DNA of 64,000 nucleotides, from positions 744,001-808,000 of the forward strand of contig NZ_CP135164.1 in the NCBI RefSeq assembly GCF_001940225.2. The letters run 5' to 3'. The position numbers and the translations under genes were made by a program. Source of the stretch: Roseburia sp. 499. GTDB lineage: Bacteria; Bacillota; Clostridia; Lachnospirales; Lachnospiraceae. This document shows positions 1-64,000 of this stretch, one piece after another. Positions within the stretch are counted from its first letter, which is position 1, and each line of letters opens with the position of its first letter. The notes under the pieces were generated by a model. That model saw nothing but the letters and a program-made list of their open reading frames with translations, had not been told where the DNA came from and did no database searches.

Positions 1-2
1 TG

Positions 3-1976
3 GGACCCGGAACGATTCTCAATATGATTTTCACCGTAATGAGTGAGGCAGGTAATGTTATATTCGCAAACCTGCCGGTTCTCTTTGCTATGGGCGTGGC
101 AATAGGAATGGCAAAGAAGGAAAAAGAAGTAGCAGCATTAGCATCCGTAATCGCATTCTTTATCATGCATGCATCTATCAGTGCTATGATTACTATCAAT
201 GGTGGTACGGAAGCGATGTTAGACGGAGCTACAACTGACGTATTAGGAATTACATCTCTTCAGATGGGTGTGTTTGGTGGAATTATCGTAGGACTTGGAG
301 TAGCAGCATTGCACAACCGGTTCTACAAGATTGAACTTCCACAGGTATTATCCTTCTTTGGAGGTACCAGATTCGTACCAATTATTTCTGCATTGGTGTA
401 TGTAGTAGTAGGTATTGCAATGTTCTTTATCTGGTCGGTAATTCAGCAGGGAATCTACAGTGTAGGTAATGTGGTATTAGCTTCCGGTTATGGTGGAACA
501 TGGGTATACGGAGTTATGGAGCGTGCATTGATTCCGTTCGGACTGCATCATGTGTTCTACTTACCATTCTGGCAGACCGGAGTAGGCGGTTCTATGGAAG
601 TTGCAGGACAGATGATAGAAGGTGCACAGAACATCTTCTTTGCACAGTTAGCAGATCCAACCGTAGATCACTTTGCGGTAGAAGCAACCAGATTTATGTC
701 CGGTAAGTTCCCATTGATGATTTTCGGACTTCCGGGAGCAGCGCTTGCAATGTACCGTTGTGCAAAGCCGGAAAAGAGAAAGGTAGTAGGTGGTCTGTTA
801 TTATCCGCAGCATTGACATCTATGCTGACTGGTATTACAGAACCGATTGAATTTACATTCTTATTTGTTGCACCGGTATTATATGTTATTCACTGTGTAT
901 TTGCAGGTCTTGCTTATATGTTCATGCATCTCTTGAATGTAGGTGTAGGTATGACCTTCTCCGGTGGTTTGATAGATATGTTCCTGTTCGGTGTATTGCA
1001 AGGAAATAAAAAGACCAGTTGGGTATGGATTGTTGTCGTAGGAATTGGATATTTCATAGTATATTATTTTATGTTCTCCTTCTTGATTAAGAAGTTTAAC
1101 TTCAAGACACCTGGTCGTGATGATGCGGACGAAGTAAAACTCTATACCAGAAAAGATGTAGAAGCGAAGAAAAATGGAGAAAAAGAAGGCGGAAATGAAC
1201 TGTCCCGTAAGATTTGTGCAGGTCTTGGCGGAAAGAAAAATATTTCTGATGTAGACTGCTGTGCAACACGTTTACGTTGTACCGTATTTGATGCAGATAA
1301 AGTAGATGATGCTTTATTAAAATCAACAGGGGCTTCCGGAGTAATTCACAAAGGATTAGGTGTACAGATTATTTATGGACCGAAGGTTACTGTCATTAAA
1401 TCCGATTTAGAGGATTATCTGGAAACAGCACCGGACGAAGAAGATATTCAGATATCTGCTTCTGTAGAAGAAAAGCAGGAAAGCCAGTCTGGAAACCAGG
1501 GACAGAAATTGGTAAAAACCATTATGATTGCAAGCCCGTTTGATGGAAATGCAGCAGAATTAGAAACAGCACCGGATGAAGGATTTGCAGGAAAAATGAT
1601 GGGAGATGGAGCTGTAGTAGAGCCATCTGAAGATACAGTAAAGGCACCGGTAGATGCCACTGTAAGTTTTGTATTTCCAACAAAACATGCCATTGGATTA
1701 GAAACAGAAGATGGAATGGAGATGCTTCTTCATATCGGAATTGATACCGTAAAATTAAATGGAGAAGGATTTGAAGTATTAGTAGAAGAAGGTGCAAAGG
1801 TGAAAAAAGGCGATGCACTAATGAAGATTGACATGGATTATATCAAGTCACATGCACCATCTTTAGTATCACCGGTATTATGCACTGATTTGTCAGATAA
1901 CCAGAAGATTCGTATGGTAAAGACAGGAGCAATAAAGGCGGGAGAAGATCTTTTCGCTGTAGATATTTATGAATAA
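3..1976 (+). CDS. ptsG: PTS glucose-type transporter subunit IICBA (5' partial)
   Basis: The reading frame is open from base 3, so the true start lies upstream of the window; the first ATG at 24 is internal. Domain order is IIC-IIB-IIA. The membrane IIC part fills roughly the first 370 residues with many hydrophobic helices and the GITEPIEF signature. IIB follows with the phosphocysteine motif DCCATRLR. IIA ends the protein, with the phospho-histidine in LLHIGIDTV. Such proteins import and phosphorylate glucose or N-acetylglucosamine at the membrane, taking phosphate from HPr and enzyme I, both encoded just downstream. The sugar cannot be fixed from sequence alone; glucose is favoured because a GlcT/LicT-like antiterminator follows 21 bases later. 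Confidence 0.9.
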   Translation, partial: GPGTILNMIFTVMSEAGNVIFANLPVLFAMGVAIGMAKKEKEVAALASVIAFFIMHASISAMITINGGTEAMLDGATTDVLGITSLQMGVFGGIIVGLGVAALHNRFYKIELPQVLSFFGGTRFVPIISALVYVVVGIAMFFIWSVIQQGIYSVGNVVLASGYGGTWVYGVMERALIPFGLHHVFYLPFWQTGVGGSMEVAGQMIEGAQNIFFAQLADPTVDHFAVEATRFMSGKFPLMIFGLPGAALAMYRCAKPEKRKVVGGLLLSAALTSMLTGITEPIEFTFLFVAPVLYVIHCVFAGLAYMFMHLLNVGVGMTFSGGLIDMFLFGVLQGNKKTSWVWIVVVGIGYFIVYYFMFSFLIKKFNFKTPGRDDADEVKLYTRKDVEAKKNGEKEGGNELSRKICAGLGGKKNISDVDCCATRLRCTVFDADKVDDALLKSTGASGVIHKGLGVQIIYGPKVTVIKSDLEDYLETAPDEEDIQISASVEEKQESQSGNQGQKLVKTIMIASPFDGNAAELETAPDEGFAGKMMGDGAVVEPSEDTVKAPVDATVSFVFPTKHAIGLETEDGMEMLLHIGIDTVKLNGEGFEVLVEEGAKVKKGDALMKIDMDYIKSHAPSLVSPVLCTDLSDNQKIRMVKTGAIKAGEDLFAVDIYE

Positions 1977-1997
1977 AGCATAGGGGAAGGAAAGAGT

Positions 1998-2834
1998 ATG
2001 TACCGTGTTACCAAGGCATTAAACCATAATGCAATATTAGCAGTAAAGGAAAACAGCGTAAAGGAATATCTTTTGCTGGGAAAGGGAATCGGATTTGGAA
2101 AAAAGGTATCAGAATATGTAGAACCGGGTGAGGATGTCAGAGTATATTCCTTACAGTCTGATTCAGAGCGTGGAAATGCCAGAAAAATGGTACGGGATAT
2201 GGATCCGGTATATTTAGAGATTTCTAATGCCATACTAAAAAAGGCAGAAGAAGAGTTTGGTAAGATAGACCGGAGCATACTCTTTCCTATGGCAGATCAC
2301 ATTGCATTTGCAGCAGAAAGAATTCGCAAAGGGGAACAAATTAGTAATCCACTGACTCAGGATATACAGGTATTGTTCTATAAGGAATATAAGATTGCAG
2401 AATTGGCAGAGGAGTTGCTTTGGCAGATGGAGGGAATCCGTATTGATAAGGATGAGATAGGATATATTGCACTTCATGTTCATTCCTCCATCTGTGATGA
2501 AAATGTATCCAATGCTATGCAGATTGCAGCGGCAGTGCGTGAGTGTGTTGCAATGATTGAGGAAGAGACGGGCAGTAAGATTGATGTACAGACCCTTTCT
2601 TATAACCGTTTGATGAATCATGTGAAATATATGGCAGCGAGAGGTATGACCGGAGAAGAATTGAAACTGGATATGAATGAATATATTGAGAAGCAGTATC
2701 CAAATTCTTTTCAGATTGCAGATGAAGTGTGTAAGCATCTCTCCCGCGCACTTCAAATAGAACTGCCGGAAATTGAGATAGGATATCTGGCAATGCACAT
2801 AGAACGTGTATGCTCCAATGAAATAGAAAGTTAA
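1998..2834 (+). CDS. BglG/LicT/GlcT-family transcription antiterminator
   Basis: A 278-residue protein with the family's usual length and architecture: an N-terminal CAT RNA-binding domain (about residues 1-58, starting MYRVTKALNHNAILA and containing GKGIGFGKK), then two PTS regulation domains. PRD histidines are visible in MADHIAFAAER, YIALHVHSS, NRLMNHVKYM and YLAMHIERV. These proteins bind an RNA antiterminator in the leader of a PTS gene, and HPr or enzyme II phosphorylation of the PRDs sets activity. It lies between the PTS permease and ptsH, so it probably controls the permease. The target leader would be upstream of the window and cannot be inspected. Confidence 0.9.
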   Translation: MYRVTKALNHNAILAVKENSVKEYLLLGKGIGFGKKVSEYVEPGEDVRVYSLQSDSERGNARKMVRDMDPVYLEISNAILKKAEEEFGKIDRSILFPMADHIAFAAERIRKGEQISNPLTQDIQVLFYKEYKIAELAEELLWQMEGIRIDKDEIGYIALHVHSSICDENVSNAMQIAAAVRECVAMIEEETGSKIDVQTLSYNRLMNHVKYMAARGMTGEELKLDMNEYIEKQYPNSFQIADEVCKHLSRALQIELPEIEIGYLAMHIERVCSNEIES

Positions 2835-2871
2835 ATTATTACAAAAAGAAAATGAAAGAGAGGAAACGAAA

Positions 2872-3129
2872 ATGAAAACATTTCAGTACAAAATTACAGA
2901 AGAAGTAGGAATTCATGCAAGACCGGCAGGACTTTTGACAAAGGCAGCAAAGGAATGTGGTTCCAAGGTTACCATTTCCAGCAATGGTAAGAGTGCAGAT
3001 GCAACTAAGTTGATGGCTGTTATGAGCCTTGGTGTAAAATGTTTTGATGAGGTTACTGTTACCGTAGAAGGTGAAAATGAAGAAGAAGCAGCAGCTCAGA
3101 TGGAAAAGTTTTTCAAGGAGAATCTGTAG
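2872..3129 (+). CDS. ptsH: Phosphocarrier protein HPr, lacking Ser46
   Basis: 85 residues, with the active His15 in GIHARPAG. It carries phosphate from enzyme I (next gene, 14 bases downstream) to PTS permeases in the cytosol. In Gram-positive HPr, Ser46 is phosphorylated by HPrK/P and then binds CcpA for catabolite repression. Counting from Met1, position 46 here is Lys (the segment reads DATKLMAVMSLG where Bacillus subtilis has NLKSIMGVMSLG), so the regulatory phosphosite is missing. Thr45 is the nearest hydroxyl. The gene has a good AGAGAGG ribosome-binding site. Confidence 0.92.
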   Translation: MKTFQYKITEEVGIHARPAGLLTKAAKECGSKVTISSNGKSADATKLMAVMSLGVKCFDEVTVTVEGENEEEAAAQMEKFFKENL

Positions 3130-3143
3130 ACAGGAGAGATTTC

Positions 3144-4766
3144 ATGGAAAAATATAGTGGTAAGTCAATTTTTCAGGGAATTGCAATTGGAAAATTATTG
3201 TTTTATGAAAAGCAGCAGGCAGAAGTAAAACGACATAAGATAGAAGATAAGACAGCAGAAATTGAGCGCTATGAAAAAGCGAAAGAAACTGCTATTGCAC
3301 AACTTCAGAAGTTATATGAAAAGGCATGTAAAGAAGTAGGAGAAGTAAATGCTGCCGTATTTGAAGTGCATCAGATGATGCTGGAGGATGAAGATTATAA
3401 TGATTCCGTGCGAAATATGATTGAGCAGCAGGAAGTAAATGCAGAGTATGCGGTAGCTGTAACAGGAGATAATTTTTCTAATATGTTTGCTGAGATGGAG
3501 GATGAATATTTCAGTGCAAGAGCAGCAGATATTAAAGATATTTCAGACCGCGTCGTATCTGTGCTTTGTGGTGGAGACGGAGGCGTGAATGATTTGGACG
3601 AGCCGGTTATTTTGGTGGCAGATGATTTGGCCCCAAGTGAAACTGTTCAGATGGATAAGGAAAAACTCCTGGCATTTGTAACAGAGCAGGGCTCATCCAA
3701 CTCCCATACAGCAATTTTAGCCAGAACCATGAATATTCCGGCATTGATAGGAATAGCCATTCAGAAAGAATGGAATGGAAAAATGGCAGTAGTGGATGGA
3801 TTTACAGGCACTTTGTATGTAGAGCCTACCGCTGAAGTCTTAGATGAGATGACAGAGAAGCAGAAAAAGCTATTAGAAGAACGGGAATTGCTTCAGGAGT
3901 TGAAAGGAAAAGAGGATATTACAAAAGACGGACGTAAAATCAAGCTGTATGCTAATATTGGCAATGTTTCTGATGTTGCAGGGGTACTTAAGAATGATGC
4001 AGCAGGAATTGGTCTGTTCCGTAGTGAATTCCTGTATTTGGAAAAGGATCATTTTCCAACAGAAGAGGAACAGTTCTTTGCCTATAAGACAGTAGCAGAG
4101 AGAATGGCAGGGAAGAAGGTTATTATCCGTACATTGGATATCGGTGCTGATAAGCAGGTAGATTACTTCAATCTGGATAAGGAAGAAAATCCTGCTATGG
4201 GCTATCGTGCAATCCGTATCTGTCTCACACAGCCAGATATATTTAAGACACAGCTTCGTGCCTTATTCCGTGCAGCAAAGTATGGAAATATTGCAATCAT
4301 GTATCCTATGATTACTTCGGTAGGTGAGGTAAGAAAAATTAAGGAAATCGTGGCAGAAGTAAAGGAAGAATTAGAGAAAGCAGAAATCCCTTACGGAGAA
4401 GTAGAACAGGGAATCATGATTGAAACACCGGCAGCAGTTGTTATGAGTGATGAGTTGGCGAAGGAAGTGGATTTCTTCAGTATCGGAACCAATGATTTGA
4501 CTCAGTATACACTGGCAATTGATCGGCAGAATGCAAAATTGGATGACTTCTATGACTCTCATCATCCTGCAATTCTTCGAATGATACAGATAGTTATTGA
4601 TAATGGTCATGCTAACAACTGTTGGGTTGGTATTTGTGGAGAATTAGGAGCAGATACAACTCTTACGGAAACATTTGTAAAAATGGGAATTGATGAATTA
4701 TCCGTTTCACCGGGATTCGTACTTCCGATTCGAAAAATCATTCGCCAGATGGAGAGTGGAAAGTAA
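3144..4766 (+). CDS. ptsI: Phosphoenolpyruvate-protein phosphotransferase (PTS enzyme I)
   Basis: 540 residues, slightly shorter than the usual 570. The N-terminal HPr-binding and phosphohistidine domain shows GSSNSHTAILARTMNIPAL, with the active His after GSSNS. The C-terminal PEP-binding TIM barrel shows GIGLFRSEFLYL, IRTLDIGADKQ, NPAMGYRAIR, and IGTNDLTQYTLAIDR, followed by the GICGELGAD motif carrying the catalytic Cys. It autophosphorylates on PEP and passes phosphate to HPr. It is the last gene of the visible PTS run and is followed directly by an intrinsic terminator. Confidence 0.96.
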   Translation: MEKYSGKSIFQGIAIGKLLFYEKQQAEVKRHKIEDKTAEIERYEKAKETAIAQLQKLYEKACKEVGEVNAAVFEVHQMMLEDEDYNDSVRNMIEQQEVNAEYAVAVTGDNFSNMFAEMEDEYFSARAADIKDISDRVVSVLCGGDGGVNDLDEPVILVADDLAPSETVQMDKEKLLAFVTEQGSSNSHTAILARTMNIPALIGIAIQKEWNGKMAVVDGFTGTLYVEPTAEVLDEMTEKQKKLLEERELLQELKGKEDITKDGRKIKLYANIGNVSDVAGVLKNDAAGIGLFRSEFLYLEKDHFPTEEEQFFAYKTVAERMAGKKVIIRTLDIGADKQVDYFNLDKEENPAMGYRAIRICLTQPDIFKTQLRALFRAAKYGNIAIMYPMITSVGEVRKIKEIVAEVKEELEKAEIPYGEVEQGIMIETPAAVVMSDELAKEVDFFSIGTNDLTQYTLAIDRQNAKLDDFYDSHHPAILRMIQIVIDNGHANNCWVGICGELGADTTLTETFVKMGIDELSVSPGFVLPIRKIIRQMESGK

Positions 4767-4776
4767 ATAGAAAAGA

Positions 4777-4813
4777 CCTTTGTTATCTGAAAAGATAGCA
4801 AAGGCTTTTTTTA
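4777..4813 (+). terminator. Intrinsic terminator after ptsI
   Basis: Arms CCTTTGTTATCT (4777-4788) and AGATAGCAAAGG (4793-4804) pair with one G-T wobble around a GAAA loop. A run of eight T follows. This closes the PTS operon. Confidence 0.9.
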
Positions 4814-4857
4814 TATGTTAAAATATAGGAAAACACGAAAAAAGTAGGAAGAAGACT

Positions 4858-7476
4858 ATGGGCAAAATTTGTATAGCTGTACTGGCGCATGTAGATGCCG
4901 GAAAGACAACTTTATCAGAGGCAATGCTTTATCACAGTGGAAGCATTCGGAAAATGGGAAGAGTAGACAATCAGGATGCTTTTTTGGATAACTATGCACT
5001 GGAACGGGAACGTGGCATCACTATTTTTTCCAAGCAGGCAGAACTCAAACTTGGGGAACAAGAGATTACGCTGTTGGACACTCCTGGACATGTGGATTTT
5101 TCAGCGGAAATGGAACGAACCTTACAAGTATTAGATTACGCTATTTTAGTCATCAGTGGGGCAGACGGTGTTCAGGGACATACTAGGACTTTATGGCAGC
5201 TGTTAAAGCGATATCAGGTACCGGTTTTCTTATTCATCAATAAAATGGATCAGCCTGGAACAGATGAGCAAGTGCTTATGGAGCAGTTGCGGGATGGTTT
5301 GTCAGAAAACTGCATTGATTTTTCTGTAGGAGAGTCGGAAGAATTTTATGATAATATTGCCATGTGTGGTGAAGAAGCTATGGAGCAGTTTTTAGAAGAT
5401 GGCAGTATTAAAATAGAACAGGTCAGAAAAATGATACAGGAACGAATGATATTTCCGTGTTTTTTTGGTTCTGCGTTAAAGGAGCAGGGGGTAGAAGAAT
5501 TCTTAGAAGGACTTGTTGCGTATAGTCAAGTGCCTTCCTATCCGAAGGAGTTTGGAGCAAGGGTATTTAAGATTGCAAGAGATGAACAAGGAAATCGACT
5601 GACATACTTAAAAGTAACAGGAGGAAGTCTTAGGGTAAAAACGATACTTCCGGGCCAACAGGAGAAGATTAATCAGATTCGGATTTACTCCGGAGAAAAA
5701 TATATTACCGTAGAAGAAGCAGAAGCCGGAACAATTTGTGCTGTAACCGGATTGAGTCAGACCCGTCCGGGAGAGGGCTTTGGTATGGAGTCTGAAGTAT
5801 CTGTACCATTGCTAGAACCTGTGCTGACTTATCAGATTTTACTTCCGGAAGGAATGGATGCAGCAGTAGCACTTCCGAAGTTGCGCCAGCTTGAGGAAGA
5901 AGAACCGGAACTTCATATCGTCTGGGAGGAACAACTGCAAGAAATTCGGGTGCAGGTCATGGGGGAAGTACAGATAGAGATTCTGAAATATCTGGTAAAA
6001 GAGCGGTTTGGAATAGAGATTGAGTTCGGAGCAGGAAATATTGTATATAAAGAGACCATACGAAATGTAGTAGAAGGCGTGGGACATTTTGAACCATTAC
6101 GTCATTATGCAGAGGTACATCTTAGAATGGAACCGGGAGAGCCAGGAAGTGGGCTTCAGTTTGCCACTGAATGTAGCGAAGATGTGTTAAGTCGTAACTG
6201 GCAAAGATTGATTTTGACACACTTGGAAGAAAAAGAGCATAAGGGTGTCTTGACCGGTGCACCGATTACGGATATAAAGATTACTTTGACTACTGGCCGA
6301 GCTCATCAGAAGCATACCGAAGGTGGAGATTTCCGACAGGCAACTTATCGGGCAGTACGACAGGGATTAAAACAAGCGGAATCTGTACTGTTGGAACCGT
6401 ATTATTCCTTTCGACTTGAAGTGCCGGAAAGCAGTATTGGACGTGCTATGACAGACTTAGAGCGGATGCATGGAGTGTTTGAAACACCGGAGATTCAAAA
6501 TGGGAGAGCGGTGCTTACAGGAAGTGCACCGGTGGCGTTGCTTCAGGATTATCCTAAAGAAGTGACAGCATATACCAGGGGGGAAGGTAAGCTCTTTTGC
6601 ACGATTTTGGGATATGGCCCTTGTCACAACGAGGAAGAGGTTATTGCAGAGAAGTGTTATGATTCAGAAGCGGATTTAGAGAATCCTACAGGTTCTGTGT
6701 TCTGCGCTCATGGAGCAGGATTTGTAGTAAATTGGGACGAGGTTAAAAATTATATGCATCTGGAAAGTACACTAGAGACTGCAGAAGTATCACAGATAGA
6801 AGAGGAGCCGATATTTACAGAATATACAGAAGAAATGTGGATTGATACGGAAGAAATTGATGAAATCCTGTCAAGAACATATGGAGCAAATAAGAAAGAC
6901 AAGGGGAATTCTGTAGAAAGTGGTTTTGCCAAAAAGCGTAAGCCATTAGAAATATCTTCTGTAACCAGAACCTATCAGCCGAGAAAGTCAGAGGAAGAAT
7001 ATCTGCTGGTAGATGGTTATAACGTGATTCACGCATGGGAAGAGTTGAAAGAGCTGGCAGAGACCAATCTGGACGGAGCAAGAGGAAAGCTCATGGATAT
7101 TTTGTGTAATTATCAGGGGATTCGTAAGTGTAATTTGATTGTAGTGTTTGATGCTTATCGTGTAAAAGGACATGCAGCAGAGGTGACGGATTATCATAAT
7201 ATCCATGTGGTATTTACGGCTGAAGCAGAGACTGCAGACCAGTATATTGAAAAATTTGCCCATGAAAATGGAAAAAAATATCGTGTGACAGTAGCAACTT
7301 CAGATGGACTAGAGCAGATTATTATTCGTGGGCAGGATTGTCTGTTGTTGTCGGCACGGGAACTAAAGGAAGAAATAGAACGAGTATCAGAACAGACCAG
7401 GCAGGAATATATGAAAGAGCAAGCGGGAGAACGGAATCGTCCTATGGAGGAGTTGCTAAAAGAAGTACATATTTAG
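4858..7476 (+). CDS. EF-G/Tet-like ribosome GTPase fused to a C-terminal NYN (Rae1/YacP-like) nuclease domain
   Basis: 872 residues. The N-terminal two thirds is a translational GTPase of the EF-G/Tet(M) type: G1 AHVDAGKT near residue 8, RGIT switch I, DTPGH, and NKMD, then domains II to V. At about residues 714-855 a second domain begins with YLLVDGYNVIHAWEEL (Asp719) and continues with VVFDAY and VTVATSDGLEQ, the pattern of NYN/YacP proteins. Rae1 (YacP) of Bacillus subtilis cleaves mRNA in the ribosomal A site. The domain IV loop reads GRAHQKHTEGGDF and lacks the YSPVST loop used by Tet(M)/Tet(O) to displace tetracycline, so resistance is not supported. Inference: a single-chain ribosome-acting GTPase-nuclease. 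It stands alone between two terminator/promoter regions. Confidence 0.85.
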   Translation: MGKICIAVLAHVDAGKTTLSEAMLYHSGSIRKMGRVDNQDAFLDNYALERERGITIFSKQAELKLGEQEITLLDTPGHVDFSAEMERTLQVLDYAILVISGADGVQGHTRTLWQLLKRYQVPVFLFINKMDQPGTDEQVLMEQLRDGLSENCIDFSVGESEEFYDNIAMCGEEAMEQFLEDGSIKIEQVRKMIQERMIFPCFFGSALKEQGVEEFLEGLVAYSQVPSYPKEFGARVFKIARDEQGNRLTYLKVTGGSLRVKTILPGQQEKINQIRIYSGEKYITVEEAEAGTICAVTGLSQTRPGEGFGMESEVSVPLLEPVLTYQILLPEGMDAAVALPKLRQLEEEEPELHIVWEEQLQEIRVQVMGEVQIEILKYLVKERFGIEIEFGAGNIVYKETIRNVVEGVGHFEPLRHYAEVHLRMEPGEPGSGLQFATECSEDVLSRNWQRLILTHLEEKEHKGVLTGAPITDIKITLTTGRAHQKHTEGGDFRQATYRAVRQGLKQAESVLLEPYYSFRLEVPESSIGRAMTDLERMHGVFETPEIQNGRAVLTGSAPVALLQDYPKEVTAYTRGEGKLFCTILGYGPCHNEEEVIAEKCYDSEADLENPTGSVFCAHGAGFVVNWDEVKNYMHLESTLETAEVSQIEEEPIFTEYTEEMWIDTEEIDEILSRTYGANKKDKGNSVESGFAKKRKPLEISSVTRTYQPRKSEEEYLLVDGYNVIHAWEELKELAETNLDGARGKLMDILCNYQGIRKCNLIVVFDAYRVKGHAAEVTDYHNIHVVFTAEAETADQYIEKFAHENGKKYRVTVATSDGLEQIIIRGQDCLLLSARELKEEIERVSEQTRQEYMKEQAGERNRPMEELLKEVHI

Positions 7477-7487
7477 AGGATTGTTTA

Positions 7488-7516
7488 TTGAAGACGGAAG
7501 GCGTTGATGGTATAAT
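7488..7516 (+). promoter_or_regulatory. SigA-type promoter for the YhgE/Pip operon
   Basis: TTGAAG (7488-7493), a 17-base spacer and a perfect TATAAT (7511-7516). An AGGAGG ribosome-binding site follows at 7526-7531, ahead of ATG 7539. Confidence 0.75.
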
Positions 7517-7538
7517 ATTAATATTAGGAGGTACGGCC

Positions 7539-9767
7539 ATGAAGAATATATTAACGATATTTAAATCAGATGTAAAAAGGTTGGTAAAGAATCTGTTGGC
7601 ACTTATTATTATCATCGGATTATGCTTTTTACCATCATTGTATGCTTGGTTTAATATTTATTCTAATTGGGATCCTTATTCCAATACCGCTAATATTAAA
7701 ATAGCAGCTTTTTCAGAAGATAAAGGATATACACTTCCGGATGGAACAACAGAAAATATGGGAAATGAAGTATTAGAGGAATTAAAGACAAATGAGTCCA
7801 TAGGGTGGGTGATTGTAGATACTTCAGAAGAGGCAATTGAAGGAGTAAAAAGTGGAGATTATTATGCAGCCGTTGTCATTGAAAAGGATTTTACCTATAA
7901 AATGTACAATATGTTTGCAGAAGGATTTGCCAATCCCGGTATTACATATTATGAGAATCAAAAGAAGAATGCAGTAGCAACTAAAATTACAGATACAGCG
8001 GTTTCCACCCTGCAGCAAAGTATTGATGCAAAGTTTATAGAAGTGGTCATTTGTACGGTGTTTGAGCAGACTAATGCAATGTCTGGGGAGTTGGAAAACA
8101 GCAATAAGATAGAGGAATTCATTGGAAAAATAGAAGGAATCAATGAAAACCTCAAAGAATATGAGGCAGCAGTCAGTAGCCTTTTAGAGGGAAATGAGGC
8201 TCTGACCGCATCAGTGGGTGAAGCCAAGGGAAAGCTTCAGGGACTGCAGGAAAAGGTGGCAATAGGAATTAGCGATATAGATGCAGTAAGTGGAAATATT
8301 GCCAATACACAGACACGCCTTTCTGATTTTAGCGCGAATGTAAATACATCTCTTGCAACCATTGAAACATCTTTGAATAAGATTGCCACAGATATTTCAA
8401 ATGCAAAATTGGCAGATAAGACAAGTACAGTAGTGTCAGATATGACGCAGGCAGCTCAGGATGTGGCAGAATTGCAGAAACAAATTGCGGAGTTGGTGAC
8501 AGCATTGAATAATATTACAATGCCGGAGGATAGCCAGCAGAGTCAGGAATTAGAACAACAGCTTCAGGAGGCATTGGAAGCTCTTAATTCCCTTGCAAAT
8601 GGAGCCGGAGATATTCAGAATGCTTTAGAACAGCTTGGAATTGCAGGAGAAAAAACAGGAAGTTTAGCAAATATGGATACCGGCAATTTACCAAATGTAG
8701 CAAATGATATTCGGGAAAGTCTGGTAAATGCCAAAGTAGGAGATATCACAGCTACACTTACCAGTTGCAGCAATTCTGTGGCAAATATGAGAAATATGTA
8801 TACCAATAGTCTGGTGCCGCAGGTGGATGGTATTCTGGATAGTACAGGACAGATTTTGGGAACAGTATCTCAGTTGTTAGAAAGCACGGATGAAACATTG
8901 GAAAATACCAGTGATATTTTCGATGGTGTGGTAACGACATTAGATGGAGCAAATCAGAGTCTGGAACAGATTCAGACAATTTTACAGAGTGTAAGCGGGA
9001 AGTTGACTGCAATCATAGATAAGTTGAATAGCGTAAGCGAGGATGAAAGGGTAGATGCATTGATAGAGCTTATGCAGGGAGACCCGGATACCTATGGTGA
9101 GTTTTTCTCAGAGCCGGTAAAAATTGACACGAAACAGGTGTATCCTATTGAAAATTATGGTTCTGCCATGACACCTTTTTATACAGTGCTTGCATTATGG
9201 GTAGGAGCCATGCTTTTAGCTGCATTAGTAAAGGTAAAGGCGGAGCCGAAAAATATGCCGGATGTAAAGTTGTATCAGTTGTTTTTTGGGAGATATTTGT
9301 TATTTTTTGTATTAGGGCAGATTCAGGCGCTTATTGTAGTGCTAGGAGATATTTATCTCCTGCATTGTCAGATTCTGGATAAGGGAATGTTCTGGTTGAC
9401 TGCATCGGTAACAAGCTTTGTATTTACGTTGCTGATATACGCATTGACTCTTTCTTTCGGAGATGTGGGAAAGGCTATTGCAGTAGTTATTATGGTTATT
9501 CAGATTGCAGGCTCCGGTGGAACCTTCCCAATTGAGCTTTTGCCTTCTGTTTACCGAAATATTTATATCTTCTTCCCGTTTCCGTACGCTATCAATGCTA
9601 TGAGGGAGACCATTGGAGGAATGTACGGAAGTACCTATGTAAAATCTATGGGAGAACTGCTGATATTTGCAGTTGCGTCCCTTGTAATTGGATTAATAAT
9701 TAGAAAACCATTTATCAAACTAAATCATTTCGTGGAAAAACGAATGGAAGATACGAAAATGATGTAA
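7539..9767 (+). CDS. YhgE/Pip-family membrane protein, copy 1
   Basis: 742 residues from ATG 7539, which is preceded by AGGAGG; the open frame extends further upstream into the previous gene but without a ribosome-binding site. One transmembrane helix near the N-terminus (SLYAWFNIYSNWDPYSNTANIKIA follows it, a family hallmark) leads to a long extracellular region rich in coiled coil and Q/S/N-heavy heptads. About five or six helices lie at the C-terminus and resemble an ABC-2 permease. YhgE/Pip proteins include the phage-infection protein of Lactococcus and ESX/type VII-like envelope proteins; the exact function is unknown. A paralogue lies two genes downstream. Confidence 0.85.
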   Translation: MKNILTIFKSDVKRLVKNLLALIIIIGLCFLPSLYAWFNIYSNWDPYSNTANIKIAAFSEDKGYTLPDGTTENMGNEVLEELKTNESIGWVIVDTSEEAIEGVKSGDYYAAVVIEKDFTYKMYNMFAEGFANPGITYYENQKKNAVATKITDTAVSTLQQSIDAKFIEVVICTVFEQTNAMSGELENSNKIEEFIGKIEGINENLKEYEAAVSSLLEGNEALTASVGEAKGKLQGLQEKVAIGISDIDAVSGNIANTQTRLSDFSANVNTSLATIETSLNKIATDISNAKLADKTSTVVSDMTQAAQDVAELQKQIAELVTALNNITMPEDSQQSQELEQQLQEALEALNSLANGAGDIQNALEQLGIAGEKTGSLANMDTGNLPNVANDIRESLVNAKVGDITATLTSCSNSVANMRNMYTNSLVPQVDGILDSTGQILGTVSQLLESTDETLENTSDIFDGVVTTLDGANQSLEQIQTILQSVSGKLTAIIDKLNSVSEDERVDALIELMQGDPDTYGEFFSEPVKIDTKQVYPIENYGSAMTPFYTVLALWVGAMLLAALVKVKAEPKNMPDVKLYQLFFGRYLLFFVLGQIQALIVVLGDIYLLHCQILDKGMFWLTASVTSFVFTLLIYALTLSFGDVGKAIAVVIMVIQIAGSGGTFPIELLPSVYRNIYIFFPFPYAINAMRETIGGMYGSTYVKSMGELLIFAVASLVIGLIIRKPFIKLNHFVEKRMEDTKMM

Positions 9768-9782
9768 AAAGGAGTGAGGAAA

Positions 9783-10178
9783 ATGGAAGATGATAAATAT
9801 AAAAAAGCATATGATATGGTGATGCACTATGAAGGACAGATTCATCAAAAGAATCAGAAGAGAATTTCCATTGGACTAAAATGTATTCTCGTTATCCCGT
9901 TGATTTTTCTTGCTCTTTTGTTTTGGACAAATAGCTCGAAAGTTATATTTCTCATACTTTGGATTGTTTCTCTATTTATTTTGGCAGCATATTTAATTGC
10001 TGTAGAATATATGGATTACAATCTTATGGAACGTATGGCGAAGTTAAATGGGGAAGAACAGGAGATGGAAGGATATCAGCTCATCGGAAATGAAGTGTTG
10101 GAGAACCGGATACAAGAAGTATTAGAAAAAATAGAGAGTGAAGAAGGCATGGAGGGCGGAAATGAAAAACATCATTAA
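9783..10178 (+). CDS. Small two-helix membrane protein between the Pip paralogues
   Basis: 131 residues. ATG 9783 is chosen because AAGGAG lies nine bases upstream; a GTG at 9774 sits too close to it. Two hydrophobic stretches occur around residues 32-50 and 55-75 (VIPLIFLALLFW, VIFLILWIVSLFILAAYLIAV), with charged ends and a C-terminal acidic helix. No family is recognised. It overlaps the next gene by 17 bases, so the three genes form a translationally coupled set and this one is probably a partner of the flanking Pip proteins. Confidence 0.7.
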   Translation: MEDDKYKKAYDMVMHYEGQIHQKNQKRISIGLKCILVIPLIFLALLFWTNSSKVIFLILWIVSLFILAAYLIAVEYMDYNLMERMAKLNGEEQEMEGYQLIGNEVLENRIQEVLEKIESEEGMEGGNEKHH

Positions 10179-12297
10179 AATCTTTCTTGCAGATACCAGA
10201 AGAATCAGTAAAAATGTAGTAGCAGTAGTGATTGTTATGGGGCTTTGTGTCATTCCGTCGCTATATGCCTGGTTTAATATTTTTTCAAATTGGGATCCAT
10301 ATGGTCCGGATGCTACTTCTAATCTGAGGGTTGCAGTGGTCTCTTTAGACCAGGGAAGCACAGTTTCGGGTGTGGAATTAAATGTTGGTGATAGTGTAAT
10401 TGAAGGATTAAAGAGTAATAATACCATAGGCTGGGTTTTTACCGATACCGAGGATGAAGCGGTTAAAGGAGTAAATAACGGAGATTACTATGCTGCTCTT
10501 GTAGTACCTGAGAATTTTACAGAGGATATGATAAGCTTTTTAGGGGGCGATATTCAACATCCTCAAATTGTATATTACGAAAATGAAAAGAAAAATGCAA
10601 TTGCGCCTAAGATTACCGGAAAAGCAAAGAAGGCGGTACAGGAACAGGTAAATAGTACCTTTGTCAGCACATTGGCAGAAGGAATTATGGAGGTAAGTAA
10701 TGTATTATCCGGTCGAGAAGGAGAAAACGGAAGCGTATTTGATACTGTTACAGAAAAATTAGTAGAATTAAAGGAAAATCTGCAATTGTATTCTAATTTG
10801 CTCAGTTCGTTTATTGGAATTACAGATTCAGCGTCTAATATTATGGCAACCAGTCAGGCGGTGTTGCCTAACCTGAATGATATCGTTAATAATGGGAAAA
10901 ATACTATTAACAGCATACAGGATGCAGCGTTGAATAATTCGGGTAGTGCAGAGTCACTACTGGATATGGTATCTTACAGTTTTAAAATTGTAGATGGTGC
11001 ATTAGAGGATTTGAAGAATGCAGTTCAGTCAGATTTAAATTCTATTGATGGGCAATTGGATGCAAATAGTGCGATTGGTGGTATTCAGACGGCACTTCCT
11101 TATATACGTCAGTTGTTTAATAATGCGGTATCCGGATGGACGGATGAAGGCACGCAGTTAAAAATTGATGAAATTAATAGTAGTCTGGATACGATTGAAG
11201 CAGATTTGAATAAGTTATCTGCCAGTCAGACAGAATTGTCGGATACAGCAGAAGCGTTGAAAAACAATTTAGTACAGGAAATTATTACATGTCAGAATCA
11301 AATACAAGCATTAAAAGATAGTTTTGAATATTCCGTAAGACCTAACTTACGTTCTACAATGAATTCCGTTCAGAGTTCACTGTTAGATGTACAGTCTATG
11401 TTGGGAGGTATGGATGGTGATTTTAGTGAAGTTGAAGAAGTTTTGGCAGAATATGAAGGAGTACTAAAGGATGGAACAGCAGGACTGGAAGAGTCTAGGG
11501 CGAAAACAGAAGAAGTAATTGCCAGTCTGGATGTCGTTGTTACCAGTTTAAAAGAATTTGAAAATGATGAACAGTATCAGGAACTAGTGGATATGTTAAA
11601 AACAGACCCAAAACAGCTTGCGGATTTTATTTCATCTCCGGTAAGCCTGGAGACGGAGCAGATATATCCAATTGCTAATTATGGTTCTGCTATGGCACCT
11701 TTTTATACAATACTGGCGCTTTGGGTTGGTGCATTAATTTTGGTTGCTATTGTACATGTAAAGGTACTCCCGGAGAAAGGAATTACTAATGTGAAGCCTT
11801 ACCAACAATATTTTGGAAGATATATTTTCTTCTTCCTAGTGGGACAGGTGCAGACATTAATTACAATATTGGGAGAGATATTCTATATAAAAATACAATG
11901 TCCGCATCCGTTTCTATATTGGCTTGCGGCGGCAGTTAGCAGTTTGGTATTTACCATATTCATCTATTCATTGACAGTGGCTTTTGGAAATATCGGAGAA
12001 GCGCTTGCAGTGGTCATAATGGTCATTCAGGTAGCAGGAGCCGGAGGAACCTTTCCAATCGAGACCTTACCGAAGGTATATCAGTACACTTACAAATATC
12101 TTCCATTTCCGTATGGAATGAATGCTATGCGAGAATGTATCGGAGGAATGCATGGAGCTGATTATTTGAAATATATCGGTGTAATGGGAATATATGTAGT
12201 AATCTCTTTGGTGATTGGATTGTTGTTGGCAATTCCATTTAGGAAAATGAACGAAAGAATTGAGCGTAGTAAAGAAAAATCAGATGTTATGATTTAA
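10162..12297 (+). CDS. YhgE/Pip-family membrane protein, copy 2
   Basis: 711 residues from ATG 10162, with GGAGG six bases upstream and inside the previous gene. Same architecture as the 7539 gene: N-terminal helix, the family segment SLYAWFNIFSNWDPYG, a long helical extracellular region, and a C-terminal block of about six membrane helices containing GSAMAPFYTILALWVGALI and GAGGTFPIETLPKVYQ, which match NYGSAMTPFYTVLALWVGA and GSGGTFPIELLPSVYR in copy 1. The two copies are clearly paralogous and may form a heterodimeric membrane complex. The stop codon sits in the loop of a shared terminator. Confidence 0.85.
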   Translation: MKNIIKIFLADTRRISKNVVAVVIVMGLCVIPSLYAWFNIFSNWDPYGPDATSNLRVAVVSLDQGSTVSGVELNVGDSVIEGLKSNNTIGWVFTDTEDEAVKGVNNGDYYAALVVPENFTEDMISFLGGDIQHPQIVYYENEKKNAIAPKITGKAKKAVQEQVNSTFVSTLAEGIMEVSNVLSGREGENGSVFDTVTEKLVELKENLQLYSNLLSSFIGITDSASNIMATSQAVLPNLNDIVNNGKNTINSIQDAALNNSGSAESLLDMVSYSFKIVDGALEDLKNAVQSDLNSIDGQLDANSAIGGIQTALPYIRQLFNNAVSGWTDEGTQLKIDEINSSLDTIEADLNKLSASQTELSDTAEALKNNLVQEIITCQNQIQALKDSFEYSVRPNLRSTMNSVQSSLLDVQSMLGGMDGDFSEVEEVLAEYEGVLKDGTAGLEESRAKTEEVIASLDVVVTSLKEFENDEQYQELVDMLKTDPKQLADFISSPVSLETEQIYPIANYGSAMAPFYTILALWVGALILVAIVHVKVLPEKGITNVKPYQQYFGRYIFFFLVGQVQTLITILGEIFYIKIQCPHPFLYWLAAAVSSLVFTIFIYSLTVAFGNIGEALAVVIMVIQVAGAGGTFPIETLPKVYQYTYKYLPFPYGMNAMRECIGGMHGADYLKYIGVMGIYVVISLVIGLLLAIPFRKMNERIERSKEKSDVMI

Positions 12298-12318
12298 TCA
12301 TAACATCTGATTTTTTTT
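12280..12318. terminator. Bidirectional terminator shared by convergent genes
   Basis: A perfect 13-bp stem, TCAGATGTTATGA (12280-12292) with TCATAACATCTGA (12298-12310), has a five-base loop. Eight T follow on the plus strand, and A-rich sequence precedes it, giving T-rich RNA in the other direction. The stop codons of the plus-strand and minus-strand genes meet inside it. Confidence 0.85.
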
Positions 12319-12678
12319 ACTGTTAAAATGGTTTTTGATAGCGGCAAAGCTCTCTGTGCTGATGACATGTTCGATTCGGCAAGCGTCTTCAGCAGCAACT
12401 TCCGGTGCTACGCCCAATGTTACCAGCATATTGGTGAGAGTGTTGTGACGTTCATAAATCATTTCTGCAATTTCTCTTCCGGTATCGGTCAGAGTAATAA
12501 AGCCAGCTTCTGAAACTGTAATATGTTCCTTTTCCCGTAAATGTTTCATGGCAACACTAACACTGGATTTTTTAAATCCGAGCTCTGTAGCAATGTCAAT
12601 AGAACGTACCACAGGTAACTTATGGCTTAGAATTAAAATCGTTTCTAAATAGTTTTCGGCTGATTCATTTGTTTTCAT
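12298..12678 (-). CDS. DtxR/MntR-family metal-dependent repressor
   Basis: 126 residues, the short form without a C-terminal SH3 domain. An N-terminal winged helix contains the recognition helix around GFKKSSVSVAMKHL. Metal-site residues typical of MntR are partly visible: ENYLE near the N-terminus (Asn replaces the usual Asp), ERHNTL, and RIEHV. Such proteins bind Fe(II) or Mn(II) and repress uptake genes. It is divergent from feoAAB, with an inverted repeat just upstream of its own start and another in the feo promoter, so it most likely senses iron, represses feo and regulates itself. Confidence 0.88.
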   Translation of the reverse strand: MKTNESAENYLETILILSHKLPVVRSIDIATELGFKKSSVSVAMKHLREKEHITVSEAGFITLTDTGREIAEMIYERHNTLTNMLVTLGVAPEVAAEDACRIEHVISTESFAAIKNHFNSKKNQML

Positions 12679-12696
12679 ATAAAATCCCCTTTTTTA

Positions 12697-12713
12697 GTTA
12701 GTTACGAATAACT
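12697..12713. promoter_or_regulatory. Predicted iron-repressor operator at the DtxR-like gene
   Basis: A perfect palindrome AGTTACGAATAACT (12700-12713) overlaps a GTTAG-N6-ATAAC match (12697-12712), one mismatch from the GTTAG-N6-CTAAC motif found at the feo and flavodoxin promoters. It lies just inside the minus-strand -10-like TATACT (complement of 12716-12721), where it would block transcription of the repressor gene. Confidence 0.6.
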
Positions 12714-12770
12714 GTAGTATACCATATGCAACAGAAAAGCGCAAATTGAGAAAAATTATCAATAACATCC

Positions 12771-12802
12771 TTGACAACTAACGCAAGTTAGCATATACTA
12801 AC
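12771..12802 (+). promoter_or_regulatory. feo promoter with overlapping DtxR-type operators
   Basis: TTGACA (12771-12776), a 17-base spacer and TATACT (12794-12799) form a near-consensus SigA promoter. Inside it are three half-sites: CTAAC (12778), GTTAG (12787) and CTAAC (12798). These make two overlapping dyads, CTAAC-N4-GTTAG and GTTAG-N6-CTAAC, that resemble the IdeR/DtxR box. A bound repressor would cover both promoter elements. Confidence 0.8.
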
Positions 12803-12855
12803 CTAAGTAAAGGAAATGAGATTCATTATCAATACGAAAAGAGAGGATGAGCGTG

Positions 12856-13065
12856 ATGCCTTTAACTATGGCGAAAGCAGGAGAAGCTAACATCATTAAA
12901 AAAGTTGGTGGAAAAGAAGAGACCAGAAGATTTTTGGAGAATCTTGGATTTGTAATTGGTGGTCTGGTAACTGTTGTATCCGAAATCAACGGAAACATGA
13001 TTGTAAATGTAAAGGAGTCAAGAGTTGCCATTAATAAAGATATGGCAAATAAAATAATGGTATAA
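12856..13065 (+). CDS. feoA: FeoA-like protein, first copy
   Basis: 69 residues from ATG 12856, chosen because GAGAGG lies nine bases upstream; an ATG at 12847 abuts that site. FeoA proteins are SH3-like cytosolic partners of the ferrous iron transporter FeoB. Visible pattern: MPLTMAKAGEANIIKKVGG, then ETRRFLENLGFVIGG and GNMIVNVKESRVAIN, typical of FeoA. It is first in a feoA-feoA-feoB operon under a predicted iron-repressed promoter. Confidence 0.88.
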   Translation: MPLTMAKAGEANIIKKVGGKEETRRFLENLGFVIGGLVTVVSEINGNMIVNVKESRVAINKDMANKIMV

Positions 13066-13080
13066 AGGAAGGAAAAGAAC

Positions 13081-13299
13081 ATGACATTAAAAGAGATTGC
13101 GTGCGGAAAAACAGTAAAAGTCCGCAAGCTCAATGGAGATGGTCCGGTAAAACGTCGGATTATGGACATGGGGATTACAAAGGGAGTAGAAGTGTTTGTG
13201 AGAAAGGTAGCTCCTCTGGGAGATCCTGTAGAGGTTACAGTAAGAGGATACGAATTGTCTCTGCGGAAAGCTGATGCAGAAATGATAGAGGTAGAATAG
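13081..13299 (+). CDS. feoA: FeoA-like protein, second copy
   Basis: 72 residues with the standard FeoA pattern MTLKEIACGKTVKVRKL, KRRIMDMGITKGVEV and VRGYELSLRKADAE. It lies 15 bases after the first copy and 11 bases before feoB. Tandem FeoA genes are common in clostridia; each may bind a different face of FeoB or form a heteromer. The ribosome-binding site is AAGGAAGG. Confidence 0.9.
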   Translation: MTLKEIACGKTVKVRKLNGDGPVKRRIMDMGITKGVEVFVRKVAPLGDPVEVTVRGYELSLRKADAEMIEVE

Positions 13300-13310
13300 G
13301 AGGAGTTCAT

Positions 13311-15458
13311 ATGTCAGTAAAGATAGCGTTAGCAGGTAATCCAAACTGCGGAAAAACAACATTATTTAATGCACTGACCGGTTCCAATCAGTTTGTGGGA
13401 AACTGGCCGGGAGTAACAGTGGAGAAAAAGGAAGGAAAGTTAAAAGGTTATAAAGATGTGGTTATTATGGACCTTCCGGGAATTTATTCGCTGTCTCCGT
13501 ATACGTTAGAAGAAGTGGTAGCGCGAAACTATTTAATCGGTGAAAGACCGGATGCGATTTTAAATATTGTGGATGGAACCAATATAGAACGAAATTTATA
13601 TTTATCTACACAGTTGATGGAACTGGGAATTCCGGTTATCATGGCAGTTAATATGATGGATATTGTTGCGAAGAATGGCGACAAAATAAAGATAAAGAAG
13701 CTTAGTGAAAAATTGGGCTGCGAGGTAGTAGAGATTTCTGCTTTAAAAGGAACCGGAATCAAAGAAGCTGCAGAAAAGGCAGTAAAGCTTGCAGAAAGCA
13801 AAACAGCAAAGGTACCGGTACATAGCTTTGCGCCGGAAGTGGAAAGCGTTCTTGCTTCTATTGAAGATAAGATTGGAGCAGATATTCCGGAAGAACAGAA
13901 ACGTTTCTTTGCGATTAAGCTATTAGAGAAGGATGACAAGATTTCTGCACAGATGAAACAGGTTCCTGATGTAACAGCAGAAATCAATACGATTGAAAAA
14001 GAAATGGATGATGATACCGAAAGCATCATTACAAATGAGAGATATACTTATATTTCTTCTATTATTAAGGAATGTTATACAAAGCAGAATAAAGAAAAAC
14101 TGACAATCTCTGATAAGATTGACAAGATTGTAACAAACCGTTTTCTGGCGCTTCCAATTTTTGCGGCTGTAATGTTTCTTGTATATTATGTTTCCGTAAC
14201 AACGGTTGGCGCATTTGTTACAGACTGGACCAATGATACGTTGTTTGGTGAATGTATTATTCCGGGAGCACAGTCCTTCTTTGAAAATATCGGATGTGCA
14301 GATTGGTTAACAGGACTTATTGTAGACGGTATTATTTCCGGTGTAGGAGCAGTTCTTGGATTTGTTCCTCAGATGCTGGTATTGTTTATCTTCCTTGCTT
14401 TCTTAGAGGCTTGTGGATATATGGCAAGAGTTGCATTTATCATGGACAGAATCTTCCGTAAGTTTGGTCTTTCCGGAAAATCTTTTATTCCAATGTTAAT
14501 CGGAAGCGGATGTGGTGTTCCGGGAGTTATGGCAAGCCGTACTATTGAAAATGACAGAGATCGTAAGATGACAATTATGACTACTACATTTATTCCGTGT
14601 GGAGCGAAATTACCAATTATCGCTTTGATTGCAGGTGCATTATTTGATGGCGCATGGTGGGTATCTCCAAGTGCTTACTTCGTAGGAATTGCAGCAGTTA
14701 TCTGTTCTGGTGTTATTTTAAAGAAAACTAAAATGTTTGCAGGAGATCCGGCGCCATTCGTTATGGAACTTCCGGCATATCATCTTCCTACTGTTGGAAA
14801 TGTATTAAGAAGCATGTGGGAGCGCGGATGGTCCTTTATTAAGAAGGCAGGAACTATCATTCTTCTGTCTACTATTGTACTTTGGTTCTTACAAGGATTC
14901 GGATGGGTAGACGGTTCCTTCGGAATGTTAGAGGCGGAACAGTTAGATAATAGTATTTTGGCAAGTATCGGAAGTGTAATTGCACCAATTTTTGCACCAC
15001 TCGGATGGGGAGATTGGAAAATGGCAGTTGCAGCCGTAACAGGATTGATTGCAAAGGAAAACGTAGTTGGTACATTTGGTATTCTCTTTGGATTCGGCGA
15101 AGTAGCGGAAGATGGAGTAGAGATTTGGGGACAGTTGGCAGGAAGCATGACAGCAATAGCAGCATATTCCTTCTTGGTATTTAACCTGTTGTGTGCACCT
15201 TGCTTTGCAGCAATGGGAGCAATTAAGAGAGAAATGAACAATGCAAAATGGTTCTGGTTCGCTATTGGATATCAGTGTGTTTTGGCATATATTGTTTCCT
15301 TGTGTGTATATCAGGTTGGAACATGGATTACAACAGGCGTGTTTGGAATAGGAACAGTTGTAGCACTTGTTCTTATCGCGGGATTTATTTATCTGCTGTT
15401 CCGTCCTTATAAGGAGAGTAACACATTAAAAGTAAAAGGTATGGTTGGAGCAAAATAA
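13311..15458 (+). CDS. feoB: Ferrous iron transporter FeoB
   Basis: 715 residues. The N-terminal G domain shows G1 GNPNCGKTTLFN, G3 DLPGIYSL and G4 NMMD, followed by the GDI helical region, then a membrane domain with two Gate motifs (RVAFIMDRIFRKFGLSGKSF, GSGCGVPGVMASRT and PCGAKLPI). FeoB imports Fe(II) across the cytoplasmic membrane, with GTP hydrolysis regulating flux. It is the third gene of the operon and overlaps the ribosome-binding site of the Fur-like gene that follows. Confidence 0.96.
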   Translation: MSVKIALAGNPNCGKTTLFNALTGSNQFVGNWPGVTVEKKEGKLKGYKDVVIMDLPGIYSLSPYTLEEVVARNYLIGERPDAILNIVDGTNIERNLYLSTQLMELGIPVIMAVNMMDIVAKNGDKIKIKKLSEKLGCEVVEISALKGTGIKEAAEKAVKLAESKTAKVPVHSFAPEVESVLASIEDKIGADIPEEQKRFFAIKLLEKDDKISAQMKQVPDVTAEINTIEKEMDDDTESIITNERYTYISSIIKECYTKQNKEKLTISDKIDKIVTNRFLALPIFAAVMFLVYYVSVTTVGAFVTDWTNDTLFGECIIPGAQSFFENIGCADWLTGLIVDGIISGVGAVLGFVPQMLVLFIFLAFLEACGYMARVAFIMDRIFRKFGLSGKSFIPMLIGSGCGVPGVMASRTIENDRDRKMTIMTTTFIPCGAKLPIIALIAGALFDGAWWVSPSAYFVGIAAVICSGVILKKTKMFAGDPAPFVMELPAYHLPTVGNVLRSMWERGWSFIKKAGTIILLSTIVLWFLQGFGWVDGSFGMLEAEQLDNSILASIGSVIAPIFAPLGWGDWKMAVAAVTGLIAKENVVGTFGILFGFGEVAEDGVEIWGQLAGSMTAIAAYSFLVFNLLCAPCFAAMGAIKREMNNAKWFWFAIGYQCVLAYIVSLCVYQVGTWITTGVFGIGTVVALVLIAGFIYLLFRPYKESNTLKVKGMVGAK

Positions 15459-15459
15459 T

Positions 15460-15891
15460 ATGAAAACACAGATGCAGAAAGAAATGATACTGGAAAAATT
15501 AAAAGAAAACGGATGTAGAATTACCAGGCAGCGAAAATTGATTCTGGATATTATTTTAGAGGAAGATTGTAACTGCTGTAAGGAAATTTTTTATAAGGCA
15601 TCCAAAAAAGATGAGTGTATTGGCGCAGCGACCGTGTATCGTATGGTAAATATGTTGGAAGAAATTGGTGCCATTAGCAGGAAAAATATGTATAAAGTAG
15701 CATATTCCCCGAACTGTCTTTTAGAAAATGCTTGTACCGTAGTTTTGGATGATGAAAGTAGCTATAATCTTTCTGCAAAAGAGTGGAATGAGGTTATTCG
15801 CAGAGGATTAAATGCTTGCGGATACCTAAAAGACCAAGGCATAGAATCCGTTACAATAGCTGGATGTGAGTGCGAAGAAAAGACATGTTAG
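15460..15891 (+). CDS. Fur-like winged-helix protein with degenerate metal site
   Basis: 143 residues from ATG 15460, one base after the feoB stop, with GGAG inside the feoB end. The N-terminal DNA-binding half matches Fur: GCRITRQRKLILDIILEE and GAATVYRMVNMLEEIGAI. The C-terminal half is not canonical: the usual HHDHLIC motif is absent and replaced by NACTVVLDDESSY, while cysteines cluster at NCC and at the end (GCECEEKTC). It is co-transcribed with feo. It may be a Fur paralogue with a different ligand, perhaps thiol or metal through cysteines; this is inference. Confidence 0.75.
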   Translation: MKTQMQKEMILEKLKENGCRITRQRKLILDIILEEDCNCCKEIFYKASKKDECIGAATVYRMVNMLEEIGAISRKNMYKVAYSPNCLLENACTVVLDDESSYNLSAKEWNEVIRRGLNACGYLKDQGIESVTIAGCECEEKTC

Positions 15892-15897
15892 AGTGAT

Positions 15898-15946
15898 AAA
15901 AAAGGATGTTCTTTCTGAAGAAAGCAGAGAGAATATTCTTTTTTTC
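15898..15946 (+). terminator. Intrinsic terminator after the feo operon
   Basis: An imperfect 19-bp stem, roughly 15898-15916 with 15926-15944, pairs with three G-T wobbles; the right arm ends in a T run. It closes the feo/Fur-like transcript. Confidence 0.75.
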
Positions 15947-15968
15947 ATATCCTGTAGTGTTAAAAATG

Positions 15969-15987
15969 TAGAACAACCGATTGCGCA
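15969..15987. promoter_or_regulatory. LacI-family-type operator, upstream copy
   Basis: TAGAACAACCGATTGCGCA, identical to the copy at 16091-16109. The core CAACCGATTG is a pseudo-palindrome centred on CG, as in LacI/GalR operators. It lies 122 bases upstream of its twin, on the far side of the promoter. Confidence 0.6.
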
Positions 15988-16054
15988 CATAAAAAGTGAA
16001 AATGGATGTAAAAAGTGCACAAAAAAATAATGAAAATATATATAAAAATGAATG

Positions 16055-16083
16055 TTGACAACAGAAACTATAGTTGATATACT
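16055..16083 (+). promoter_or_regulatory. Strong SigA promoter for the glycan-use cluster
   Basis: TTGACA (16055-16060), a 17-base spacer and TATACT (16078-16083). The expected start site near 16090 falls at the edge of the downstream LacI-type operator, so repression by steric block and looping is expected. Confidence 0.8.
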
Positions 16084-16090
16084 CAAAATA

Positions 16091-16109
16091 TAGAACAACC
16101 GATTGCGCA
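16091..16109. promoter_or_regulatory. LacI-family-type operator, promoter-proximal copy
   Basis: Exact 19-base copy of 15969-15987, overlapping the predicted transcription start. No LacI-family gene lies in the window, so the regulator acts from elsewhere. Confidence 0.6.
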
Positions 16110-16150
16110 ACGGTGAACAACGGGAACACGAAGAGAAAAGGAGAGAGAAC

Positions 16151-17983
16151 ATGGATAAATTTGTGGTAAACATTATTCATCGTCCGGAGATGGTTCCAGA
16201 GTATGCAGAGAAAGTAACTGGACACGGAAAAGAAGAAGACATCGGAAGGAAAGCGTTATTGACGGAATCATTGGATATTTTTAAGACACAGCAGAGACTG
16301 GCACATGAGAACGGATTAAAAACCACCATACAGATGACATATGCAAGCCTTTTTAATGACGAAGCAGTAGAATTGGCAAAGGCAGACCATGAAAAATACG
16401 GAGACGAAATTGCCCTATCTTTGCTGGGATTGCCGTGTAAGGAATTTCGTGAAAAATATAAAACTAAGGATTTCTGTATCTGGATGTTTTCTATGGAAGA
16501 CAAGAAATCTATTGTAGATGATGTATTTGAAAAATTCCATGAACGTTTTGGATTCTATCCGGAATCTACCGGTTCCTATTACATGGACGCAGATTTGACA
16601 AATTACATTAAGAAAAAATATCCTTCTGTGAAATGTGCGGTTGCAACCTGTTGGGAGGAAGGACCAAAGGCATATCATACTTGTAATAATTCTTGGTATA
16701 CCTTGTTTGACGGAGGCCCATGGGCACCATGGATTCCATCCAAGCAGAATACGCATGCACCGGCAGCAGACGAAAGTGAAGATTCCGGAATTGTAGCAAT
16801 TCCACATCTTTCTCGAGACCTTTTGGCATGCTATGACGGAAACGGTTCCAACTTCGGAACCCATCCACAGAACGTATTGCGTGGTATGATTTATGATTCC
16901 AAGACCTGGGAATATCCATATTTGTATAATCTGATTGACCAATATCGCTCATTAGAAAAATACAACAATGGTTATGCATACAACATGATGTTTGTAGGAC
17001 CGGGCTGGATGAATAAGATGGGACGTTGGGAAGCTCCTTATGAATTATTAGAAAAATCTTATGCAGATGGTTGCGCTTACTATGGAAAACTGAAAAAAGA
17101 AGGCAAGCTTATTGATATGACTATGGCGGAATTTGCAGATTACTATCGTCAGAAGAAAACCTATAAGGAGCCGGAATGTGCGCTTTGGAGAGATATTTTG
17201 TATGGCTCTGATAAGCAGGTGTTCTGGTATACAGACCCATATATGAGAGCATGTGTAAATATGGATCAGGGGGGTGCAATCGTAGACCTTCGTCCTTATG
17301 CTGCAAAACTGGAGTGGCCGGTAGGAATCGGAACTCCGCATGTACAGGATGCTTCTTATCCATTCCTGATTCAGGAAAAATATCGTGCAGGATATTTTAC
17401 TCACTATGCAGGAGAAGGAACAGTACGAAGTGCAAAGCTTACCCATAATGGAGAAGAAGTAGATTTGTGTTTATGCCGCACGAAAGCACATTTTTCTCAA
17501 GAAGGAAATACTCGTATCTTAACCCTTGATCCGGTAGATATTGAATTTGCTGATTTAACAGTAAAGCTTCAGACGAAGATTTTCTTTGAAGAGGGAGCAT
17601 CTAACATCAAAATGGAAAGAACCATTCTTGAAATGAGTGACCCAACGGCAGAAGTAGAGTTGAACGAATACATGGTAGCATGTTATGGAACCACAGAATA
17701 TCCGGAGGATATGACAGGAATTACTTTAGCATGTGAAGGTAGTGAAACAAAGATCATTTCCTACGAATATAAGTGCAGAGAAGAAAGTCTGGCGGGAGCA
17801 AAAGCAGTGAGTGCAGTTATCCCGGCTATCCAGACCAAAGTATCTCTTACTCCTTCCGCTGACGCAGAAGGATATATTAAGGAAGGTTATGCATTCTCTC
17901 CAATGTTCACATTGGGATATAAGAAAAAAGTTTCGGATAAGGAGGTATTTGCGACATGGCTCAATCTGGAAAAGGCAAATTAA
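16151..17983 (+). CDS. Predicted carbohydrate-active barrel protein (glycoside hydrolase/deacetylase-like)
   Basis: 610 residues from ATG 16151 behind AAGGAGAG; no signal peptide, so cytosolic. The first 370 residues look like a NodB/GH57-type barrel (YPESTGSYYMDADLTNY, AVATCWEEGPKAYHTCNN, DGGPWAPWIPSKQN, PHLSRDLLACYDG). The rest looks like a beta-rich domain with WPVGIGTPHVQDASYPFL. I do not recognise an exact family. It sits in a sugar-regulated operon before a GH53 galactanase, so a role in breaking down an imported oligosaccharide is the best inference. The last 28 bases overlap the next gene. Confidence 0.5.
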   Translation: MDKFVVNIIHRPEMVPEYAEKVTGHGKEEDIGRKALLTESLDIFKTQQRLAHENGLKTTIQMTYASLFNDEAVELAKADHEKYGDEIALSLLGLPCKEFREKYKTKDFCIWMFSMEDKKSIVDDVFEKFHERFGFYPESTGSYYMDADLTNYIKKKYPSVKCAVATCWEEGPKAYHTCNNSWYTLFDGGPWAPWIPSKQNTHAPAADESEDSGIVAIPHLSRDLLACYDGNGSNFGTHPQNVLRGMIYDSKTWEYPYLYNLIDQYRSLEKYNNGYAYNMMFVGPGWMNKMGRWEAPYELLEKSYADGCAYYGKLKKEGKLIDMTMAEFADYYRQKKTYKEPECALWRDILYGSDKQVFWYTDPYMRACVNMDQGGAIVDLRPYAAKLEWPVGIGTPHVQDASYPFLIQEKYRAGYFTHYAGEGTVRSAKLTHNGEEVDLCLCRTKAHFSQEGNTRILTLDPVDIEFADLTVKLQTKIFFEEGASNIKMERTILEMSDPTAEVELNEYMVACYGTTEYPEDMTGITLACEGSETKIISYEYKCREESLAGAKAVSAVIPAIQTKVSLTPSADAEGYIKEGYAFSPMFTLGYKKKVSDKEVFATWLNLEKAN

Positions 17984-18174
17984 ATTACCGTTGTCCGTCC
18001 TGCTTTATGAGGGATTTGGACATTGATATGTTCTACGACAAAGAGAAAAAAGAATATTACTGTATCCGTTGTCAGTACAGTGGAACAGAAGAAGATGTTT
18101 TGGCAAAAAATGAAATGGTGCGATTTCGTTATCGTGATATGATGAAACGTTTTGATAAGTTTGATTTTGATTAA
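17956..18174 (+). CDS. Small zinc-ribbon protein
   Basis: 72 residues from ATG 17956, preceded by AAGGAGG and overlapping the previous gene. Two CxxC pairs, YRCPSCFMRD and YYCIRCQYSGT, form a zinc ribbon; the C-terminal half is basic and helical (MVRFRYRDMMKRF). No named family is recognised. The tight overlap suggests coupled translation with the barrel protein. Confidence 0.7.
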   Translation: MAQSGKGKLNYRCPSCFMRDLDIDMFYDKEKKEYYCIRCQYSGTEEDVLAKNEMVRFRYRDMMKRFDKFDFD

Positions 18175-18187
18175 TCAGTAGATGCTG

Positions 18188-18211
18188 GGGCTGTTTTTTT
18201 ACAGCCCTTTT
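18188..18211 (+). terminator. Terminator-like hairpin before the GH53 gene
   Basis: GGGCTGT (18188-18194) pairs with ACAGCCC (18201-18207) across a T-rich loop, followed by four T. Only 26 bases separate it from the GH53 start, so it probably attenuates rather than ends the operon. Confidence 0.5.
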
Positions 18212-18236
18212 GCCGTTATAGAAAGGGAGAAAAGGC

Positions 18237-19346
18237 ATGAATAAATTTATCAAAGGTGTAGATTTGTCTACCATGGCAGAGTTGGAACGGTTAGGAGCAA
18301 AGTATTATAATCACGGTGTAGAGGGAGATGTATTGGATATTCTTATGGAATACGGTATCAATGCAGTACGCTTGCGTGTTTGGCACAATCCTTATTCGGA
18401 AACAGGGGAACCATACGGAGCAGGAACCAATGATTTGGCTACTACGATTCAAATGGCAAAAAAAGTTCGGTCAAAAGGTTTGGATTTCTTACTGGATATC
18501 CATTATAGTGACTTCTGGACTGATCCGGGCAAGCAGATAAAGCCCAAGGCGTGGAAAGATTATTCAGTATCGGAATTAGAACAGGCAATGTATGATTATA
18601 CCGTAGAGGTGATGGAAGCATTGGTAAAGGCAGATGCAGCACCAACTATGGTACAGGTGGGAAATGAGCTTTCGAATGGAATTCTCTGGCCGGAAGGAGA
18701 GGTTCCTAATTATGATAATCTGGCAAGGTTTGTCAGTGCCGGAATCCGTGGGGTAAAGGCAGTGATACCGGATATGCCAATTATGATTCATTTAGACAAT
18801 GGTGGGAATAATGAACTATATCGCAGGTGGTTTGATAACTACTGTCAGCGGGGAGAAGACTTTGACGTGATAGGGCTTTCTTATTATCCCTTCTGGCACG
18901 GAAGTCTTGACAGCCTTAGCAATAATATGAAAGATATTGCAAAACGTTACAATAAAGAGTTGATAATCGCAGAGGTTTCCATGGGATATACAATGGAAGA
19001 TTATGCTTCTTATGAGAAGTTAGGACCCGAGGAGCGAAAGGGTATGGCAACTAAACCATCTCTGGTAGAAAAAATAGAGTACCCTATGACAAAACAGGGG
19101 CAGAGTGACTTCATGCTGGATATTATGAAACGATTGAAGGAGATACCGGAAAATAAAGGATGTGGCTTTTATTATTGGGAACCGGCGTGGATTCCGGTGG
19201 CAGGTTCCGGCTGGGCAACAGAAGCCTCCTTAAAATATATGCAGGATAAAGGACCTTGTGGAAACGAATGGGCAAATCAGGCGTTGTTTGACTATGAGGG
19301 GAATGCGCTTCCGGCATTGGAAGTGATACGGGATTTTAAAGGATAA
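18237..19346 (+). CDS. Cytosolic GH53 endo-beta-1,4-galactanase
   Basis: 369 residues with the full GH53 barrel: KGVDLSTMAELE at the start, VRLRVWHNPY, DIHYSDFW, acid/base Glu144 in QVGNELSNG, DVIGLSYYPFWHG, and nucleophile Glu246 in IIAEVSMGY, ending with GFYYWEPAW. GH53 enzymes cut beta-1,4-galactan, the side chain of pectic rhamnogalacturonan I. There is no signal peptide or anchor, so it would act on galacto-oligosaccharides already imported. It is the last gene of the LacI-operator-controlled cluster. Confidence 0.92.
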   Translation: MNKFIKGVDLSTMAELERLGAKYYNHGVEGDVLDILMEYGINAVRLRVWHNPYSETGEPYGAGTNDLATTIQMAKKVRSKGLDFLLDIHYSDFWTDPGKQIKPKAWKDYSVSELEQAMYDYTVEVMEALVKADAAPTMVQVGNELSNGILWPEGEVPNYDNLARFVSAGIRGVKAVIPDMPIMIHLDNGGNNELYRRWFDNYCQRGEDFDVIGLSYYPFWHGSLDSLSNNMKDIAKRYNKELIIAEVSMGYTMEDYASYEKLGPEERKGMATKPSLVEKIEYPMTKQGQSDFMLDIMKRLKEIPENKGCGFYYWEPAWIPVAGSGWATEASLKYMQDKGPCGNEWANQALFDYEGNALPALEVIRDFKG

Positions 19347-19428
19347 AAAAATATGTTACAATAATAAAAAAATTGTATATATTAAAAATAGGGAATAAAA
19401 TTATAGTAACAGATAGGAGAGAAGGGAA

Positions 19429-20205
19429 ATGAATGCAGTAATTGGAATTTTGATTCCATTTTTAGGAACTACGTTGGGAGCGGCTTGTGTGTTCTTTTTG
19501 AAAAATGAGATAAAGCCGTTAGTGCAGAAATCATTGCTTGGTTTTGCATCCGGTGTTATGGTAGCGGCATCTGTTTGGTCTTTACTGATACCGGCGATTG
19601 AGATGTCAGAGGATATGGGAAAACTTGCCTTTGTTCCGGCAGCAGTGGGATTTGCTCTTGGAATTGCTTTTTTGCTTGGAATGGACAGACTGATACCGCA
19701 TTTACATATGAATGCGGATAAGCCGGAAGGACCGGAAACAAACCTAAAAAAAACAACCATGCTGGTACTAGCTGTTACTCTTCATAATATACCGGAAGGT
19801 ATGGCGGTTGGTGTTGTGTTCGCAGGACTTTTAAGTGGAGAAAGTCAGATTACAATGGCAGGAGCATTTGCCTTGGCAATTGGAATTGCCATTCAGAACT
19901 TTCCGGAGGGAGCAATTATTTCTCTTCCGTTGAAAAGTGAAGGTGGAAGTAAGGGAAAATCATTTTTCTATGGTATGGCGTCCGGAATAGTGGAGCCTAT
20001 TGGTGCAGGAATTACAATTTTACTGACGGGATTAGTGGTTCCGCTACTACCGTATCTTTTGTCCTTTGCAGCAGGAGCCATGATTTATGTGGTGGTAGAG
20101 GAATTGTTGCCGGAGGCATCAGAAGGAGAACATTCGAATATTGGTACCATAGGGTTTGCCTTGGGGTTTTTGGTTATGATGATATTGGATGTGGCACTAG
20201 GATAA
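19429..20205 (+). CDS. ZIP-family divalent metal transporter
   Basis: 258 residues with about eight membrane helices. ZIP signature motifs are clear: VTLHNIPEGMAVG in helix 4 and AIQNFPEGAIISLPL in helix 5, each with the His-x3-Glu or Asn-Pro-Glu-Gly metal ligands; VVVEELLPEA lies near the end. A His/Asp-poor loop links helices 3 and 4. These GufA/ZupT-like proteins import Zn(II), Fe(II) or Mn(II). It has its own AGGAGAGAAGG ribosome-binding site and terminator and is therefore a single-gene unit. No iron dyad was found upstream. Confidence 0.9.
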   Translation: MNAVIGILIPFLGTTLGAACVFFLKNEIKPLVQKSLLGFASGVMVAASVWSLLIPAIEMSEDMGKLAFVPAAVGFALGIAFLLGMDRLIPHLHMNADKPEGPETNLKKTTMLVLAVTLHNIPEGMAVGVVFAGLLSGESQITMAGAFALAIGIAIQNFPEGAIISLPLKSEGGSKGKSFFYGMASGIVEPIGAGITILLTGLVVPLLPYLLSFAAGAMIYVVVEELLPEASEGEHSNIGTIGFALGFLVMMILDVALG

Positions 20206-20231
20206 GAATTCCGCTTGCGGAATTCTTTTTT
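20204..20231 (+). terminator. Intrinsic terminator after the ZIP gene
   Basis: Perfect 11-bp stem AAGAATTCCGC / GCGGAATTCTT with a two-base TT apex, overlapping the ZIP stop codon and running into a T tract. Confidence 0.9.
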
Positions 20232-20242
20232 TGGGGTAAAAT

Positions 20243-20271
20243 TTGACACCGGATACCAAAACTGATAAGAT
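20243..20271 (+). promoter_or_regulatory. Promoter of the LXG toxin cassette
   Basis: TTGACA (20243-20248), a 17-base spacer and TAAGAT (20266-20271), 40 bases before the first cassette gene, whose ribosome-binding site is GGGGAGGGG. Confidence 0.65.
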
Positions 20272-20310
20272 AACGCGTGATGGGAAAATAATGAAAGGGG
20301 AGGGGATAAC

Positions 20311-20601
20311 ATGTCTAAAGAAATTAAAGTAAATCAAGAGGCAGTGGAATGCAATGCCGATGCCATTTCTGGCGCAACCCAGTATTTTGAAGTGGTTGCA
20401 TTAACTCCATCTGATAATCGAACTACAATTACAGCAAATGCCAAGGGACAGGCTGCTTATGCAAAATCTCAGGAGATAAAGAAATCTTTTGGAGATGCTA
20501 TGAAGCGGGAAGCATCTAATATTAGAAGCCTTGGTGTGACATTCCGGCAATATGATGAAATGTTGAGTGAACTCTGGGAAAACGGTTTTGGAAAAAAATG
20601 A
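20311..20601 (+). CDS. Lap1-like type VII secretion accessory protein (DUF3130/TIGR04197 type)
   Basis: 96 residues, all-helical, starting MSKEIKVNQEAVECNADAI and ending YDEMLSELWENGFGKK. It resembles the small alpha-helical LXG-associated proteins (Lap1, TIGR04197 SACOL2603 type) that bind the LXG domain of a toxin and guide it to the type VII secretion ATPase. It is the first gene of the cassette and overlaps the next by four bases (ATGA). Assignment rests on size, helical pattern and gene order lap1-lap2-LXG. Confidence 0.75.
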   Translation: MSKEIKVNQEAVECNADAISGATQYFEVVALTPSDNRTTITANAKGQAAYAKSQEIKKSFGDAMKREASNIRSLGVTFRQYDEMLSELWENGFGKK

Positions 20602-20984
20602 ATAGTGATAATGGGAGCAGAGAGATGGAAAAGGAAGCAGGAATTGAAGAATTACAAGAGAAAATAAAAGAATTAGAGGAAAATCAGGAAGAATTTGAAT
20701 ATAATGCAAAGCAGGTTTTGCAAGATGAAGAGGAAGAAGATATAGGGATTAGCCAGTCACATGCAATGCTTGAAAAAATAAGGGAAAAATGTTCCCCGGA
20801 AGATATTGCAATTCAGCAAATTATTGATGAAAAACAGGACATGTTAAGAGGTCTTCGAAAGAAAAAGATAGAATTTGATGACGAATTTCGTAGGGAAATC
20901 AAGAAGCAAAGACAGAAGAAAGAAATAGGTATCGAGGAACTATATCAACAGATATCTGATATGAAATATAAGGAAGATAAATAA
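20598..20984 (+). CDS. Lap2-like coiled-coil accessory protein of the LXG cassette
   Basis: 128 residues, highly charged and almost wholly helical (ELQEKIKELEENQEEF, EKIREKCSPEDIAI, GLRKKKIEFDDEF). This fits the second LXG-associated helical protein (Lap2, DUF3958-like). The start overlaps the stop of the first gene, so the two should be made in equal amounts. An alternative start is ATG 20625 (MEKEAGIEEL). Confidence 0.65.
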   Translation: MNSDNGSREMEKEAGIEELQEKIKELEENQEEFEYNAKQVLQDEEEEDIGISQSHAMLEKIREKCSPEDIAIQQIIDEKQDMLRGLRKKKIEFDDEFRREIKKQRQKKEIGIEELYQQISDMKYKEDK

Positions 20985-21004
20985 GGAAAGGGGAGAACTT
21001 ATAT

Positions 21005-21676
21005 ATGAATGAAAATTCGTACTTGAATCCGGTAGATATAAGAGCACAGTGCGATGCTGCTATAAATAGTTTGGAAAAAGATAATGAGGCAACGTATATC
21101 ATAGAGAGAAACTTGAATTCTTTTATCGAGGATTCACAGGTGCAAAGTTATGCGTTCAAATCATTAAAACAACAAATGGAAGATTATAAGTCTGTATTGC
21201 CGGTTATGAGAATGGCAAATCAGGCAGATATAGAAGATTTTCGTTTTTTAAAACTGATGACAACAGGAACGGAATTAAATGGAAGTAATATTTTGGAACA
21301 AAAGAATATGGCAATAGAAGCAAAAAAATCTGATGAAGCAAATGCTGAAAAATATAGGAAAAAAGCGCAGAAAGCAACATCTGTTACGCTTCGGGTACAA
21401 TATACTACAAAAGTAACTAGTTATATGGCAATGGCGGCATTAGATCAAAGATTATATGATGAGTGCCAGAAGAAAGAAGATACTTATGATGGAATTGAAA
21501 AATTTACATGTGGATTGTTCGAGGAAGGAGCGTCAATACGGGCGGCGGTAGAAAGTGCCTTGAGTGGAATACAGGGAGCATTTCAAAATGGAGTATATGT
21601 ACCTGATATGCAAGCAGCGTGGAGAGGGGAGATATCCGGTTGTTATATTAATAGGGTAGTGTTAGCATCTAATTAG
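21005..21676 (+). CDS. LXG-domain N-terminal part of a type VII effector, 3' end cut by an IS
   Basis: 223 residues, starting MNENSYLNPVDIRAQCDAAI, helical throughout and matching an LXG secretion domain in length. The stop codon TAG is the first triplet of the inserted IS3-family element. Removing the element and one copy of its AAT target duplication extends the frame by six residues (LDIGPG) to a TGA that overlaps the ATG of the next gene (TGATG at 22987-22991). So either this is one gene whose frame was broken, or two coupled genes; a one-base insertion in the GGG at 22984-22986 would join them as one LXG toxin. Confidence 0.75.
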   Translation: MNENSYLNPVDIRAQCDAAINSLEKDNEATYIIERNLNSFIEDSQVQSYAFKSLKQQMEDYKSVLPVMRMANQADIEDFRFLKLMTTGTELNGSNILEQKNMAIEAKKSDEANAEKYRKKAQKATSVTLRVQYTTKVTSYMAMAALDQRLYDECQKKEDTYDGIEKFTCGLFEEGASIRAAVESALSGIQGAFQNGVYVPDMQAAWRGEISGCYINRVVLASN

Positions 21677-21738
21677 TACAAAATAAAATGAGATATTCCC
21701 TTGAAAATATTATATAATACCAAGAGGAGGTACTCATT

Positions 21739-22032
21739 ATGCCAAGAAAACAACACACTAAGCAGTTCAAGTTGGATGCTGTCAACTATCGTAAGGAACA
21801 CCCTGATCTCACTCAGGCTGAATGTGCCAAGAATCTCGGAATAGGTGTTAGCACCTTAGCCAGGTGGGAAGCTCAATATAGAGACTCTGATGGCGACATC
21901 CCAGTTAGAGGATCCGGAAACTATGCCTCTGACGAAGAAAAGGAAATCGCTCGTCTGAAACGGGAGCTTCGTGATGCTCAGGATGCGCTCGATGTGTTAA
22001 AAAAAGCCATCAGCATTCTGGGCAAAGACTGA
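21739..22032 (+). CDS. IS3-family transposase OrfA
   Basis: 97 residues: a helix-turn-helix (TQAECAKNLGIGVSTLARW) and a C-terminal leucine-zipper-like helix (IARLKRELRDAQDALDVL). OrfA binds the ends of the element. The codons TTA AAA AAA GCC at 21997-22008 form an A-rich slippery site; a -1 slip there enters an open frame that runs into orfB, which is how the OrfAB transposase of this family is made. Confidence 0.92.
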   Translation: MPRKQHTKQFKLDAVNYRKEHPDLTQAECAKNLGIGVSTLARWEAQYRDSDGDIPVRGSGNYASDEEKEIARLKRELRDAQDALDVLKKAISILGKD

Positions 22033-22109
22033 CAGAAGCTATCTATACAGAAGTTTCTGCAAAGGTAGAGGCATCTAAAGTTACTAAACGCCGCGTCTCT
22101 ACTTCTGGA

Positions 22110-22934
22110 ATGCTGAAATTTTTAGGCGTGTCTCGTTCTGGATACAGAGCCTTTCTAAACCGTAAGCTCTCTCCTACTCGACAGCGAAAAGAATCTGTCA
22201 AAAAGGAAATCCAGAAAATCTATGATGATTCTAAACAGAATTACGGCGCTCCTAAAATAACACAGGAACTTCGCAAATCTGGCGAAACCATTGCAGAGCG
22301 TACTGTAGGTAAATATATGCGCGAAATGGGTATAAAAGCTCAATGGGTCAAGCCTTGGACCACTACTACCAGAGACTCTGATTTTAGCAGTGAACTCCAT
22401 AACATCCTGAATGAGCAGTTCAACCCTGAACGTCCTAACGCTGTCTGGTGCACCGATATCACTTATATCTGGACACAGGATGGATTTGTCTATCTTAATT
22501 GCGTTATGGACTTATTTGCCAGAAAGATTATTGCATGGACGCTCTCTGACACTATGGAAGTATCTTCCGTAATTGAAACAATCAATAAAGCAAAGGCTGT
22601 TCGAAATACCGATTTGCCTTTGATTATACATTCAGACCGTGGCAGCCAGTATGTTTCTAACGCATGGCGTGAAGCCACAGAAAATATGCAGCGTAGTTAT
22701 TCTCACAAGGGCTACCCTTATGACAATGCCTGCATTGAATCCTTCCATTCCCTGATTAAAAGAGAATGGCTTAACAGATTTCATATTCGAAACTACAAGC
22801 ATGCTTATTCGCTTGTCTTTGAATACATTGAAACCTTTTATAACACCGTCAGAATACATAGTCACTGTGACTATGTGTCTCCTGATGAATTTGAAAAACT
22901 GTATGAGAGGGCGAAATTACTGCCGGCAGCTTAG
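22110..22934 (+). CDS. IS3-family transposase OrfB (DDE integrase)
   Basis: 274 residues from the first ATG, but the frame is open from about 22002 so that a frameshifted OrfAB fusion can be made. The rve core shows the DDE triad: WCTDITYIW, HSDRGSQYVS and CIESFHSLIKREW. The enzyme appears intact, so the element may still be active. Confidence 0.93.
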   Translation: MLKFLGVSRSGYRAFLNRKLSPTRQRKESVKKEIQKIYDDSKQNYGAPKITQELRKSGETIAERTVGKYMREMGIKAQWVKPWTTTTRDSDFSSELHNILNEQFNPERPNAVWCTDITYIWTQDGFVYLNCVMDLFARKIIAWTLSDTMEVSSVIETINKAKAVRNTDLPLIIHSDRGSQYVSNAWREATENMQRSYSHKGYPYDNACIESFHSLIKREWLNRFHIRNYKHAYSLVFEYIETFYNTVRIHSHCDYVSPDEFEKLYERAKLLPAA

Positions 22935-22988
22935 CTGGCAGAACTTCTCATTTTAATTTGTGCTAAATCTTGACATAGGACCAGGGTG

Positions 22989-24155
22989 ATGAAGATAAAT
23001 GCAGATGGCACAATAACAGCGAGATGGGCAGAAGTAAGAAGGATATTAAATAAAGATGCAGAAGAAATTACAGAGGAAGAATATAATGCATTAGCAGTGC
23101 TTTATTTGAATATGGGGGAAGAGGATTTGGCACAGTTTCTTAAATTGTGTATGGATAAGGTGGAGGATGTAAAGGATACATCAAAATGGATTGGAAATGG
23201 AAGTGGTGTGTATACAGACAATAAGGAGGATTACTCTGTATGGGAAATAGATGAAGAAAAAGTACAGAAGATATTAAATAGAATTGTACTTGCTTCGGAT
23301 GAAACATTACTTACACTTCAGATGATAGACAGTGAGGCGCATGGAGAAATATATAAGGCTTTGATGAATCAGAGAGATATTATGCTTCAGAGAATATCAT
23401 TATTAAAAATAGTAAGTGAAATTGGAGAATTTCGAGGATGGTATCAGGAAGAAGAGCCAGTAGTATCTGTAGACATAGATGAAGTTGGAGTTATAACATT
23501 GGAATTCTGTGAGCGAAGAGATATTTGTGATACTGCATGTACTCAAATGAGTAATATGGGAGAATCTAGTGTAAAGATTTCAGAGACACGAAATGGGATA
23601 ATGATTAATTGGAAAGCTATTGAAGAAGGCAGGACTTCTGTTGATGGATACCTAGGTATTTCGTCTTGTGGCGAAGTGAGTGATATATCAGAATATGCCT
23701 TGGAGCAGTTAGGAAATCAGATATTAGGGAATGTGATTGGAGGTGTTCCCTATGTTGGAGGTGCGTTAACATTTGTCATGAGTGCAACAGATGCAACTAT
23801 AGGGTATCAAGGAAGGTTAAATGATGCAAAATTTATTGCAGGAGAGTATGAACAACTTAAAAAGACGAATATTTATACAATTTTTGACTGTAGTGCAAAT
23901 TTAATAGAATATGATGTTGCAAGTGCCGAAGAGAGAAAAATGTATGTGCAACCAGGAAGAAATACACAAGCTATTATTGAACGAGTAAATGATGAATTGA
24001 AAACAAAATTTGTAATGGAAGATGTTATTATAAATCCTATTGAAGTATGCAAGATTATTAATCAGTTAATAGAAGAGAATCCAGAAAATGCAAATGCATT
24101 TAATAAGGCGATTATTGGTGATAAGGAGAGAATGTATGAAAAAAAAGATTATTAA
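22989..24155 (+). CDS. C-terminal part of LXG toxin with a glycine-zipper hydrophobic segment
   Basis: 388 residues from ATG 22989 (a GTG at 22986 is also possible). A helical first third (TARWAEVRRILNKDAEEITEEEYNALAVLYLNM) resembles the segment that follows LXG domains in clostridial toxins. Near residues 240-275 lies a Gly-rich hydrophobic run (LGNQILGNVIGG, VPYVGGALTFVMSATDA). LXG toxins with glycine zippers, such as TelE, depolarise membranes, so membrane attack is a reasonable inference. The IS upstream separates it from its secretion domain, so the toxin is probably inactive in this strain. The end overlaps the first immunity-like gene by 20 bases. Confidence 0.6.
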   Translation: MKINADGTITARWAEVRRILNKDAEEITEEEYNALAVLYLNMGEEDLAQFLKLCMDKVEDVKDTSKWIGNGSGVYTDNKEDYSVWEIDEEKVQKILNRIVLASDETLLTLQMIDSEAHGEIYKALMNQRDIMLQRISLLKIVSEIGEFRGWYQEEEPVVSVDIDEVGVITLEFCERRDICDTACTQMSNMGESSVKISETRNGIMINWKAIEEGRTSVDGYLGISSCGEVSDISEYALEQLGNQILGNVIGGVPYVGGALTFVMSATDATIGYQGRLNDAKFIAGEYEQLKKTNIYTIFDCSANLIEYDVASAEERKMYVQPGRNTQAIIERVNDELKTKFVMEDVIINPIEVCKIINQLIEENPENANAFNKAIIGDKERMYEKKDY

Positions 24156-24675
24156 AGTGGGGATAGGCTTTATATTATTAATTATGGTTATTACAATAGC
24201 AATTGTTTTTTATAAACATGAAAAGGAGAAAGAACGGTTATCTCGAGAACCGTATTTCACAGAATATGAATTAAATGATACTGAAATGGATATTTTGAAT
24301 TTGGAATACCATGTAAAAGTAACACCTGAAATGAGAAAATTGGCAAAAGAAGATAATGAGGATATTTGGCCAGATTTCAGATTCGTGACGATAGAGCCAA
24401 CAGAAGATACAGAAGTAGTAGTAACTGTTATGAATTATTTGTTATTTGATTGTCAAGAAGAATCAAATAAATCAGGAAGGGAAACGGCAAATAAATATGG
24501 AATTAGCAAAGAAAATAGATTGACCGTAGAATGGGTAATGAGTCATCCAAGAGAAGCAGTAGATATCATGAATGAAATGTTAGAGGCTAGAAATGATTTT
24601 ATGTATCTTTGGAATGGTATATATTCTTTATATGAAAAAATTACTGGAACACCACTGGAGAGGAGTGAACCATAA
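24136..24675 (+). CDS. Membrane-anchored immunity-like protein, copy 1
   Basis: 179 residues from ATG 24136, preceded by AAGGAGAG within the toxin gene. One N-terminal membrane helix (GIGFILLIMVITIAIVFY) is followed by a basic KHEKEKERL turn and a soluble domain with PYFTEYELN, YHVKVTPEM and LTVEWVMSHPREAVDIM. No family name is recognised. Position overlapping the toxin end, single anchor, and a close paralogue next door indicate immunity to the LXG toxin. Confidence 0.6.
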   Translation: MKKKIIKVGIGFILLIMVITIAIVFYKHEKEKERLSREPYFTEYELNDTEMDILNLEYHVKVTPEMRKLAKEDNEDIWPDFRFVTIEPTEDTEVVVTVMNYLLFDCQEESNKSGRETANKYGISKENRLTVEWVMSHPREAVDIMNEMLEARNDFMYLWNGIYSLYEKITGTPLERSEP

Positions 24676-24748
24676 AAGTTTAATGTGGAAGATAAAGTAA
24701 GAGGCATTGTAAACAGCAGAGTATGGAAATGAATAGTGGGGAAAAGAT

Positions 24749-25315
24749 GTGAAGAGGAAAAAGATTATGAAGGCAGTTGCATGGCTTGTAGTGCTGGGAG
24801 CAGTCATTGCAATAACAATTCTTTTTTATAGGTATGAAAAAGAAAAGGAGAGATTGGCACAGGAACCGTATTTCACAGAGTATAAATTGAATACAACGGA
24901 GATGGCTGCTTTAAACGGAGAGTACCATGTAAAAGTAACTCCAGGAGTGACAAAATTATCCAAAGAAGACAATATAGATACGTGGCCGGATTATACATTT
25001 GTGAAGATAGAAGCAACGGAGAATACGGAAGTAGCCGTAACGGTGATGAATTATTTGTTGTTTGATGATAGATATGAATTAAATAAAGCAGGATGGGAAA
25101 AAGCGGAGAAATATGGAATTAATGCAGATAATAGATTAACGGTAGAGTGGGTAATGAATCATCCCAGAGAGGCGGCAGATATTATGCTTTCAATGGCAAA
25201 TAGGGGGCAAGGTTTTCAAGATTTAGAAAATTATGTTTATCCTATATATGAGAAGATTACTGGAATACATTTGGAATATGATTTTTGGAAGGATTTTGAC
25301 AGTTTTAGTGAATAG
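24749..25315 (+). CDS. Membrane-anchored immunity-like protein, copy 2
   Basis: 188 residues from GTG 24749 (GGGGAAAAG upstream; ATG 24767 is an alternative). It is clearly paralogous to the 24136 protein, sharing RYEKEKERLAQEPYFTEYKLN, YHVKVTP, AVTVMNYLLFD, LTVEWVMNHPREAADIM and YEKITG. It probably arose by tandem duplication, a common way to broaden protection against variants of a toxin. Confidence 0.6.
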   Translation: MKRKKIMKAVAWLVVLGAVIAITILFYRYEKEKERLAQEPYFTEYKLNTTEMAALNGEYHVKVTPGVTKLSKEDNIDTWPDYTFVKIEATENTEVAVTVMNYLLFDDRYELNKAGWEKAEKYGINADNRLTVEWVMNHPREAADIMLSMANRGQGFQDLENYVYPIYEKITGIHLEYDFWKDFDSFSE

Positions 25316-25338
25316 AAAAGATTATTAAAAAAGAGTAA

Positions 25339-26013
25339 ATGATGAATATGGAAAACAAAGAAAAAGAATATTTAGGTATTATAATTATTACGTTACTACA
25401 TGGAATTTATACATATATTGATCTTGGAAGAATGCCACATATATCGTTTGGAATATTTGATAGGATTAGTGTGGGAGCCTTTGTTATGTGGATGATTTAT
25501 AGTATGTTTTTGTATGTTATTGTGCAAATGTGGATGAACCAGACTCATAATATTTTAAAACAGTCTATAATTGCAATATTATTTGGTGCAATAAGTGCGA
25601 CTGTAAAAGGAGGCCTCGATTTGGGCGTTACAAAATTGTCCGATTATTTACAAAGCATCATAAAACTAGCATATATAGACCAGATAACCACAATCCTTTT
25701 TGGGATGTTACTCATGACGTTTTTAATTGTTTTCGTTGCAAAACGAAAAATTCATTTTGATATAAAAAGAGTTAGAGTTCCTATGTGTATACTTATCATC
25801 ACCGCGTTATCGTATATTGCAGTCGTAATAAATTATATCCATCAAAATCAAGCTGCAATACGGACTTATAATGCAACAGAGGAACAAATATATAACTTAG
25901 ATTATCATTTTGGACTGAAAATATTAGATAAGAATGTATGGTTCTATGTCGTATTTTACATTGCATTCTGGTGGTTTATGAGAAGATTGACAGAAAAACA
26001 AGAGGAAAAGTAG
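25339..26013 (+). CDS. Multi-pass membrane protein of the toxin cassette
   Basis: 224 residues with about six hydrophobic helices (YLGIIIITLLHGIYTYI, AFVMWMIYSMFLYVIVQMW, ITTILFGMLLMTFLIVFV, VPMCILIITALSYIAVVI, VWFYVVFYIAFWWFM). No family is recognised. It follows the two immunity-like genes and precedes another small membrane protein. A membrane-acting toxin would make multi-pass immunity proteins plausible; this is inference. Confidence 0.55.
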   Translation: MMNMENKEKEYLGIIIITLLHGIYTYIDLGRMPHISFGIFDRISVGAFVMWMIYSMFLYVIVQMWMNQTHNILKQSIIAILFGAISATVKGGLDLGVTKLSDYLQSIIKLAYIDQITTILFGMLLMTFLIVFVAKRKIHFDIKRVRVPMCILIITALSYIAVVINYIHQNQAAIRTYNATEEQIYNLDYHFGLKILDKNVWFYVVFYIAFWWFMRRLTEKQEEK

Positions 26014-26025
26014 AGGAGTTAAGTT

Positions 26026-26586
26026 ATGGGTTATTTTTTCAAAAAAGAAGCAATCATTGTAGCATTATACATTGTTTTAATCGTAATTTTACGACATGGA
26101 ACGGAAAAGAAAAAGATTACTTATTGGAAAATAGTAGAAAGCTTTATTATTGTAGTAGGTCTGGAAGCAATGACAGAATATTATGGTGCTTATATGGCGT
26201 CGGGGACACAGGTATTACTATACGCTATTGCACAATGGCTACTATTAAGCATTGTATATATTTTAGCTGGGCTGACTATTTATCATGCATGCACACAAAG
26301 TGAAATGAGTTATATGACAATGTGTAAAAGGTTTCCTTTGTGGGTTAGAGTGTGTATTCCAGTGTGTATTGTTTTAGGAGTTATTCTCATTATACTGGAA
26401 AATGATTATTATATTGGATTATTAGAACAGCTAAATCAAGGCAATATAAACCTGATGGATGCATTGAACGTTAATTTTGTAAGTCCGTACTACAGAATCC
26501 GAGAGGTATTGCGACTCTTAAATATTGGAATTCTGGTATATGGTTGCAGTACCATATATAAAAACTATGATAAGCAAGGCGAATAA
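26026..26586 (+). CDS. Multi-pass membrane protein, end of the toxin cassette
   Basis: 186 residues with four or five hydrophobic helices (AIIVALYIVLIVIL, IVESFIIVVGLEAM, VLLYAIAQWLLLSIVYILAGLTIY, VCIPVCIVLGVILIILE). It starts 12 bases after the previous gene behind AGAGGAG. No family recognised. It is the last gene before a hairpin and the iron-regulated operon. Confidence 0.55.
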   Translation: MGYFFKKEAIIVALYIVLIVILRHGTEKKKITYWKIVESFIIVVGLEAMTEYYGAYMASGTQVLLYAIAQWLLLSIVYILAGLTIYHACTQSEMSYMTMCKRFPLWVRVCIPVCIVLGVILIILENDYYIGLLEQLNQGNINLMDALNVNFVSPYYRIREVLRLLNIGILVYGCSTIYKNYDKQGE

Positions 26587-26614
26587 AAAGATATAATAGC
26601 ATAGAGGAAATAAT

Positions 26615-26654
26615 AAGAGGAGTTATTGAGAAAAACCATTCAATAACTCCTCTT
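26615..26654. terminator. 15-bp inverted repeat closing the toxin cassette
   Basis: AAGAGGAGTTATTGA (26615-26629) pairs perfectly with TCAATAACTCCTCTT (26640-26654) around a ten-base loop. No clear T tract follows on either strand, so it is a hairpin of probable terminator or mRNA-end function. Confidence 0.55.
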
Positions 26655-26678
26655 GCTAAATCAGATACTTTTGTGTAT

Positions 26679-26706
26679 TATACTTATAGGTTAGATATAA
26701 CTAACC
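26679..26706 (+). promoter_or_regulatory. Iron-repressor operator at the flavodoxin operon promoter
   Basis: A -10 TATACT (26679-26684) is followed at the expected start site by the dyad GGTTAGATATAACTAACC (26689-26706), that is GTTAG-N6-CTAAC as at the feo promoter with the same spacing. Another CTAAC half-site lies at 26721-26725. No good -35 is visible at standard spacing. Confidence 0.7.
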
Positions 26707-26746
26707 AAAGAAAGAAAAAACTAACTGAAAGGATGACGGAAATCCA

Positions 26747-27370
26747 ATGAGTAGGGAAATGAAGTATCTGATTGCCAATGTGAACATGAAGGCGTTGGAT
26801 GCGCAACTGGCATTTCAGTGTGCACCTGTATTGATGAATTGTAAGATTTCAAATCTTTTAATGGTAGAGAAAGAGAAAGTCGAACAGGTGATACAGTTGT
26901 TTGAAGAAACGGAATTGTCGTGTAAGCTGTTAATGATATCCGTAGAGAAAGCTGCTTTTTTGATTTATCGCGAGAGTGAATTAGTTTCTTATTTGGAACA
27001 AATCGAGGTTCAAGAGTTGATGAAAACATTTGGATATGTGAGTTGCCAATTAGAGAAGATTTTAGAGGAGTTTTCAAAACGATATACGAAATATGTGCAG
27101 GCAGATGGAGATTTTCCTCATGAAATGGGATTACTGTTAGGTTATCCGGTAGAAGATGTAGTGGGATTTATTCAGAATGAAGGAGAGAATTTTTTATATT
27201 CCGGATATTGGAAAGTGTATACGAATCTTTCGGAAGCGTTGGAGCATTTTGAACGCTATAATCAGGCGAAGGAAACAGCTGTGAGAATGGTTTCCGAAGG
27301 AAAGGACATTTTTCATGTACTACATACCGGCTCTTTTCAGAAAACGAATCAGAAACAAAATATGGTATAG
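26747..27370 (+). CDS. DUF3793-family protein
   Basis: 207 residues, soluble, with the look of DUF3793: MNMKALDAQLAFQCAPVLMN near the start, then FGYVSCQLEKILEEFSKRY, FPHEMGLLLGYPVEDVVGFI and YSGYWKVYTNLSEALEHF. The biochemical role is not known. Genes of this family often sit beside flavodoxin and iron-uptake genes. Here it is the first gene of a three-gene operon behind a predicted iron-repressor operator, so it should be made under iron shortage. Confidence 0.75.
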   Translation: MSREMKYLIANVNMKALDAQLAFQCAPVLMNCKISNLLMVEKEKVEQVIQLFEETELSCKLLMISVEKAAFLIYRESELVSYLEQIEVQELMKTFGYVSCQLEKILEEFSKRYTKYVQADGDFPHEMGLLLGYPVEDVVGFIQNEGENFLYSGYWKVYTNLSEALEHFERYNQAKETAVRMVSEGKDIFHVLHTGSFQKTNQKQNMV

Positions 27371-27384
27371 GAGGACTTTATAAG

Positions 27385-27816
27385 ATGAGTAAGATTATTG
27401 TAGCATTCTGGTCTCAGTCAGGAAATACAGAAGCAATGGCAAATGCCATAGGAAGAGGAATTACTGCCGCAGGAAAGGAAGCGGAAGTGCTTCATATTTC
27501 TAACGTATCAATGGATGATTTGAAGCAGGCTGATTGTTTTGCGTTAGGTTGCCCAGCAATGGGAGCAGAGGTTTTGGAAGAAGGAGAGATGGAACCTTTC
27601 GTGGCAGAAGTAGAAGGATTTGCAGCAGGTAAGAAAATCGCTTTGTTTGGTTCTTACGGATGGGGCGATGGCGAATGGATGCGCGATTGGGAAGAACGCA
27701 TGAAGTCAGCAGGAGCAACTATTGTAAATGGGGAAGGTTTAATTATACAAGAAACACCGGATGCAGCCGGTGAAGCAGAGTGCGAGAGTCTTGGAAAACA
27801 ATTGGCATCTCTGTAA
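27385..27816 (+). CDS. Flavodoxin
   Basis: 143 residues, full length for a short-chain flavodoxin. The FMN phosphate loop is WSQSGNTEAMA, with GSYGWGDGEWM as the second isoalloxazine-flanking loop. Flavodoxins replace ferredoxin as low-potential electron carriers when iron is scarce. The operon's iron-repressor dyad fits that role. The ribosome-binding site is AGGAGG. Confidence 0.93.
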   Translation: MSKIIVAFWSQSGNTEAMANAIGRGITAAGKEAEVLHISNVSMDDLKQADCFALGCPAMGAEVLEEGEMEPFVAEVEGFAAGKKIALFGSYGWGDGEWMRDWEERMKSAGATIVNGEGLIIQETPDAAGEAECESLGKQLASL

Positions 27817-27822
27817 AATGTG

Positions 27823-27847
27823 CAGGCTGCTGATACCCGGCAGCCTG
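27823..27847 (+). other. GC-rich hairpin between flavodoxin and DUF2325 genes
   Basis: CAGGCTGC (27823-27830) pairs perfectly with GCAGCCTG (27840-27847) across a nine-base loop, without a T tract. It may protect the flavodoxin mRNA 3' end and lower expression of the last gene. Confidence 0.55.
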
Positions 27848-27879
27848 ACTTTCTAAAAAAGCAAAACGAGGAGAGAAAA

Positions 27880-28164
27880 ATGAGCGTAGTTATTATCGGT
27901 GGACATGACAGAATGGTCTGTCAGTATAAAAAGATTTGTAAGGCACATCAGTGCAGAGCGAAAGTGTTTACTCAGATGTCAGGTAACCTGAAAGAGAAAA
28001 TAGGAAGTCCGGATTTAATTGTATTATTTACAAATACAGTATCTCATAAAATGGTACGTTGTGCGTTAACAGAGGCAGAGCGCACCAATGCGGATGTGGT
28101 GCGATGTCATACCAGTAGCGGAACTGCTTTGGAAGAAATTTTATCTGAAAAGTGCGGAGCATAG
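27880..28164 (+). CDS. DUF2325-family small protein
   Basis: 94 residues from ATG 27880, chosen because GAGGAGAG precedes it. Pattern MSVVIIGGHDRMVCQYKKI, then SPDLIVLFTNTVSHKMV and CHTSSGTALEEIL, matches DUF2325. It has cysteines and histidines that could bind a metal (GGHDRMVCQYK, CKAHQC). Function is unknown; its place behind flavodoxin under the iron-type promoter suggests iron limitation. Confidence 0.75.
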   Translation: MSVVIIGGHDRMVCQYKKICKAHQCRAKVFTQMSGNLKEKIGSPDLIVLFTNTVSHKMVRCALTEAERTNADVVRCHTSSGTALEEILSEKCGA

Positions 28165-28167
28165 ATG

Positions 28168-28192
28168 AAAGAGTGCAAAGCACTCTTTGTTT
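28168..28192 (+). terminator. Intrinsic terminator after the flavodoxin operon
   Basis: AAAGAGTGC (28168-28176) and GCACTCTTT (28180-28188) with an AAA loop, followed by GTTTT. Confidence 0.8.
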
Positions 28193-28200
28193 TAAAAATA

Positions 28201-28238
28201 AAAGAAACATGACGAGGTGTTGTCATGTTTCTTTTGTT
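28201..28238. terminator. Second hairpin terminator, probably bidirectional
   Basis: AAAGAAACATGAC (28201-28213) pairs perfectly with GTCATGTTTCTTT (28222-28234). It ends in T on the plus strand and in T on the complement, backing up the preceding terminator. Confidence 0.7.
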
Positions 28239-28313
28239 ATATTATATTTGAAAATTATTTTAGGAAAAAGGAGCATTCCTGTAATTCAGAAATAACGCCA
28301 ATTGAATAAAAGA

Positions 28314-28383
28314 AAACCTCGAAGTACAATTAAGGTGTTCATCTTGGCCGGATGAAAAAACACTTTAAGAATACTGGAGGTTT
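28314..28383 (+). promoter_or_regulatory. Hairpin sequestering the IS110 transposase ribosome-binding site
   Basis: AAACCTC (28314-28320) can pair with GAGGTTT (28377-28383), which contains the GGAGG ribosome-binding site; an inner stem AAGGTGTT...CATC / GATG...AACACTTT supports it. This would limit translation from read-through transcripts entering the element. Confidence 0.5.
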
Positions 28384-28389
28384 CTAATA

Positions 28390-29664
28390 ATGAATTTAAC
28401 ACAGAATGACAGACTTAAGCAAGTAACAAGTGACACTTTAATTGTTGGAGTTGATGTTGGATCACAAACTCACTTCTGCAGAGCGTTTGACTGGAGGGGA
28501 TTTGAACTCTCCCGAAGAGTATTCAAGTTTAGTAACACCGGAATGGGATTCCTCACTTTTCTTAGGTGGACAGAGGAACTCATGAATAAGACCGAAATGA
28601 AGAAGGTGATTGTCGGCTGCGAGCCTACCGGATGCTACTGGCTTACTTTTCAGAAGTTCTTACAGGACCATGGTATTCAGCTTGTAACGGTTAATCCGTT
28701 TACAGTTAACAGGAGCATGGAACTGGATGATAACAGCCCTGAGAAAAGTGATTTAAAGGATCCTAAGACAATTGCGTTGCTTGTGAAAGATGGAAGGTAT
28801 TCAACTTCTTATCTTCCAAGTGGAGTGTATGCTGAAATCCGAGAGGCCTCTGTTTGCAGAGACCAGATCATGAAACAGCATGTACGTCTGTCAAATCAGA
28901 TACAGGGATGGCTTCAGAAGTTCTTTCCGGAGTATTTTGAGTGTTATGCCGATTGGGATTCTACCAGTGGACTTATGCTTCTGAAAGAGGCACCACTTCC
29001 ACAGGATATCCTAAGAATCGGAGCAGGTGGAATCAATCAGATATGGCGTGATGCAAAGGTGCGTGCGGCAGGCATAAAGAGGGCGCAGACCCTGGTAGAA
29101 GCCGCACAGAATAGTGTAGGACTGGAAGCCGGTGAGGCTGCAAGACTTGAGATATGGGTTCTTGTAAATGACTACATCCTGAAAGCAGAACAGTTAAAAA
29201 GGCTTGATGAATACCTGGAGGAAAAAGTAAAAGAAGTACCAAATGTGGAGAAACTGCTCGCCATTAAAGGAGTAGGGATGAGTACTGTGATTGGTTTTAT
29301 TGCAGAGGTTGGTGATATCGGACGTTTCACTGATCCAAAGCAGATACAGAAGCTTGCAGGACTAGAGATAGTCAAAAAGAGCTCAGGTAAAAAGAAAGGT
29401 CAGCCAAGAATCAGTAAGAGGGGCAGAAGAAAACTACGAAGAACCATGTATGAATCAGCACGTGCATTAATGACATGGAACCCTGCATTTCAGGATGTTT
29501 TCCTTTATTACAGGAACAGACAGAGGAACCCTCTTGGAGGAATGCAGGCAAAGATAGCAGTTGCGTGTAAGGCAATTCGGGTATTCTACGTAGTATTACA
29601 AACAGGCTGTGACTTTGATGAGGAGAAGTTCCGAAGGGACATCATCAGGCCGGAGGCAGCCTAA
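28390..29664 (+). CDS. IS110-family transposase (DEDD)
   Basis: 424 residues. The RuvC-like N-terminal domain shows the DEDD residues: VGVDVGSQTH, IVGCEPTGCYW and DLKDPKTIALLVKDG. The C-terminal transposase-20 domain shows LLAIKGVGMSTVIGFIAEVGD, the catalytic serine region IVKKSSGKKKG, and RGRRKLRRTMYESA. IS110 transposases are guided by a bridge RNA made from non-coding sequence in the element. The protein is full length, so the element may be active. Confidence 0.95.
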   Translation: MNLTQNDRLKQVTSDTLIVGVDVGSQTHFCRAFDWRGFELSRRVFKFSNTGMGFLTFLRWTEELMNKTEMKKVIVGCEPTGCYWLTFQKFLQDHGIQLVTVNPFTVNRSMELDDNSPEKSDLKDPKTIALLVKDGRYSTSYLPSGVYAEIREASVCRDQIMKQHVRLSNQIQGWLQKFFPEYFECYADWDSTSGLMLLKEAPLPQDILRIGAGGINQIWRDAKVRAAGIKRAQTLVEAAQNSVGLEAGEAARLEIWVLVNDYILKAEQLKRLDEYLEEKVKEVPNVEKLLAIKGVGMSTVIGFIAEVGDIGRFTDPKQIQKLAGLEIVKKSSGKKKGQPRISKRGRRKLRRTMYESARALMTWNPAFQDVFLYYRNRQRNPLGGMQAKIAVACKAIRVFYVVLQTGCDFDEEKFRRDIIRPEAA

Positions 29665-29739
29665 TAAAAAAAGCACATACTGTAGCAGATAACGTCCGCC
29701 AGGAATTCAATTGGTGCTGGATTACAGGAGTGCTCTCTA

Positions 29740-29940
29740 GCAATGACAAAGCAGAGCGAAGCCGCTAAGACATTTTTTATAGGGCATGACCCTGAGAAGG
29801 AGCAGAAGCGGCACCCCACTATGGGTAGGCTGGACGAAGGAATTTAGGACCCTTGTAGTAGAGGATGATCCTGTTAGACATGAGAGGTTAGCAGCCATAG
29901 GGAAGAATGGGACACAGATTCGCCTTCATAAAAAGGATGA
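29740..29940 (+). ncRNA. Structured non-coding region after the IS110 gene (candidate bridge RNA)
   Basis: There is no gene from 29665 to 30120. Within it, GCCGCT (29761-29766) pairs with AGCGGC (29807-29812) around an inner AGGG/CCCT hairpin (29781-29793); AGGATGATCCT (29862-29872) folds back; GGCTG (29828-29832) pairs with CAGCC (29892-29896). Such nested stems next to an IS1111-like transposase fit a bridge RNA, but its position outside the right inverted repeat is a difficulty. A 9-bp inverted repeat TTGCACAAA/TTTGTGCAA (30052-30088) precedes the next gene. Confidence 0.3.
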
Positions 29941-30120
29941 CGTTTTATTTCGTGTACCTTTCTGACTGGAAAACGAAGTGCATTGCAACTGAAATGACAC
30001 AGTTTTCGCCCATTAATTAATGCTTATCATTGTTTGTAACTTTATAAACCATTGCACAAATGGCTAAAATACAGGCTTTTTTGTGCAAAATAAATAAGAA
30101 AGTGTAGAGAGAATGAAAAA

Positions 30121-30582
30121 ATGGAATATGAAATTGTGAAATTGGAAGAAAAAGTGGTTATGGGATTTACAGCACGCACCAACAATAATAGCCCGCAGGT
30201 GGGAACTGTTATTGGAGGCTTATGGGAGAAGTTTTTTGGAGAAAATGGATATGCAAAAATTCCGGAAAAGAAGACTGGGAAAACATTAGGCATTTATACT
30301 GATTATGCTTCTGATGCAAATGGAGACTATACGGTTATGACTGCTTGTGAAATCACAGGCGTAGTGAGTGAAGAAGCCAAAAGTCTGGGGATGGAGGTAA
30401 GAAAAATACCAGCAGGAAATTATGCAAAATTTGTGGTAAAAGGAGACATGCAGAAAGCAGTCGCAGAAGCATGGCAGGAAATCTGGAAGATGGATTTAAA
30501 AAGAAGTTATGGTTATGATTTTGAAGAATATCAAAATGATGACATGGAAAATGCGGAAATTCATATTTATATCAGCTTGTAA
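30121..30582 (+). CDS. GyrI-like effector-binding-domain protein
   Basis: 153 residues, a stand-alone AraC-type effector-binding (GyrI/SOUL-like) domain. Visible pattern: MEYEIVKLEEKVVMGFTART, VGTVIGGLWEKFFGENG, LGIYTDYASDANGDYTVMTACEI, and the helix around AVAEAWQEIWKMDL; the final AEIHIYISL is typical. These domains bind small hydrophobic or cationic ligands, and some act as hydrolases or inhibitors. There is no DNA-binding domain. It stands alone after the IS110 region. Confidence 0.8.
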   Translation: MEYEIVKLEEKVVMGFTARTNNNSPQVGTVIGGLWEKFFGENGYAKIPEKKTGKTLGIYTDYASDANGDYTVMTACEITGVVSEEAKSLGMEVRKIPAGNYAKFVVKGDMQKAVAEAWQEIWKMDLKRSYGYDFEEYQNDDMENAEIHIYISL

Positions 30583-30717
30583 ATGCTTTGAAAATATTTA
30601 TTCCAGATATTGACAAATTCCATATTTATATGATAACCTTTATTTCAGATGTGCGAAAAAAGAAATGGGTTGTTTTCATAGTCGCATTATTGATTGAGTT
30701 AGAAGCTCAAATTTTAT

Positions 30718-30758
30718 AAGTTGGTTACTTAAAACCAGTGTGGTATACACATCAACTT
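30718..30758 (+). other. Imperfect hairpin in the leader before the polyamine operon
   Basis: AAGTTG (30718-30723) can pair with CAACTT (30753-30758), enclosing GTGT/ACAC. A TTGACA at 30610-30615 is a possible upstream -35 but no good -10 follows. No known riboswitch consensus or T-box sequence was found in the gene-free stretch 30583-31068. Confidence 0.3.
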
Positions 30759-30882
30759 GTGAAGTGGTCAATAAGAGTAGTAAAAGTAAGTATTTGCTAT
30801 ATAGACTCTGGAAACCCTATTTGTAACTGAAGAAGCGCATAGTTATTTGAACTGGAAAATAATAGCATATGTGAATAATCAG

Positions 30883-30914
30883 GCGCAGGTGATGTTATAT
30901 CACCTGCGCTTTTT
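30883..30914 (+). terminator. Strong intrinsic terminator 155 bases before speA
   Basis: GCGCAGGTGAT (30883-30893) pairs perfectly with ATCACCTGCGC (30899-30909), followed by TTTTT. It may end a leader RNA or the upstream transcript. Confidence 0.8.
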
Positions 30915-30941
30915 GCGCGATTCAGCAGACTGAACGTGGAG

Positions 30942-31027
30942 TATCACAAAATTTCTGTTTGCAGAAAATTTTGTGATATGACATGGGCAGGAGCAACGCG
31001 AACTTAGAATTGCTTGCAATTCTAAGT
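30942..31027. repeat. Two near-perfect hairpins of REP-like type
   Basis: Hairpin one: TATCACAAAATTTCTG (30942-30957), TTTG loop, CAGAAAATTTTGTGATA (30962-30978) with one bulged A. Hairpin two: ACTTAGAATTGC (31002-31013), TT, GCAATTCTAAGT (31016-31027). A small TTCAG/CTGAA hairpin precedes them (30921-30934). The compact palindromes separated by GGGCAGGAGCAACGCG suggest an interspersed repeat unit. Confidence 0.5.
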
Positions 31028-31068
31028 CTGATGAATCGGTACAATAAGACTAAACATGGAGAAAAACA

Positions 31069-32523
31069 ATGAAGACTTTGACACAGAATGATGCACCCAT
31101 CTATGATGCATTAAAACAATTTCAGAAAAAAAGAGTAGTGCCCTTTGATGTACCCGGACACAAGAGAGGGAAAGGAAATCCTGAATTAAAAGAGCTTTTG
31201 GGAGAGCAGTGTGTATCGAATGATGTAAATTCCATGAAGCCATTAGATAACCTTTGTCATCCCGTATCTGTAATTCGTGATGCGGAAAAACTGGCGGCAG
31301 AAGCCTTTGGAGCAGCAAATGCTTTTTTTATGGTAGGTGGAACAACTTCTGCAGTACAGAGTATGATTTTAAGTGTCTGCAAGCGGGGAGAGAAAATTAT
31401 CCTGCCGAGAAATGTACATAGAAGTGTCATTAATGCCATGATTTTAAATGGGGCTCATCCGGTCTATGTAAATCCTGATGTAGATACACGGCTTGGAATT
31501 CCACTAGGAATGAAATTGTCTCAATTAGAAAAGGCAATGGAGGAAAATCCGGATGCAAAGGCCGTATTAGTAAATAATCCTACCTATTATGGTATTTGTT
31601 CTGATTTGCGCTCTATCGTGAAATTAGCACATGCACATGGCATGATGGTATTGGCAGATGAAGCTCATGGGACCCATTTTTATTTTGGGGAGAATCTTCC
31701 AATATCTGCGATGGCAGCAGGAGCAGATATGGCGTCTGTAAGTATGCATAAGTCTGGCGGAAGTCTGACACAGAGTTCTTTTTTGTTGACAGGACCGAAT
31801 GTAAATGCAGGATATGTAAGACAGATTATAAATTTAACACAGACCACCAGTGGTTCCTATTTGTTGTTATCAAGTCTGGATATCTCTCGAAGAAATCTTG
31901 CCATTCGTGGAAAAGAGGAATTTTTCAAAGTAATCGGTAAGGCAAGATATGCTAGGGAAGAGATTAATCAGATTGGAGACTATTACGCTTACTCAAAGGA
32001 ATTAATTAATGGAGACAGTATTTTTGACTTTGACGAGACGAAGCTTTCTGTTTATACCTTAGATATTGGATTGGCAGGAATTGAAGTCTATGATTTGCTG
32101 CGCGATGAATATGATATTCAGATTGAGTTTGGTGACATTGGAAATATTCTTGCTTATATTTCCATCGGAGACCAACAGAAAAATATCGAACGTCTGGTAG
32201 GGGCATTGGCGGAGATTCGTCGTCGTTTTCGCAAGGACAAGGCGGGAATGTTGACCCAAGAGTATCTTGCACCTAAGGTTGTGGTTACTCCGCAGGAGGC
32301 CTTTTATGCAGAAAAAGAATCTTTACCTATGATGGAGACAAAGGGAAGAATCTGTAGTGAGTTTGTAATGTGTTACCCACCGGGAATTCCGATTTTGGCA
32401 CCGGGAGAAGAGATTACAGCAGATATTTTACAATATATTCAATATGCTAAGGAAAAGGGTTGTTCCATGACGGGTACAGAAGACCCTGCCATTGAGCGGT
32501 TAAATGTACTGAAAGGAGTATAG
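31069..32523 (+). CDS. speA: Arginine (Orn/Lys/Arg-type) decarboxylase
   Basis: 484 residues, the short PLP fold-type I form found in Firmicutes. Motifs: VPFDVPGHKRGKGNPE near the start, ADEAHGTHFYF, and the PLP lysine in SVSMHKSGGSLTQSS. YPPGIPILAPGE lies near the C-terminus. The next genes are speE and agmatinase, so the substrate is most likely arginine, giving agmatine. It is first in a five-gene polyamine operon with gaps of 2 to 12 bases. A -10-like TACAAT lies at 31040-31045. Confidence 0.9.
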   Translation: MKTLTQNDAPIYDALKQFQKKRVVPFDVPGHKRGKGNPELKELLGEQCVSNDVNSMKPLDNLCHPVSVIRDAEKLAAEAFGAANAFFMVGGTTSAVQSMILSVCKRGEKIILPRNVHRSVINAMILNGAHPVYVNPDVDTRLGIPLGMKLSQLEKAMEENPDAKAVLVNNPTYYGICSDLRSIVKLAHAHGMMVLADEAHGTHFYFGENLPISAMAAGADMASVSMHKSGGSLTQSSFLLTGPNVNAGYVRQIINLTQTTSGSYLLLSSLDISRRNLAIRGKEEFFKVIGKARYAREEINQIGDYYAYSKELINGDSIFDFDETKLSVYTLDIGLAGIEVYDLLRDEYDIQIEFGDIGNILAYISIGDQQKNIERLVGALAEIRRRFRKDKAGMLTQEYLAPKVVVTPQEAFYAEKESLPMMETKGRICSEFVMCYPPGIPILAPGEEITADILQYIQYAKEKGCSMTGTEDPAIERLNVLKGV

Positions 32524-32525
32524 AG

Positions 32526-33383
32526 ATGGAAATATGGTTTTCTGAAAATCATACAGATGATGTGAAACTTTCCATTCGGGTGGACCGGCAACTTTACAGT
32601 GTCCAGAGTGATTACCAGAGGATTGATGTATTTGATTCCAAGGAGTTTGGCAGAGTGCTGACATTAGATGGCTATGTGATGATGACAGAACGTGATGAAT
32701 TTGTCTTTCATGAAATGTTGGTACATGTGCCTATGGCAGTGCATCCTAATGTGAAAAAAGTGCTAATTATTGGCGGCGGTGATGGTGGTGTAGTACGGGA
32801 ACTGTATCATTACCCTGAAATAGAAAGCATTGATTTAGTGGAGATAGATTCCATGTTAGTGGAGGTAAGTAAAGAGTATTTTCCTAAAATCTCCTGTCGC
32901 ATGGATGACCCGCGTTTAAATATACATTGTGCAGATGCATTGAGATTCATGCGTTCTAAAGAAAATGAATATGATTTGATTATTGTAGATTCCACAGATC
33001 CTTTCGGACCGGGAGAGATTCTGTTTACGAAGGAATTGTATGGAAGTTGTTACAAGGCATTAACGGAAGACGGAATCATGATTCATCACAATGAAAGTCC
33101 GTTTTATCAGGAAGAAGCGGCATGGTGTCAGCGGATTCATAAGCGAGTGAGTGATATTTTTGAAGAAAGTCAGGTGTATCAGGCACATATTCCGACTTAT
33201 CCTTCCGGTCACTGGCTCTTTGGATTTGCTTCCAAAAAGTATCATCCGTTGAATGACCTTGCACCGGAAAAATGGAATATGCGGGGAATCCGTACCCGTT
33301 ATTATACTACAAGACTTCATCAAGGAGCCTTTGCGTTGCCTGCTTATGTAGAGGAAATGTTGAGGGAAGTGGAGGAATTTTAA
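32526..33383 (+). CDS. speE: Spermidine synthase-type aminopropyltransferase
   Basis: 285 residues, full length. Motifs: the nucleotide-binding loop LIIGGGDGGVVREL, DSTDPFGPGEILFT carrying the catalytic Asp, and HNESPFYQEE. It transfers an aminopropyl group from decarboxylated AdoMet to putrescine. No AdoMet decarboxylase (speD) is in the operon or window, which raises the question of its donor. It starts 2 bases after speA. Confidence 0.93.
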   Translation: MEIWFSENHTDDVKLSIRVDRQLYSVQSDYQRIDVFDSKEFGRVLTLDGYVMMTERDEFVFHEMLVHVPMAVHPNVKKVLIIGGGDGGVVRELYHYPEIESIDLVEIDSMLVEVSKEYFPKISCRMDDPRLNIHCADALRFMRSKENEYDLIIVDSTDPFGPGEILFTKELYGSCYKALTEDGIMIHHNESPFYQEEAAWCQRIHKRVSDIFEESQVYQAHIPTYPSGHWLFGFASKKYHPLNDLAPEKWNMRGIRTRYYTTRLHQGAFALPAYVEEMLREVEEF

Positions 33384-33385
33384 AT

Positions 33386-34252
33386 ATGTTAAATAAAAAT
33401 ATAGAGACCTTTATCGGCTGTGATGCGGAATATGAAGAAGCAAAAATCGTACTGTTTGGAGCCCCCTTTGATTCCACAACCTCATATCGTCCGGGAACCC
33501 GGTTCGGCAGTCGTGCTATTCGGCAGGAATCATACGGATTAGAGACATACAGTCCCTATCAAGATGAAGATTTAGAGGATTATGCGGTATTTGACAGTGG
33601 CGACTTAGAACTTTGTATGGGAGATTCTAAGATAGCCTTGGAGCAGATTGAGGAACGAGCGAAGATTATCTTGGAGGACGGAAAACTGCCATTTCTTATA
33701 GGTGGCGAACATCTGGTGACCTTAGGAGCAGTTCGGGCAGTGGCAGAAAAATATCCTGACCTTCATATTCTTCACTTTGATGCTCACACAGATTTGCGTC
33801 AAGAATATCTGGGAGTAGAGTTATCCCATGCCTGTGTGATTCGTCGGTGTCATGATATTTTAGGAGACGGAAGAATTTTTCAGTTTGGAATTCGTTCCGG
33901 CGAACGGGCAGAATTCCGATGGAGTGAAGAAGGACATGTGACAACTCATAAGTTTAATTTTGATGGTTTAGAAGATGTTTTGAAGAAGCTGGAAGGAAAA
34001 CCGGTGTATTTTACCATAGATTTGGATGTGTTAGACCCATCCATTTTTCCGGGAACAGGAACACCGGAAGCCGGAGGCGTAGGATTTATGGAGCTATTGG
34101 ATGCTATTTACGAATCCTGCTATGCTCTTAATATTGTGGGATGCGATGTGAATGAACTGTGTCCGCCTTGCGATACCAGTGGAGCATCTACAGCAGTGGC
34201 GTGTAAGGTAGTAAGAGAATTTTTGTTGGCATTATTGAAAAAGCATAAATAG
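33386..34252 (+). CDS. speB: Agmatinase
   Basis: 288 residues from ATG 33386, two bases after speE; an open frame extends upstream into speE without a ribosome-binding site of its own. Ureohydrolase metal-ligand motifs are complete: GGEHLVTLG, LHFDAHTDLR and TIDLDVLDPS, plus GTGTPEAGG. It hydrolyses agmatine to putrescine and urea with two Mn ions, linking SpeA to the two spermidine-forming routes encoded beside it. Confidence 0.93.
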   Translation: MLNKNIETFIGCDAEYEEAKIVLFGAPFDSTTSYRPGTRFGSRAIRQESYGLETYSPYQDEDLEDYAVFDSGDLELCMGDSKIALEQIEERAKIILEDGKLPFLIGGEHLVTLGAVRAVAEKYPDLHILHFDAHTDLRQEYLGVELSHACVIRRCHDILGDGRIFQFGIRSGERAEFRWSEEGHVTTHKFNFDGLEDVLKKLEGKPVYFTIDLDVLDPSIFPGTGTPEAGGVGFMELLDAIYESCYALNIVGCDVNELCPPCDTSGASTAVACKVVREFLLALLKKHK

Positions 34253-34264
34253 GAGGAACAAAAA

Positions 34265-35467
34265 ATGAGAAAATTAATGATTATCGGCTGCGGAGGCGTA
34301 GCTAGTGTTGCTATTCATAAGTGTTGTCAGAACAGTGAATTTTTTGATGAAATCTGTATTGCAAGCCGTACCAAGGCAAAGTGTGATGCATTAAAGGAAA
34401 AGTTAGAAGGAACTACATCCGTAAAAATTACAACAGCGCAGGTAGACGCAGACAATGTACCGGAGCTGGTAGCTTTAATCAAAAAAGAGCAGCCACAGGC
34501 AGTATTGAATCTGGCATTGCCTTATCAGGATTTGCATATTATGGATGCGTGTCTGGAAACAAAGGTGCACTACATTGATACCGCAAATTATGAGCCGGAG
34601 GATACAGCAAAGTTTGAATACAAGTGGCAGTGGGAATACAGGGAACGTTTTGAACAGGCTGGAATTACAGCGTTATTGGGAAGCGGATTTGACCCGGGAG
34701 TTACCAGCGTATTTTCTGCTTATGCCCTGAAACATTATTTTGATGAAATCAATTATATTGATATTCTGGACTGTAATGCAGGAGACCATGGATATCCGTT
34801 CGCCACCAACTTTAACCCGGAAATCAATATCCGTGAAGTGTCCGCAAAAGGTTCTTACTGGGAGGATGGACATTGGGTAGAAACAGAGCCAATGGAAATC
34901 AAACGCGTTTACAATTTCCCTGAAATTGGAGAAAAGGATATGTATCTGTTACATCATGAAGAAATTGAATCCCTTGCCCTTAACATTCCGGGAATTAAAC
35001 GAATCCGTTTCTTTATGACCTTTGGACAGAGTTATCTTACACATTTAAAATGTTTAGAAAATGTAGGAATGACAAGCATCGAACCAATTATGTATGAAGG
35101 AAAAGAAATCATTCCGTTACAGTTCTTAAAAGCAGTATTGCCGGACCCATCTTCCTTAGGCCCAAGAACAAAGGGAAAGACCAACATCGGCTGTATTTTT
35201 ATTGGAAAGAAAGACGGAGTAGAAAAGAAGCTGTATATCTATAATACCTGTGACCATCAGGAGTGTTACAAAGAGGTTGGTTCTCAGGCAGTTGCTTATA
35301 CTACAGGAGTTCCGGCAATGATTGGAGCCATGATGGTAATGAGCGGAAAATGGCAGAAACCAGGTGTATATAATATAGAAGAATTTGATCCGGACCCATT
35401 CATGGATGCCTTGAATAAGTGGGGACTTCCATGGAAGATTTCTGAGAATCCGGATTTGGTAGAATAG
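34265..35467 (+). CDS. Carboxynorspermidine/carboxyspermidine dehydrogenase
   Basis: 400 residues of the saccharopine dehydrogenase-like family. The Rossmann loop IIGCGGVASVAIHK is at the N-terminus; NLALPYQDLHIMDACLE and GFDPGVTSVFSAYALKHYF are typical of the polyamine branch. It condenses a diamine with L-aspartate semialdehyde and reduces the imine with NADPH. With agmatinase upstream and the decarboxylase downstream, carboxyspermidine from putrescine is the expected product. Confidence 0.9.
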   Translation: MRKLMIIGCGGVASVAIHKCCQNSEFFDEICIASRTKAKCDALKEKLEGTTSVKITTAQVDADNVPELVALIKKEQPQAVLNLALPYQDLHIMDACLETKVHYIDTANYEPEDTAKFEYKWQWEYRERFEQAGITALLGSGFDPGVTSVFSAYALKHYFDEINYIDILDCNAGDHGYPFATNFNPEINIREVSAKGSYWEDGHWVETEPMEIKRVYNFPEIGEKDMYLLHHEEIESLALNIPGIKRIRFFMTFGQSYLTHLKCLENVGMTSIEPIMYEGKEIIPLQFLKAVLPDPSSLGPRTKGKTNIGCIFIGKKDGVEKKLYIYNTCDHQECYKEVGSQAVAYTTGVPAMIGAMMVMSGKWQKPGVYNIEEFDPDPFMDALNKWGLPWKISENPDLVE

Positions 35468-35475
35468 GAAAACGC

Positions 35476-36621
35476 ATGAAATATCAGGAATTACCTACCC
35501 CATGTTATGTGGTGGAGGAAGAAAAAATTGTTAAAAATATAAAGATATTACAAGATGTCATGGAGCAGACAGGGGCACATATCCTGCTGGCACAGAAGGC
35601 ATTTTCCATGTATTACAGTTATCCTTTGCTTGGAACTGTTTTAAGTGGAACCACTGCCAGTGGGTTATATGAGGCAAGGCTCGGTGCAGAAGAAATGGGA
35701 AAGGAAAACCATGTTTTTTCTGCGGCATATCGGGAAGATGAATTTGAAGAGATTGCAGAGCTTTGCGACCATATTGTGTTTAATTCCATAGGACAGCTTC
35801 GGAAATTTGAGAACATTGCAAAGGCGAAGGGAAAAAGCATTGGAATCCGTATCAATCCGGAATGTTCTACGCAGGAAGGTCATGCAATTTATGACCCCTG
35901 TGCACCGGGTTCCCGATTGGGAATTACGCTTAGCCAGTTGCAGGAGGCAGAAAGGGTCTATGGACAGGGGTTGCTTGCTAATGTAGAAGGACTGCATTTT
36001 CATACACTTTGTGAACAGAATTCCGATGACTTGAAAACCACATTGGATGCGGTAGAGGAGAAATTTGGTTCTTACCTAAAGAAAATGAAGTGGTTGAATA
36101 TGGGAGGCGGGCATCATATCACAAGAGCGGATTATGACGTGGACTTGCTCATTTCCTGTATTCGTCATATGCAGGAAGCCTATGGTGTGGAAGTGTATCT
36201 GGAGCCGGGAGAAGCAGTAGCATTGAATGCAGGACTTCTGATAACGAAGGTGCTGGACATTACAGAAAATAGTGGTGTTCAAAATGCCATTCTGGATACA
36301 TCCGCCGCATGTCATATGCCGGATGTACTGGAGATGCCTTATCGTCCGCCACTTCAGGAAAGTGGAGAACCGGGAGAAAAAGCATATACCTATCGTTTGG
36401 GCGGTCCCACATGCCTTGCAGGAGATGTGATTGGAGAATATTCCTTTGATAAAAAATTGACAATCGGGCAGACTCTGGTGTTTGAGGATATGGCAATATA
36501 TTCTATGGTGAAAAATAATACTTTTAACGGGATGAAGTTACCTGCCATTGTGTGGAAGAGCGGAGAGGATTGCAGGATTGTGAAAGAGTTCGGGTATGAG
36601 GACTTTAAAGGGAGAATATAA
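35476..36621 (+). CDS. nspC: Carboxynorspermidine/carboxyspermidine decarboxylase
   Basis: 381 residues, alanine-racemase-fold PLP enzyme. The PLP lysine lies in ILLAQKAFSMYYSY; also visible are GLHFHTLCEQNSDDL, NMGGGHHITRADYD and the dimer-site GPTCLAGDVIGEYSF. It decarboxylates carboxyspermidine to spermidine, completing the route started by the gene 8 bases upstream. It is last in the polyamine operon. Confidence 0.92.
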   Translation: MKYQELPTPCYVVEEEKIVKNIKILQDVMEQTGAHILLAQKAFSMYYSYPLLGTVLSGTTASGLYEARLGAEEMGKENHVFSAAYREDEFEEIAELCDHIVFNSIGQLRKFENIAKAKGKSIGIRINPECSTQEGHAIYDPCAPGSRLGITLSQLQEAERVYGQGLLANVEGLHFHTLCEQNSDDLKTTLDAVEEKFGSYLKKMKWLNMGGGHHITRADYDVDLLISCIRHMQEAYGVEVYLEPGEAVALNAGLLITKVLDITENSGVQNAILDTSAACHMPDVLEMPYRPPLQESGEPGEKAYTYRLGGPTCLAGDVIGEYSFDKKLTIGQTLVFEDMAIYSMVKNNTFNGMKLPAIVWKSGEDCRIVKEFGYEDFKGRI

Positions 36622-36622
36622 G

Positions 36623-36655
36623 AAATTGAAAGAACGCATTGAGCGAATTGTATAA
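36623..36655 (+). pseudogene. Detached tail fragment of the 47399 coiled-coil gene
   Basis: Bases 36623-36650 are identical to 47618-47645, and the reading continues to a stop (KLKERIERIV then TAA), matching the last residues of the 83-residue protein at 47399-47650. Only the 3' end is present, right after nspC. It is a remnant of a duplication or of recombination between the two loci. Confidence 0.6.
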
Positions 36656-36662
36656 ATGATGG

Positions 36663-36697
36663 AAAACCTATTTCGGCATAGCTGAGATAGGTTTTTC
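36663..36697 (+). terminator. Intrinsic terminator after the polyamine operon
   Basis: AAAACCTATTTC (36663-36674) pairs with GAGATAGGTTTTT (36684-36696) with one wobble, ending in a T run. Confidence 0.85.
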
Positions 36698-36803
36698 TAT
36701 CATAAGAAAGACCGTTTTGTTATTTTTTATTTATATTTTAGAAATTTTTCCTTTAGAATTATCTGATATTCTTAATCTATCAAATAAAAGGAGAGAAAAA
36801 CAG

Positions 36804-39104
36804 ATGATGTGGATGAGAAAGATTGTTAGGAGAAAAACGCAGTTTACCATCATAATGCTGCTTACCATGATGGCTTCTGCAATTCTGACGGCGTGTATTT
36901 CATTTACCATTGAAACGCAGCAATTTGTAGATGAGTATTACAGCGTCGAGAACAGTCCGATGTGCTTTGCCGTTTCCGGACGTGAGGATGCTGCAGAGTT
37001 GATTTTAGAAGATAAGGATGCTTCTAAGGTCGTCTCAAAAATAGTGGAAGGTAAGGCAAAATATATAACGGATGTTTTTTATGTAAATGATAAAAAAATT
37101 TCCAATGAGGGAAATTTTGCCTATGATATCAGTAACCTGGACGAGATTGGTTATCCTGTTACCATTGCAGAGGGAGAGGAAAAAGAGGCACCGGGGGATG
37201 GAGAGATATGGATTTCACATATATTTGCCAAAGCGTATGATGTGCAGGTAGGCGACAATTTCAAGATAGGAGACGGTCAGGAATACCGTGTTTCAGCAAT
37301 TGTAAATACCGCATTGTGCAGTTCCGGTTTTATAGACGCCTATCCTTTTTATGTAAATGAGAAGACGTTGAAGGATATGAGCGGAACCGAAGGTTATGTG
37401 GTGAATATTTTTACGGATGATGAGGAACTATCACTGAGAGAGCTTCAGGAAGTCTTACCGGAAGAATTTGCGCAGAGCCAGATGATTATGCTTGATAAAG
37501 AAACACTCAAAATGTGTCTGAATATTTTGGCAGGTATTTTCGGAGGTGTCGGAGTGGTGGCAGCCATTATCATTCTTGTGGTTTCTATGGTGGTCTTCCG
37601 GTATTTGGTTCGGGCGACCATTGCAAAAGAATATCAGATGATTGGTATTTATAAGGCACTGGGAAGAGATAACAGAGAAATTAAGAGGATTTATCTGACG
37701 GCTTATATGGTGGCTGGTATGGTAGGAATGTTGCCCGGATTTTTCCTGGCAAGACCTCTGGCAGGTTACCTTGGTAGAACTGCATTGGGAGGAAACAGAG
37801 AGTTTGTCCTAACTGGGAAGACAACTGTGATAGGGATAGCCGTAATTCTGTTCATGGGTCTTGTTCTTCTGCTAAATGTTTACAGCGAATTGAAGAAAGT
37901 ACATAGCATTTCACCGATACAGGCGATGAATCTTCAGAATCTTTCTTCGAAAGAAAAATTGTGTAAATCAGTGATTCCGAATGCCTCATCCAGTGCAGCT
38001 ATGGCTGTGAATGGGATATGTAAACGTAAGGGAATGAGTCTTTTAATCATTATGATTCTCACCGTCTCGGTTTATATGGATGTGATGGCAGGAGAAGTTG
38101 CCTTAACTTTGTCCAAGTATGCACAGGACAGAAATATTTGGGAAAATCTTCCGGATTATGACTGTATGATAAAGACAATGGGAAATGAAGAGGCACTTAA
38201 GTATATTCAGAATTCAAAAGATGTTGAGGATTATGTGCAGGTGATGTTAGATCCGGTTTGTTCGGATATGAAAATTGAGGGTACCCAGTGGACTGCAGAT
38301 GAAGCACACCCAATGATTTATGAGAATTTTAATGAAAAACGGTATGAAAATGTGCCTTTTACGAAAGGAAGAATTTGTCTGGAAAAGCATGAGATTGCTG
38401 TTTCTGAGCAGTTTTTGACTGAGGTAGGAAAGGAAGTAGGCGATTATATAAAGATTAGTTCCGAGGAGAAAGAAATTAATTGCCTAATAGTCGGAAGTTA
38501 TAGTGCCATGATGAAGGGAGGAGCTTCCTTCTACATGCAGGAAGAAGATTTTCGTGAACTTGGATTTAAAATAAATTATGACACAATACTGGTATTTTTG
38601 AATGAGAATGTGGACTACGATAAGTTTTCAGAAGAGTTTGAGAAAGTGGTGGATGAGAGCCAGATTTATAAAGATTTCAATTTTGTAGAAAGGGAAGGAG
38701 ATACTGTTAGGGAAATAGCCAATCCAATTTGTGTAGTATTGTCTGTAGCTTTTGCAGCTTTCAGTGTTTTGAATATTGTGAACATGGTGCATACACAGCT
38801 GAAGGAGAATCGTAGAAAGTATGGTATCCTTAAGGCAATGGGCTTCACCACAGGATATATTTGTCGGGAAAATGTGATAAGCTTTACCATTCAATATGTA
38901 ATAGCAGTAGTGGTTACTATCCTACTGAGTGAATGGATTTCGCCGATTATGTTCTCCTTGGCATGTGGAGTAAGGTATATCTGCAAGCCTGCATGGTTGG
39001 TGGCGGCAGTTGCAGGTGCAATGTATGTAATATTGATGATGATTACACTTTTGATGTTACGGACAATAAAAAACATCAAACCGGTTGAATTAATGGAAGA
39101 GTAA
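36804..39104 (+). CDS. FtsX-type ABC transporter permease
   Basis: 766 residues from ATG 36804 behind AAAGGAGAG; an open frame extends upstream but has no ribosome-binding site. An N-terminal helix, a large extracellular domain (about residues 45-230), a first FtsX block of three helices (GGVGVVAAIIILVVSMVVFRYL and following), a second extracellular domain, and a final FtsX block (VVLSVAFAAFSVLNIVNMVH onward) give the MacB/BceB-like duplicated layout. It works with the next gene's ATPase. The two-component genes behind suggest a role in antimicrobial-peptide or envelope-stress response. Confidence 0.88.
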   Translation: MMWMRKIVRRKTQFTIIMLLTMMASAILTACISFTIETQQFVDEYYSVENSPMCFAVSGREDAAELILEDKDASKVVSKIVEGKAKYITDVFYVNDKKISNEGNFAYDISNLDEIGYPVTIAEGEEKEAPGDGEIWISHIFAKAYDVQVGDNFKIGDGQEYRVSAIVNTALCSSGFIDAYPFYVNEKTLKDMSGTEGYVVNIFTDDEELSLRELQEVLPEEFAQSQMIMLDKETLKMCLNILAGIFGGVGVVAAIIILVVSMVVFRYLVRATIAKEYQMIGIYKALGRDNREIKRIYLTAYMVAGMVGMLPGFFLARPLAGYLGRTALGGNREFVLTGKTTVIGIAVILFMGLVLLLNVYSELKKVHSISPIQAMNLQNLSSKEKLCKSVIPNASSSAAMAVNGICKRKGMSLLIIMILTVSVYMDVMAGEVALTLSKYAQDRNIWENLPDYDCMIKTMGNEEALKYIQNSKDVEDYVQVMLDPVCSDMKIEGTQWTADEAHPMIYENFNEKRYENVPFTKGRICLEKHEIAVSEQFLTEVGKEVGDYIKISSEEKEINCLIVGSYSAMMKGGASFYMQEEDFRELGFKINYDTILVFLNENVDYDKFSEEFEKVVDESQIYKDFNFVEREGDTVREIANPICVVLSVAFAAFSVLNIVNMVHTQLKENRRKYGILKAMGFTTGYICRENVISFTIQYVIAVVVTILLSEWISPIMFSLACGVRYICKPAWLVAAVAGAMYVILMMITLLMLRTIKNIKPVELMEE

Positions 39105-39127
39105 ATAAGCAGAAAGGACACATGTAT

Positions 39128-39883
39128 ATGAAAAAGACGATTATTGAAACCAGAGATTTGTGTAAGAGCTTTGTGGTTGGAAAAAATGCAAACAATGTGC
39201 TGAAAAATATAAATTTATCTATTTACGAAGGAGATTTTACGATTATAATGGGAAGTAGTGGAAGTGGCAAGTCAACATTGTTGTATTCGCTCTCTACTAT
39301 GGACAAACCTACCTCAGGTAGTGTAATGTTATATGGTGAGGATATTGCAAAAATCAATGAAAAAAGAGCTGCCAGAATCAGAAAAGAGAAAGTGTCATTT
39401 GTGTTTCAGAGTATGAATCTTCTTTCGGATCTGAATGTGTTTGAGAATATTGCATACTGCGGCTATGGTACAGCAGAAAAAGAGAAAATTAATCAAAAGA
39501 CAAGGCAGCTTTTAGAACGAATGGGACTTGCCGATATGGCGGAAAAATACCCTTCAGAAATATCCGGTGGAATGAAGCAGCGTGTAGCGATTGCCCGGGC
39601 ACTGATATCCGGGGCAGGCGTGATTTTTGGAGATGAGCCTACCGGAGCGTTGAATTCATCTATGGGGAAGCAGGTGCTTGACCTTTTGACGGAGTTGAAC
39701 GAAGAGGGGCAGTCAATTGTCATGGTTACCCATGACCTTAAGGCTGCAGCCAGAGCAACCAGACTTCTTTATCTGGAAGATGGCAGAATTGTAGGAGATT
39801 TGAATCTGGGACATTATACGGAAGAAACCAGAAAAGAGAGAGAAAACACGGTGTATACTTTCTTAAAAGAACATAACTGGTAA
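39128..39883 (+). CDS. ABC transporter ATPase (MacB/LolD-like)
   Basis: 251 residues from ATG 39128, nine bases after AAAGGA; ATG 39122 lies too near that site. Walker A GSSGSGKSTL, Q-loop VFQSMNLL, signature ISGGMKQR, Walker B VIFGDEPTGAL and the switch His in MVTHDLKAAA are all present, so the protein should be active. It pairs with the permease upstream. Confidence 0.94.
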   Translation: MKKTIIETRDLCKSFVVGKNANNVLKNINLSIYEGDFTIIMGSSGSGKSTLLYSLSTMDKPTSGSVMLYGEDIAKINEKRAARIRKEKVSFVFQSMNLLSDLNVFENIAYCGYGTAEKEKINQKTRQLLERMGLADMAEKYPSEISGGMKQRVAIARALISGAGVIFGDEPTGALNSSMGKQVLDLLTELNEEGQSIVMVTHDLKAAARATRLLYLEDGRIVGDLNLGHYTEETRKERENTVYTFLKEHNW

Positions 39884-39893
39884 GGAGGATACC

Positions 39894-40580
39894 ATGGCGG
39901 GAGAAAGAATCCTGTTAATTGAAGATGATAAGGAACTTCAGGAAATCATGTCCGGTTTTCTGAAGAAGGAAGGCTACGAGGTGGTACAGGCTTTTGACGG
40001 GCAAGATGGGATACGTCTTGCCCGGGAGGCTCGGCCGACCCTCATACTGTTGGATCTGATGCTTCCGGGAGCAGACGGATTTGAAGTGTGCAGGTCTGTG
40101 CGTACCACATCGGTAGCACCGATTATGATTATATCAGCGAGAAACAGCGATATGGACAAAATGTTGTCACTGGGAATCGGAGCAGATGACTATATGGAGA
40201 AGCCCTTTTCCATGCTGGAGCTTTTGGCAAGAGTTAAGTCACATATCCGTCGTTATACATCCTTTTCCCAACCGAAGGAAGAAGAAAAACGAATCGTAAT
40301 GGGAGCGGTTGAGATTGAACCGTTGTCCTACAAAGTGTGGGTGTGTGGCAAGGAAATTGAATTAACATCAAGAGAATTTCAACTACTTAATTACATGGCT
40401 TCCCATCCGGGCAGAGTATTCTCAAAGGAGCAGCTTCTTGATGCAGTATGGGGATGCGCGGAATATATTGATGAAAATACCATTACCGTATACATAGGAA
40501 GAATACGAGAGAAAATGGTTCGAGCAGGCGCCTGCTACATAAAAACGGTTTGGGGGGCTGGATATAAATGGGAGATGTAA
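39894..40580 (+). CDS. OmpR-family response regulator
   Basis: 228 residues. The receiver domain has the acidic pair EDD (residues 10-12), the phospho-acceptor Asp54 in LILLDLMLPG, and the Lys in MEKPFSM. The C-terminal winged helix shows ELTSREFQLLNYMASHPG and YIGRIREKM. It follows the ABC genes by 10 bases and overlaps the kinase gene by 13, so it probably controls this transporter operon. Confidence 0.95.
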   Translation: MAGERILLIEDDKELQEIMSGFLKKEGYEVVQAFDGQDGIRLAREARPTLILLDLMLPGADGFEVCRSVRTTSVAPIMIISARNSDMDKMLSLGIGADDYMEKPFSMLELLARVKSHIRRYTSFSQPKEEEKRIVMGAVEIEPLSYKVWVCGKEIELTSREFQLLNYMASHPGRVFSKEQLLDAVWGCAEYIDENTITVYIGRIREKMVRAGACYIKTVWGAGYKWEM

Positions 40581-41929
40581 TTCGAAAAAAATTATTGTGT
40601 TATGATGTGGCCAGTCTTTTGCTGGCCTTATTGCTTTTTGTTTTCCTGTTTTCTGCGGCATATTACAATATTAGTTATCAGGGAGATGAGCGTGATATAA
40701 GGGTAAAAATGAATCAGTTGCTTGTCTGTTTGCAAGAGGAACAGAATGAAGCTATGAAGATTCCTTCAGGCATTCGGGAGGCAGATTTCCCCTATTGTGT
40801 ATTTGATGATGGTGGAAGAGTGATAGCTGCCACCATGAAAGGTTTTACGGTGGGAGAAAAGTATGATTTGAGTATCATAGGAACGAATAGATATTATATG
40901 GCTCCCATCGTAAGAGGCAAAGAGGTGGCAGGAATGCTGCTTGTGGATTTTTCTGGTGAGCGGCAGAAGACACTGGAAGATCTGTTGGGAGTGGAAATTG
41001 GAATGTCCCTGCTGTTACTTGTAGCAATCTGTTTGGTAAGATATAAAGCATATCGTGTAATGAAAAAGGATATCTGGGGGCCAGTCAATGAAATACATAA
41101 ATCAACCAGAAGTATTTTGAATGGAAGTTTTGAGGAGAGCATTCGTTACGATTATAGCGGAGAAATCGGCACATTATGTCACGACTTTGAGAAAATGAGA
41201 GATGAGATTCGTGACGGAGCTATGCGTGAACAACAGTCAAGGGAAAAAGAACGCGTGCTATATGCAAGCATTTCACACGATTTAAAAACACCGCTTGCTA
41301 TTATTACCGGGTACTTAGAACAGATATTATATGGAGTAGTAAATACCAGGGAGCAGATTTTGGAAACAGCGGAGCATGCGCTGAAAAAGGTAAAAGTACT
41401 AAATAAGTTGACAGAGGATATTTTAGAGCATTCCAAAGCGCAGATGAACCAGCTACAGATGCAAAAACGTGAATTTTATGCAGATGCTTTTTTTAAAGAA
41501 CTGCTTGAGGAATACCGACAGGAAGCTCTTTCGCAGGAATATCAGCTTACCTATGAGTTGCCGCCGAAGGTGCTTATTTTGATTGACCCTGACAGGATAG
41601 CTCAGGTAGTCCAGAATATTGTAAGTAATGCGGTAAAATATAGGAAGGATAGGTGTGAAATACAGGTATCCTTTGAAATTATGGAACAGGAAAAAAGGAT
41701 TCTTGTAATTAGTATCAGCGATAATGGAACAGGGATTGAGGCTGCAGATATCCCATTCGTCTTTGATTTGTTTTATCGCGGAAATAAAGCAAGAACGCAG
41801 AATGTGCCGGGATCTGGCATAGGTTTAAATATTTCAAAATATATTGTGGAGCAGCATGGCGGAACCATGGAATGTGATAGTGTTGTTGGGGTAGGAACAA
41901 CGATATCTTTTTCTATACCGATTCTTTGA
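40568..41929 (+). CDS. Sensor histidine kinase
   Basis: 453 residues: N-terminal membrane helix (VASLLLALLLFVFLFSAAYY), an extracellular sensor of about 110 residues, a second helix (GMSLLLLVAICLV), HAMP, a HisKA domain with the phospho-His in ASISHDLKTPLAI, and an ATPase domain with N box VQNIVSNAVKY, G1 SDNGTGIE and G2 GSGIGLNIS. It is the partner of the response regulator whose end it overlaps. Confidence 0.95.
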   Translation: MGDVIRKKLLCYDVASLLLALLLFVFLFSAAYYNISYQGDERDIRVKMNQLLVCLQEEQNEAMKIPSGIREADFPYCVFDDGGRVIAATMKGFTVGEKYDLSIIGTNRYYMAPIVRGKEVAGMLLVDFSGERQKTLEDLLGVEIGMSLLLLVAICLVRYKAYRVMKKDIWGPVNEIHKSTRSILNGSFEESIRYDYSGEIGTLCHDFEKMRDEIRDGAMREQQSREKERVLYASISHDLKTPLAIITGYLEQILYGVVNTREQILETAEHALKKVKVLNKLTEDILEHSKAQMNQLQMQKREFYADAFFKELLEEYRQEALSQEYQLTYELPPKVLILIDPDRIAQVVQNIVSNAVKYRKDRCEIQVSFEIMEQEKRILVISISDNGTGIEAADIPFVFDLFYRGNKARTQNVPGSGIGLNISKYIVEQHGGTMECDSVVGVGTTISFSIPIL

Positions 41930-42049
41930 GAGAGTTGATTTATTGAGTATTGGAAATCTGGCATGAGAAAAACTTTAAAACTGGCACTATTAAAAAGGTC
42001 AGAATGAGAGTATGATAGTCACTAGATTTTTAACGAGGAGTGATGAAAA

Positions 42050-42592
42050 ATGTCAGAAACAAAAGCAACAACAAAAACAGCAGGAAGCTTAGAACAGGTG
42101 AAATTTTTAACAATTACCGCAATTGGAATCGCGTTGGTATATGTATTTACATGGTTAGTAAATATCAGACTTCCTTTTGCACCAAATGGAGGACTCATTC
42201 ATCTTGGAAATGTTCCTCTTTTCATTTTTGCTATTATTTTTGGTAAAAAGACAGGAGCAATCGCCGGAGGAATCGGTATGGCGCTTTTTGATGTGACTTC
42301 AGGATGGACTGTCTGGGCACCATTTACTTTGGTTATTGTAGCAATTATGGGATTTGTAGTAGGTTTGATTGCTGAAAAGAAAAAGGGATTCTTCTGGTAT
42401 TTATTAGCGATGGTAGCAGCGCTTCCAATTAAGATTGTAGGTTATTATATTGCAGAAGGAATTATTAAAGGAAATTGGATAGTACCGGTTACTTCTATTC
42501 CGGGAAATTTGCTTCAGATTGGAGTGGCCATTGTAATTGTGGCTATTATAATCGTACCTTTGAAAAAAGCAGCGAATAAAGTATTAGGATAA
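42050..42592 (+). CDS. ECF transporter S component
   Basis: 180 residues with about five or six membrane helices: FLTITAIGIALVYVFTWLV, GGLIHLGNVPLFIFAIIFG, GAIAGGIGMALFDV, FTLVIVAIMGFVVGLI, and a last helix GVAIVIVAIIIVPL. The pattern is that of substrate-binding S components of energy-coupling factor vitamin importers. No energy module is in the window. It is followed 13 bases on by a class V aminotransferase, and the pair suggests a B6 vitamer or an amino compound, but the substrate is not determined. Confidence 0.8.
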   Translation: MSETKATTKTAGSLEQVKFLTITAIGIALVYVFTWLVNIRLPFAPNGGLIHLGNVPLFIFAIIFGKKTGAIAGGIGMALFDVTSGWTVWAPFTLVIVAIMGFVVGLIAEKKKGFFWYLLAMVAALPIKIVGYYIAEGIIKGNWIVPVTSIPGNLLQIGVAIVIVAIIIVPLKKAANKVLG

Positions 42593-42605
42593 TAGGTGAC
42601 AAACT

Positions 42606-43733
42606 ATGTATAAGATTATGACACCGGGACCAACTCAGGTGAAAGAAAATGTCCGCATGGCGCGTAGTCTGGAATGTACCAATCCGGATTTGGATGAAGA
42701 ATTTGTGGAATTTTATAAGGAAACTTGCGAATTAATCAGCAGTCTCCTACACACAAAAAATGAGACACTGATTCTAGACGGTGAAGGAATTCTTGGACTG
42801 GAAGCAGCCTGCGCATCACTAACAGAGCCGGGAGATAAGGTTCTTGTTTTAGATAATGGAATCTATGGTAAGGGATTTGCAGACTTTGTTTCCATGTATG
42901 GCGGTAAGCCGGAACTTTATACAGTGGACGATAAGAATCCTATTGATACGGTAGCATTAGAAGAATATCTCAAGGATAATCATGATTATAAGTATGCCAC
43001 AGTAGTACATTGTGATACCCCAAGTGGTATGCTCAATGATATTGGAAGCATTTGCCCGCTTTTGAAAAAATATGGCATTATGACAGTAGTAGACTCTGTT
43101 TCAGCCATGTTTGGCGAAGAAGTACGGGTAGACGACTATCAGATTGATATTTTGTGCGGTGGTTCCCAGAAAGCGGTTTCCGCACCTCCGGGACTGACAT
43201 TCGTGGTAGTAAGTGAAGATGCAAAAAAGGCGATGGCAGAGCGAAAGACACCGATTGCTTCTTTCTATGCTAACTTAAAAGTCTTTGAGGGATATTATGA
43301 GGCAAAGTGGTTCCCATATACCATGCCAATCAGTGACATTTACGGACTGCGGGCAGCTTTTGACAATATTGCAGCAGACAAAGATATGCTGGAGCGTCAT
43401 GCAAAAATCGGAAATGCTTGCCGAAAAGCGGTGACAGAAGCGGGATTAAAACTGCACTTAGAGGCAGGATTTTCAAATACGGTTACGGTATTTGATGTAC
43501 CGGGAGAAACAACTGCGAAAGAGATTCTGGATACCATGCGAAAGGAACACAATATCATGCTGGCAGGTTCCTTTGATACTCTGGCAGGACAAGTCATTCG
43601 TATCGGACATATGGGAAGTAATGCCAATGTAGAAGATATGTTAGAGACTTTAGGAGCATTAGACGATACCTTGAAAAAGCTGGGTGTTTCATTAAAGGCT
43701 GATATGAAAGAAGTATTTCAAAAGAATATGTAA
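42606..43733 (+). CDS. Class V aminotransferase (alanine-glyoxylate/serine-pyruvate aminotransferase-like)
   Basis: 375 residues of PLP fold type I. MTPGPTQVKENVRMA at the start and the PLP Lys in GGSQKAVSAPPGL are characteristic; HCDTPSGMLNDIG and VDSVSAMFGEEV hold the cofactor. The family includes alanine-glyoxylate aminotransferase, purine-catabolic PucG, and pyridoxamine-pyruvate aminotransferase. The coupled ECF vitamin transporter upstream makes the last worth testing. It ends with a weak terminator-like hairpin. Confidence 0.85.
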   Translation: MYKIMTPGPTQVKENVRMARSLECTNPDLDEEFVEFYKETCELISSLLHTKNETLILDGEGILGLEAACASLTEPGDKVLVLDNGIYGKGFADFVSMYGGKPELYTVDDKNPIDTVALEEYLKDNHDYKYATVVHCDTPSGMLNDIGSICPLLKKYGIMTVVDSVSAMFGEEVRVDDYQIDILCGGSQKAVSAPPGLTFVVVSEDAKKAMAERKTPIASFYANLKVFEGYYEAKWFPYTMPISDIYGLRAAFDNIAADKDMLERHAKIGNACRKAVTEAGLKLHLEAGFSNTVTVFDVPGETTAKEILDTMRKEHNIMLAGSFDTLAGQVIRIGHMGSNANVEDMLETLGALDDTLKKLGVSLKADMKEVFQKNM

Positions 43734-43743
43734 GAGAAAAGAT

Positions 43744-43774
43744 AAGGCATTTGGAGTATTCCGGATGCCTTAAT
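43744..43774 (+). terminator. Hairpin after the aminotransferase gene
   Basis: AAGGCAT (43744-43750) pairs with ATGCCTT (43765-43771), with an inner GGA/TCC stem; the tail AATTT is poor in T, so efficiency is uncertain. Confidence 0.55.
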
Positions 43775-43821
43775 TTGCTATAGGAGAAAGACATAATGAA
43801 CTCTCGGAATCCTGAGTGTTC

Positions 43822-43917
43822 ATGCCGGCGGAAACCCGGCATTGTACTTTGAAAAGTAAATATTATATGTGGAACGAAAAAATCGCACGAGAAATAAACA
43901 TAGCTTTCACTATGTTT
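43822..43917. other. Two hairpins in the 43734-43944 gap
   Basis: ATGCCGG (43822-43828) with CCGGCAT (43836-43842), and AAACATAG (43896-43903) with CTATGTTT (43910-43917). No gene or known RNA family is recognised here. The second lies at the downstream edge of the minus-strand transposase gene and may be its terminator. Confidence 0.45.
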
Positions 43918-45554
43918 CAAAAAGTGGTATTATAGACAATAGGATTATGCTGCATTCAAAATCAACTTTCTGAGGGTAGATTCAAATGGCAAATCCCATG
44001 CATCCAGATGTTGTAGCATCAGGATGTGATAGAGTCGGCAGTACCACATCTTTGTTGAGCGGTGTCTGCCGTCTTCTAATTTAAAGTCTAATTTCTCACG
44101 TTTATTTGAACGTTCCGCAGATGTTCTTGCGTTATACTCCAGCTTCCATTCATTGCTGCTTCTTGGTGGATTATTAAATAATCTTGGGTTATCATTCATT
44201 ACCAAATGAACGGTACGCCCATATTTGGCATCAGAGCACGGATTATCGCAGGTGCAGGAAATACAACCATTTTTCCTGCTGATTTTTGGACACTTGAATT
44301 TCATTCTGCCTTTTGAAATTTCAATACCATCACGGCGCATACGAAAACCACATGGACAGATTGGTACACCATCCTTATCAATGGTAAAGTCGTTTTTATA
44401 GACAGGTGGTCTGCCACCTTTGCCGTTAAGATCGATAAAAGGCGTGATATTTTCACGCTGAAAGTATTGATAATAAGGCATGGCATCATGGGCAGAATCT
44501 AATAGTACCTTTGAGATTTTATAGTCTGGCAGGAATGATTTCATTCTGAAAAAAGCATGTAAAAATCCATGTGAATCATGCTTGGAGGCACAGGAATAGT
44601 GAGGAAATACAGGCAAGTCGCTTTCAGCGTCGACAAGCATGTATAAGTCATACCCATGATAAAAACAATCACGAGATGAATCCCATCCGATATCGCAGTC
44701 GGGCTGGGAAAAGTAACGGTCACATTTGCAGTCAGTAATACCGTTTTCTTTGCATTTGCAGACACGATGCTTACGTTCTCTGTGTGAAGTGACAACAGGA
44801 GTTCCATCTCCGGCAAGTGCTAAAGCATTTTTATGAATAAGTCCTTTATCGACAGAACTATCAAGGAATTCTTTTTTATAGATTTTAAACAGAGAAGCAT
44901 AAGGCTGATCATCCAGATGAAACTCCGTGTTTTCTAACTCGGGAAGGAGTTCAGCAACGGTAACTTTTTCTACAGAATCCGCTTTTGTTCCTTTAGATTT
45001 AGGTTTTTTAACCTTTGTCTTAAGGGGATGGATATGAGAAGACATATGACTATCATCGGAGTCCCACAGACAACGGTTAATGAAATCATAAAAAGTTCCA
45101 ACACCAGGAGTGTTGCTTACTTCAAATCCGCTAAGAATGGCATAAAGAGGATTGATTTTAAGCTGAGCAGCCCATTCTGTTAAGGAAGTAACTTTAAAAT
45201 CGATGGATAAAAGATAGGAACGCTGCATGCAGGATGGAGTTCTTGGAGCAGGTCCGAATTTGGAATATTTATCAGCCAGAATAACATCGGTTTCAGATAA
45301 ATCAAGGTTCCAGAAACGTTCAATGATATCCCAAGTTGAACGAGCAAGAACATCAGGGTTAGGATAATATTTACGAAGATTAGTAACAACAAAGTTTTGG
45401 TAGTCAGTATGACTGCCACAGTTAACAGGTAACATAAAAATCGCCTCCATATCGAAAAATGATTGCCGCCGCAAACGACGGTTCTTATTAATCAATAGGC
45501 GCGAAGCGCCGCATTTTTTGATGCGATTGTCAAGTGTTTTTGACAAAAAAGTGG
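43918..45554 (-). mobile_element. DDE-transposase insertion sequence, ends approximate
   Basis: It contains one transposase gene on the minus strand. CAAAAAGTGG (43918-43927) and CAAAAAAGTGG (45544-45554) are near-identical direct repeats flanking the gene and may mark target duplication or the edges, but no clean terminal inverted repeat was identified. A small GC hairpin GGCGC/GCGCC lies at 45498-45510. Confidence 0.5.
43945..45435 (-). CDS. DDE transposase (IS1182/IS4-like)
   Basis: 496 residues from the ATG at 45435, which has GGAGG eight bases upstream; the open frame extends 37 codons further without such a site. A helical N-terminal domain (NCGSHTDYQNFVVTNLRKYY) precedes a DDE core: ALAGDGTPVVTSHRERK, DSAHDAMPYYQYF and the region around EWKLEYNARTSAERSNKREK. 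Cys-rich segments (CKCKENGITDCKCDRYF, CPCGFRMRR) may bind zinc. The frame is unbroken, so it may be active. Confidence 0.85.
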   Translation of the reverse strand: MLPVNCGSHTDYQNFVVTNLRKYYPNPDVLARSTWDIIERFWNLDLSETDVILADKYSKFGPAPRTPSCMQRSYLLSIDFKVTSLTEWAAQLKINPLYAILSGFEVSNTPGVGTFYDFINRCLWDSDDSHMSSHIHPLKTKVKKPKSKGTKADSVEKVTVAELLPELENTEFHLDDQPYASLFKIYKKEFLDSSVDKGLIHKNALALAGDGTPVVTSHRERKHRVCKCKENGITDCKCDRYFSQPDCDIGWDSSRDCFYHGYDLYMLVDAESDLPVFPHYSCASKHDSHGFLHAFFRMKSFLPDYKISKVLLDSAHDAMPYYQYFQRENITPFIDLNGKGGRPPVYKNDFTIDKDGVPICPCGFRMRRDGIEISKGRMKFKCPKISRKNGCISCTCDNPCSDAKYGRTVHLVMNDNPRLFNNPPRSSNEWKLEYNARTSAERSNKREKLDFKLEDGRHRSTKMWYCRLYHILMLQHLDAWDLPFESTLRKLILNAA

Positions 45555-45642
45555 GGGATTTTATAAAAAAAGGAATCTGAAAGCCTTATATTTACTGGCT
45601 TAAAGATTCCGAGAGATTATCATAACCAAACGGAGGATTGCA

Positions 45643-46677
45643 ATGATAGAGTTGAAAAAGATTTATGAGGAAATTCAGGAAAAAATAGATAGATTAGATT
45701 TTGATTTATTATGGCCGGGATTTCATAAGAAGGAATTTGCTCTCTATAATGATGAAATTGTGGTTTTAAATGGAAAAGAATTTCCAAAAACGGAAGAATT
45801 TCTCGCCAATACTGCAATTATGTATGAGGGAAGATATATTGCAATCTGGTATTTAAAGGGAGCGATAGACATTACAATTTTGACCAGTAAAATTGTTCAT
45901 GAAATGTTTCATGCGTACCAGTTGGAACAAAATGAACTGCGGTTTGCAGATGAAATAGAAGGATTAATGCATTATCGATATACACCGGAATATTTGCAGA
46001 TACGGTATCGGGAGAATGTTCTTTTAAAAGAGTTGGGAGAACAATTTCAGGAAGAAAAGATGCAGGAGTTTTTAAGTTCCCGTAAGATGAGAAAAAGCCA
46101 GTTTCCATATGAATATCAGTATGAAACCGAGGTTGAAGCAATTGAAGGGGCGGCAGAATATGTAGAGTTACAGGTATTAAAAGTATTAGATGAGAAAAAA
46201 TATCAAAAACGCTATATACATCTGATGGAAAATATGTTAAAAAAAGAGAAGCTGATACCTGCACGGGCGATTAGTTATGATACAGGTGCATTGTTTTTGC
46301 TGTTGTGTAAAGAAAATGGACTTCCGATTTCTAATGAGATAGGAAATACAACTGAAATTTTTTATGCAAAGTTAATTGAACAGGCAGAAGAGAAACGATT
46401 TTCAGGGGAAATAGATTATGATATTCAGAAAATGTGTCAGGAAAGGGAACAGGAACTGGAAAGAAAGGTATCGCATATCATATCTACAAGTCCTGAGGTC
46501 ATAAGAGGAAAAATGGAGTTATGTGGATTTAATGCATATGCACCATGGTTTTATCAAGGGTACATTTATTCTGAAGGATTTTTGTCCTATAAAGACCGGG
46601 AACAAAAGAATTGTTATGGGAATTTCTTGTTTAAGTTTGAAAATAATTACATTACAGAGATATATCGAGAAGTATAA
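45643..46677 (+). CDS. Putative cytosolic zinc metallopeptidase (HExxH)
   Basis: 344 residues without a signal peptide. The motif IVHEMFHAYQLEQ near residue 87 is HExxH, and a Glu in EVEAIEGAAEYVEL about 90 residues later would be the third zinc ligand, as in gluzincins. The rest is mostly helical and charged. Family not recognised. Ribosome-binding site CGGAGG. It is followed by a DUF3877-like gene 32 bases on, perhaps one transcription unit. Confidence 0.6.
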   Translation: MIELKKIYEEIQEKIDRLDFDLLWPGFHKKEFALYNDEIVVLNGKEFPKTEEFLANTAIMYEGRYIAIWYLKGAIDITILTSKIVHEMFHAYQLEQNELRFADEIEGLMHYRYTPEYLQIRYRENVLLKELGEQFQEEKMQEFLSSRKMRKSQFPYEYQYETEVEAIEGAAEYVELQVLKVLDEKKYQKRYIHLMENMLKKEKLIPARAISYDTGALFLLLCKENGLPISNEIGNTTEIFYAKLIEQAEEKRFSGEIDYDIQKMCQEREQELERKVSHIISTSPEVIRGKMELCGFNAYAPWFYQGYIYSEGFLSYKDREQKNCYGNFLFKFENNYITEIYREV

Positions 46678-46709
46678 AGATAGAATGTAAAAAGGAAAGG
46701 TGGGAAGAG

Positions 46710-47255
46710 ATGGCTGATGTTAAAGTAGAAGGATTGCAAAAAAATATTTATGATACCTTAAAGGAATGGGAAATCAAAATCGGTTACCGCAAGGAAGAGG
46801 TGCAGTTATATTATCCAAAAGAGTCTCTTTTGGAACTTTTAGAGGCAGAGGAAGAGAATCTGGAACAACAATTAGAAGGGTTCTGTAAGGCAGTAAAAAG
46901 AGAATTGGGCGATATTGCAATATATGAAACCAATGAAAAGGGGCGATATTGTGTCAGAGTTCCGGCACAAGGTGTTTCTTATATTCATGAACATATTCCG
47001 GAAAGTGAGTTTTTAAAAGCATTTTTAAAAACAGTAACAACTCCCGGTACCAAACTAGAGGATGTTGCTACTGTTTTTTATCAGTTTTCAAAACATGTTG
47101 TCATAGAAAAACAGGAAGAGCGGGAGTGGGGCATTTTCTTTTTAGAGGAAGAAATCGACCCTTATGTGTATTATGTGGAAGAGGATGATTTTGGCTTAGA
47201 GTATCATCGTTTCACAAAAGAAGCATATCAGAGGTTGAACCTAAAGAGATTATGA
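46710..47255 (+). CDS. DUF3877-like protein
   Basis: 181 residues, soluble and acidic. Segments NIYDTLKEWEIKIGYRKEEVQLYYP, LGDIAIYETNEKGRYCVRVPAQGVSYIHEH and YVEEDDFGLEYHRFTKEAY match what I know of DUF3877, a clostridial family of unknown function. AAAGGAAAGG precedes the ATG. Assignment is from memory of the family pattern. Confidence 0.55.
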   Translation: MADVKVEGLQKNIYDTLKEWEIKIGYRKEEVQLYYPKESLLELLEAEEENLEQQLEGFCKAVKRELGDIAIYETNEKGRYCVRVPAQGVSYIHEHIPESEFLKAFLKTVTTPGTKLEDVATVFYQFSKHVVIEKQEEREWGIFFLEEEIDPYVYYVEEDDFGLEYHRFTKEAYQRLNLKRL

Positions 47256-47398
47256 ATATGATATTCTTTGTTATTCTTGTATTTTTATGTGAAATCTGAT
47301 ATTGTATATGAGTGAAGTAAAGAAGATGAATGAAAGAGTGAATATAATTTTGCCAGCACAAAAAGTATTCTTGTTTGAAAGAAAGGAAGATATAAGTT

Positions 47399-47650
47399 AT
47401 GGCAGAAGAAACGAAATTGATTCTTGATGAAATTGGAGAATTGAAAACAGAAGTTAAATCTATTCAATTAACCTTGGAGAATGAGACAAATCGTAACATT
47501 AAGATTATTGCAGAGGGACATTTGGACTTGAGTAGAAAATTGGATGAAGCGTTAATGGTGGATAATGAGAAAGAAATGCTTTTAATCCGGGTAAACGTGT
47601 TAGAAAATGAAGTGAGAAAATTGAAAGAACGCATTGAGCGAATTGCATAA
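47399..47650 (+). CDS. Small coiled-coil protein
   Basis: 83 residues, nearly all predicted coiled coil (LILDEIGELKTEVKSIQLTL, LLIRVNVLENEVRKLKERIE). No family recognised. Good AAGAAAGGAAG ribosome-binding site. Its last 28 bases plus stop context recur at 36623, so its 3' end has been copied elsewhere in the window. Confidence 0.7.
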   Translation: MAEETKLILDEIGELKTEVKSIQLTLENETNRNIKIIAEGHLDLSRKLDEALMVDNEKEMLLIRVNVLENEVRKLKERIERIA

Positions 47651-47662
47651 ACTATGATTGCA

Positions 47663-47699
47663 AAAGACCGTTTGTCCAGCGTGGCAAACGGTCTTTGTT
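47663..47699. terminator. Bidirectional terminator between convergent genes
   Basis: AAAGACCGTTTG (47663-47674) pairs perfectly with CAAACGGTCTTT (47685-47696), with GTTT after it and A-rich sequence before it. It separates the plus-strand coiled-coil gene from the minus-strand queuosine genes. Confidence 0.85.
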
Positions 47700-47715
47700 T
47701 ATAAAATATGCAGTT

Positions 47716-48414
47716 TTATGATTTTTTCTTTTCGTATATGTGTCTTGCTAAATATACGAAAGGAGTATCTGCTACACTGGTTACTACGAAAATAATATAA
47801 CTGGAAACCATAATGGAAATTAGGGTTTCGACTCCGTAAACACCTAAAAATGCTCCAAGGGTAAAAAGTACAGTGTTCATCAACTGAGAAATCAGAGTAG
47901 AGCCGTTGTTACGAATCCATAGGAATTTCTTGCTGTCTCCAAATTTTTTTGTAGTAAAGGCCCACCACTTATGGTATGCCCATACGTCGAACAATTGCAC
48001 AATAACATAGACAATGATACCAACCAGCATCAGGCGTGGCGTATTAGAAAAAATAGTGCGGATGCTTGGCATTGCCCAATCATTTGCATTTGGTGTATAG
48101 AGAAGCCAGGAAGAACTGATAGGAATAAAAATCACTGAGGTTGCAATTCCAAGATAAACAGCTTTTTTTGCAGTTTTCTTTCCGTAAATTTCGCTGGAAA
48201 TATCTGTTACCAGAAAAGTGGAAGCAAATAGAATATTTCCCAATGTCATTTCCATGCCAAAGGCATTTACAACAATTAGTGCTTCAATATTGGCAGCGAT
48301 TGTGGCAATAATTGTCCAGAGATAAAGTCCTTGTTCCTGAAAAATATAAAAAGCAACAAGAACAGCAGAAAAAGTGAATATAAGTGATAAAATCAATAAA
48401 AGTTCGTTTGGCAT
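47716..48414 (-). CDS. YhhQ-family queuosine-precursor transporter
   Basis: 232 residues with about six or seven membrane helices. YhhQ/VUT-family signatures are visible: FGMEMTLGNILFASTFLVTDISSEIYGKK, NSTLISQ-type segment RNNGSTLISQLMNTVLFT, and DVWAYHKW. YhhQ imports the queuosine precursors preQ0 and preQ1 (and queuine or queuosine in homologues). It overlaps the radical SAM gene by one base (TAATG) and lies behind a preQ1-I-like riboswitch, which supports a Q-salvage substrate. Confidence 0.9.
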   Translation of the reverse strand: MPNELLLILSLIFTFSAVLVAFYIFQEQGLYLWTIIATIAANIEALIVVNAFGMEMTLGNILFASTFLVTDISSEIYGKKTAKKAVYLGIATSVIFIPISSSWLLYTPNANDWAMPSIRTIFSNTPRLMLVGIIVYVIVQLFDVWAYHKWWAFTTKKFGDSKKFLWIRNNGSTLISQLMNTVLFTLGAFLGVYGVETLISIMVSSYIIFVVTSVADTPFVYLARHIYEKKKS

Positions 48415-49139
48415 TATTTGTTTCCTCCTACTCCAAAGTCTGTGTTTTCCATGAGAATATCTACTCGTGGATTGTCAATATAGCGTGGATAGAGATGCTC
48501 ACGAAATAGAGCAATTACTCTTGGGTCCGGTTTGATTGGCATACGGTTTTCTACCATAATATTCACACATACCCGTTCAAAATGTTTTAGTCCTGTTTCG
48601 ATGTCATGTTCCATGCTTTCTACTGTCTGTCCCGGAATTCCTTGTAACAAACAGACTTCATCAAAATATTTTGCAATATCCTCAGGGTTATCTGTATCGA
48701 TTCCTTTTACCAGATAACTTTCCCGAAAGAGAGAATCGAAGGTTTCTACACCGATTTTTAGTTTCAGAGTAATCCCTTTTTTCAAAAAACGTTCTCGGAA
48801 AGCAGGAATTGCATCACGATGCATCCAGTGACATTCAAAATGAATTTCAGTAATCCCTTTTTCCAGACAAATGCTTTCTATCATATTGATAGTATCTGCA
48901 TTCAAGTCTACGAAGCTACCGGAGTTGATGACCTCAAGCTTATGATATTGTCCGGTTATCTGTAAGAGCTGTTCACGGTTCAGGGTGAAGTTGGCAGCTT
49001 CATCCGAAGACTTGTCCAGATGATAGTCACAAAAACGGCAGCGTTTCCAAACACAGCCGGAGCCTCGTAGCATCACAATTTCTCTTGGGTTTTTTTCTGT
49101 TATTATAGAATAACGGATGGGGTCAAAAGTTTCTGTCAT
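48414..49139 (-). CDS. Radical SAM enzyme, QueL-like queuosine salvage
   Basis: 241 residues. The iron-sulfur motif is GCVWKRCRFCDYH (C-x4-C-x2-C, not the commoner C-x3-C-x2-C), followed by VINSGSFVDLNADT, HFECHWMHRD and LKIGVETFDS, typical radical SAM barrel strands. QueL is a radical SAM queuosine lyase known from Clostridioides difficile that releases queuine from queuosine. The cotranscribed YhhQ transporter and the preQ1 riboswitch make that role likely; homology to QueL itself was not checked. Confidence 0.65.
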   Translation of the reverse strand: MTETFDPIRYSIITEKNPREIVMLRGSGCVWKRCRFCDYHLDKSSDEAANFTLNREQLLQITGQYHKLEVINSGSFVDLNADTINMIESICLEKGITEIHFECHWMHRDAIPAFRERFLKKGITLKLKIGVETFDSLFRESYLVKGIDTDNPEDIAKYFDEVCLLQGIPGQTVESMEHDIETGLKHFERVCVNIMVENRMPIKPDPRVIALFREHLYPRYIDNPRVDILMENTDFGVGGNK

Positions 49140-49164
49140 AATAATCCTCTTTCTGTTCGTGCAT

Positions 49165-49196
49165 AAAAAAGGACACGTCCTTCAAAAAACGTGTCC
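49165..49196 (-). terminator. Riboswitch terminator in the queuosine operon leader
   Basis: On the minus strand, GGACACGT (complement of 49189-49196) and ACGTGTCC (complement of 49171-49178) form a perfect stem with a ten-base loop, followed by six T (49165-49170). It lies 26 bases upstream of the radical SAM start, in the position of an expression platform. Confidence 0.85.
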
Positions 49197-49238
49197 ATCC
49201 ATAACAAAGTAAACAGAAGGCATTTCCTTCTGCAAAAT

Positions 49239-49277
49239 CCGTAGTTTTGTTTAGAGACAGGATGGTCACGAACTGTC
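49239..49277 (-). ncRNA. preQ1-I-like riboswitch aptamer
   Basis: Minus strand: stem GACAG / CTGTC (49273-49277 with 49256-49260) closes a 12-base loop TTCGTGACCATC, followed by an A-rich tail CTAAACAAAACTACGG. Loop length, the TTC start and the A-rich tail match preQ1-I aptamers, and CGTG in the loop can pair with TACG in the tail as the P2 pseudoknot. Loop bases GTGACCATCC (complement of 49260-49269) match GGATGGACAC (complement of 49191-49200) at 9 of 10 pairs, giving an antiterminator that destroys the terminator stem. Confidence 0.7.
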
Positions 49278-49667
49278 TTATCTTTTTTGAGCCTCTAACT
49301 CTTCAATACGCTTTTTTAATTGCGAGATTTCGTCAGCGTATCTAGCGTTTTCATCAGCGTATCTAGCGTTTTCAGCAGCATATTCTGCGATTTCTTTTTC
49401 CAATTCGTCAATCCGGAATCGATATTTGTCATTGGGAAGCTCGATTGCGCCATCCAGTAAAGGTTTCATTTTTTTACAACCTCCTACTTTTTCTAAATCT
49501 GCACAAATATGTGCGTAGAGAAGTTCGGTTAATTCCAGTAACTGTTTCGCATCATCTACCGTAATGTTGCCGAACTGTACATTTGCTTCGATACTTCCGA
49601 TTATATCATGCTTAAGTTCCTCCTGCAACAATCGGATTCTTGCTACATTTTTGTTATTTTCTTGCAA
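49278..49667 (-). CDS. Coiled-coil protein with TTG start
   Basis: 129 residues starting at TTG (complement of 49665-49667), with GGAAAG seven bases upstream. The last 55 residues are a coiled coil with a duplicated heptad block (ENARYADENARYADE), encoded by the 21-bp tandem repeat at 49333-49374. No family recognised. Its stop abuts the riboswitch aptamer, and its start is close to the divergent cbiD, so it may share a promoter region with both. Confidence 0.6.
   Translation of the reverse strand: MQENNKNVARIRLLQEELKHDIIGSIEANVQFGNITVDDAKQLLELTELLYAHICADLEKVGGCKKMKPLLDGAIELPNDKYRFRIDELEKEIAEYAAENARYADENARYADEISQLKKRIEELEAQKR
49333..49374. repeat. Perfect 21-bp tandem duplication
   Basis: Bases 49333-49353 and 49354-49374 are identical. 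Each unit encodes seven residues of the coiled coil, so copy-number change keeps the frame. Confidence 0.9.
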
Positions 49668-49697
49668 GCTGTTCTTTCCAATGGTATGATAGGAAAT

Positions 49698-50849
49698 ATG
49701 AAAAACGGATTAGAAAACCAATACATCATAAAAGATAATAAAAAGCTCCGTATGGGATATACAACGGGGAGTTGTGCTGCTGCTGCTTCAAAAGCGGCAG
49801 CCCATATGTTACTTACGGGAGAAAATATTGCATATGTAAGTTTAATGACACCCAAAGGGATTAAACTTCATTTAGAGGTTTTGGATATTAAAAAGACAAC
49901 GGATAGCGTTTCTTGTGCCATAGAAAAAGATGCAGGAGATGATCCGGATGTAACAGACAAACTCTGGATATATGCCAGTGTGTCAAAAAAGGCTCAGTGC
50001 GGAATCGAAATCGTCGGTGGAAAAGGGGTAGGTGTGGTAACAAAACCAGGATTGGAACAGCCGGTAGGAACTGCAGCTATTAATAAGATACCCCGGAAGA
50101 TGATTACAGAGGAGTTAGAAAATATCTGTAAAGAGTGTGGGTATCAAGGCGGACTTCTGGTAGAGATTTCCGTACCAGAGGGAGAAAAAACAGCCGAAAA
50201 GACCTTTAATCACAGACTTGGAATCATGGGCGGAATTTCTATTCTTGGAACTACAGGGATAGTAGAGCCTATGAGTGAGACAGCACTTCTTGCAAGTATA
50301 CGGGTAGAGTTGAATCAGCAGATACAAATAGGGCATAGAAGCCTTGTGATTACGCCTGGAAATTATGGAAGGGAATTTTTAAGAGAAAACTTTCCCTTTG
50401 ACTTGGAATCTGCAATTAAATGTAGCAATTTTGTGGGTGATACCATTGATATGGCAATAGAATTAGGAGTAGAAAATATTCTCTTTGTAGCACATATCGG
50501 TAAGTTTATCAAGGTAGCCGGAGGGATCATGAATACCCATTCCAGAAATGCAGATGCAAGAATGGAGATTTTATGTGCTAATGCAGCGGTTGCAGGTGTC
50601 GATGTTAATGTATTGCAGCAGATAATGCAGGCAGTTACCACGGAAGAAGGCTTACGTGTGTTGAAAGACCAAGGTTATCTGGAAAAGACCATGGAGCTGG
50701 TAATTGAAAAGATACAGTATTATCTGGAAAAGAGAAGTTATGGGAAATGTAATATAGCGGTGGTACTGTTTTCGAATGAGCAAGGAGAACTAGGTAGAAC
50801 GGAAAATTTCGAGAAAGTAGCAGAAGAGATACAAAAAGGAAGGAAATGA
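49698..50849 (+). CDS. cbiD: Cobalt-precorrin-5B C1-methyltransferase
   Basis: 383 residues from ATG 49698; the ribosome-binding site AGGA is only a few bases away, and ATG 49686 in frame is a possible alternative. CbiD signatures: LRMGYTTGSCAAAASKAAA, VEISVPEGEKTAEKTFNHRLGIMGGISILGTTGIVEPMS and VAHIGKFIKVAGGIMNTHSR. It methylates C1 of the corrin ring in the anaerobic pathway. First gene of a seven-gene run; no cobalamin riboswitch was recognised upstream. Confidence 0.93.
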   Translation: MKNGLENQYIIKDNKKLRMGYTTGSCAAAASKAAAHMLLTGENIAYVSLMTPKGIKLHLEVLDIKKTTDSVSCAIEKDAGDDPDVTDKLWIYASVSKKAQCGIEIVGGKGVGVVTKPGLEQPVGTAAINKIPRKMITEELENICKECGYQGGLLVEISVPEGEKTAEKTFNHRLGIMGGISILGTTGIVEPMSETALLASIRVELNQQIQIGHRSLVITPGNYGREFLRENFPFDLESAIKCSNFVGDTIDMAIELGVENILFVAHIGKFIKVAGGIMNTHSRNADARMEILCANAAVAGVDVNVLQQIMQAVTTEEGLRVLKDQGYLEKTMELVIEKIQYYLEKRSYGKCNIAVVLFSNEQGELGRTENFEKVAEEIQKGRK

Positions 50850-50853
50850 TAAA

Positions 50854-51342
50854 ATGGAGATTATAATAAAAGATATGACTGAAAATGAGATAGAAGGGAA
50901 AGCTTTTGTTCATTGGAAATCGTGGCAAGAGTCATATAAGGGGCTCGTTGATGATAACTATTTGAAGGAAAAGGTTACGCTAGAAGCTTGTAAAGAAATG
51001 GCATATAAGTGGCCGGATAATCTAATTGTTGCAATGGATGGAAGTAAGACGGTAGGTTTCTGCGGATATGGTAAATCTGAGAATAGTGATTTAAAAGATT
51101 GTGGAGAAATATTTGCTTTGTATGTGCTTAAAGAGTACCAGAACCAAAAAGTAGGATATACATTAATACAAGAAGCTTTGAGGAGATTGGAAAAATTTCC
51201 GAATATCGCAGTATGGGTATTAACGGGCAATGAAAAGGCTATAAATTTTTATAAGAGAGTCGGTTTTGCATTTGATGGTGTAACTCAAAAGATTGTTTTG
51301 GGAACTCCAAACAGTGAAGAAAGAATGATTTTACACAGATAA
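50854..51342 (+). CDS. GNAT-family acetyltransferase inside the cobalamin operon
   Basis: 162 residues. GNAT core visible: AMDGSKTVGFCGYG, IFALYVLKEYQNQKVGYTLIQEAL (acetyl-CoA loop region), VWVLTGNEKAINFYKRVGF. The substrate is unknown. It sits between cbiD and cbiL, 4 bases after cbiD and 34 before cbiL, so it is probably cotranscribed, though no role in cobalamin synthesis is known for this family. Confidence 0.85.
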   Translation: MEIIIKDMTENEIEGKAFVHWKSWQESYKGLVDDNYLKEKVTLEACKEMAYKWPDNLIVAMDGSKTVGFCGYGKSENSDLKDCGEIFALYVLKEYQNQKVGYTLIQEALRRLEKFPNIAVWVLTGNEKAINFYKRVGFAFDGVTQKIVLGTPNSEERMILHR

Positions 51343-51376
51343 ATAATGGAAACTGTTCCTACATTAAGGAGAAATT

Positions 51377-52060
51377 ATGACAGGAAAATTATACGGAATT
51401 GGAGTAGGACCGGGAGATCCGGAACTCCTTACGCTAAAGGCAGTACGCCTCATAAAGGAATGTGATGTAATTGCAGTTCCGGGAAAACAAAAAGAAGAAA
51501 CAGTGGCATACAAAATTGTAAAGCAGGCAGTACCGGAAATCGCAGAAAAGGAATGCTTAGAAGTCGATATGCCAATGACAAAGGATAAGGAAAAACTGGC
51601 ACAGAGCCATAAAGCAGCTTTTGAAAAGGTATCACAGGTGTTGGATGCAGGAAAGAACATTGCATTTTTAACATTGGGCGATCCTTGTGTATATTCTACC
51701 TATATTTATATACATCAGAGAATCCAACAGGCAGGATATGAAACAGAAATTGTCAGTGGAATTCCATCTTTCTGTGCTGTATCAGCAAGGCTGAATCAGG
51801 GGCTTGTGGAGCGTAGTGAGATGCTTCATGTGATTCCATCTTCCTATGGAATCGAAGAAGGAATGAAGTTATCTGGAACCCGTGTATTGATGAAAGCGGG
51901 AAAAAAGATGGGACAGGTGAAGGAACAGTTGAAAAAAATGAATGTTCAGGCATCTATGATAGAAAACTGTGGCATGGAAAATGAAAAAATCTATCACAGT
52001 ATAGAAGAAATACCGGAAGAAGCAGGCTATTATTCATTGATTATCGTAAAGGAGCAGTAG
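51377..52060 (+). CDS. cbiL: Cobalt-factor II C20-methyltransferase
   Basis: 227 residues of the tetrapyrrole methylase family: LYGIGVGPGDPELLTLKAV at the start, LTLGDPCVYSTYIYIHQRI and IVSGIPSFCAVSARL. It adds a methyl group at C20 of cobalt-factor II using AdoMet. Ribosome-binding site AAGGAGAA. It is followed 2 bases on by cbiF. Confidence 0.92.
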   Translation: MTGKLYGIGVGPGDPELLTLKAVRLIKECDVIAVPGKQKEETVAYKIVKQAVPEIAEKECLEVDMPMTKDKEKLAQSHKAAFEKVSQVLDAGKNIAFLTLGDPCVYSTYIYIHQRIQQAGYETEIVSGIPSFCAVSARLNQGLVERSEMLHVIPSSYGIEEGMKLSGTRVLMKAGKKMGQVKEQLKKMNVQASMIENCGMENEKIYHSIEEIPEEAGYYSLIIVKEQ

Positions 52061-52062
52061 AA

Positions 52063-52821
52063 ATGGTTTATTTTGTAGGAGCAGGAAGCGGTGCTCCGGA
52101 TTTAATTACAGTGCGGGGACAAAAGCTGTTACAGCAGGCTGATGTAGTGATTTATGCAGGTTCTTTAGTAAATCCTGCATTGTTAGAAGAAACAAAGCCG
52201 GATTGTGAAATTTATAACAGTGCAAAAATGACCTTAGAAGAAGTAATCGAGGTAATGAAACGGGCACATCAACAGGAGAAAATGACAGTGAGGCTTCACA
52301 CCGGAGACCCTAGTATTTATGGTGCGGTCCGAGAACAGATGGATATTTTGGAACAGGAAGGGATTCCTTACGAAAGCTGTCCGGGCGTTAGTTCCTTTTG
52401 TGGTGCAGCCTCTGCACTGAATCTGGAATATACCCTGCCGGATGTATCGCAAAGTGTCATTATTACAAGAATGGCGGGAAGAACTCCGGTGCCGGAAAGG
52501 GAAGAAATTGCAAGCTTTGCAGCGCATCATGCCACAATGGTAATATTTTTAAGTACCGGTATGTTGCCACAACTTCAGGAACGGTTGATGGCAGGGGGCT
52601 ATGAGCCTGAGACTCCTGCAGCCATTGTGTATAAGGCAACCTGGCAGGAAGAAGAAAAATACATTTGTACTGTAAACACACTGGCAGAAACGGCACAGGA
52701 GCATAACATTACAAAGACAGCACTGATTATCGTAGGTGATGTGGTGACACATAGTAATTACCGTAGGAGTGATTTGTATCACCCTGAGTTTGAAACGGAG
52801 TTTCGAAAACCATGCAAATAG
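52063..52821 (+). CDS. cbiF: Cobalt-precorrin-4 C11-methyltransferase
   Basis: 252 residues of the tetrapyrrole methylase family: YFVGAGSGAPDLITVRGQKLL, the family GDPSIYGA segment, and CPGVSSFCGAASALNLEYT. It methylates C11 of cobalt-precorrin-4. It overlaps cbiG by 10 bases. Confidence 0.93.
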   Translation: MVYFVGAGSGAPDLITVRGQKLLQQADVVIYAGSLVNPALLEETKPDCEIYNSAKMTLEEVIEVMKRAHQQEKMTVRLHTGDPSIYGAVREQMDILEQEGIPYESCPGVSSFCGAASALNLEYTLPDVSQSVIITRMAGRTPVPEREEIASFAAHHATMVIFLSTGMLPQLQERLMAGGYEPETPAAIVYKATWQEEEKYICTVNTLAETAQEHNITKTALIIVGDVVTHSNYRRSDLYHPEFETEFRKPCK

Positions 52822-53813
52822 AAATCATTAGCTTCACAGAACAGGGAAGCCTGATAGTAGCAAATATAAAAAAAGAATTAGAATCATATGGAAAAGTGCA
52901 GGTTACCAATGGAAAAAAGATGGAACGGTCTTTGCAGGAATGGTGTGAAAATGCATTTTTGCATGCACAACTTTTGATTTTTGTGGGAGCCACAGGGATT
53001 GCAGTGCGAGCAATTGCGCCTTTTATAAAGGACAAATTTACAGATCCGGCAGTGCTTGTGGTGGACGAGAAGGGAAAATATGTCATTCCTATTTTGTCCG
53101 GTCATGTGGGAAAAGCCAATGAATATGCCGATTATCTTGCAGAGAAACTATCTGCAACAGCAGTGATTACTACAGCAACAGACTTGAATGGAAAGTTTGC
53201 AGTAGATGTATTTGCCCGGAAAAATCAGTTAGTAATTAGAGATAGAGCATGGGCAAAAGAAATCTCCGCAGGGATTTTACAGGGAGAAAAAGTTGGATTT
53301 TTCAGTGAAGGAAATGTGATTGGAGATATTCCAAAGGATTTGGTATTAAGGCAATCGTCAGAGGAAGAGCATCATATTTACGTAGGGATTCATACCTCAA
53401 GTTATCTGATTCCAAAAGCAGTAACCCTAGGAGTAGGATGTCGAAAAGGAAAGTCTGCGGAAGAATTAGAGCAGTTCATATTAAAGCAGTTAGAACAACA
53501 GCATATCGCATTAGAAAGTATTGCCTGTGTAGCTTCTGTGGATAAGAAGAAGGAAGAACCGGGGATTATTGCGTTTTGCCAAAAGTACGGGTTTGTTTTT
53601 CAGACCTTTTCCCCGGAGCAGTTAAAAGAAGTATCGGGAGAATTTACGGAGTCAGCCTTTGTGGAAGAAAATATCGGTGTGGGAAATGTATGCGAACGGG
53701 CAGCAGTCTGTGGACAAAATCATCAACCAAGCCATGTCATCTTGCCAAAAACAGCAGAAAATGGCATGACTCTTGCAATAGTAGAAAGAGAATGGAGTGT
53801 TACCTTTGAATAA
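52812..53813 (+). CDS. cbiG: Cobalt-precorrin-5A hydrolase
   Basis: 333 residues. The N-terminal and central parts show FVGATGIAVRAIAPFIKDKFTDPAVLVVDE and LSGHVGKANEYADYLAE; the C-terminal CbiG domain shows LGVGCRKGKSAEELEQFI and IGVGNVCERAAVCG. It opens the delta-lactone, releasing acetaldehyde, in ring contraction. Overlaps cbiF and cbiH at both ends, indicating coupled translation. Confidence 0.92.
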   Translation: MQIEIISFTEQGSLIVANIKKELESYGKVQVTNGKKMERSLQEWCENAFLHAQLLIFVGATGIAVRAIAPFIKDKFTDPAVLVVDEKGKYVIPILSGHVGKANEYADYLAEKLSATAVITTATDLNGKFAVDVFARKNQLVIRDRAWAKEISAGILQGEKVGFFSEGNVIGDIPKDLVLRQSSEEEHHIYVGIHTSSYLIPKAVTLGVGCRKGKSAEELEQFILKQLEQQHIALESIACVASVDKKKEEPGIIAFCQKYGFVFQTFSPEQLKEVSGEFTESAFVEENIGVGNVCERAAVCGQNHQPSHVILPKTAENGMTLAIVEREWSVTFE

Positions 53814-54537
53814 ATTATACGTAGTTGGAATTGGACCTGGGGCTTATGAAGATATGACCCTAAAGGCAATTAAAACATTAGAAAGCTGCGATGTTATTGT
53901 AGGATATACAGTATATGTGGACTTAGTGAAGGAGCATTTTGCAGAAAAAGAATTCCTCACCACTCCTATGCGTAAGGAAGTGGAGCGGTGTCGTCTGGCA
54001 TTTGAACAGGCACAAGAAGGCAAAGTCACAGCCATGATATGTAGCGGTGATGCCGGAGTATATGGCATGAGTGGATTGATGTTAGAACTAGGAGCAGAAT
54101 ATCCGGATGTAGAAGTGGAAATTATTCCGGGAGTAACCGCAGCCTTAAGCGGTGGTGCAGTACTTGGAGCACCTTTGATGCACGATTTTGCAGTGATTAG
54201 CCTCAGCGATTTGATGACACCTTGGGAGACCATTGAAAAGAGATTACAGGCAGCAGCAGAATCAGACCTTGCCGTTTGTTTGTATAATCCTTCCAGTAAG
54301 AAACGGGCAGATTATTTGAAAAAAGCATGTGAAATCATGCTGAAAGCAAAGAAGCCGGAAACCGTCTGTGGTATTGTTTCTCAGATTGGCAGAAAAGGCG
54401 AGTACATGGAACTGTATTCCTTAGAGGAATTAAAAGATGTACAGACAGATATGTTTACAACCGTTTTTATTGGGAATTCTTCCACAAAAGAAATCAATGG
54501 AAAAATGGTAACACCAAGAGGGTATCGTATCTCTTAG
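53806..54537 (+). CDS. cbiH: Cobalt-factor III C17-methyltransferase
   Basis: 243 residues. The start is probably TTG 53806, eight bases after GGAG (53794-53797); a GTG at 53797 is the alternative. Motifs: KLYVVGIGPGAYEDMTLKA, SGDAGVYGMSGLM and IPGVTAALSGGAVLGAPLMHDF. CbiH methylates C17 and drives ring contraction. Eight bases overlap with cbiG. Confidence 0.9.
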   Translation: MNKLYVVGIGPGAYEDMTLKAIKTLESCDVIVGYTVYVDLVKEHFAEKEFLTTPMRKEVERCRLAFEQAQEGKVTAMICSGDAGVYGMSGLMLELGAEYPDVEVEIIPGVTAALSGGAVLGAPLMHDFAVISLSDLMTPWETIEKRLQAAAESDLAVCLYNPSSKKRADYLKKACEIMLKAKKPETVCGIVSQIGRKGEYMELYSLEELKDVQTDMFTTVFIGNSSTKEINGKMVTPRGYRIS

Positions 54538-54559
54538 AAGGACAGAGAGGAAAAGGCGC

Positions 54560-56557
54560 ATGCAGGAAGTATTATTATTTTCGGGAACAAGTGAAGGAAG
54601 AAAGTTGGCAGAGATTCTAAGTGCTCACTCTGTAAAAGTGACCGTCTGTGTAGCAACAGAATATGGTCAGGAAGTAATGCAGGAATCAGAGTTGGTAGAA
54701 GCTAGAGTGGGGCGTATGAATCAGGAGGAAATGGAAGTCTTGATTCAATCAAAAGACTGGCTGGCAGTCATAGATGCTACTCATCCATATGCCAAGGAAG
54801 TGACAGAAAATATCAAGAAAGCATGTGAACATCAGAAAAGAGAAGTGTTGCGTCTGTTACGAAATAGCAGTGAGCGTGCGGAACATATTTATTATGTGGA
54901 TTCGACAGAAGAAGCGGCAGAATATTTGAATCAAACCGAAGGAAATATTTTTCTTACTACCGGAAGTAAAGAAATTGCCAGATACATGGAACTGATAGAG
55001 GATACCTCAAGAATCTATGCAAGGATTTTGCCGGGAACAGAGGAATTGGAAAAGTGTCATGAACTGGGACTCAAGGGAAAACAGATTATCTGTATGCAGG
55101 GTCCATTCAGTGAAGAATTGAACCTTGCCATGATGAAGGAAGTAAATGCGGAATGGTTGGTAACTAAAGAGACTGCAGGAGCAGGGGGGTATCCGGAAAA
55201 AATTCGTGCAGCAGAGCGGGCAGGAGCAAGAGCTGTTGTAATAAAAAGACCGGAAGAAACCGGGTATTCCATGGAAGAAATATTGGAAAAACTCAGTATT
55301 TCACCCAAACAGGAAAGCAATGTCAGACAGGAAATTTCGCTTGTGGGAATTGGAATGGGAAACGTAGAAACACTGACATTGGAAGGTTATGAAACCATAA
55401 AAAAAGCAGACCTGTTGGTAGGTGCAAAACGTATGTTAGAATCCATACCGGAAGAACTCAAAAAAGGGGAAGTGCAATTTATTTCTTATAAGGCACAGGA
55501 GATTCTTTCTTATATTGAAAATCATCCACAGTATGAAAAGACAGCAGTTCTTTTGTCTGGAGATGTGGGATTTTACAGTGGAGCACATGCATTATTAGAG
55601 CAGATAAAGGCATTAGAGACGCAGGAAAATACACAATTTCAGGTAAAAATGGTGTGCGGTATTTCCTCTGTGGTATACTTTGCATCCAAACTTCAAATGT
55701 CATGGGAAGATATGCGGCTCATGAGTCTTCATGGACGCAATCAAAATGTAATTGGCGCATTGCAGAAGCATGAAAAAGTATTTATCCTGACGAATGGCGC
55801 GGAGGGAATCAGAACCCTCAGTAGAGAATTAATACTGTTTGGCATGGAACAAGTCAGACTCTATTTGGGAAGACAGCTTGGAAGTGACGAAGAAGAGATA
55901 GAAGAAGGAACGCCGGTGGATTTTCAAGATTATGATAAGGAAGGGCTTTGCGTGCTGGTGCTGGTAAATGCAAAGGCAAAGGAAGCCGTTATAACCCATG
56001 GGATTCCTGACCAAGATTTTTTACGGGAAAAGGTGCCTATGACCAAGGAAGAGGTGCGGAGTATTTCCTTATCCAAGCTGAGATTGCAGCGAGATTCCCT
56101 TGTTTATGATATTGGTGCCGGAACCGGAAGTATTTCTGTGGAATGCGCCCGAATGGTAGTGGATGGAACGGTATACGCTATCGAAAAAAAGCCGGAAGCA
56201 TGTAAGTTAATTGAACAGAATAAGTATAAGTTTGCAGCGAGCAACCTTCATATTATAGAAGGAGAGGCGTCGGAAGCATTAGAAGAACTTCCTACACCTA
56301 CTCACGTTTTTATTGGAGGAAGCAGTGGAAAATTAGAAGAAATTTTGAATATTTTGTGGGAAAAGAACCCCAAAGTGCGCGTGGTGATAAATGCTATTTC
56401 ATTAGAAACTATTGCAGAAGTGACAAGACTGATAAAGAAATACGATTTTGCAGAAAAAGAAATTGTGCAGGTAACCGTGGCGAAGTCAAAGGAAATTGGA
56501 AGTTATGAAATGATGATGGGGCAGAATCCGGTATATGTGGTGACGTTGCGGCGGTAG
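54560..56557 (+). CDS. CbiJ-CbiE-CbiT trifunctional fusion
   Basis: 665 residues carrying three enzymes that are often separate. Residues 1-250: CbiJ cobalt-precorrin-6A reductase (LLFSGTSEGRKLAEIL, VIDATHPYAKEVTENI, TKETAGAGGYPEKIRAA). About 262-460: CbiE C5-methyltransferase (SLVGIGMGNVETLTLEGY, LLSGDVGFYSGAHAL, LMSLHGRNQNVIGAL). About 475-665: CbiT C15-methyltransferase and decarboxylase (RDSLVYDIGAGTGSISVECA). It carries the reduction and the last two methylations. It ends the cobalamin operon. Confidence 0.9.
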   Translation: MQEVLLFSGTSEGRKLAEILSAHSVKVTVCVATEYGQEVMQESELVEARVGRMNQEEMEVLIQSKDWLAVIDATHPYAKEVTENIKKACEHQKREVLRLLRNSSERAEHIYYVDSTEEAAEYLNQTEGNIFLTTGSKEIARYMELIEDTSRIYARILPGTEELEKCHELGLKGKQIICMQGPFSEELNLAMMKEVNAEWLVTKETAGAGGYPEKIRAAERAGARAVVIKRPEETGYSMEEILEKLSISPKQESNVRQEISLVGIGMGNVETLTLEGYETIKKADLLVGAKRMLESIPEELKKGEVQFISYKAQEILSYIENHPQYEKTAVLLSGDVGFYSGAHALLEQIKALETQENTQFQVKMVCGISSVVYFASKLQMSWEDMRLMSLHGRNQNVIGALQKHEKVFILTNGAEGIRTLSRELILFGMEQVRLYLGRQLGSDEEEIEEGTPVDFQDYDKEGLCVLVLVNAKAKEAVITHGIPDQDFLREKVPMTKEEVRSISLSKLRLQRDSLVYDIGAGTGSISVECARMVVDGTVYAIEKKPEACKLIEQNKYKFAASNLHIIEGEASEALEELPTPTHVFIGGSSGKLEEILNILWEKNPKVRVVINAISLETIAEVTRLIKKYDFAEKEIVQVTVAKSKEIGSYEMMMGQNPVYVVTLRR

Positions 56558-56637
56558 TTGAGAAAACATAAACAGATAGTTGTTTTACGGAGACAAAAAC
56601 CGGTGTTATAGTAAAAGAAAAACCGGAGGAAAAACGT

Positions 56638-57429
56638 ATGGATATGGAACAATTTGGCGAATATTTGGCAGAGTGTCGCAGAAACAAAAAGATGACGCAG
56701 GAAGAATTTTCGTGTAGACTCGGGGTAACTGCCCAGGCAGTGTCGAAATGGGAACGAGGACAGAGTTTTCCGGATATTGGGCTTTTGAGTGGAATTTGCA
56801 AGATTCTGGATGCAGACCCTTGTGAGCTTTTAAATATTTCAAGGACAGAAATTCGGATAGAAAGTAATGACCGAAAAGAGCAGCAGGAACTGTTAAATAA
56901 TCTCTGTGCAGAACCGTTACAGATTATTTTTGGTGAAGACCTGATACCGGTTTTTGTGGAAGGACTTAAAACAGAACTGGTAGCAGAAAAACGTTTGGAA
57001 ACGGTAAGAAAAACAGGAATTCTTGTACCGGTCATCAGAATTCGCGATTCGGTGGAACTTGGAAACAGGGAGTATCGTATTACAGCATATGATAAGGTAT
57101 TGCGTCAAGGAAGTGTAGAGCATATCACGGAAACTACTTACGAAACGCTAATAAGCGAAATCTTTGAACAGTGCAGACAGCATTATGATGTGGTATTAAA
57201 CAAACAATTAGTCAAGAATCTGATTGATCATATCAGAGACGAATATCCGGGAGTAGTAGAAGGATTGGTTCCGGATAAGATTTCGTATCTTTTTGTGAAG
57301 AAGGTATTAGCCGAGTTGGTAAGAGAAAAGAAAAGTATTCACAATATGATTGGAATTTTAGAAGTATTAGAGGAAGAAGTAGTGGAAAAGGGCGTTACGG
57401 ACATAAAGGAAATCGTAAAGTTGTTCTAA
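56638..57429 (+). CDS. XRE-type HTH fused to an FlhA/FHIPEP C-terminal-like domain
   Basis: 263 residues. Residues 8-62 are an XRE helix-turn-helix (AECRRNKKMTQEEF, LGVTAQAVSKWERGQSFPDI). From about residue 90 the protein matches the cytoplasmic C-terminal domain of flagellar/type III export gate protein FlhA: VRKTGILVPVIRIRD, NREYRITAYDKVLRQG, VLNKQLVKNLIDHIRDEYPGVVEGLVPD and a final LVREKKSIHNMIGILEVLEE. The membrane part of FlhA is absent and no flagellar genes are in the window. Probably a DNA-binding regulator that uses this fold for protein contact; own ribosome-binding site GGAGG. Confidence 0.75.
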   Translation: MDMEQFGEYLAECRRNKKMTQEEFSCRLGVTAQAVSKWERGQSFPDIGLLSGICKILDADPCELLNISRTEIRIESNDRKEQQELLNNLCAEPLQIIFGEDLIPVFVEGLKTELVAEKRLETVRKTGILVPVIRIRDSVELGNREYRITAYDKVLRQGSVEHITETTYETLISEIFEQCRQHYDVVLNKQLVKNLIDHIRDEYPGVVEGLVPDKISYLFVKKVLAELVREKKSIHNMIGILEVLEEEVVEKGVTDIKEIVKLF

Positions 57430-57491
57430 GTTCTTTCTGATTTCTATATACTAATAGTACAAATATAGAAGTAGGAAGGAATAGGACACAT

Positions 57492-59345
57492 ATGTGCGGA
57501 ATCGCGGGATTTTATCATAAAGAAAAGGATTACAGGGAACGGGCAGAATATTACCGTTCCCTTCTTACTGCCATGCATCAGGCGCAGTGGCATAGGGGAC
57601 CGGATGATGAAGGAATTTATTTGTCCAGACATTGTGGGCTTTCACATAGCAGGCTTTCCATTATTGATATTCAAGGAGGGCATCAGCCCATGATACGAAG
57701 CAGGGACGGGCGAACCTGTGCAATTGTATACAATGGAGAATTGTACAATACAGCAGAATTGCGGCAAATGCTGCAAATAAGGGGATGCCAGTTTACCACA
57801 ACTAGTGATACGGAAGTGATTCTTACCGGGGTCATGGAACTGGGGGTAGAATTTGTAAAAAAAATGAATGGAATTTTTGCATTTGCGTTATGGGATTCTA
57901 AAGGGCAGAAACTGTATTTGTTTCGAGATCCGATGGGAGTAAAGCCCTTGTTTTATACCTGGTGTGAAGAAGAATTGATTTTTGCATCAGAACTTAAGGG
58001 GATTTTTGCCCACCCCTTGCCAAAGCCTGAGGTAGATAGAGAAGGGTGGAATGAGATTTTCGGAATCGGACCGGCAAGGAGCGGTGGCTGTGGCGTTTTC
58101 AAGGGAGTCCATGAGGTACTGCCAGGAGAGTATCTGGTATGCACAAAGGATGGTTGTCACAGAGAAAAATATTGGAGGCTTCATAGTCATCCACATGAGG
58201 ATGACTATGAAAGAACTGTGGAGAAAGTTTCTGAACTTGTTTATAGTGGTGTGGCAGGGCAAATGGTATCAGATGTACCAATTTGTACTTTTTTATCTGG
58301 GGGAGTGGATAGCAGTCTGGTGTCGTCTATTTGTGCGTCAGAACTGAAAAAACAGGGAAAGCAGCTTACCACCTTTTCTTTTGATTTTGTAGATAATGAG
58401 AAAAACTTCAGGAAAAATGATTTTCAGCCGTCCCAGGATCGTCCTTATGTAGAAAAGATGGTGGAATATCTGGGCAGTGAACATCATTTTCTGGAGTGTA
58501 GCAATGAACAACAAATTTCTATGCTGAAAGATTCTGTAAAGGCTCATGATTTGCCAGCTATGGCAGATGTGGATTCTTCTATGTTGTATTTTTGTTCTCA
58601 GGTAGCAAAGACTCATAAAGTGACACTGACGGGAGAATGCGCAGATGAAATATTTGGCGGCTATCCATGGTTTCATAAAAAAGAAATGCTAGAGTCAGGA
58701 ACTTTTCCGTGGACTATGGACCTTGCACCGAGAAAGCAGCTCTTGACGGAGGAGTTTTTAGAATATTTAAAAATGGATGAGTATGTAGACGAAGCATATC
58801 ATAAATCATTGGCGGAGGTGCCAAAATGTTCGGAGGATACAGAGGAAGAAGCAAGACGCAGGGAAATTTCTTATCTGAATCTAAAGTGGTTCATGCAGAC
58901 ATTACTGAATCGTATGGACCGAACCAGTATGTACTGTGGATTGGAGGCGCGGGTTCCCTTTGCAGACATTAGAATTGTGCAGTATGTGTGGAATGTGCCA
59001 TGGGAAATGAAGACAAGGAACGGTGTGGTGAAAAATCTTCTACGACAGGCTGGACAGGGAAGATTGCCGGAGGAAGTATTGTTTCGCAGGAAATCCCCGT
59101 ATCCTAAGACCTATGACCCGAAGTATGAAAAACTTTTGAAAAGTATGTTCCAGGAAATGCTTGAGGATTCCAATGCTCCGGTATTGCGTTTTCTGGATAA
59201 GAAGAAACTTCAGAACTTCATGAAACAGTCTTCGGATTATGGAAAGCCATGGTATGGTCAGCTGATGGCAGGACCTCAGATGCTGGCGTATTTATTTCAG
59301 GTGAATGAGTGGATGAAGATGTATTTTCCTAAGTTCGTTGTCTGA
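57492..59345 (+). CDS. asnB: Glutamine-hydrolysing asparagine synthase
   Basis: 617 residues. The N-terminal class II glutaminase has Cys2 in MCGIAGFYHKEK and VYNGELYNTAELR; the synthase domain has SGGVDSSLVSSI and VTLTGECADEIFGGYPWF. It makes asparagine from aspartate, glutamine and ATP. It follows the HTH fusion gene by 62 bases on the same strand. The long inverted repeat lies immediately after its stop. Confidence 0.94.
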   Translation: MCGIAGFYHKEKDYRERAEYYRSLLTAMHQAQWHRGPDDEGIYLSRHCGLSHSRLSIIDIQGGHQPMIRSRDGRTCAIVYNGELYNTAELRQMLQIRGCQFTTTSDTEVILTGVMELGVEFVKKMNGIFAFALWDSKGQKLYLFRDPMGVKPLFYTWCEEELIFASELKGIFAHPLPKPEVDREGWNEIFGIGPARSGGCGVFKGVHEVLPGEYLVCTKDGCHREKYWRLHSHPHEDDYERTVEKVSELVYSGVAGQMVSDVPICTFLSGGVDSSLVSSICASELKKQGKQLTTFSFDFVDNEKNFRKNDFQPSQDRPYVEKMVEYLGSEHHFLECSNEQQISMLKDSVKAHDLPAMADVDSSMLYFCSQVAKTHKVTLTGECADEIFGGYPWFHKKEMLESGTFPWTMDLAPRKQLLTEEFLEYLKMDEYVDEAYHKSLAEVPKCSEDTEEEARRREISYLNLKWFMQTLLNRMDRTSMYCGLEARVPFADIRIVQYVWNVPWEMKTRNGVVKNLLRQAGQGRLPEEVLFRRKSPYPKTYDPKYEKLLKSMFQEMLEDSNAPVLRFLDKKKLQNFMKQSSDYGKPWYGQLMAGPQMLAYLFQVNEWMKMYFPKFVV

Positions 59346-59626
59346 GGTTTTTCCTTCTTCTGCAAAGAACCTGATACATAAAATCGGATTTTTATATGAA
59401 TCCACACTTTTAGTTCTTCTATACAGCAGCAACAAGAATGTTAGATAAGGGTATGCCAAAAGAACTCGGACAGATATACATTTAAGCCCGTGTTTCTCTT
59501 TCCTCAGACATCTTTCTGGCATACCCATTCATTCTTTTATGCTGCTGTAAGAAGAACACAAAGTGTTCCACATATGAAAATCCGATTTTTTGTATTCAGC
59601 TTCGGCTGCAAGAAGGGAAAAACTGA
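59346..59626. repeat. Long imperfect inverted repeat, about 280 bp
   Basis: Left arm from about 59346 to 59457 and right arm from 59518 to about 59626 are inverted copies with scattered mismatches: AAAATCGGATTTT, ATATG, CACTTT, GTTCTTCT, ACAGCAGCA, AAGAATG and GGGTATGCC recur in order on the complement of the right arm. A central 60 bases form the loop. There is no convincing gene inside. It could be a MITE-like non-autonomous element or a very long hairpin acting on asnB mRNA. Confidence 0.75.
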
Positions 59627-59656
59627 GTTTCGAATTAGGAAAATTTTCAAAATCTA

Positions 59657-59684
59657 TTGACAATTCGTATTTACGTGCTATAAT
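59657..59684 (+). promoter_or_regulatory. Promoter of the metal-export operon
   Basis: TTGACA (about 59657-59662), a 16-base spacer and perfect TATAAT (about 59679-59684), just after the inverted-repeat element. Confidence 0.8.
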
Positions 59685-59694
59685 ACAATCAAAC

Positions 59695-59714
59695 ATATGA
59701 ATAAATGTTCAAAT
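59695..59714. promoter_or_regulatory. ArsR/SmtB-type metal-sensor operator
   Basis: ATATGAATAAATGTTCAAAT, of the form ATxTGAA-N6-TTCAxAT used by CzrA/CadC-type repressors, covers the expected transcription start. The matching repressor is the last gene of the operon. Confidence 0.7.
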
Positions 59715-59754
59715 GATAAAACAAAGAATAATAAAAGGAAAGGAAGTAAATATT

Positions 59755-59973
59755 ATGAAAAAGACTTATAAAATTGATGTAGATTGTGCAAACTGTGCAA
59801 ATAAGATGGAGGAAGCTGCTAAGAATACAGCAGGTGTAAAGGATGCAACTGTAAACTTTATGACACTTAAGATGATTGTAGAATTTGAAGAAGGACAGGA
59901 GCCAAAGGCAGTAATGCAGGAAGTGTTGAAGAACTGCAAAAAGGTAGAGGATGATTGTGAGATTTTCCTATAA
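59755..59973 (+). CDS. Heavy-metal-associated (HMA) domain protein
   Basis: 72 residues from ATG 59755, behind AAAGGAAAGGAAG. It is a lone ferredoxin-fold HMA domain with the metal-binding motif VDCANCANKME (CxxC). It is probably the metal chaperone or the detached N-terminal domain of the P-type ATPase encoded 17 bases downstream, which lacks its own HMA domain. Confidence 0.88.
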   Translation: MKKTYKIDVDCANCANKMEEAAKNTAGVKDATVNFMTLKMIVEFEEGQEPKAVMQEVLKNCKKVEDDCEIFL

Positions 59974-59990
59974 GAATGGGAGGGATATCT

Positions 59991-61859
59991 ATGAACAAGA
60001 AGCAAAAGAAAGTTTTTATACGAATCATTATAGCAGCAACATTGCTGGTGATTTTGTCGTTCGTTCCGATAAAGGGATATGTGAAATTTGCATTATATAT
60101 GGTTCCGTATCTGGTAATCGGTTATGATATTTTGAAAAAAGCGTTTAAGGGAATATTAAATAAACAGGTATTTGATGAAAATTTTCTTATGGCAGTTGCA
60201 ACTGTAGGGGCGATTGCTTTAGGAGACTATAAAGAAGGTACTGCCGTAATGCTGTTTTACCAGATTGGAGAATTGTTCCAAAGCTATGCAGTTGGTAAAA
60301 GCAGAAGAAATATCAGTGAACTTATGGATATTCGTCCGGATTATGCCAATGTAGAAAAGGACGGAAAACTGGAAAAGGTAGACCCGGACGAGGTGGAGAT
60401 AGGGTCAATTATTATCGTTCAGCCAGGAGAAAAAATACCGATTGATGGTATTATTACAGAAGGAAATAGTACATTAAATACCAGTGCACTGACTGGAGAA
60501 AGCCTTCCAAGAGAAGCAGTAGCCGGAGATGAAGTGATTAGTGGATGTATCAACATGACAGGTGTACTTAAGATTCAGACTACAAAGGAATTTGGAGAAT
60601 CTACGGTTTCTAAGATTCTTGATTTAGTGGAGAATTCCAGCTCAAAGAAGTCAAAATCAGAGAACTTTATTTCCAGATTTGCTAAGTACTATACTCCGGC
60701 AGTTTGTTATGGTGCCTTGGCGTTGGCAATCTTGCCGCCATTAGTGCGGATGCTCGCATTAGGAATGACACCGGAATGGGGCGTTTGGGTATATCGTGCA
60801 TTGACTTTCCTGGTTATTAGTTGCCCATGTGCATTGGTTATCAGTATTCCGTTAAGTTTCTTCGCGGGAATCGGAGGAGCCAGTAGAGAAGGCGTTCTGG
60901 TAAAGGGTTCTAATTATTTGGAGACACTTTCTAAGACAAAGTATGTAGTATTTGATAAAACCGGTACCATGACCCAAGGAGTATTTGAAGTCAGTGGTAT
61001 TCATCACAATGAAATGGAAGATGAGAAGTTGTTAGAATATGCGGCTTTGGCAGAAAGTTCTTCTTCTCATCCAATCAGTAAGAGTTTGCAAAAGGCATAT
61101 GGAAAGCCGATTGACAGAAGTAGGGTGACAGAGATAGAGGAAATCAGTGGAAATGGTGTGACGGCAAAGGTGGATGGTGTTGCAGTTGCAGCAGGTAACG
61201 CGAAATTGATGGAACGTCTTGGAATTGTATACAAGGAATGCCATCAGGTAGGAACTGTAGTGCATATGGCGGTGAATGGTGTCTATGCAGGCCATATTCT
61301 GATATCTGATATTTTAAAACCTCATGCAAAGGATGCCATTCATGCATTGAAGCAGGCAGGCATCACAAAGACAGTTATGTTGACTGGAGATGCTAAGAAT
61401 GTAGCAGAGAAAGTGGCAGATGAATTGGATATTCAGGAAGTGTACAGCGAACTGCTTCCGGCTGATAAGGTGACAAAAGTAGAAGAACTCCTAAGTAAAA
61501 AGGGTGAAAAGGCAAAACTTGCTTTTGTCGGGGATGGAATTAATGATGCGCCGGTTCTGTCCAGAGCAGATATTGGTATCGCAATGGGAGCTCTTGGTTC
61601 CGATGCGGCTATTGAAGCGGCAGATGTTGTATTAATGGATGATGATCCGTTAAAAATTGCAAAGGCAATTAAAATATCCAGAAAGTGTATCCGCATTGTG
61701 TATGAGAATATTTACTTTGCCATAGGAATCAAGGTGATTTGTCTGATTTTGGGAGCTCTTGGTATTGCAAATATGTGGCTGGCAATTTTTGCAGATGTAG
61801 GTGTTATGGTAATTGCAGTTTTGAATGCCATTCGAGCATTATTTGTAAAGAAACTGTAG
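59991..61859 (+). CDS. P1B-type heavy-metal ATPase (Zn/Cd/Pb export type)
   Basis: 622 residues from ATG 59991, with GGGAGGG seven bases upstream; ATG 59976 lies ahead of that site. Motifs: TGESLPREA actuator, SCPCALVIS metal-binding CPC, FDKTGTMTQG phosphorylation site, HP locus SSSHPISK and GDGINDAPVLSRADIGIAMG. In the last helices GIKVICL and MWLAIFADVG match the Lys and Asp of Zn/Cd/Pb-exporting P1B-2 pumps. No N-terminal HMA domain, which is supplied by the preceding gene. Confidence 0.93.
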   Translation: MNKKQKKVFIRIIIAATLLVILSFVPIKGYVKFALYMVPYLVIGYDILKKAFKGILNKQVFDENFLMAVATVGAIALGDYKEGTAVMLFYQIGELFQSYAVGKSRRNISELMDIRPDYANVEKDGKLEKVDPDEVEIGSIIIVQPGEKIPIDGIITEGNSTLNTSALTGESLPREAVAGDEVISGCINMTGVLKIQTTKEFGESTVSKILDLVENSSSKKSKSENFISRFAKYYTPAVCYGALALAILPPLVRMLALGMTPEWGVWVYRALTFLVISCPCALVISIPLSFFAGIGGASREGVLVKGSNYLETLSKTKYVVFDKTGTMTQGVFEVSGIHHNEMEDEKLLEYAALAESSSSHPISKSLQKAYGKPIDRSRVTEIEEISGNGVTAKVDGVAVAAGNAKLMERLGIVYKECHQVGTVVHMAVNGVYAGHILISDILKPHAKDAIHALKQAGITKTVMLTGDAKNVAEKVADELDIQEVYSELLPADKVTKVEELLSKKGEKAKLAFVGDGINDAPVLSRADIGIAMGALGSDAAIEAADVVLMDDDPLKIAKAIKISRKCIRIVYENIYFAIGIKVICLILGALGIANMWLAIFADVGVMVIAVLNAIRALFVKKL

Positions 61860-61877
61860 ATGGAAGGCGGTGAAGGA

Positions 61878-62240
61878 ATGGCTGAAAAGGAAACAGAGTG
61901 TTGCGAATCTTATGAGGTTCATGAGAATCTTTTGAAAATTGTAAATAAAACCATGCCGGAGGAAACGAAGCTTTATGATTTGGCAGAGTTGTTTAAGGTA
62001 TTTGGTGATTCTACCAGAATCCGGATTCTGTTTGTATTGTTTGAAGCAGAGGTGTGCGTATGTGATTTGGCACAGGTCTTAAATATGACTCAGTCTGCGA
62101 TTTCTCATCAGTTACGAATCTTAAAGCAGAATAAGTTGGTAAAGAGCCGAAGAGAAGGAAAGTCTATTTTTTATTCTCTTGCAGATGAACATGTGCGGAC
62201 TATTATAGCACAAGGATGTGAACACGTTGAGGAAGAATAA
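61878..62240 (+). CDS. ArsR/SmtB-family metal-sensing repressor
   Basis: 120 residues from ATG 61878 (ATG 61860, directly after the ATPase stop, is in frame but abuts it). Winged helix: ALNM-like VLNMTQSAISHQLRILKQNKLV. Metal sites: EVCVCDLAQVL (alpha-3 cysteines as in CadC-type) and DEHVRTIIAQGCEHVEEE (alpha-5 His/Asp). It should release the operator at 59695-59714 upon binding Zn(II), Cd(II) or Pb(II), allowing export. Confidence 0.92.
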   Translation: MAEKETECCESYEVHENLLKIVNKTMPEETKLYDLAELFKVFGDSTRIRILFVLFEAEVCVCDLAQVLNMTQSAISHQLRILKQNKLVKSRREGKSIFYSLADEHVRTIIAQGCEHVEEE

Positions 62241-62307
62241 AGGCAAGTTATAGTAGAAAATCCCCCTTATCTATGCTAGAATGAACTCATATCAAGGAGG
62301 AATTATT

Positions 62308-62697
62308 ATGTTAGAAGTAGGAATCAAAGGATATCAGGAATTTGTTGTAGCCGAAAAGGATACAGCAAAGGTTCATAAGAGTGGAACATTAGATGTTTTA
62401 GCAACTCCGGCTATGGTTGCATTAATGGAAGAGACTGCATGGAAGAGTGTGGCAGAAAAATTAGAGGATGGAATGGGAACTGTAGGTACTAGTTTAAATA
62501 TAAAGCATCTTGCGCCAACTCCGGTAGGAATGAAGGTATGGTGCGAGTCCTTGTTGAACGAAGTAGACGGTAGAAAATTGGTATTTTCAGTAGATGTTTT
62601 TGATGAAACAGGAAAAGTTGGTGAAGGAATCCATGAACGTTTCATTATTGAAGAAGAGAAGTTCCAGAAAAAGGCAGATAAGAAGAAAGAAAAATAG
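62308..62697 (+). CDS. FlK-like hotdog thioesterase
   Basis: 129 residues from ATG 62308, behind AAGGAGG. It matches thioesterases of the fluoroacetyl-CoA thioesterase (FlK) type: ATPAMVALMEETAW (Thr and Glu of the catalytic site) and NIKHLAPTPVGMKVW (His). The physiological acyl-CoA is unknown; homologues in gut clostridia are common and do not imply fluoroacetate resistance. It stands alone with its own start region after the metal operon. Confidence 0.85.
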   Translation: MLEVGIKGYQEFVVAEKDTAKVHKSGTLDVLATPAMVALMEETAWKSVAEKLEDGMGTVGTSLNIKHLAPTPVGMKVWCESLLNEVDGRKLVFSVDVFDETGKVGEGIHERFIIEEEKFQKKADKKKEK

Positions 62698-62711
62698 AAG
62701 TGACTAGTATT

Positions 62712-63389
62712 ATGAAGAAAAATCAACAAATGTCAGAATCTGTTTTCGTAGCAGCCTTTTTATGTTTGTCCGGTGGATTTCAGGATGCCTATACCTTTTT
62801 TAATCGAGGAGAGGTATTTGCCAATGCACAGACCGGAAATATGGTTTTAATGGGAACAAGTTTTGCAACAGGAGATTATCATACAGGAATACGTTACCTT
62901 CTTCCTGTTCTTGCGTTTGCGGCAGGAGTTTATGTGGCAGAACGTATTCGTAGACATTTTAAATATTATGAAAAAATGCATTGGAGACAGCTCATTGTGA
63001 TTATGGAGATTCTCTTTTTATTCGGCGTAGGATGGATGCCACAAAAGATGAATCTTGTAGCGAATGTGCTGGTCTCCTTTGTCTGTGCTATGCAAGTACA
63101 AAGTTTCCGTAAGGTAAAGGGAAATGCCTATGCCAGTACCATGTGTATTGGAAATTTACGGACAGCGACAGATATGTTGTGTAGCTATCATGTAACAAAA
63201 GATAAACGGTTATTGAATAAAAGTTTTTTATATTTTGTATTTATAGGAATCTTTATTGTAGGAGCAGCTTTTGGTAGTGTTCTGGCAAAGATTATAGGAG
63301 AGCGGGCAATATGGATTTCCTGTGCACTGTTATTGATGGCATTTTTTGTTATGTTTATACGAGAGGATGTAGAACATAAGGCGTTGTAG
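62712..63389 (+). CDS. DUF1275 (YoaK-family) membrane protein
   Basis: 225 residues from ATG 62712 (GTG 62700 is an alternative) with about six helices. Family motifs: LCLSGGFQDAYTFFNRGEVFANAQTGNMVLMG near the N-terminus, and FRKVKGNAYASTMCIGNLRTATDMLCSY in the middle. Function of YoaK-type proteins is unknown; they are probably transporters. It is followed 23 bases later by cbiA. Confidence 0.9.
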   Translation: MKKNQQMSESVFVAAFLCLSGGFQDAYTFFNRGEVFANAQTGNMVLMGTSFATGDYHTGIRYLLPVLAFAAGVYVAERIRRHFKYYEKMHWRQLIVIMEILFLFGVGWMPQKMNLVANVLVSFVCAMQVQSFRKVKGNAYASTMCIGNLRTATDMLCSYHVTKDKRLLNKSFLYFVFIGIFIVGAAFGSVLAKIIGERAIWISCALLLMAFFVMFIREDVEHKAL

Positions 63390-63412
63390 AAACCTTAATA
63401 TAGGAGGAACAT

Positions 63413-64000
63413 GTGAAATTACCAAGAATTATGCTGGCGGCACCCGCAAGCGGAAGTGGAAAAACATTAATAACATGTGGATTATTGCAGCTGCTGGTGA
63501 ATCGGGGAAAGAAACCAGCGGCTTTTAAATGTGGACCGGATTATATTGACCCGATGTTTCATAGGAAAGTAATTGGAACACCATCTAAGAACCTTGACAC
63601 CTTTTTTACAAAAGAAAATGAGACGAGATATCTGTTTGGAAAAACAGCAGAACAGGCGGATATTTCAGTTCTGGAAGGTGTTATGGGGTTTTATGATGGT
63701 ATCGGTGGAGTTACGGACGGGGCTTCTTCTTATGAGCTTGCAAAAGTGACAAATACGCCGGTTGTTCTGATAGTAAATGCGAAGGGAATGAGTCTTTCGG
63801 TAGTTCCGTTTATTAAGGGATTTTTGGAATATCGGAAGGATAGTCATATTCAGGGAGTTATCCTAAATCAGACTACAAAAATGACATATTTGTTATTAAA
63901 AGAGCAGATAGAACAGGAACTTGGAATTGTAGTATTAGGATATGTGCCAAAGTGTCCGGAACTTACTATAGAAAGCCGTCATTTGGGATTGGTGACACCG
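63413..64000 (+). CDS. cbiA: Cobyrinate a,c-diamide synthase CbiA, 3' partial
   Basis: The first 196 residues are visible, from GTG 63413 with GGAGG five bases upstream; the rest lies beyond the window end. Motifs: MLAAPASGSGKTLITCGLLQLL (P loop), CGPDYIDPMFH, VLEGVMGFYDG. CbiA uses glutamine and ATP to amidate side chains a and c of cobyrinic acid, so it continues the pathway of the genes at 49.7-56.6 kb. The two clusters are 7 kb apart and interrupted by unrelated genes. Confidence 0.93.
   Translation, partial: MKLPRIMLAAPASGSGKTLITCGLLQLLVNRGKKPAAFKCGPDYIDPMFHRKVIGTPSKNLDTFFTKENETRYLFGKTAEQADISVLEGVMGFYDGIGGVTDGASSYELAKVTNTPVVLIVNAKGMSLSVVPFIKGFLEYRKDSHIQGVILNQTTKMTYLLLKEQIEQELGIVVLGYVPKCPELTIESRHLGLVTP

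Follow-up and report, generated by a model that had tools for sequence, protein, structure and literature searches.

The window, by which we mean the whole 64,000-nt stretch of Roseburia sp. 499 DNA that was analysed, carries at 4858..7476 on the + strand a single frame that runs from ATG to stop and encodes 872 amino acids, a Tet/EF-G-like GTPase followed by a linker and a Rae1-type NYN nuclease. A preliminary description of this DNA had read the gene as a fusion in one frame, and Pfam bears this out by placing all five EF-G/Tet domains and NYN_YacP within the one ORF, all on the + strand: the G domain (GTP_EFTU, residues 5-222; 4870..5523), domains II and III (residues 232-391; 5551..6030; EF-G_D2 232-304 and EFG_III 320-391), domain IV (EFG_IV, residues 394-508; 6037..6381), domain V (EFG_C, residues 510-592; 6385..6633) and the nuclease (residues 716-869; 7003..7464). 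The motifs on which that reading was built are all present, namely AHVDAGKT, DTPGH and NKMD in the G domain and YLLVDGYN (D719), VVFDAY (D765) and ATSDGLEQ (D816) in the nuclease. Alignment further placed the tip loop of domain IV, AHQKHTEGGDFR, which is a signature of the family, at residues 482-493 (6301..6336, +), and past domain V a family-specific extension, CHN...SVFCAHGAGFVVNW...MH, at residues 589-635 (6622..6762, +). The linker at residues 643-710 (6784..6987, +) is predicted by AlphaFold2 to be disordered except for a short helix at 664-675, with pLDDT below 50 at 643-663 and 674-710, and the distance from the V.W motif to the start of the NYN domain is 75-140 residues in 45 of the 48 fused proteins measured. 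AlphaFold2 together with VIA-align gave an EF-G/TetM-like body to about residue 628, then a disordered stretch and then a folded NYN domain, in a full-chain model whose pTM of 0.65 leaves the arrangement of the domains uncertain. Fold-search rows obtained with the whole model reach model residues 1-632 at most, so the relationship of the NYN domain rests on sequence.

A terminator-like hairpin with a T-run (4777..4804, +; hairpin scan) separates the fused gene from the enzyme I gene, so that the fused gene may form its own transcription unit; the signal is weak, as one was found against a mean of 1.7 in shuffled sequence. No Rfam match above the gathering score for an RNA leader and no tRNA was found within the 64-kb window, and a scan of viral contigs, which detects close relatives only, gave no match that would indicate a viral source. 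A conserved gene neighbourhood was considered and rejected: the most widely shared neighbour family, ABC ATPase-like, adjoins the fused gene at 7 of 47 loci.

The nuclease domain scores 177.4 bits on NYN_YacP (Pfam cut-off 24.6; E 3e-52) and aligns with Bacillus subtilis YacP/Rae1 (PDB 5MQ8/5MQ9) over 139 residues (E 4e-26). The preliminary description had made its reading depend on the acidic residues falling at the active-site positions of Rae1; D719, D765, D794 and D816 match D7, D53, D81 and D104 respectively, N722 matches N10, and the catalytic acids and the Asn are kept in 239-240 of 240 fused proteins from the database. The active-site residues are thus identical to those of the homologous NYN domain of B. 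subtilis Rae1. B. subtilis Rae1 is a standalone protein of about 170 residues, and the native relatives examined end in a C-terminal Arg motif, whereas in the fused form the nuclease lies C-terminal to a GTPase, the Arg motif is lost and the gene is relocated. By alignment, all 38 native and all 10 close standalone proteins have the C-terminal Arg, as against one or two of 48 fused proteins and 5/240 of those from the database; it is absent from the 872-residue protein. R118 is present in 38/38 native, 10/10 close standalone, 21/48 fused and 120/240 database fused proteins, its position being taken here by L830. Both residues serve as Rae1 criteria derived in this work from the standalone proteins compared, and an alignment-free pattern for the C-terminal motif separates the groups less cleanly (31/38 native, 8/10 close standalone, 2/48 fused and 27/240 database fused). 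Most simply, the tail may have served in recruitment or docking, a task that would have passed to the GTPase on fusion.

Residues of the GTPase motifs are mostly invariant or more than 90% conserved in 110 aligned fused and unfused relatives, the unfused members (about 640-700 residues) having been found by a profile search with the GTPase part. H486, T487, G489, G490, D491, F492 and R493 are invariant in the same alignment. Comparison with TetM, TetO and L091, the Tet protein of the home genome, all three of which have YYSPVSTPADF, upholds the earlier claim that the tetracycline loop YSPVST is replaced by AHQKHTEGGDF; Tet(M) Pro509 aligns with Lys485, and EF-G has YHEVDSSE at the same tip, H483 being kept and aligned with the domain-IV tip His of EF-G. 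The claim that the protein is not of the tetracycline type is further borne out by the NCBIfam profiles. The best of these is tet_protect, yet the score is 417 bits against a cut-off of 775, with 295 bits against 1100 on the TetM/W group profile and 304 against 659 on the EF-G profile. Four unfused members and the fused protein score 393-456 bits on tet_protect, while L091 exceeds the cut-off of its own best profile (1310 against 1100). Two further genes of the home genome are of EF-G type and have the loop of EF-G. Set against L091 and these two proteins, 14 unfused and 48 fused GTPases form one group (support 99/97), within which the unfused members are one clade (100/99) with a single fused row, L159, weakly beside it; bootstraps of this tree and of the second NYN tree described below are not fully settled.

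The loop KHT.GGDFR is common to fused and unfused members, L050 being deviant. The extension past domain V is likewise found in both and is absent from the Tet-like and the two EF-G-type proteins of the home genome; its residues C589, S613, F615, C616, G619 and W626 are invariant in 90 fused and 20 unfused sequences, L050, which lies outside these 110, having Phe at 616. The protein studied here carries both parts of this signature, the loop H.KHT.GGDFR and the extension C...SVFC.HG...W...MH. On these sequence features we assign the GTPase to a KHTEGGDF subfamily of its own, defined here and distinct from Tet and EF-G. Tet(M) and Tet(O) differ from the fused protein in having a YSPVST-type loop, whereas the latter has KHTEGGDF, an extra extension and a nuclease and falls below the Tet cut-offs. 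The unfused KHTEGGDF GTPases, for example LSL_RS10690 of L. salivarius pMP118, share the group, the loop and the C-terminal extension in the 14 aligned, lack the nuclease and end soon past the extension. One database name for unfused members is 'ribosome protection-type tetracycline resistance related proteins, group 2'. TetB(P) was considered as a member of the family and rejected at 31.5% identity.

The preliminary description had suggested a search for the same fusion in other genomes, and in the window's family it proved to be the usual form of Rae1 rather than an unusual one. Among 150 family genomes, 138 have YacP and 125 of these 138 have a fused frame, scored as an open frame of at least 840 residues (in 16 of the 125, stop codons fall inside the profile match, probably past the natural C-terminus). 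YacP stands alone in seven (G716, G822, G692, G747, G684, G721 and G711) and has partial or split frames in six (G744, G780, G776, G705, G746 and G801), G705 having the GTPase and the NYN domain in two overlapping frames. As 12 of the 150 are without YacP, the system is dispensable. In a class search, 250 of 393 genomes have YacP, in single copy in 245 of the 250, and among the 150 class matches listed 80 are fused, 65 standalone and 5 intermediate. A phylum sample has YacP in 163 of 299 genomes, with fused genes occurring outside the class too. Hosts of the fusion include Roseburia sp. MSJ-14, Anaerostipes, Agathobacter rectalis, Monoglobus pectinilyticus, Anaerovorax odorimutans and Intestinimonas butyriciproducens. 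The nearest protein clusters beyond the protein's own (P0002) are 83% identical over the full length, and every one of the 80 best relatives (of 591) from named genomes has the two domains within a single ORF, 79 of the 80 with the letters KHT; the fusion is therefore not a product of chance or an assembly artefact.

In the home genome the fused gene is the sole YacP match. Among 41 distinct standalone loci, mostly the best-scoring, 35 have the order rlmB-rae1-sigH, five have rae1-sigH with no adjoining rlmB in the stretch seen and one (G209) has neither. The ancestral neighbours of rae1 encode an rRNA methylase and a protein with an RNase III domain. The corresponding home operon (L090) reads cysE-cysS-mrnC-rlmB-sigH, with a gap of 18 nt between rlmB and sigH and without rae1; rlmB passes its NCBIfam cut-off, and the names cysE, cysS, mrnC and sigH were assigned from Pfam domains and gene order. 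The slot is thus empty at home and the fused gene lies away from the place of Rae1, as is expected of a relocated gene. All 32 genomes queried, 28 of them fused, have rlmB, and loci were obtained for 26 of the 28: none of the 26 has an intact rae1 beside rlmB (the contigs of G254 and G077 end within 520 nt), and sigH follows rlmB in 13, within the stretch seen.

Remnants were found in some of these slots. That of G370 holds two rae1 pieces, each in a frame of its own (small-search E-values 4e-11 and 2e-6; 26.5 and 21 bits on Pfam's profile, the second below the cut-off), and both are nearer to native standalone than to fused proteins (52 against 33 and 35 against 31 bits). The slot of G116 holds a broken rae1 piece of 59 residues whose best match, at 52 bits, is a standalone rae1 from the family of G116 itself, the best fused protein reaching 23.5 bits. 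In a small search the slots of G022 and G139 gave weak fragments (E 0.001-0.004), and second YacP matches in G120, G174 and G208 are weak as well (21 bits, below the cut-off). A genome outside these 26, G284, carries a fused gene while its slot still holds an intact native rae1. Relatives thus present a series from both genes intact (G284) through a broken native gene (G370, G116) to an empty slot, and together these loci are strong genomic evidence that the fusion has taken over from standalone rae1.

Where the two domains are encoded separately, they still tend to occur together. A profile search found the KHTEGGDF GTPase in none of the 12 family genomes without YacP; six of these have matches of at most 308 bits, which is EF-G level, and six have no match at the limit used. 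Of the eight family genomes with standalone YacP (seven from the family search and G209 from the class search), six have an unfused GTPase elsewhere in the genome (G716, G822, G692, G711, G209 and, truncated, G747); G684 is without it and G721 has a distant one of 424 bits. The contrast of 6/8 with 0/12 gives a Fisher p of 0.0007 with kinship ignored. Across the class, YacP is present in 154 of 160 GTPase-positive genomes, fused ones included, against 96 of 233 GTPase-negative genomes, and six genomes have the GTPase without YacP; genomes were scored positive by hand where their best E was about 1e-195 or lower, and G156 was added on the strength of a fragment. With fusions set aside, the link is modest (13 of 18 listed unfused genomes against 96/233; p 0.013, kinship ignored). 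In the phylum sample, all three genomes with a full unfused GTPase (G566, G589 and G667) have YacP. Those in G597, G453 and G412, and a second match in G589, reached 454-485 bits and were not counted as members. Since 96 class genomes have YacP without the GTPase, Rae1 needs no such GTPase in general.

In an NYN tree of 94 rows, a branch with support of 100/100 sets 38 native standalone proteins apart from the other rows, of which 46 are fused and 10 unfused, and all ten of these unfused proteins, the split gene of G705 included, come from the window's family or order. This is the second tree, from which the long-branch fused rows L049 and L050 were omitted by choice while the program itself dropped L197s; L050 lay next to the native standalone clade in the first. 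The tree fits both the view that the standalone relatives are the source of the fusion and the view that they are splits from it, and does not say which. A single origin of the fusion is not proven, as the tree has three changes of state and its starred branches force two. The fused state is strongly clustered on the GTPase and NYN trees, where it changes 2 and 3 times, compared with about 15 and 31 times after shuffling. In one other family (f21), G017 and G116 carry the fused-type nuclease and G094 and G206 the native type; fused genes in other families with a fused-type NYN domain, whose relatives have the native type, point to transfer of the fused gene.

The architecture itself is already known and it is its meaning that is new. 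Atkinson and colleagues reported a Tet protein with a YacP-like NYN domain from ten clostridial species, the same architecture as here, and these are read there as Tet proteins whose RNase activity is possibly used in resistance (Atkinson 2015; PMC4342817). Its passages on the architecture do not bring in the replacement of rae1, the subfamily status of the GTPase or the scale of the distribution. In the literature searched we found neither this replacement, nor the GTPase subfamily, nor the link to split genes, and an article on the distribution of Rae1 may mention the fusion (Condon 2018).

The sequences show intact GTPase motifs and an intact nuclease site within one gene, replacement of rae1, a distinct GTPase subfamily and loss of the C-terminal motif of Rae1 in fused forms. 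B. subtilis Rae1 is described as attacking mRNA in the ribosomal A site, cleavage freeing the A site for tmRNA (PMC12320835), and Tet proteins are described as binding across the same site, with a release that apparently depends on GTP hydrolysis (PMC8161019). We consider that the fused protein is probably the Rae1 of these Clostridia, a self-delivering mRNA endonuclease for ribosomes in which a GTPase of its own subfamily is joined to the nuclease by a flexible tether. Ribosome binding, A-site cleavage, the order of events, the trigger and the target of the GTPase are what we infer, as follows. The GTPase would dock where translation factors bind, on ribosomes whose A site is empty or abnormal, and the KHTEGGDF tip of its domain IV would probe or clear the decoding site. 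GTP hydrolysis would then release the GTPase body while the tether holds the nuclease nearby, and the NYN domain would enter the vacated A site and cut the mRNA, after which the ribosome would be bound for rescue and the mRNA for decay. Rae1 and domain IV of a bound GTPase would contend for one A site, which would require the steps to follow one another, and a linker of the length found in most fused proteins fits a hand-over because GTPase and nuclease would share one place; the order GTPase in, GTPase out, nuclease in is suggested on this ground.

The replacement of rae1 and the co-occurrence with the unfused GTPase are moderate evidence that the two parts act jointly on the ribosome. GTPase and nuclease may nevertheless work on different ribosomes, the fusion serving co-expression or localisation alone. 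We think it rather unlikely that the fusion merely co-localises independent activities, a specialised EF-G-like factor (acting, for example, in the restart of paused ribosomes) and an ordinary Rae1. Such a pairing would suit the retention of H483, the predicted flexibility of the linker and the genomes that have one partner only (96 of the 250 YacP-positive class genomes lack the GTPase and six have it without YacP), but it leaves unaccounted for the absence of the GTPase from 12/12 family genomes without YacP, the loss of the C-terminal Arg in fused forms only and the clustering of the fused state on the trees.

A role in antibiotic resistance, in which the GTPase would dislodge tetracycline or another decoding-site drug and the RNase would act on rRNA or on drug-stalled complexes, was put forward in the 2015 paper (PMC4342817) and would agree with tet_protect being the best NCBIfam profile and with the many members named TetM/TetW/TetO/TetS family in databases. 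The scores of fused and unfused members on that profile are far below its cut-off, the drug-contacting loop is replaced, Pro509 of Tet(M) included, the home genome has a separate Tet protein and TetB(P) is distant. The gene is also single-copy in most family genomes and displaces a single-copy gene, unlike a drug-resistance gene. On cut-offs, loop, distribution and the separate Tet gene we regard resistance as improbable as the main function. Slightly more improbable still is that the NYN domain processes rRNA or tRNA, an older proposal for YacP repeated in the same paper (PMC4342817), with the GTPase bringing it to ribosome assembly intermediates. The ancestral neighbours of rae1 would suit this, but B. 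subtilis Rae1 is described as attacking mRNA in the A site (PMC12320835), and the fused loci hold no common partner, neighbours being shared by at most 7 of 47.

If fused and unfused forms are taken together, it is possible, and we offer this tentatively, that the KHTEGGDF GTPase is the dedicated delivery and remodelling factor of Rae1, acting in trans in its unfused form and in cis in its fused form, in a bacterial ribosome-rescue machine analogous to eukaryotic no-go decay. Ribosome-associated mRNA endonucleases act at stalled ribosomes in eukaryotes (Cue2, with Hbs1/Dom34) and in bacteria (SmrB), and the eukaryotic Cue2 system pairs the endonuclease with a translational GTPase. Those are separate and unrelated proteins, whereas here a single chain holds both functions. 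Rae1 is among the few bacterial enzymes known to cut mRNA inside the ribosome. The covalent fusion, the loss of a conserved part of the tail and the displacement of rae1 name a candidate delivery factor and make the route of Rae1 to chosen ribosomes a testable question. The tethering of Rae1, in many gut Clostridia, to a GTPase often labelled as tetracycline resistance suggests joint action on stalled ribosomes. Resistome counts are concerned as well, since a large group of chromosomally encoded gut-Clostridia proteins with tetracycline-resistance annotations would seem to be of another kind; if the delivery-factor reading is true, many listed tetracycline-resistance genes would belong to an mRNA quality-control system.

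The fused protein (window positions 4858-7476) carries a conserved Cys/His stretch after domain V, at residues 589-634, that it shares with the unfused GTPases. In the A3 alignment (90 fused proteins and 20 GTPases lacking the nuclease) C589 and C616 were invariant and H618 and H634 were more than 90% conserved; judged from sequence, these residues are a possible metal site. One unfused relative, which scored 663 bits against the GTPase part, is encoded on megaplasmid pMP118 of L. salivarius UCC118 (locus L164:5986-7920). The database annotation places the L. salivarius megaplasmid GTPase in the TetM family, and this label is perhaps a resistome false positive. We note that an rpsN (S14) gene adjoins the unfused GTPase on these megaplasmids. 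The home genome encodes a TetM/W/O/S-type ribosomal protection protein of 639 amino acids, separately from the fused gene (L091:2462-4381, about 10.5-12.4 kb on home-genome sequence C1; 1310 bits against a cut-off of 1100).

Directly upstream of the fused gene are genes for an antiterminator-type protein (CAT_RBD plus PRD), HPr and PTS enzyme I (window 1998-4766), preceded by a transporter-like ORF (24-1976). Two large membrane-protein-like ORFs of 809 and 719 amino acids follow (7338-12297) and, compared by eye, resemble each other at both ends. The TTG start listed for the first of these overlaps the fused gene, and the true start probably lies elsewhere.

In G705, G235 and G044 the GTPase and NYN parts occupy two overlapping frames instead of a single one (L199:5513-8198, L139:1083-3672 and L141:3130-5759 respectively); an error in the sequence, a frameshift mutation or a true split of the gene could each account for this. 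Three related genomes (G208, G174 and G120; loci L206-L208) encode a protein of 160-162 amino acids that matches YacP weakly, at 21 bits, and perhaps represents another NYN family. In genome G284 the operon slot of rae1 is occupied by an intact native copy (L204:649-3479) and the fused gene is intact as well, and it is possible that this co-occurrence represents a transitional state.
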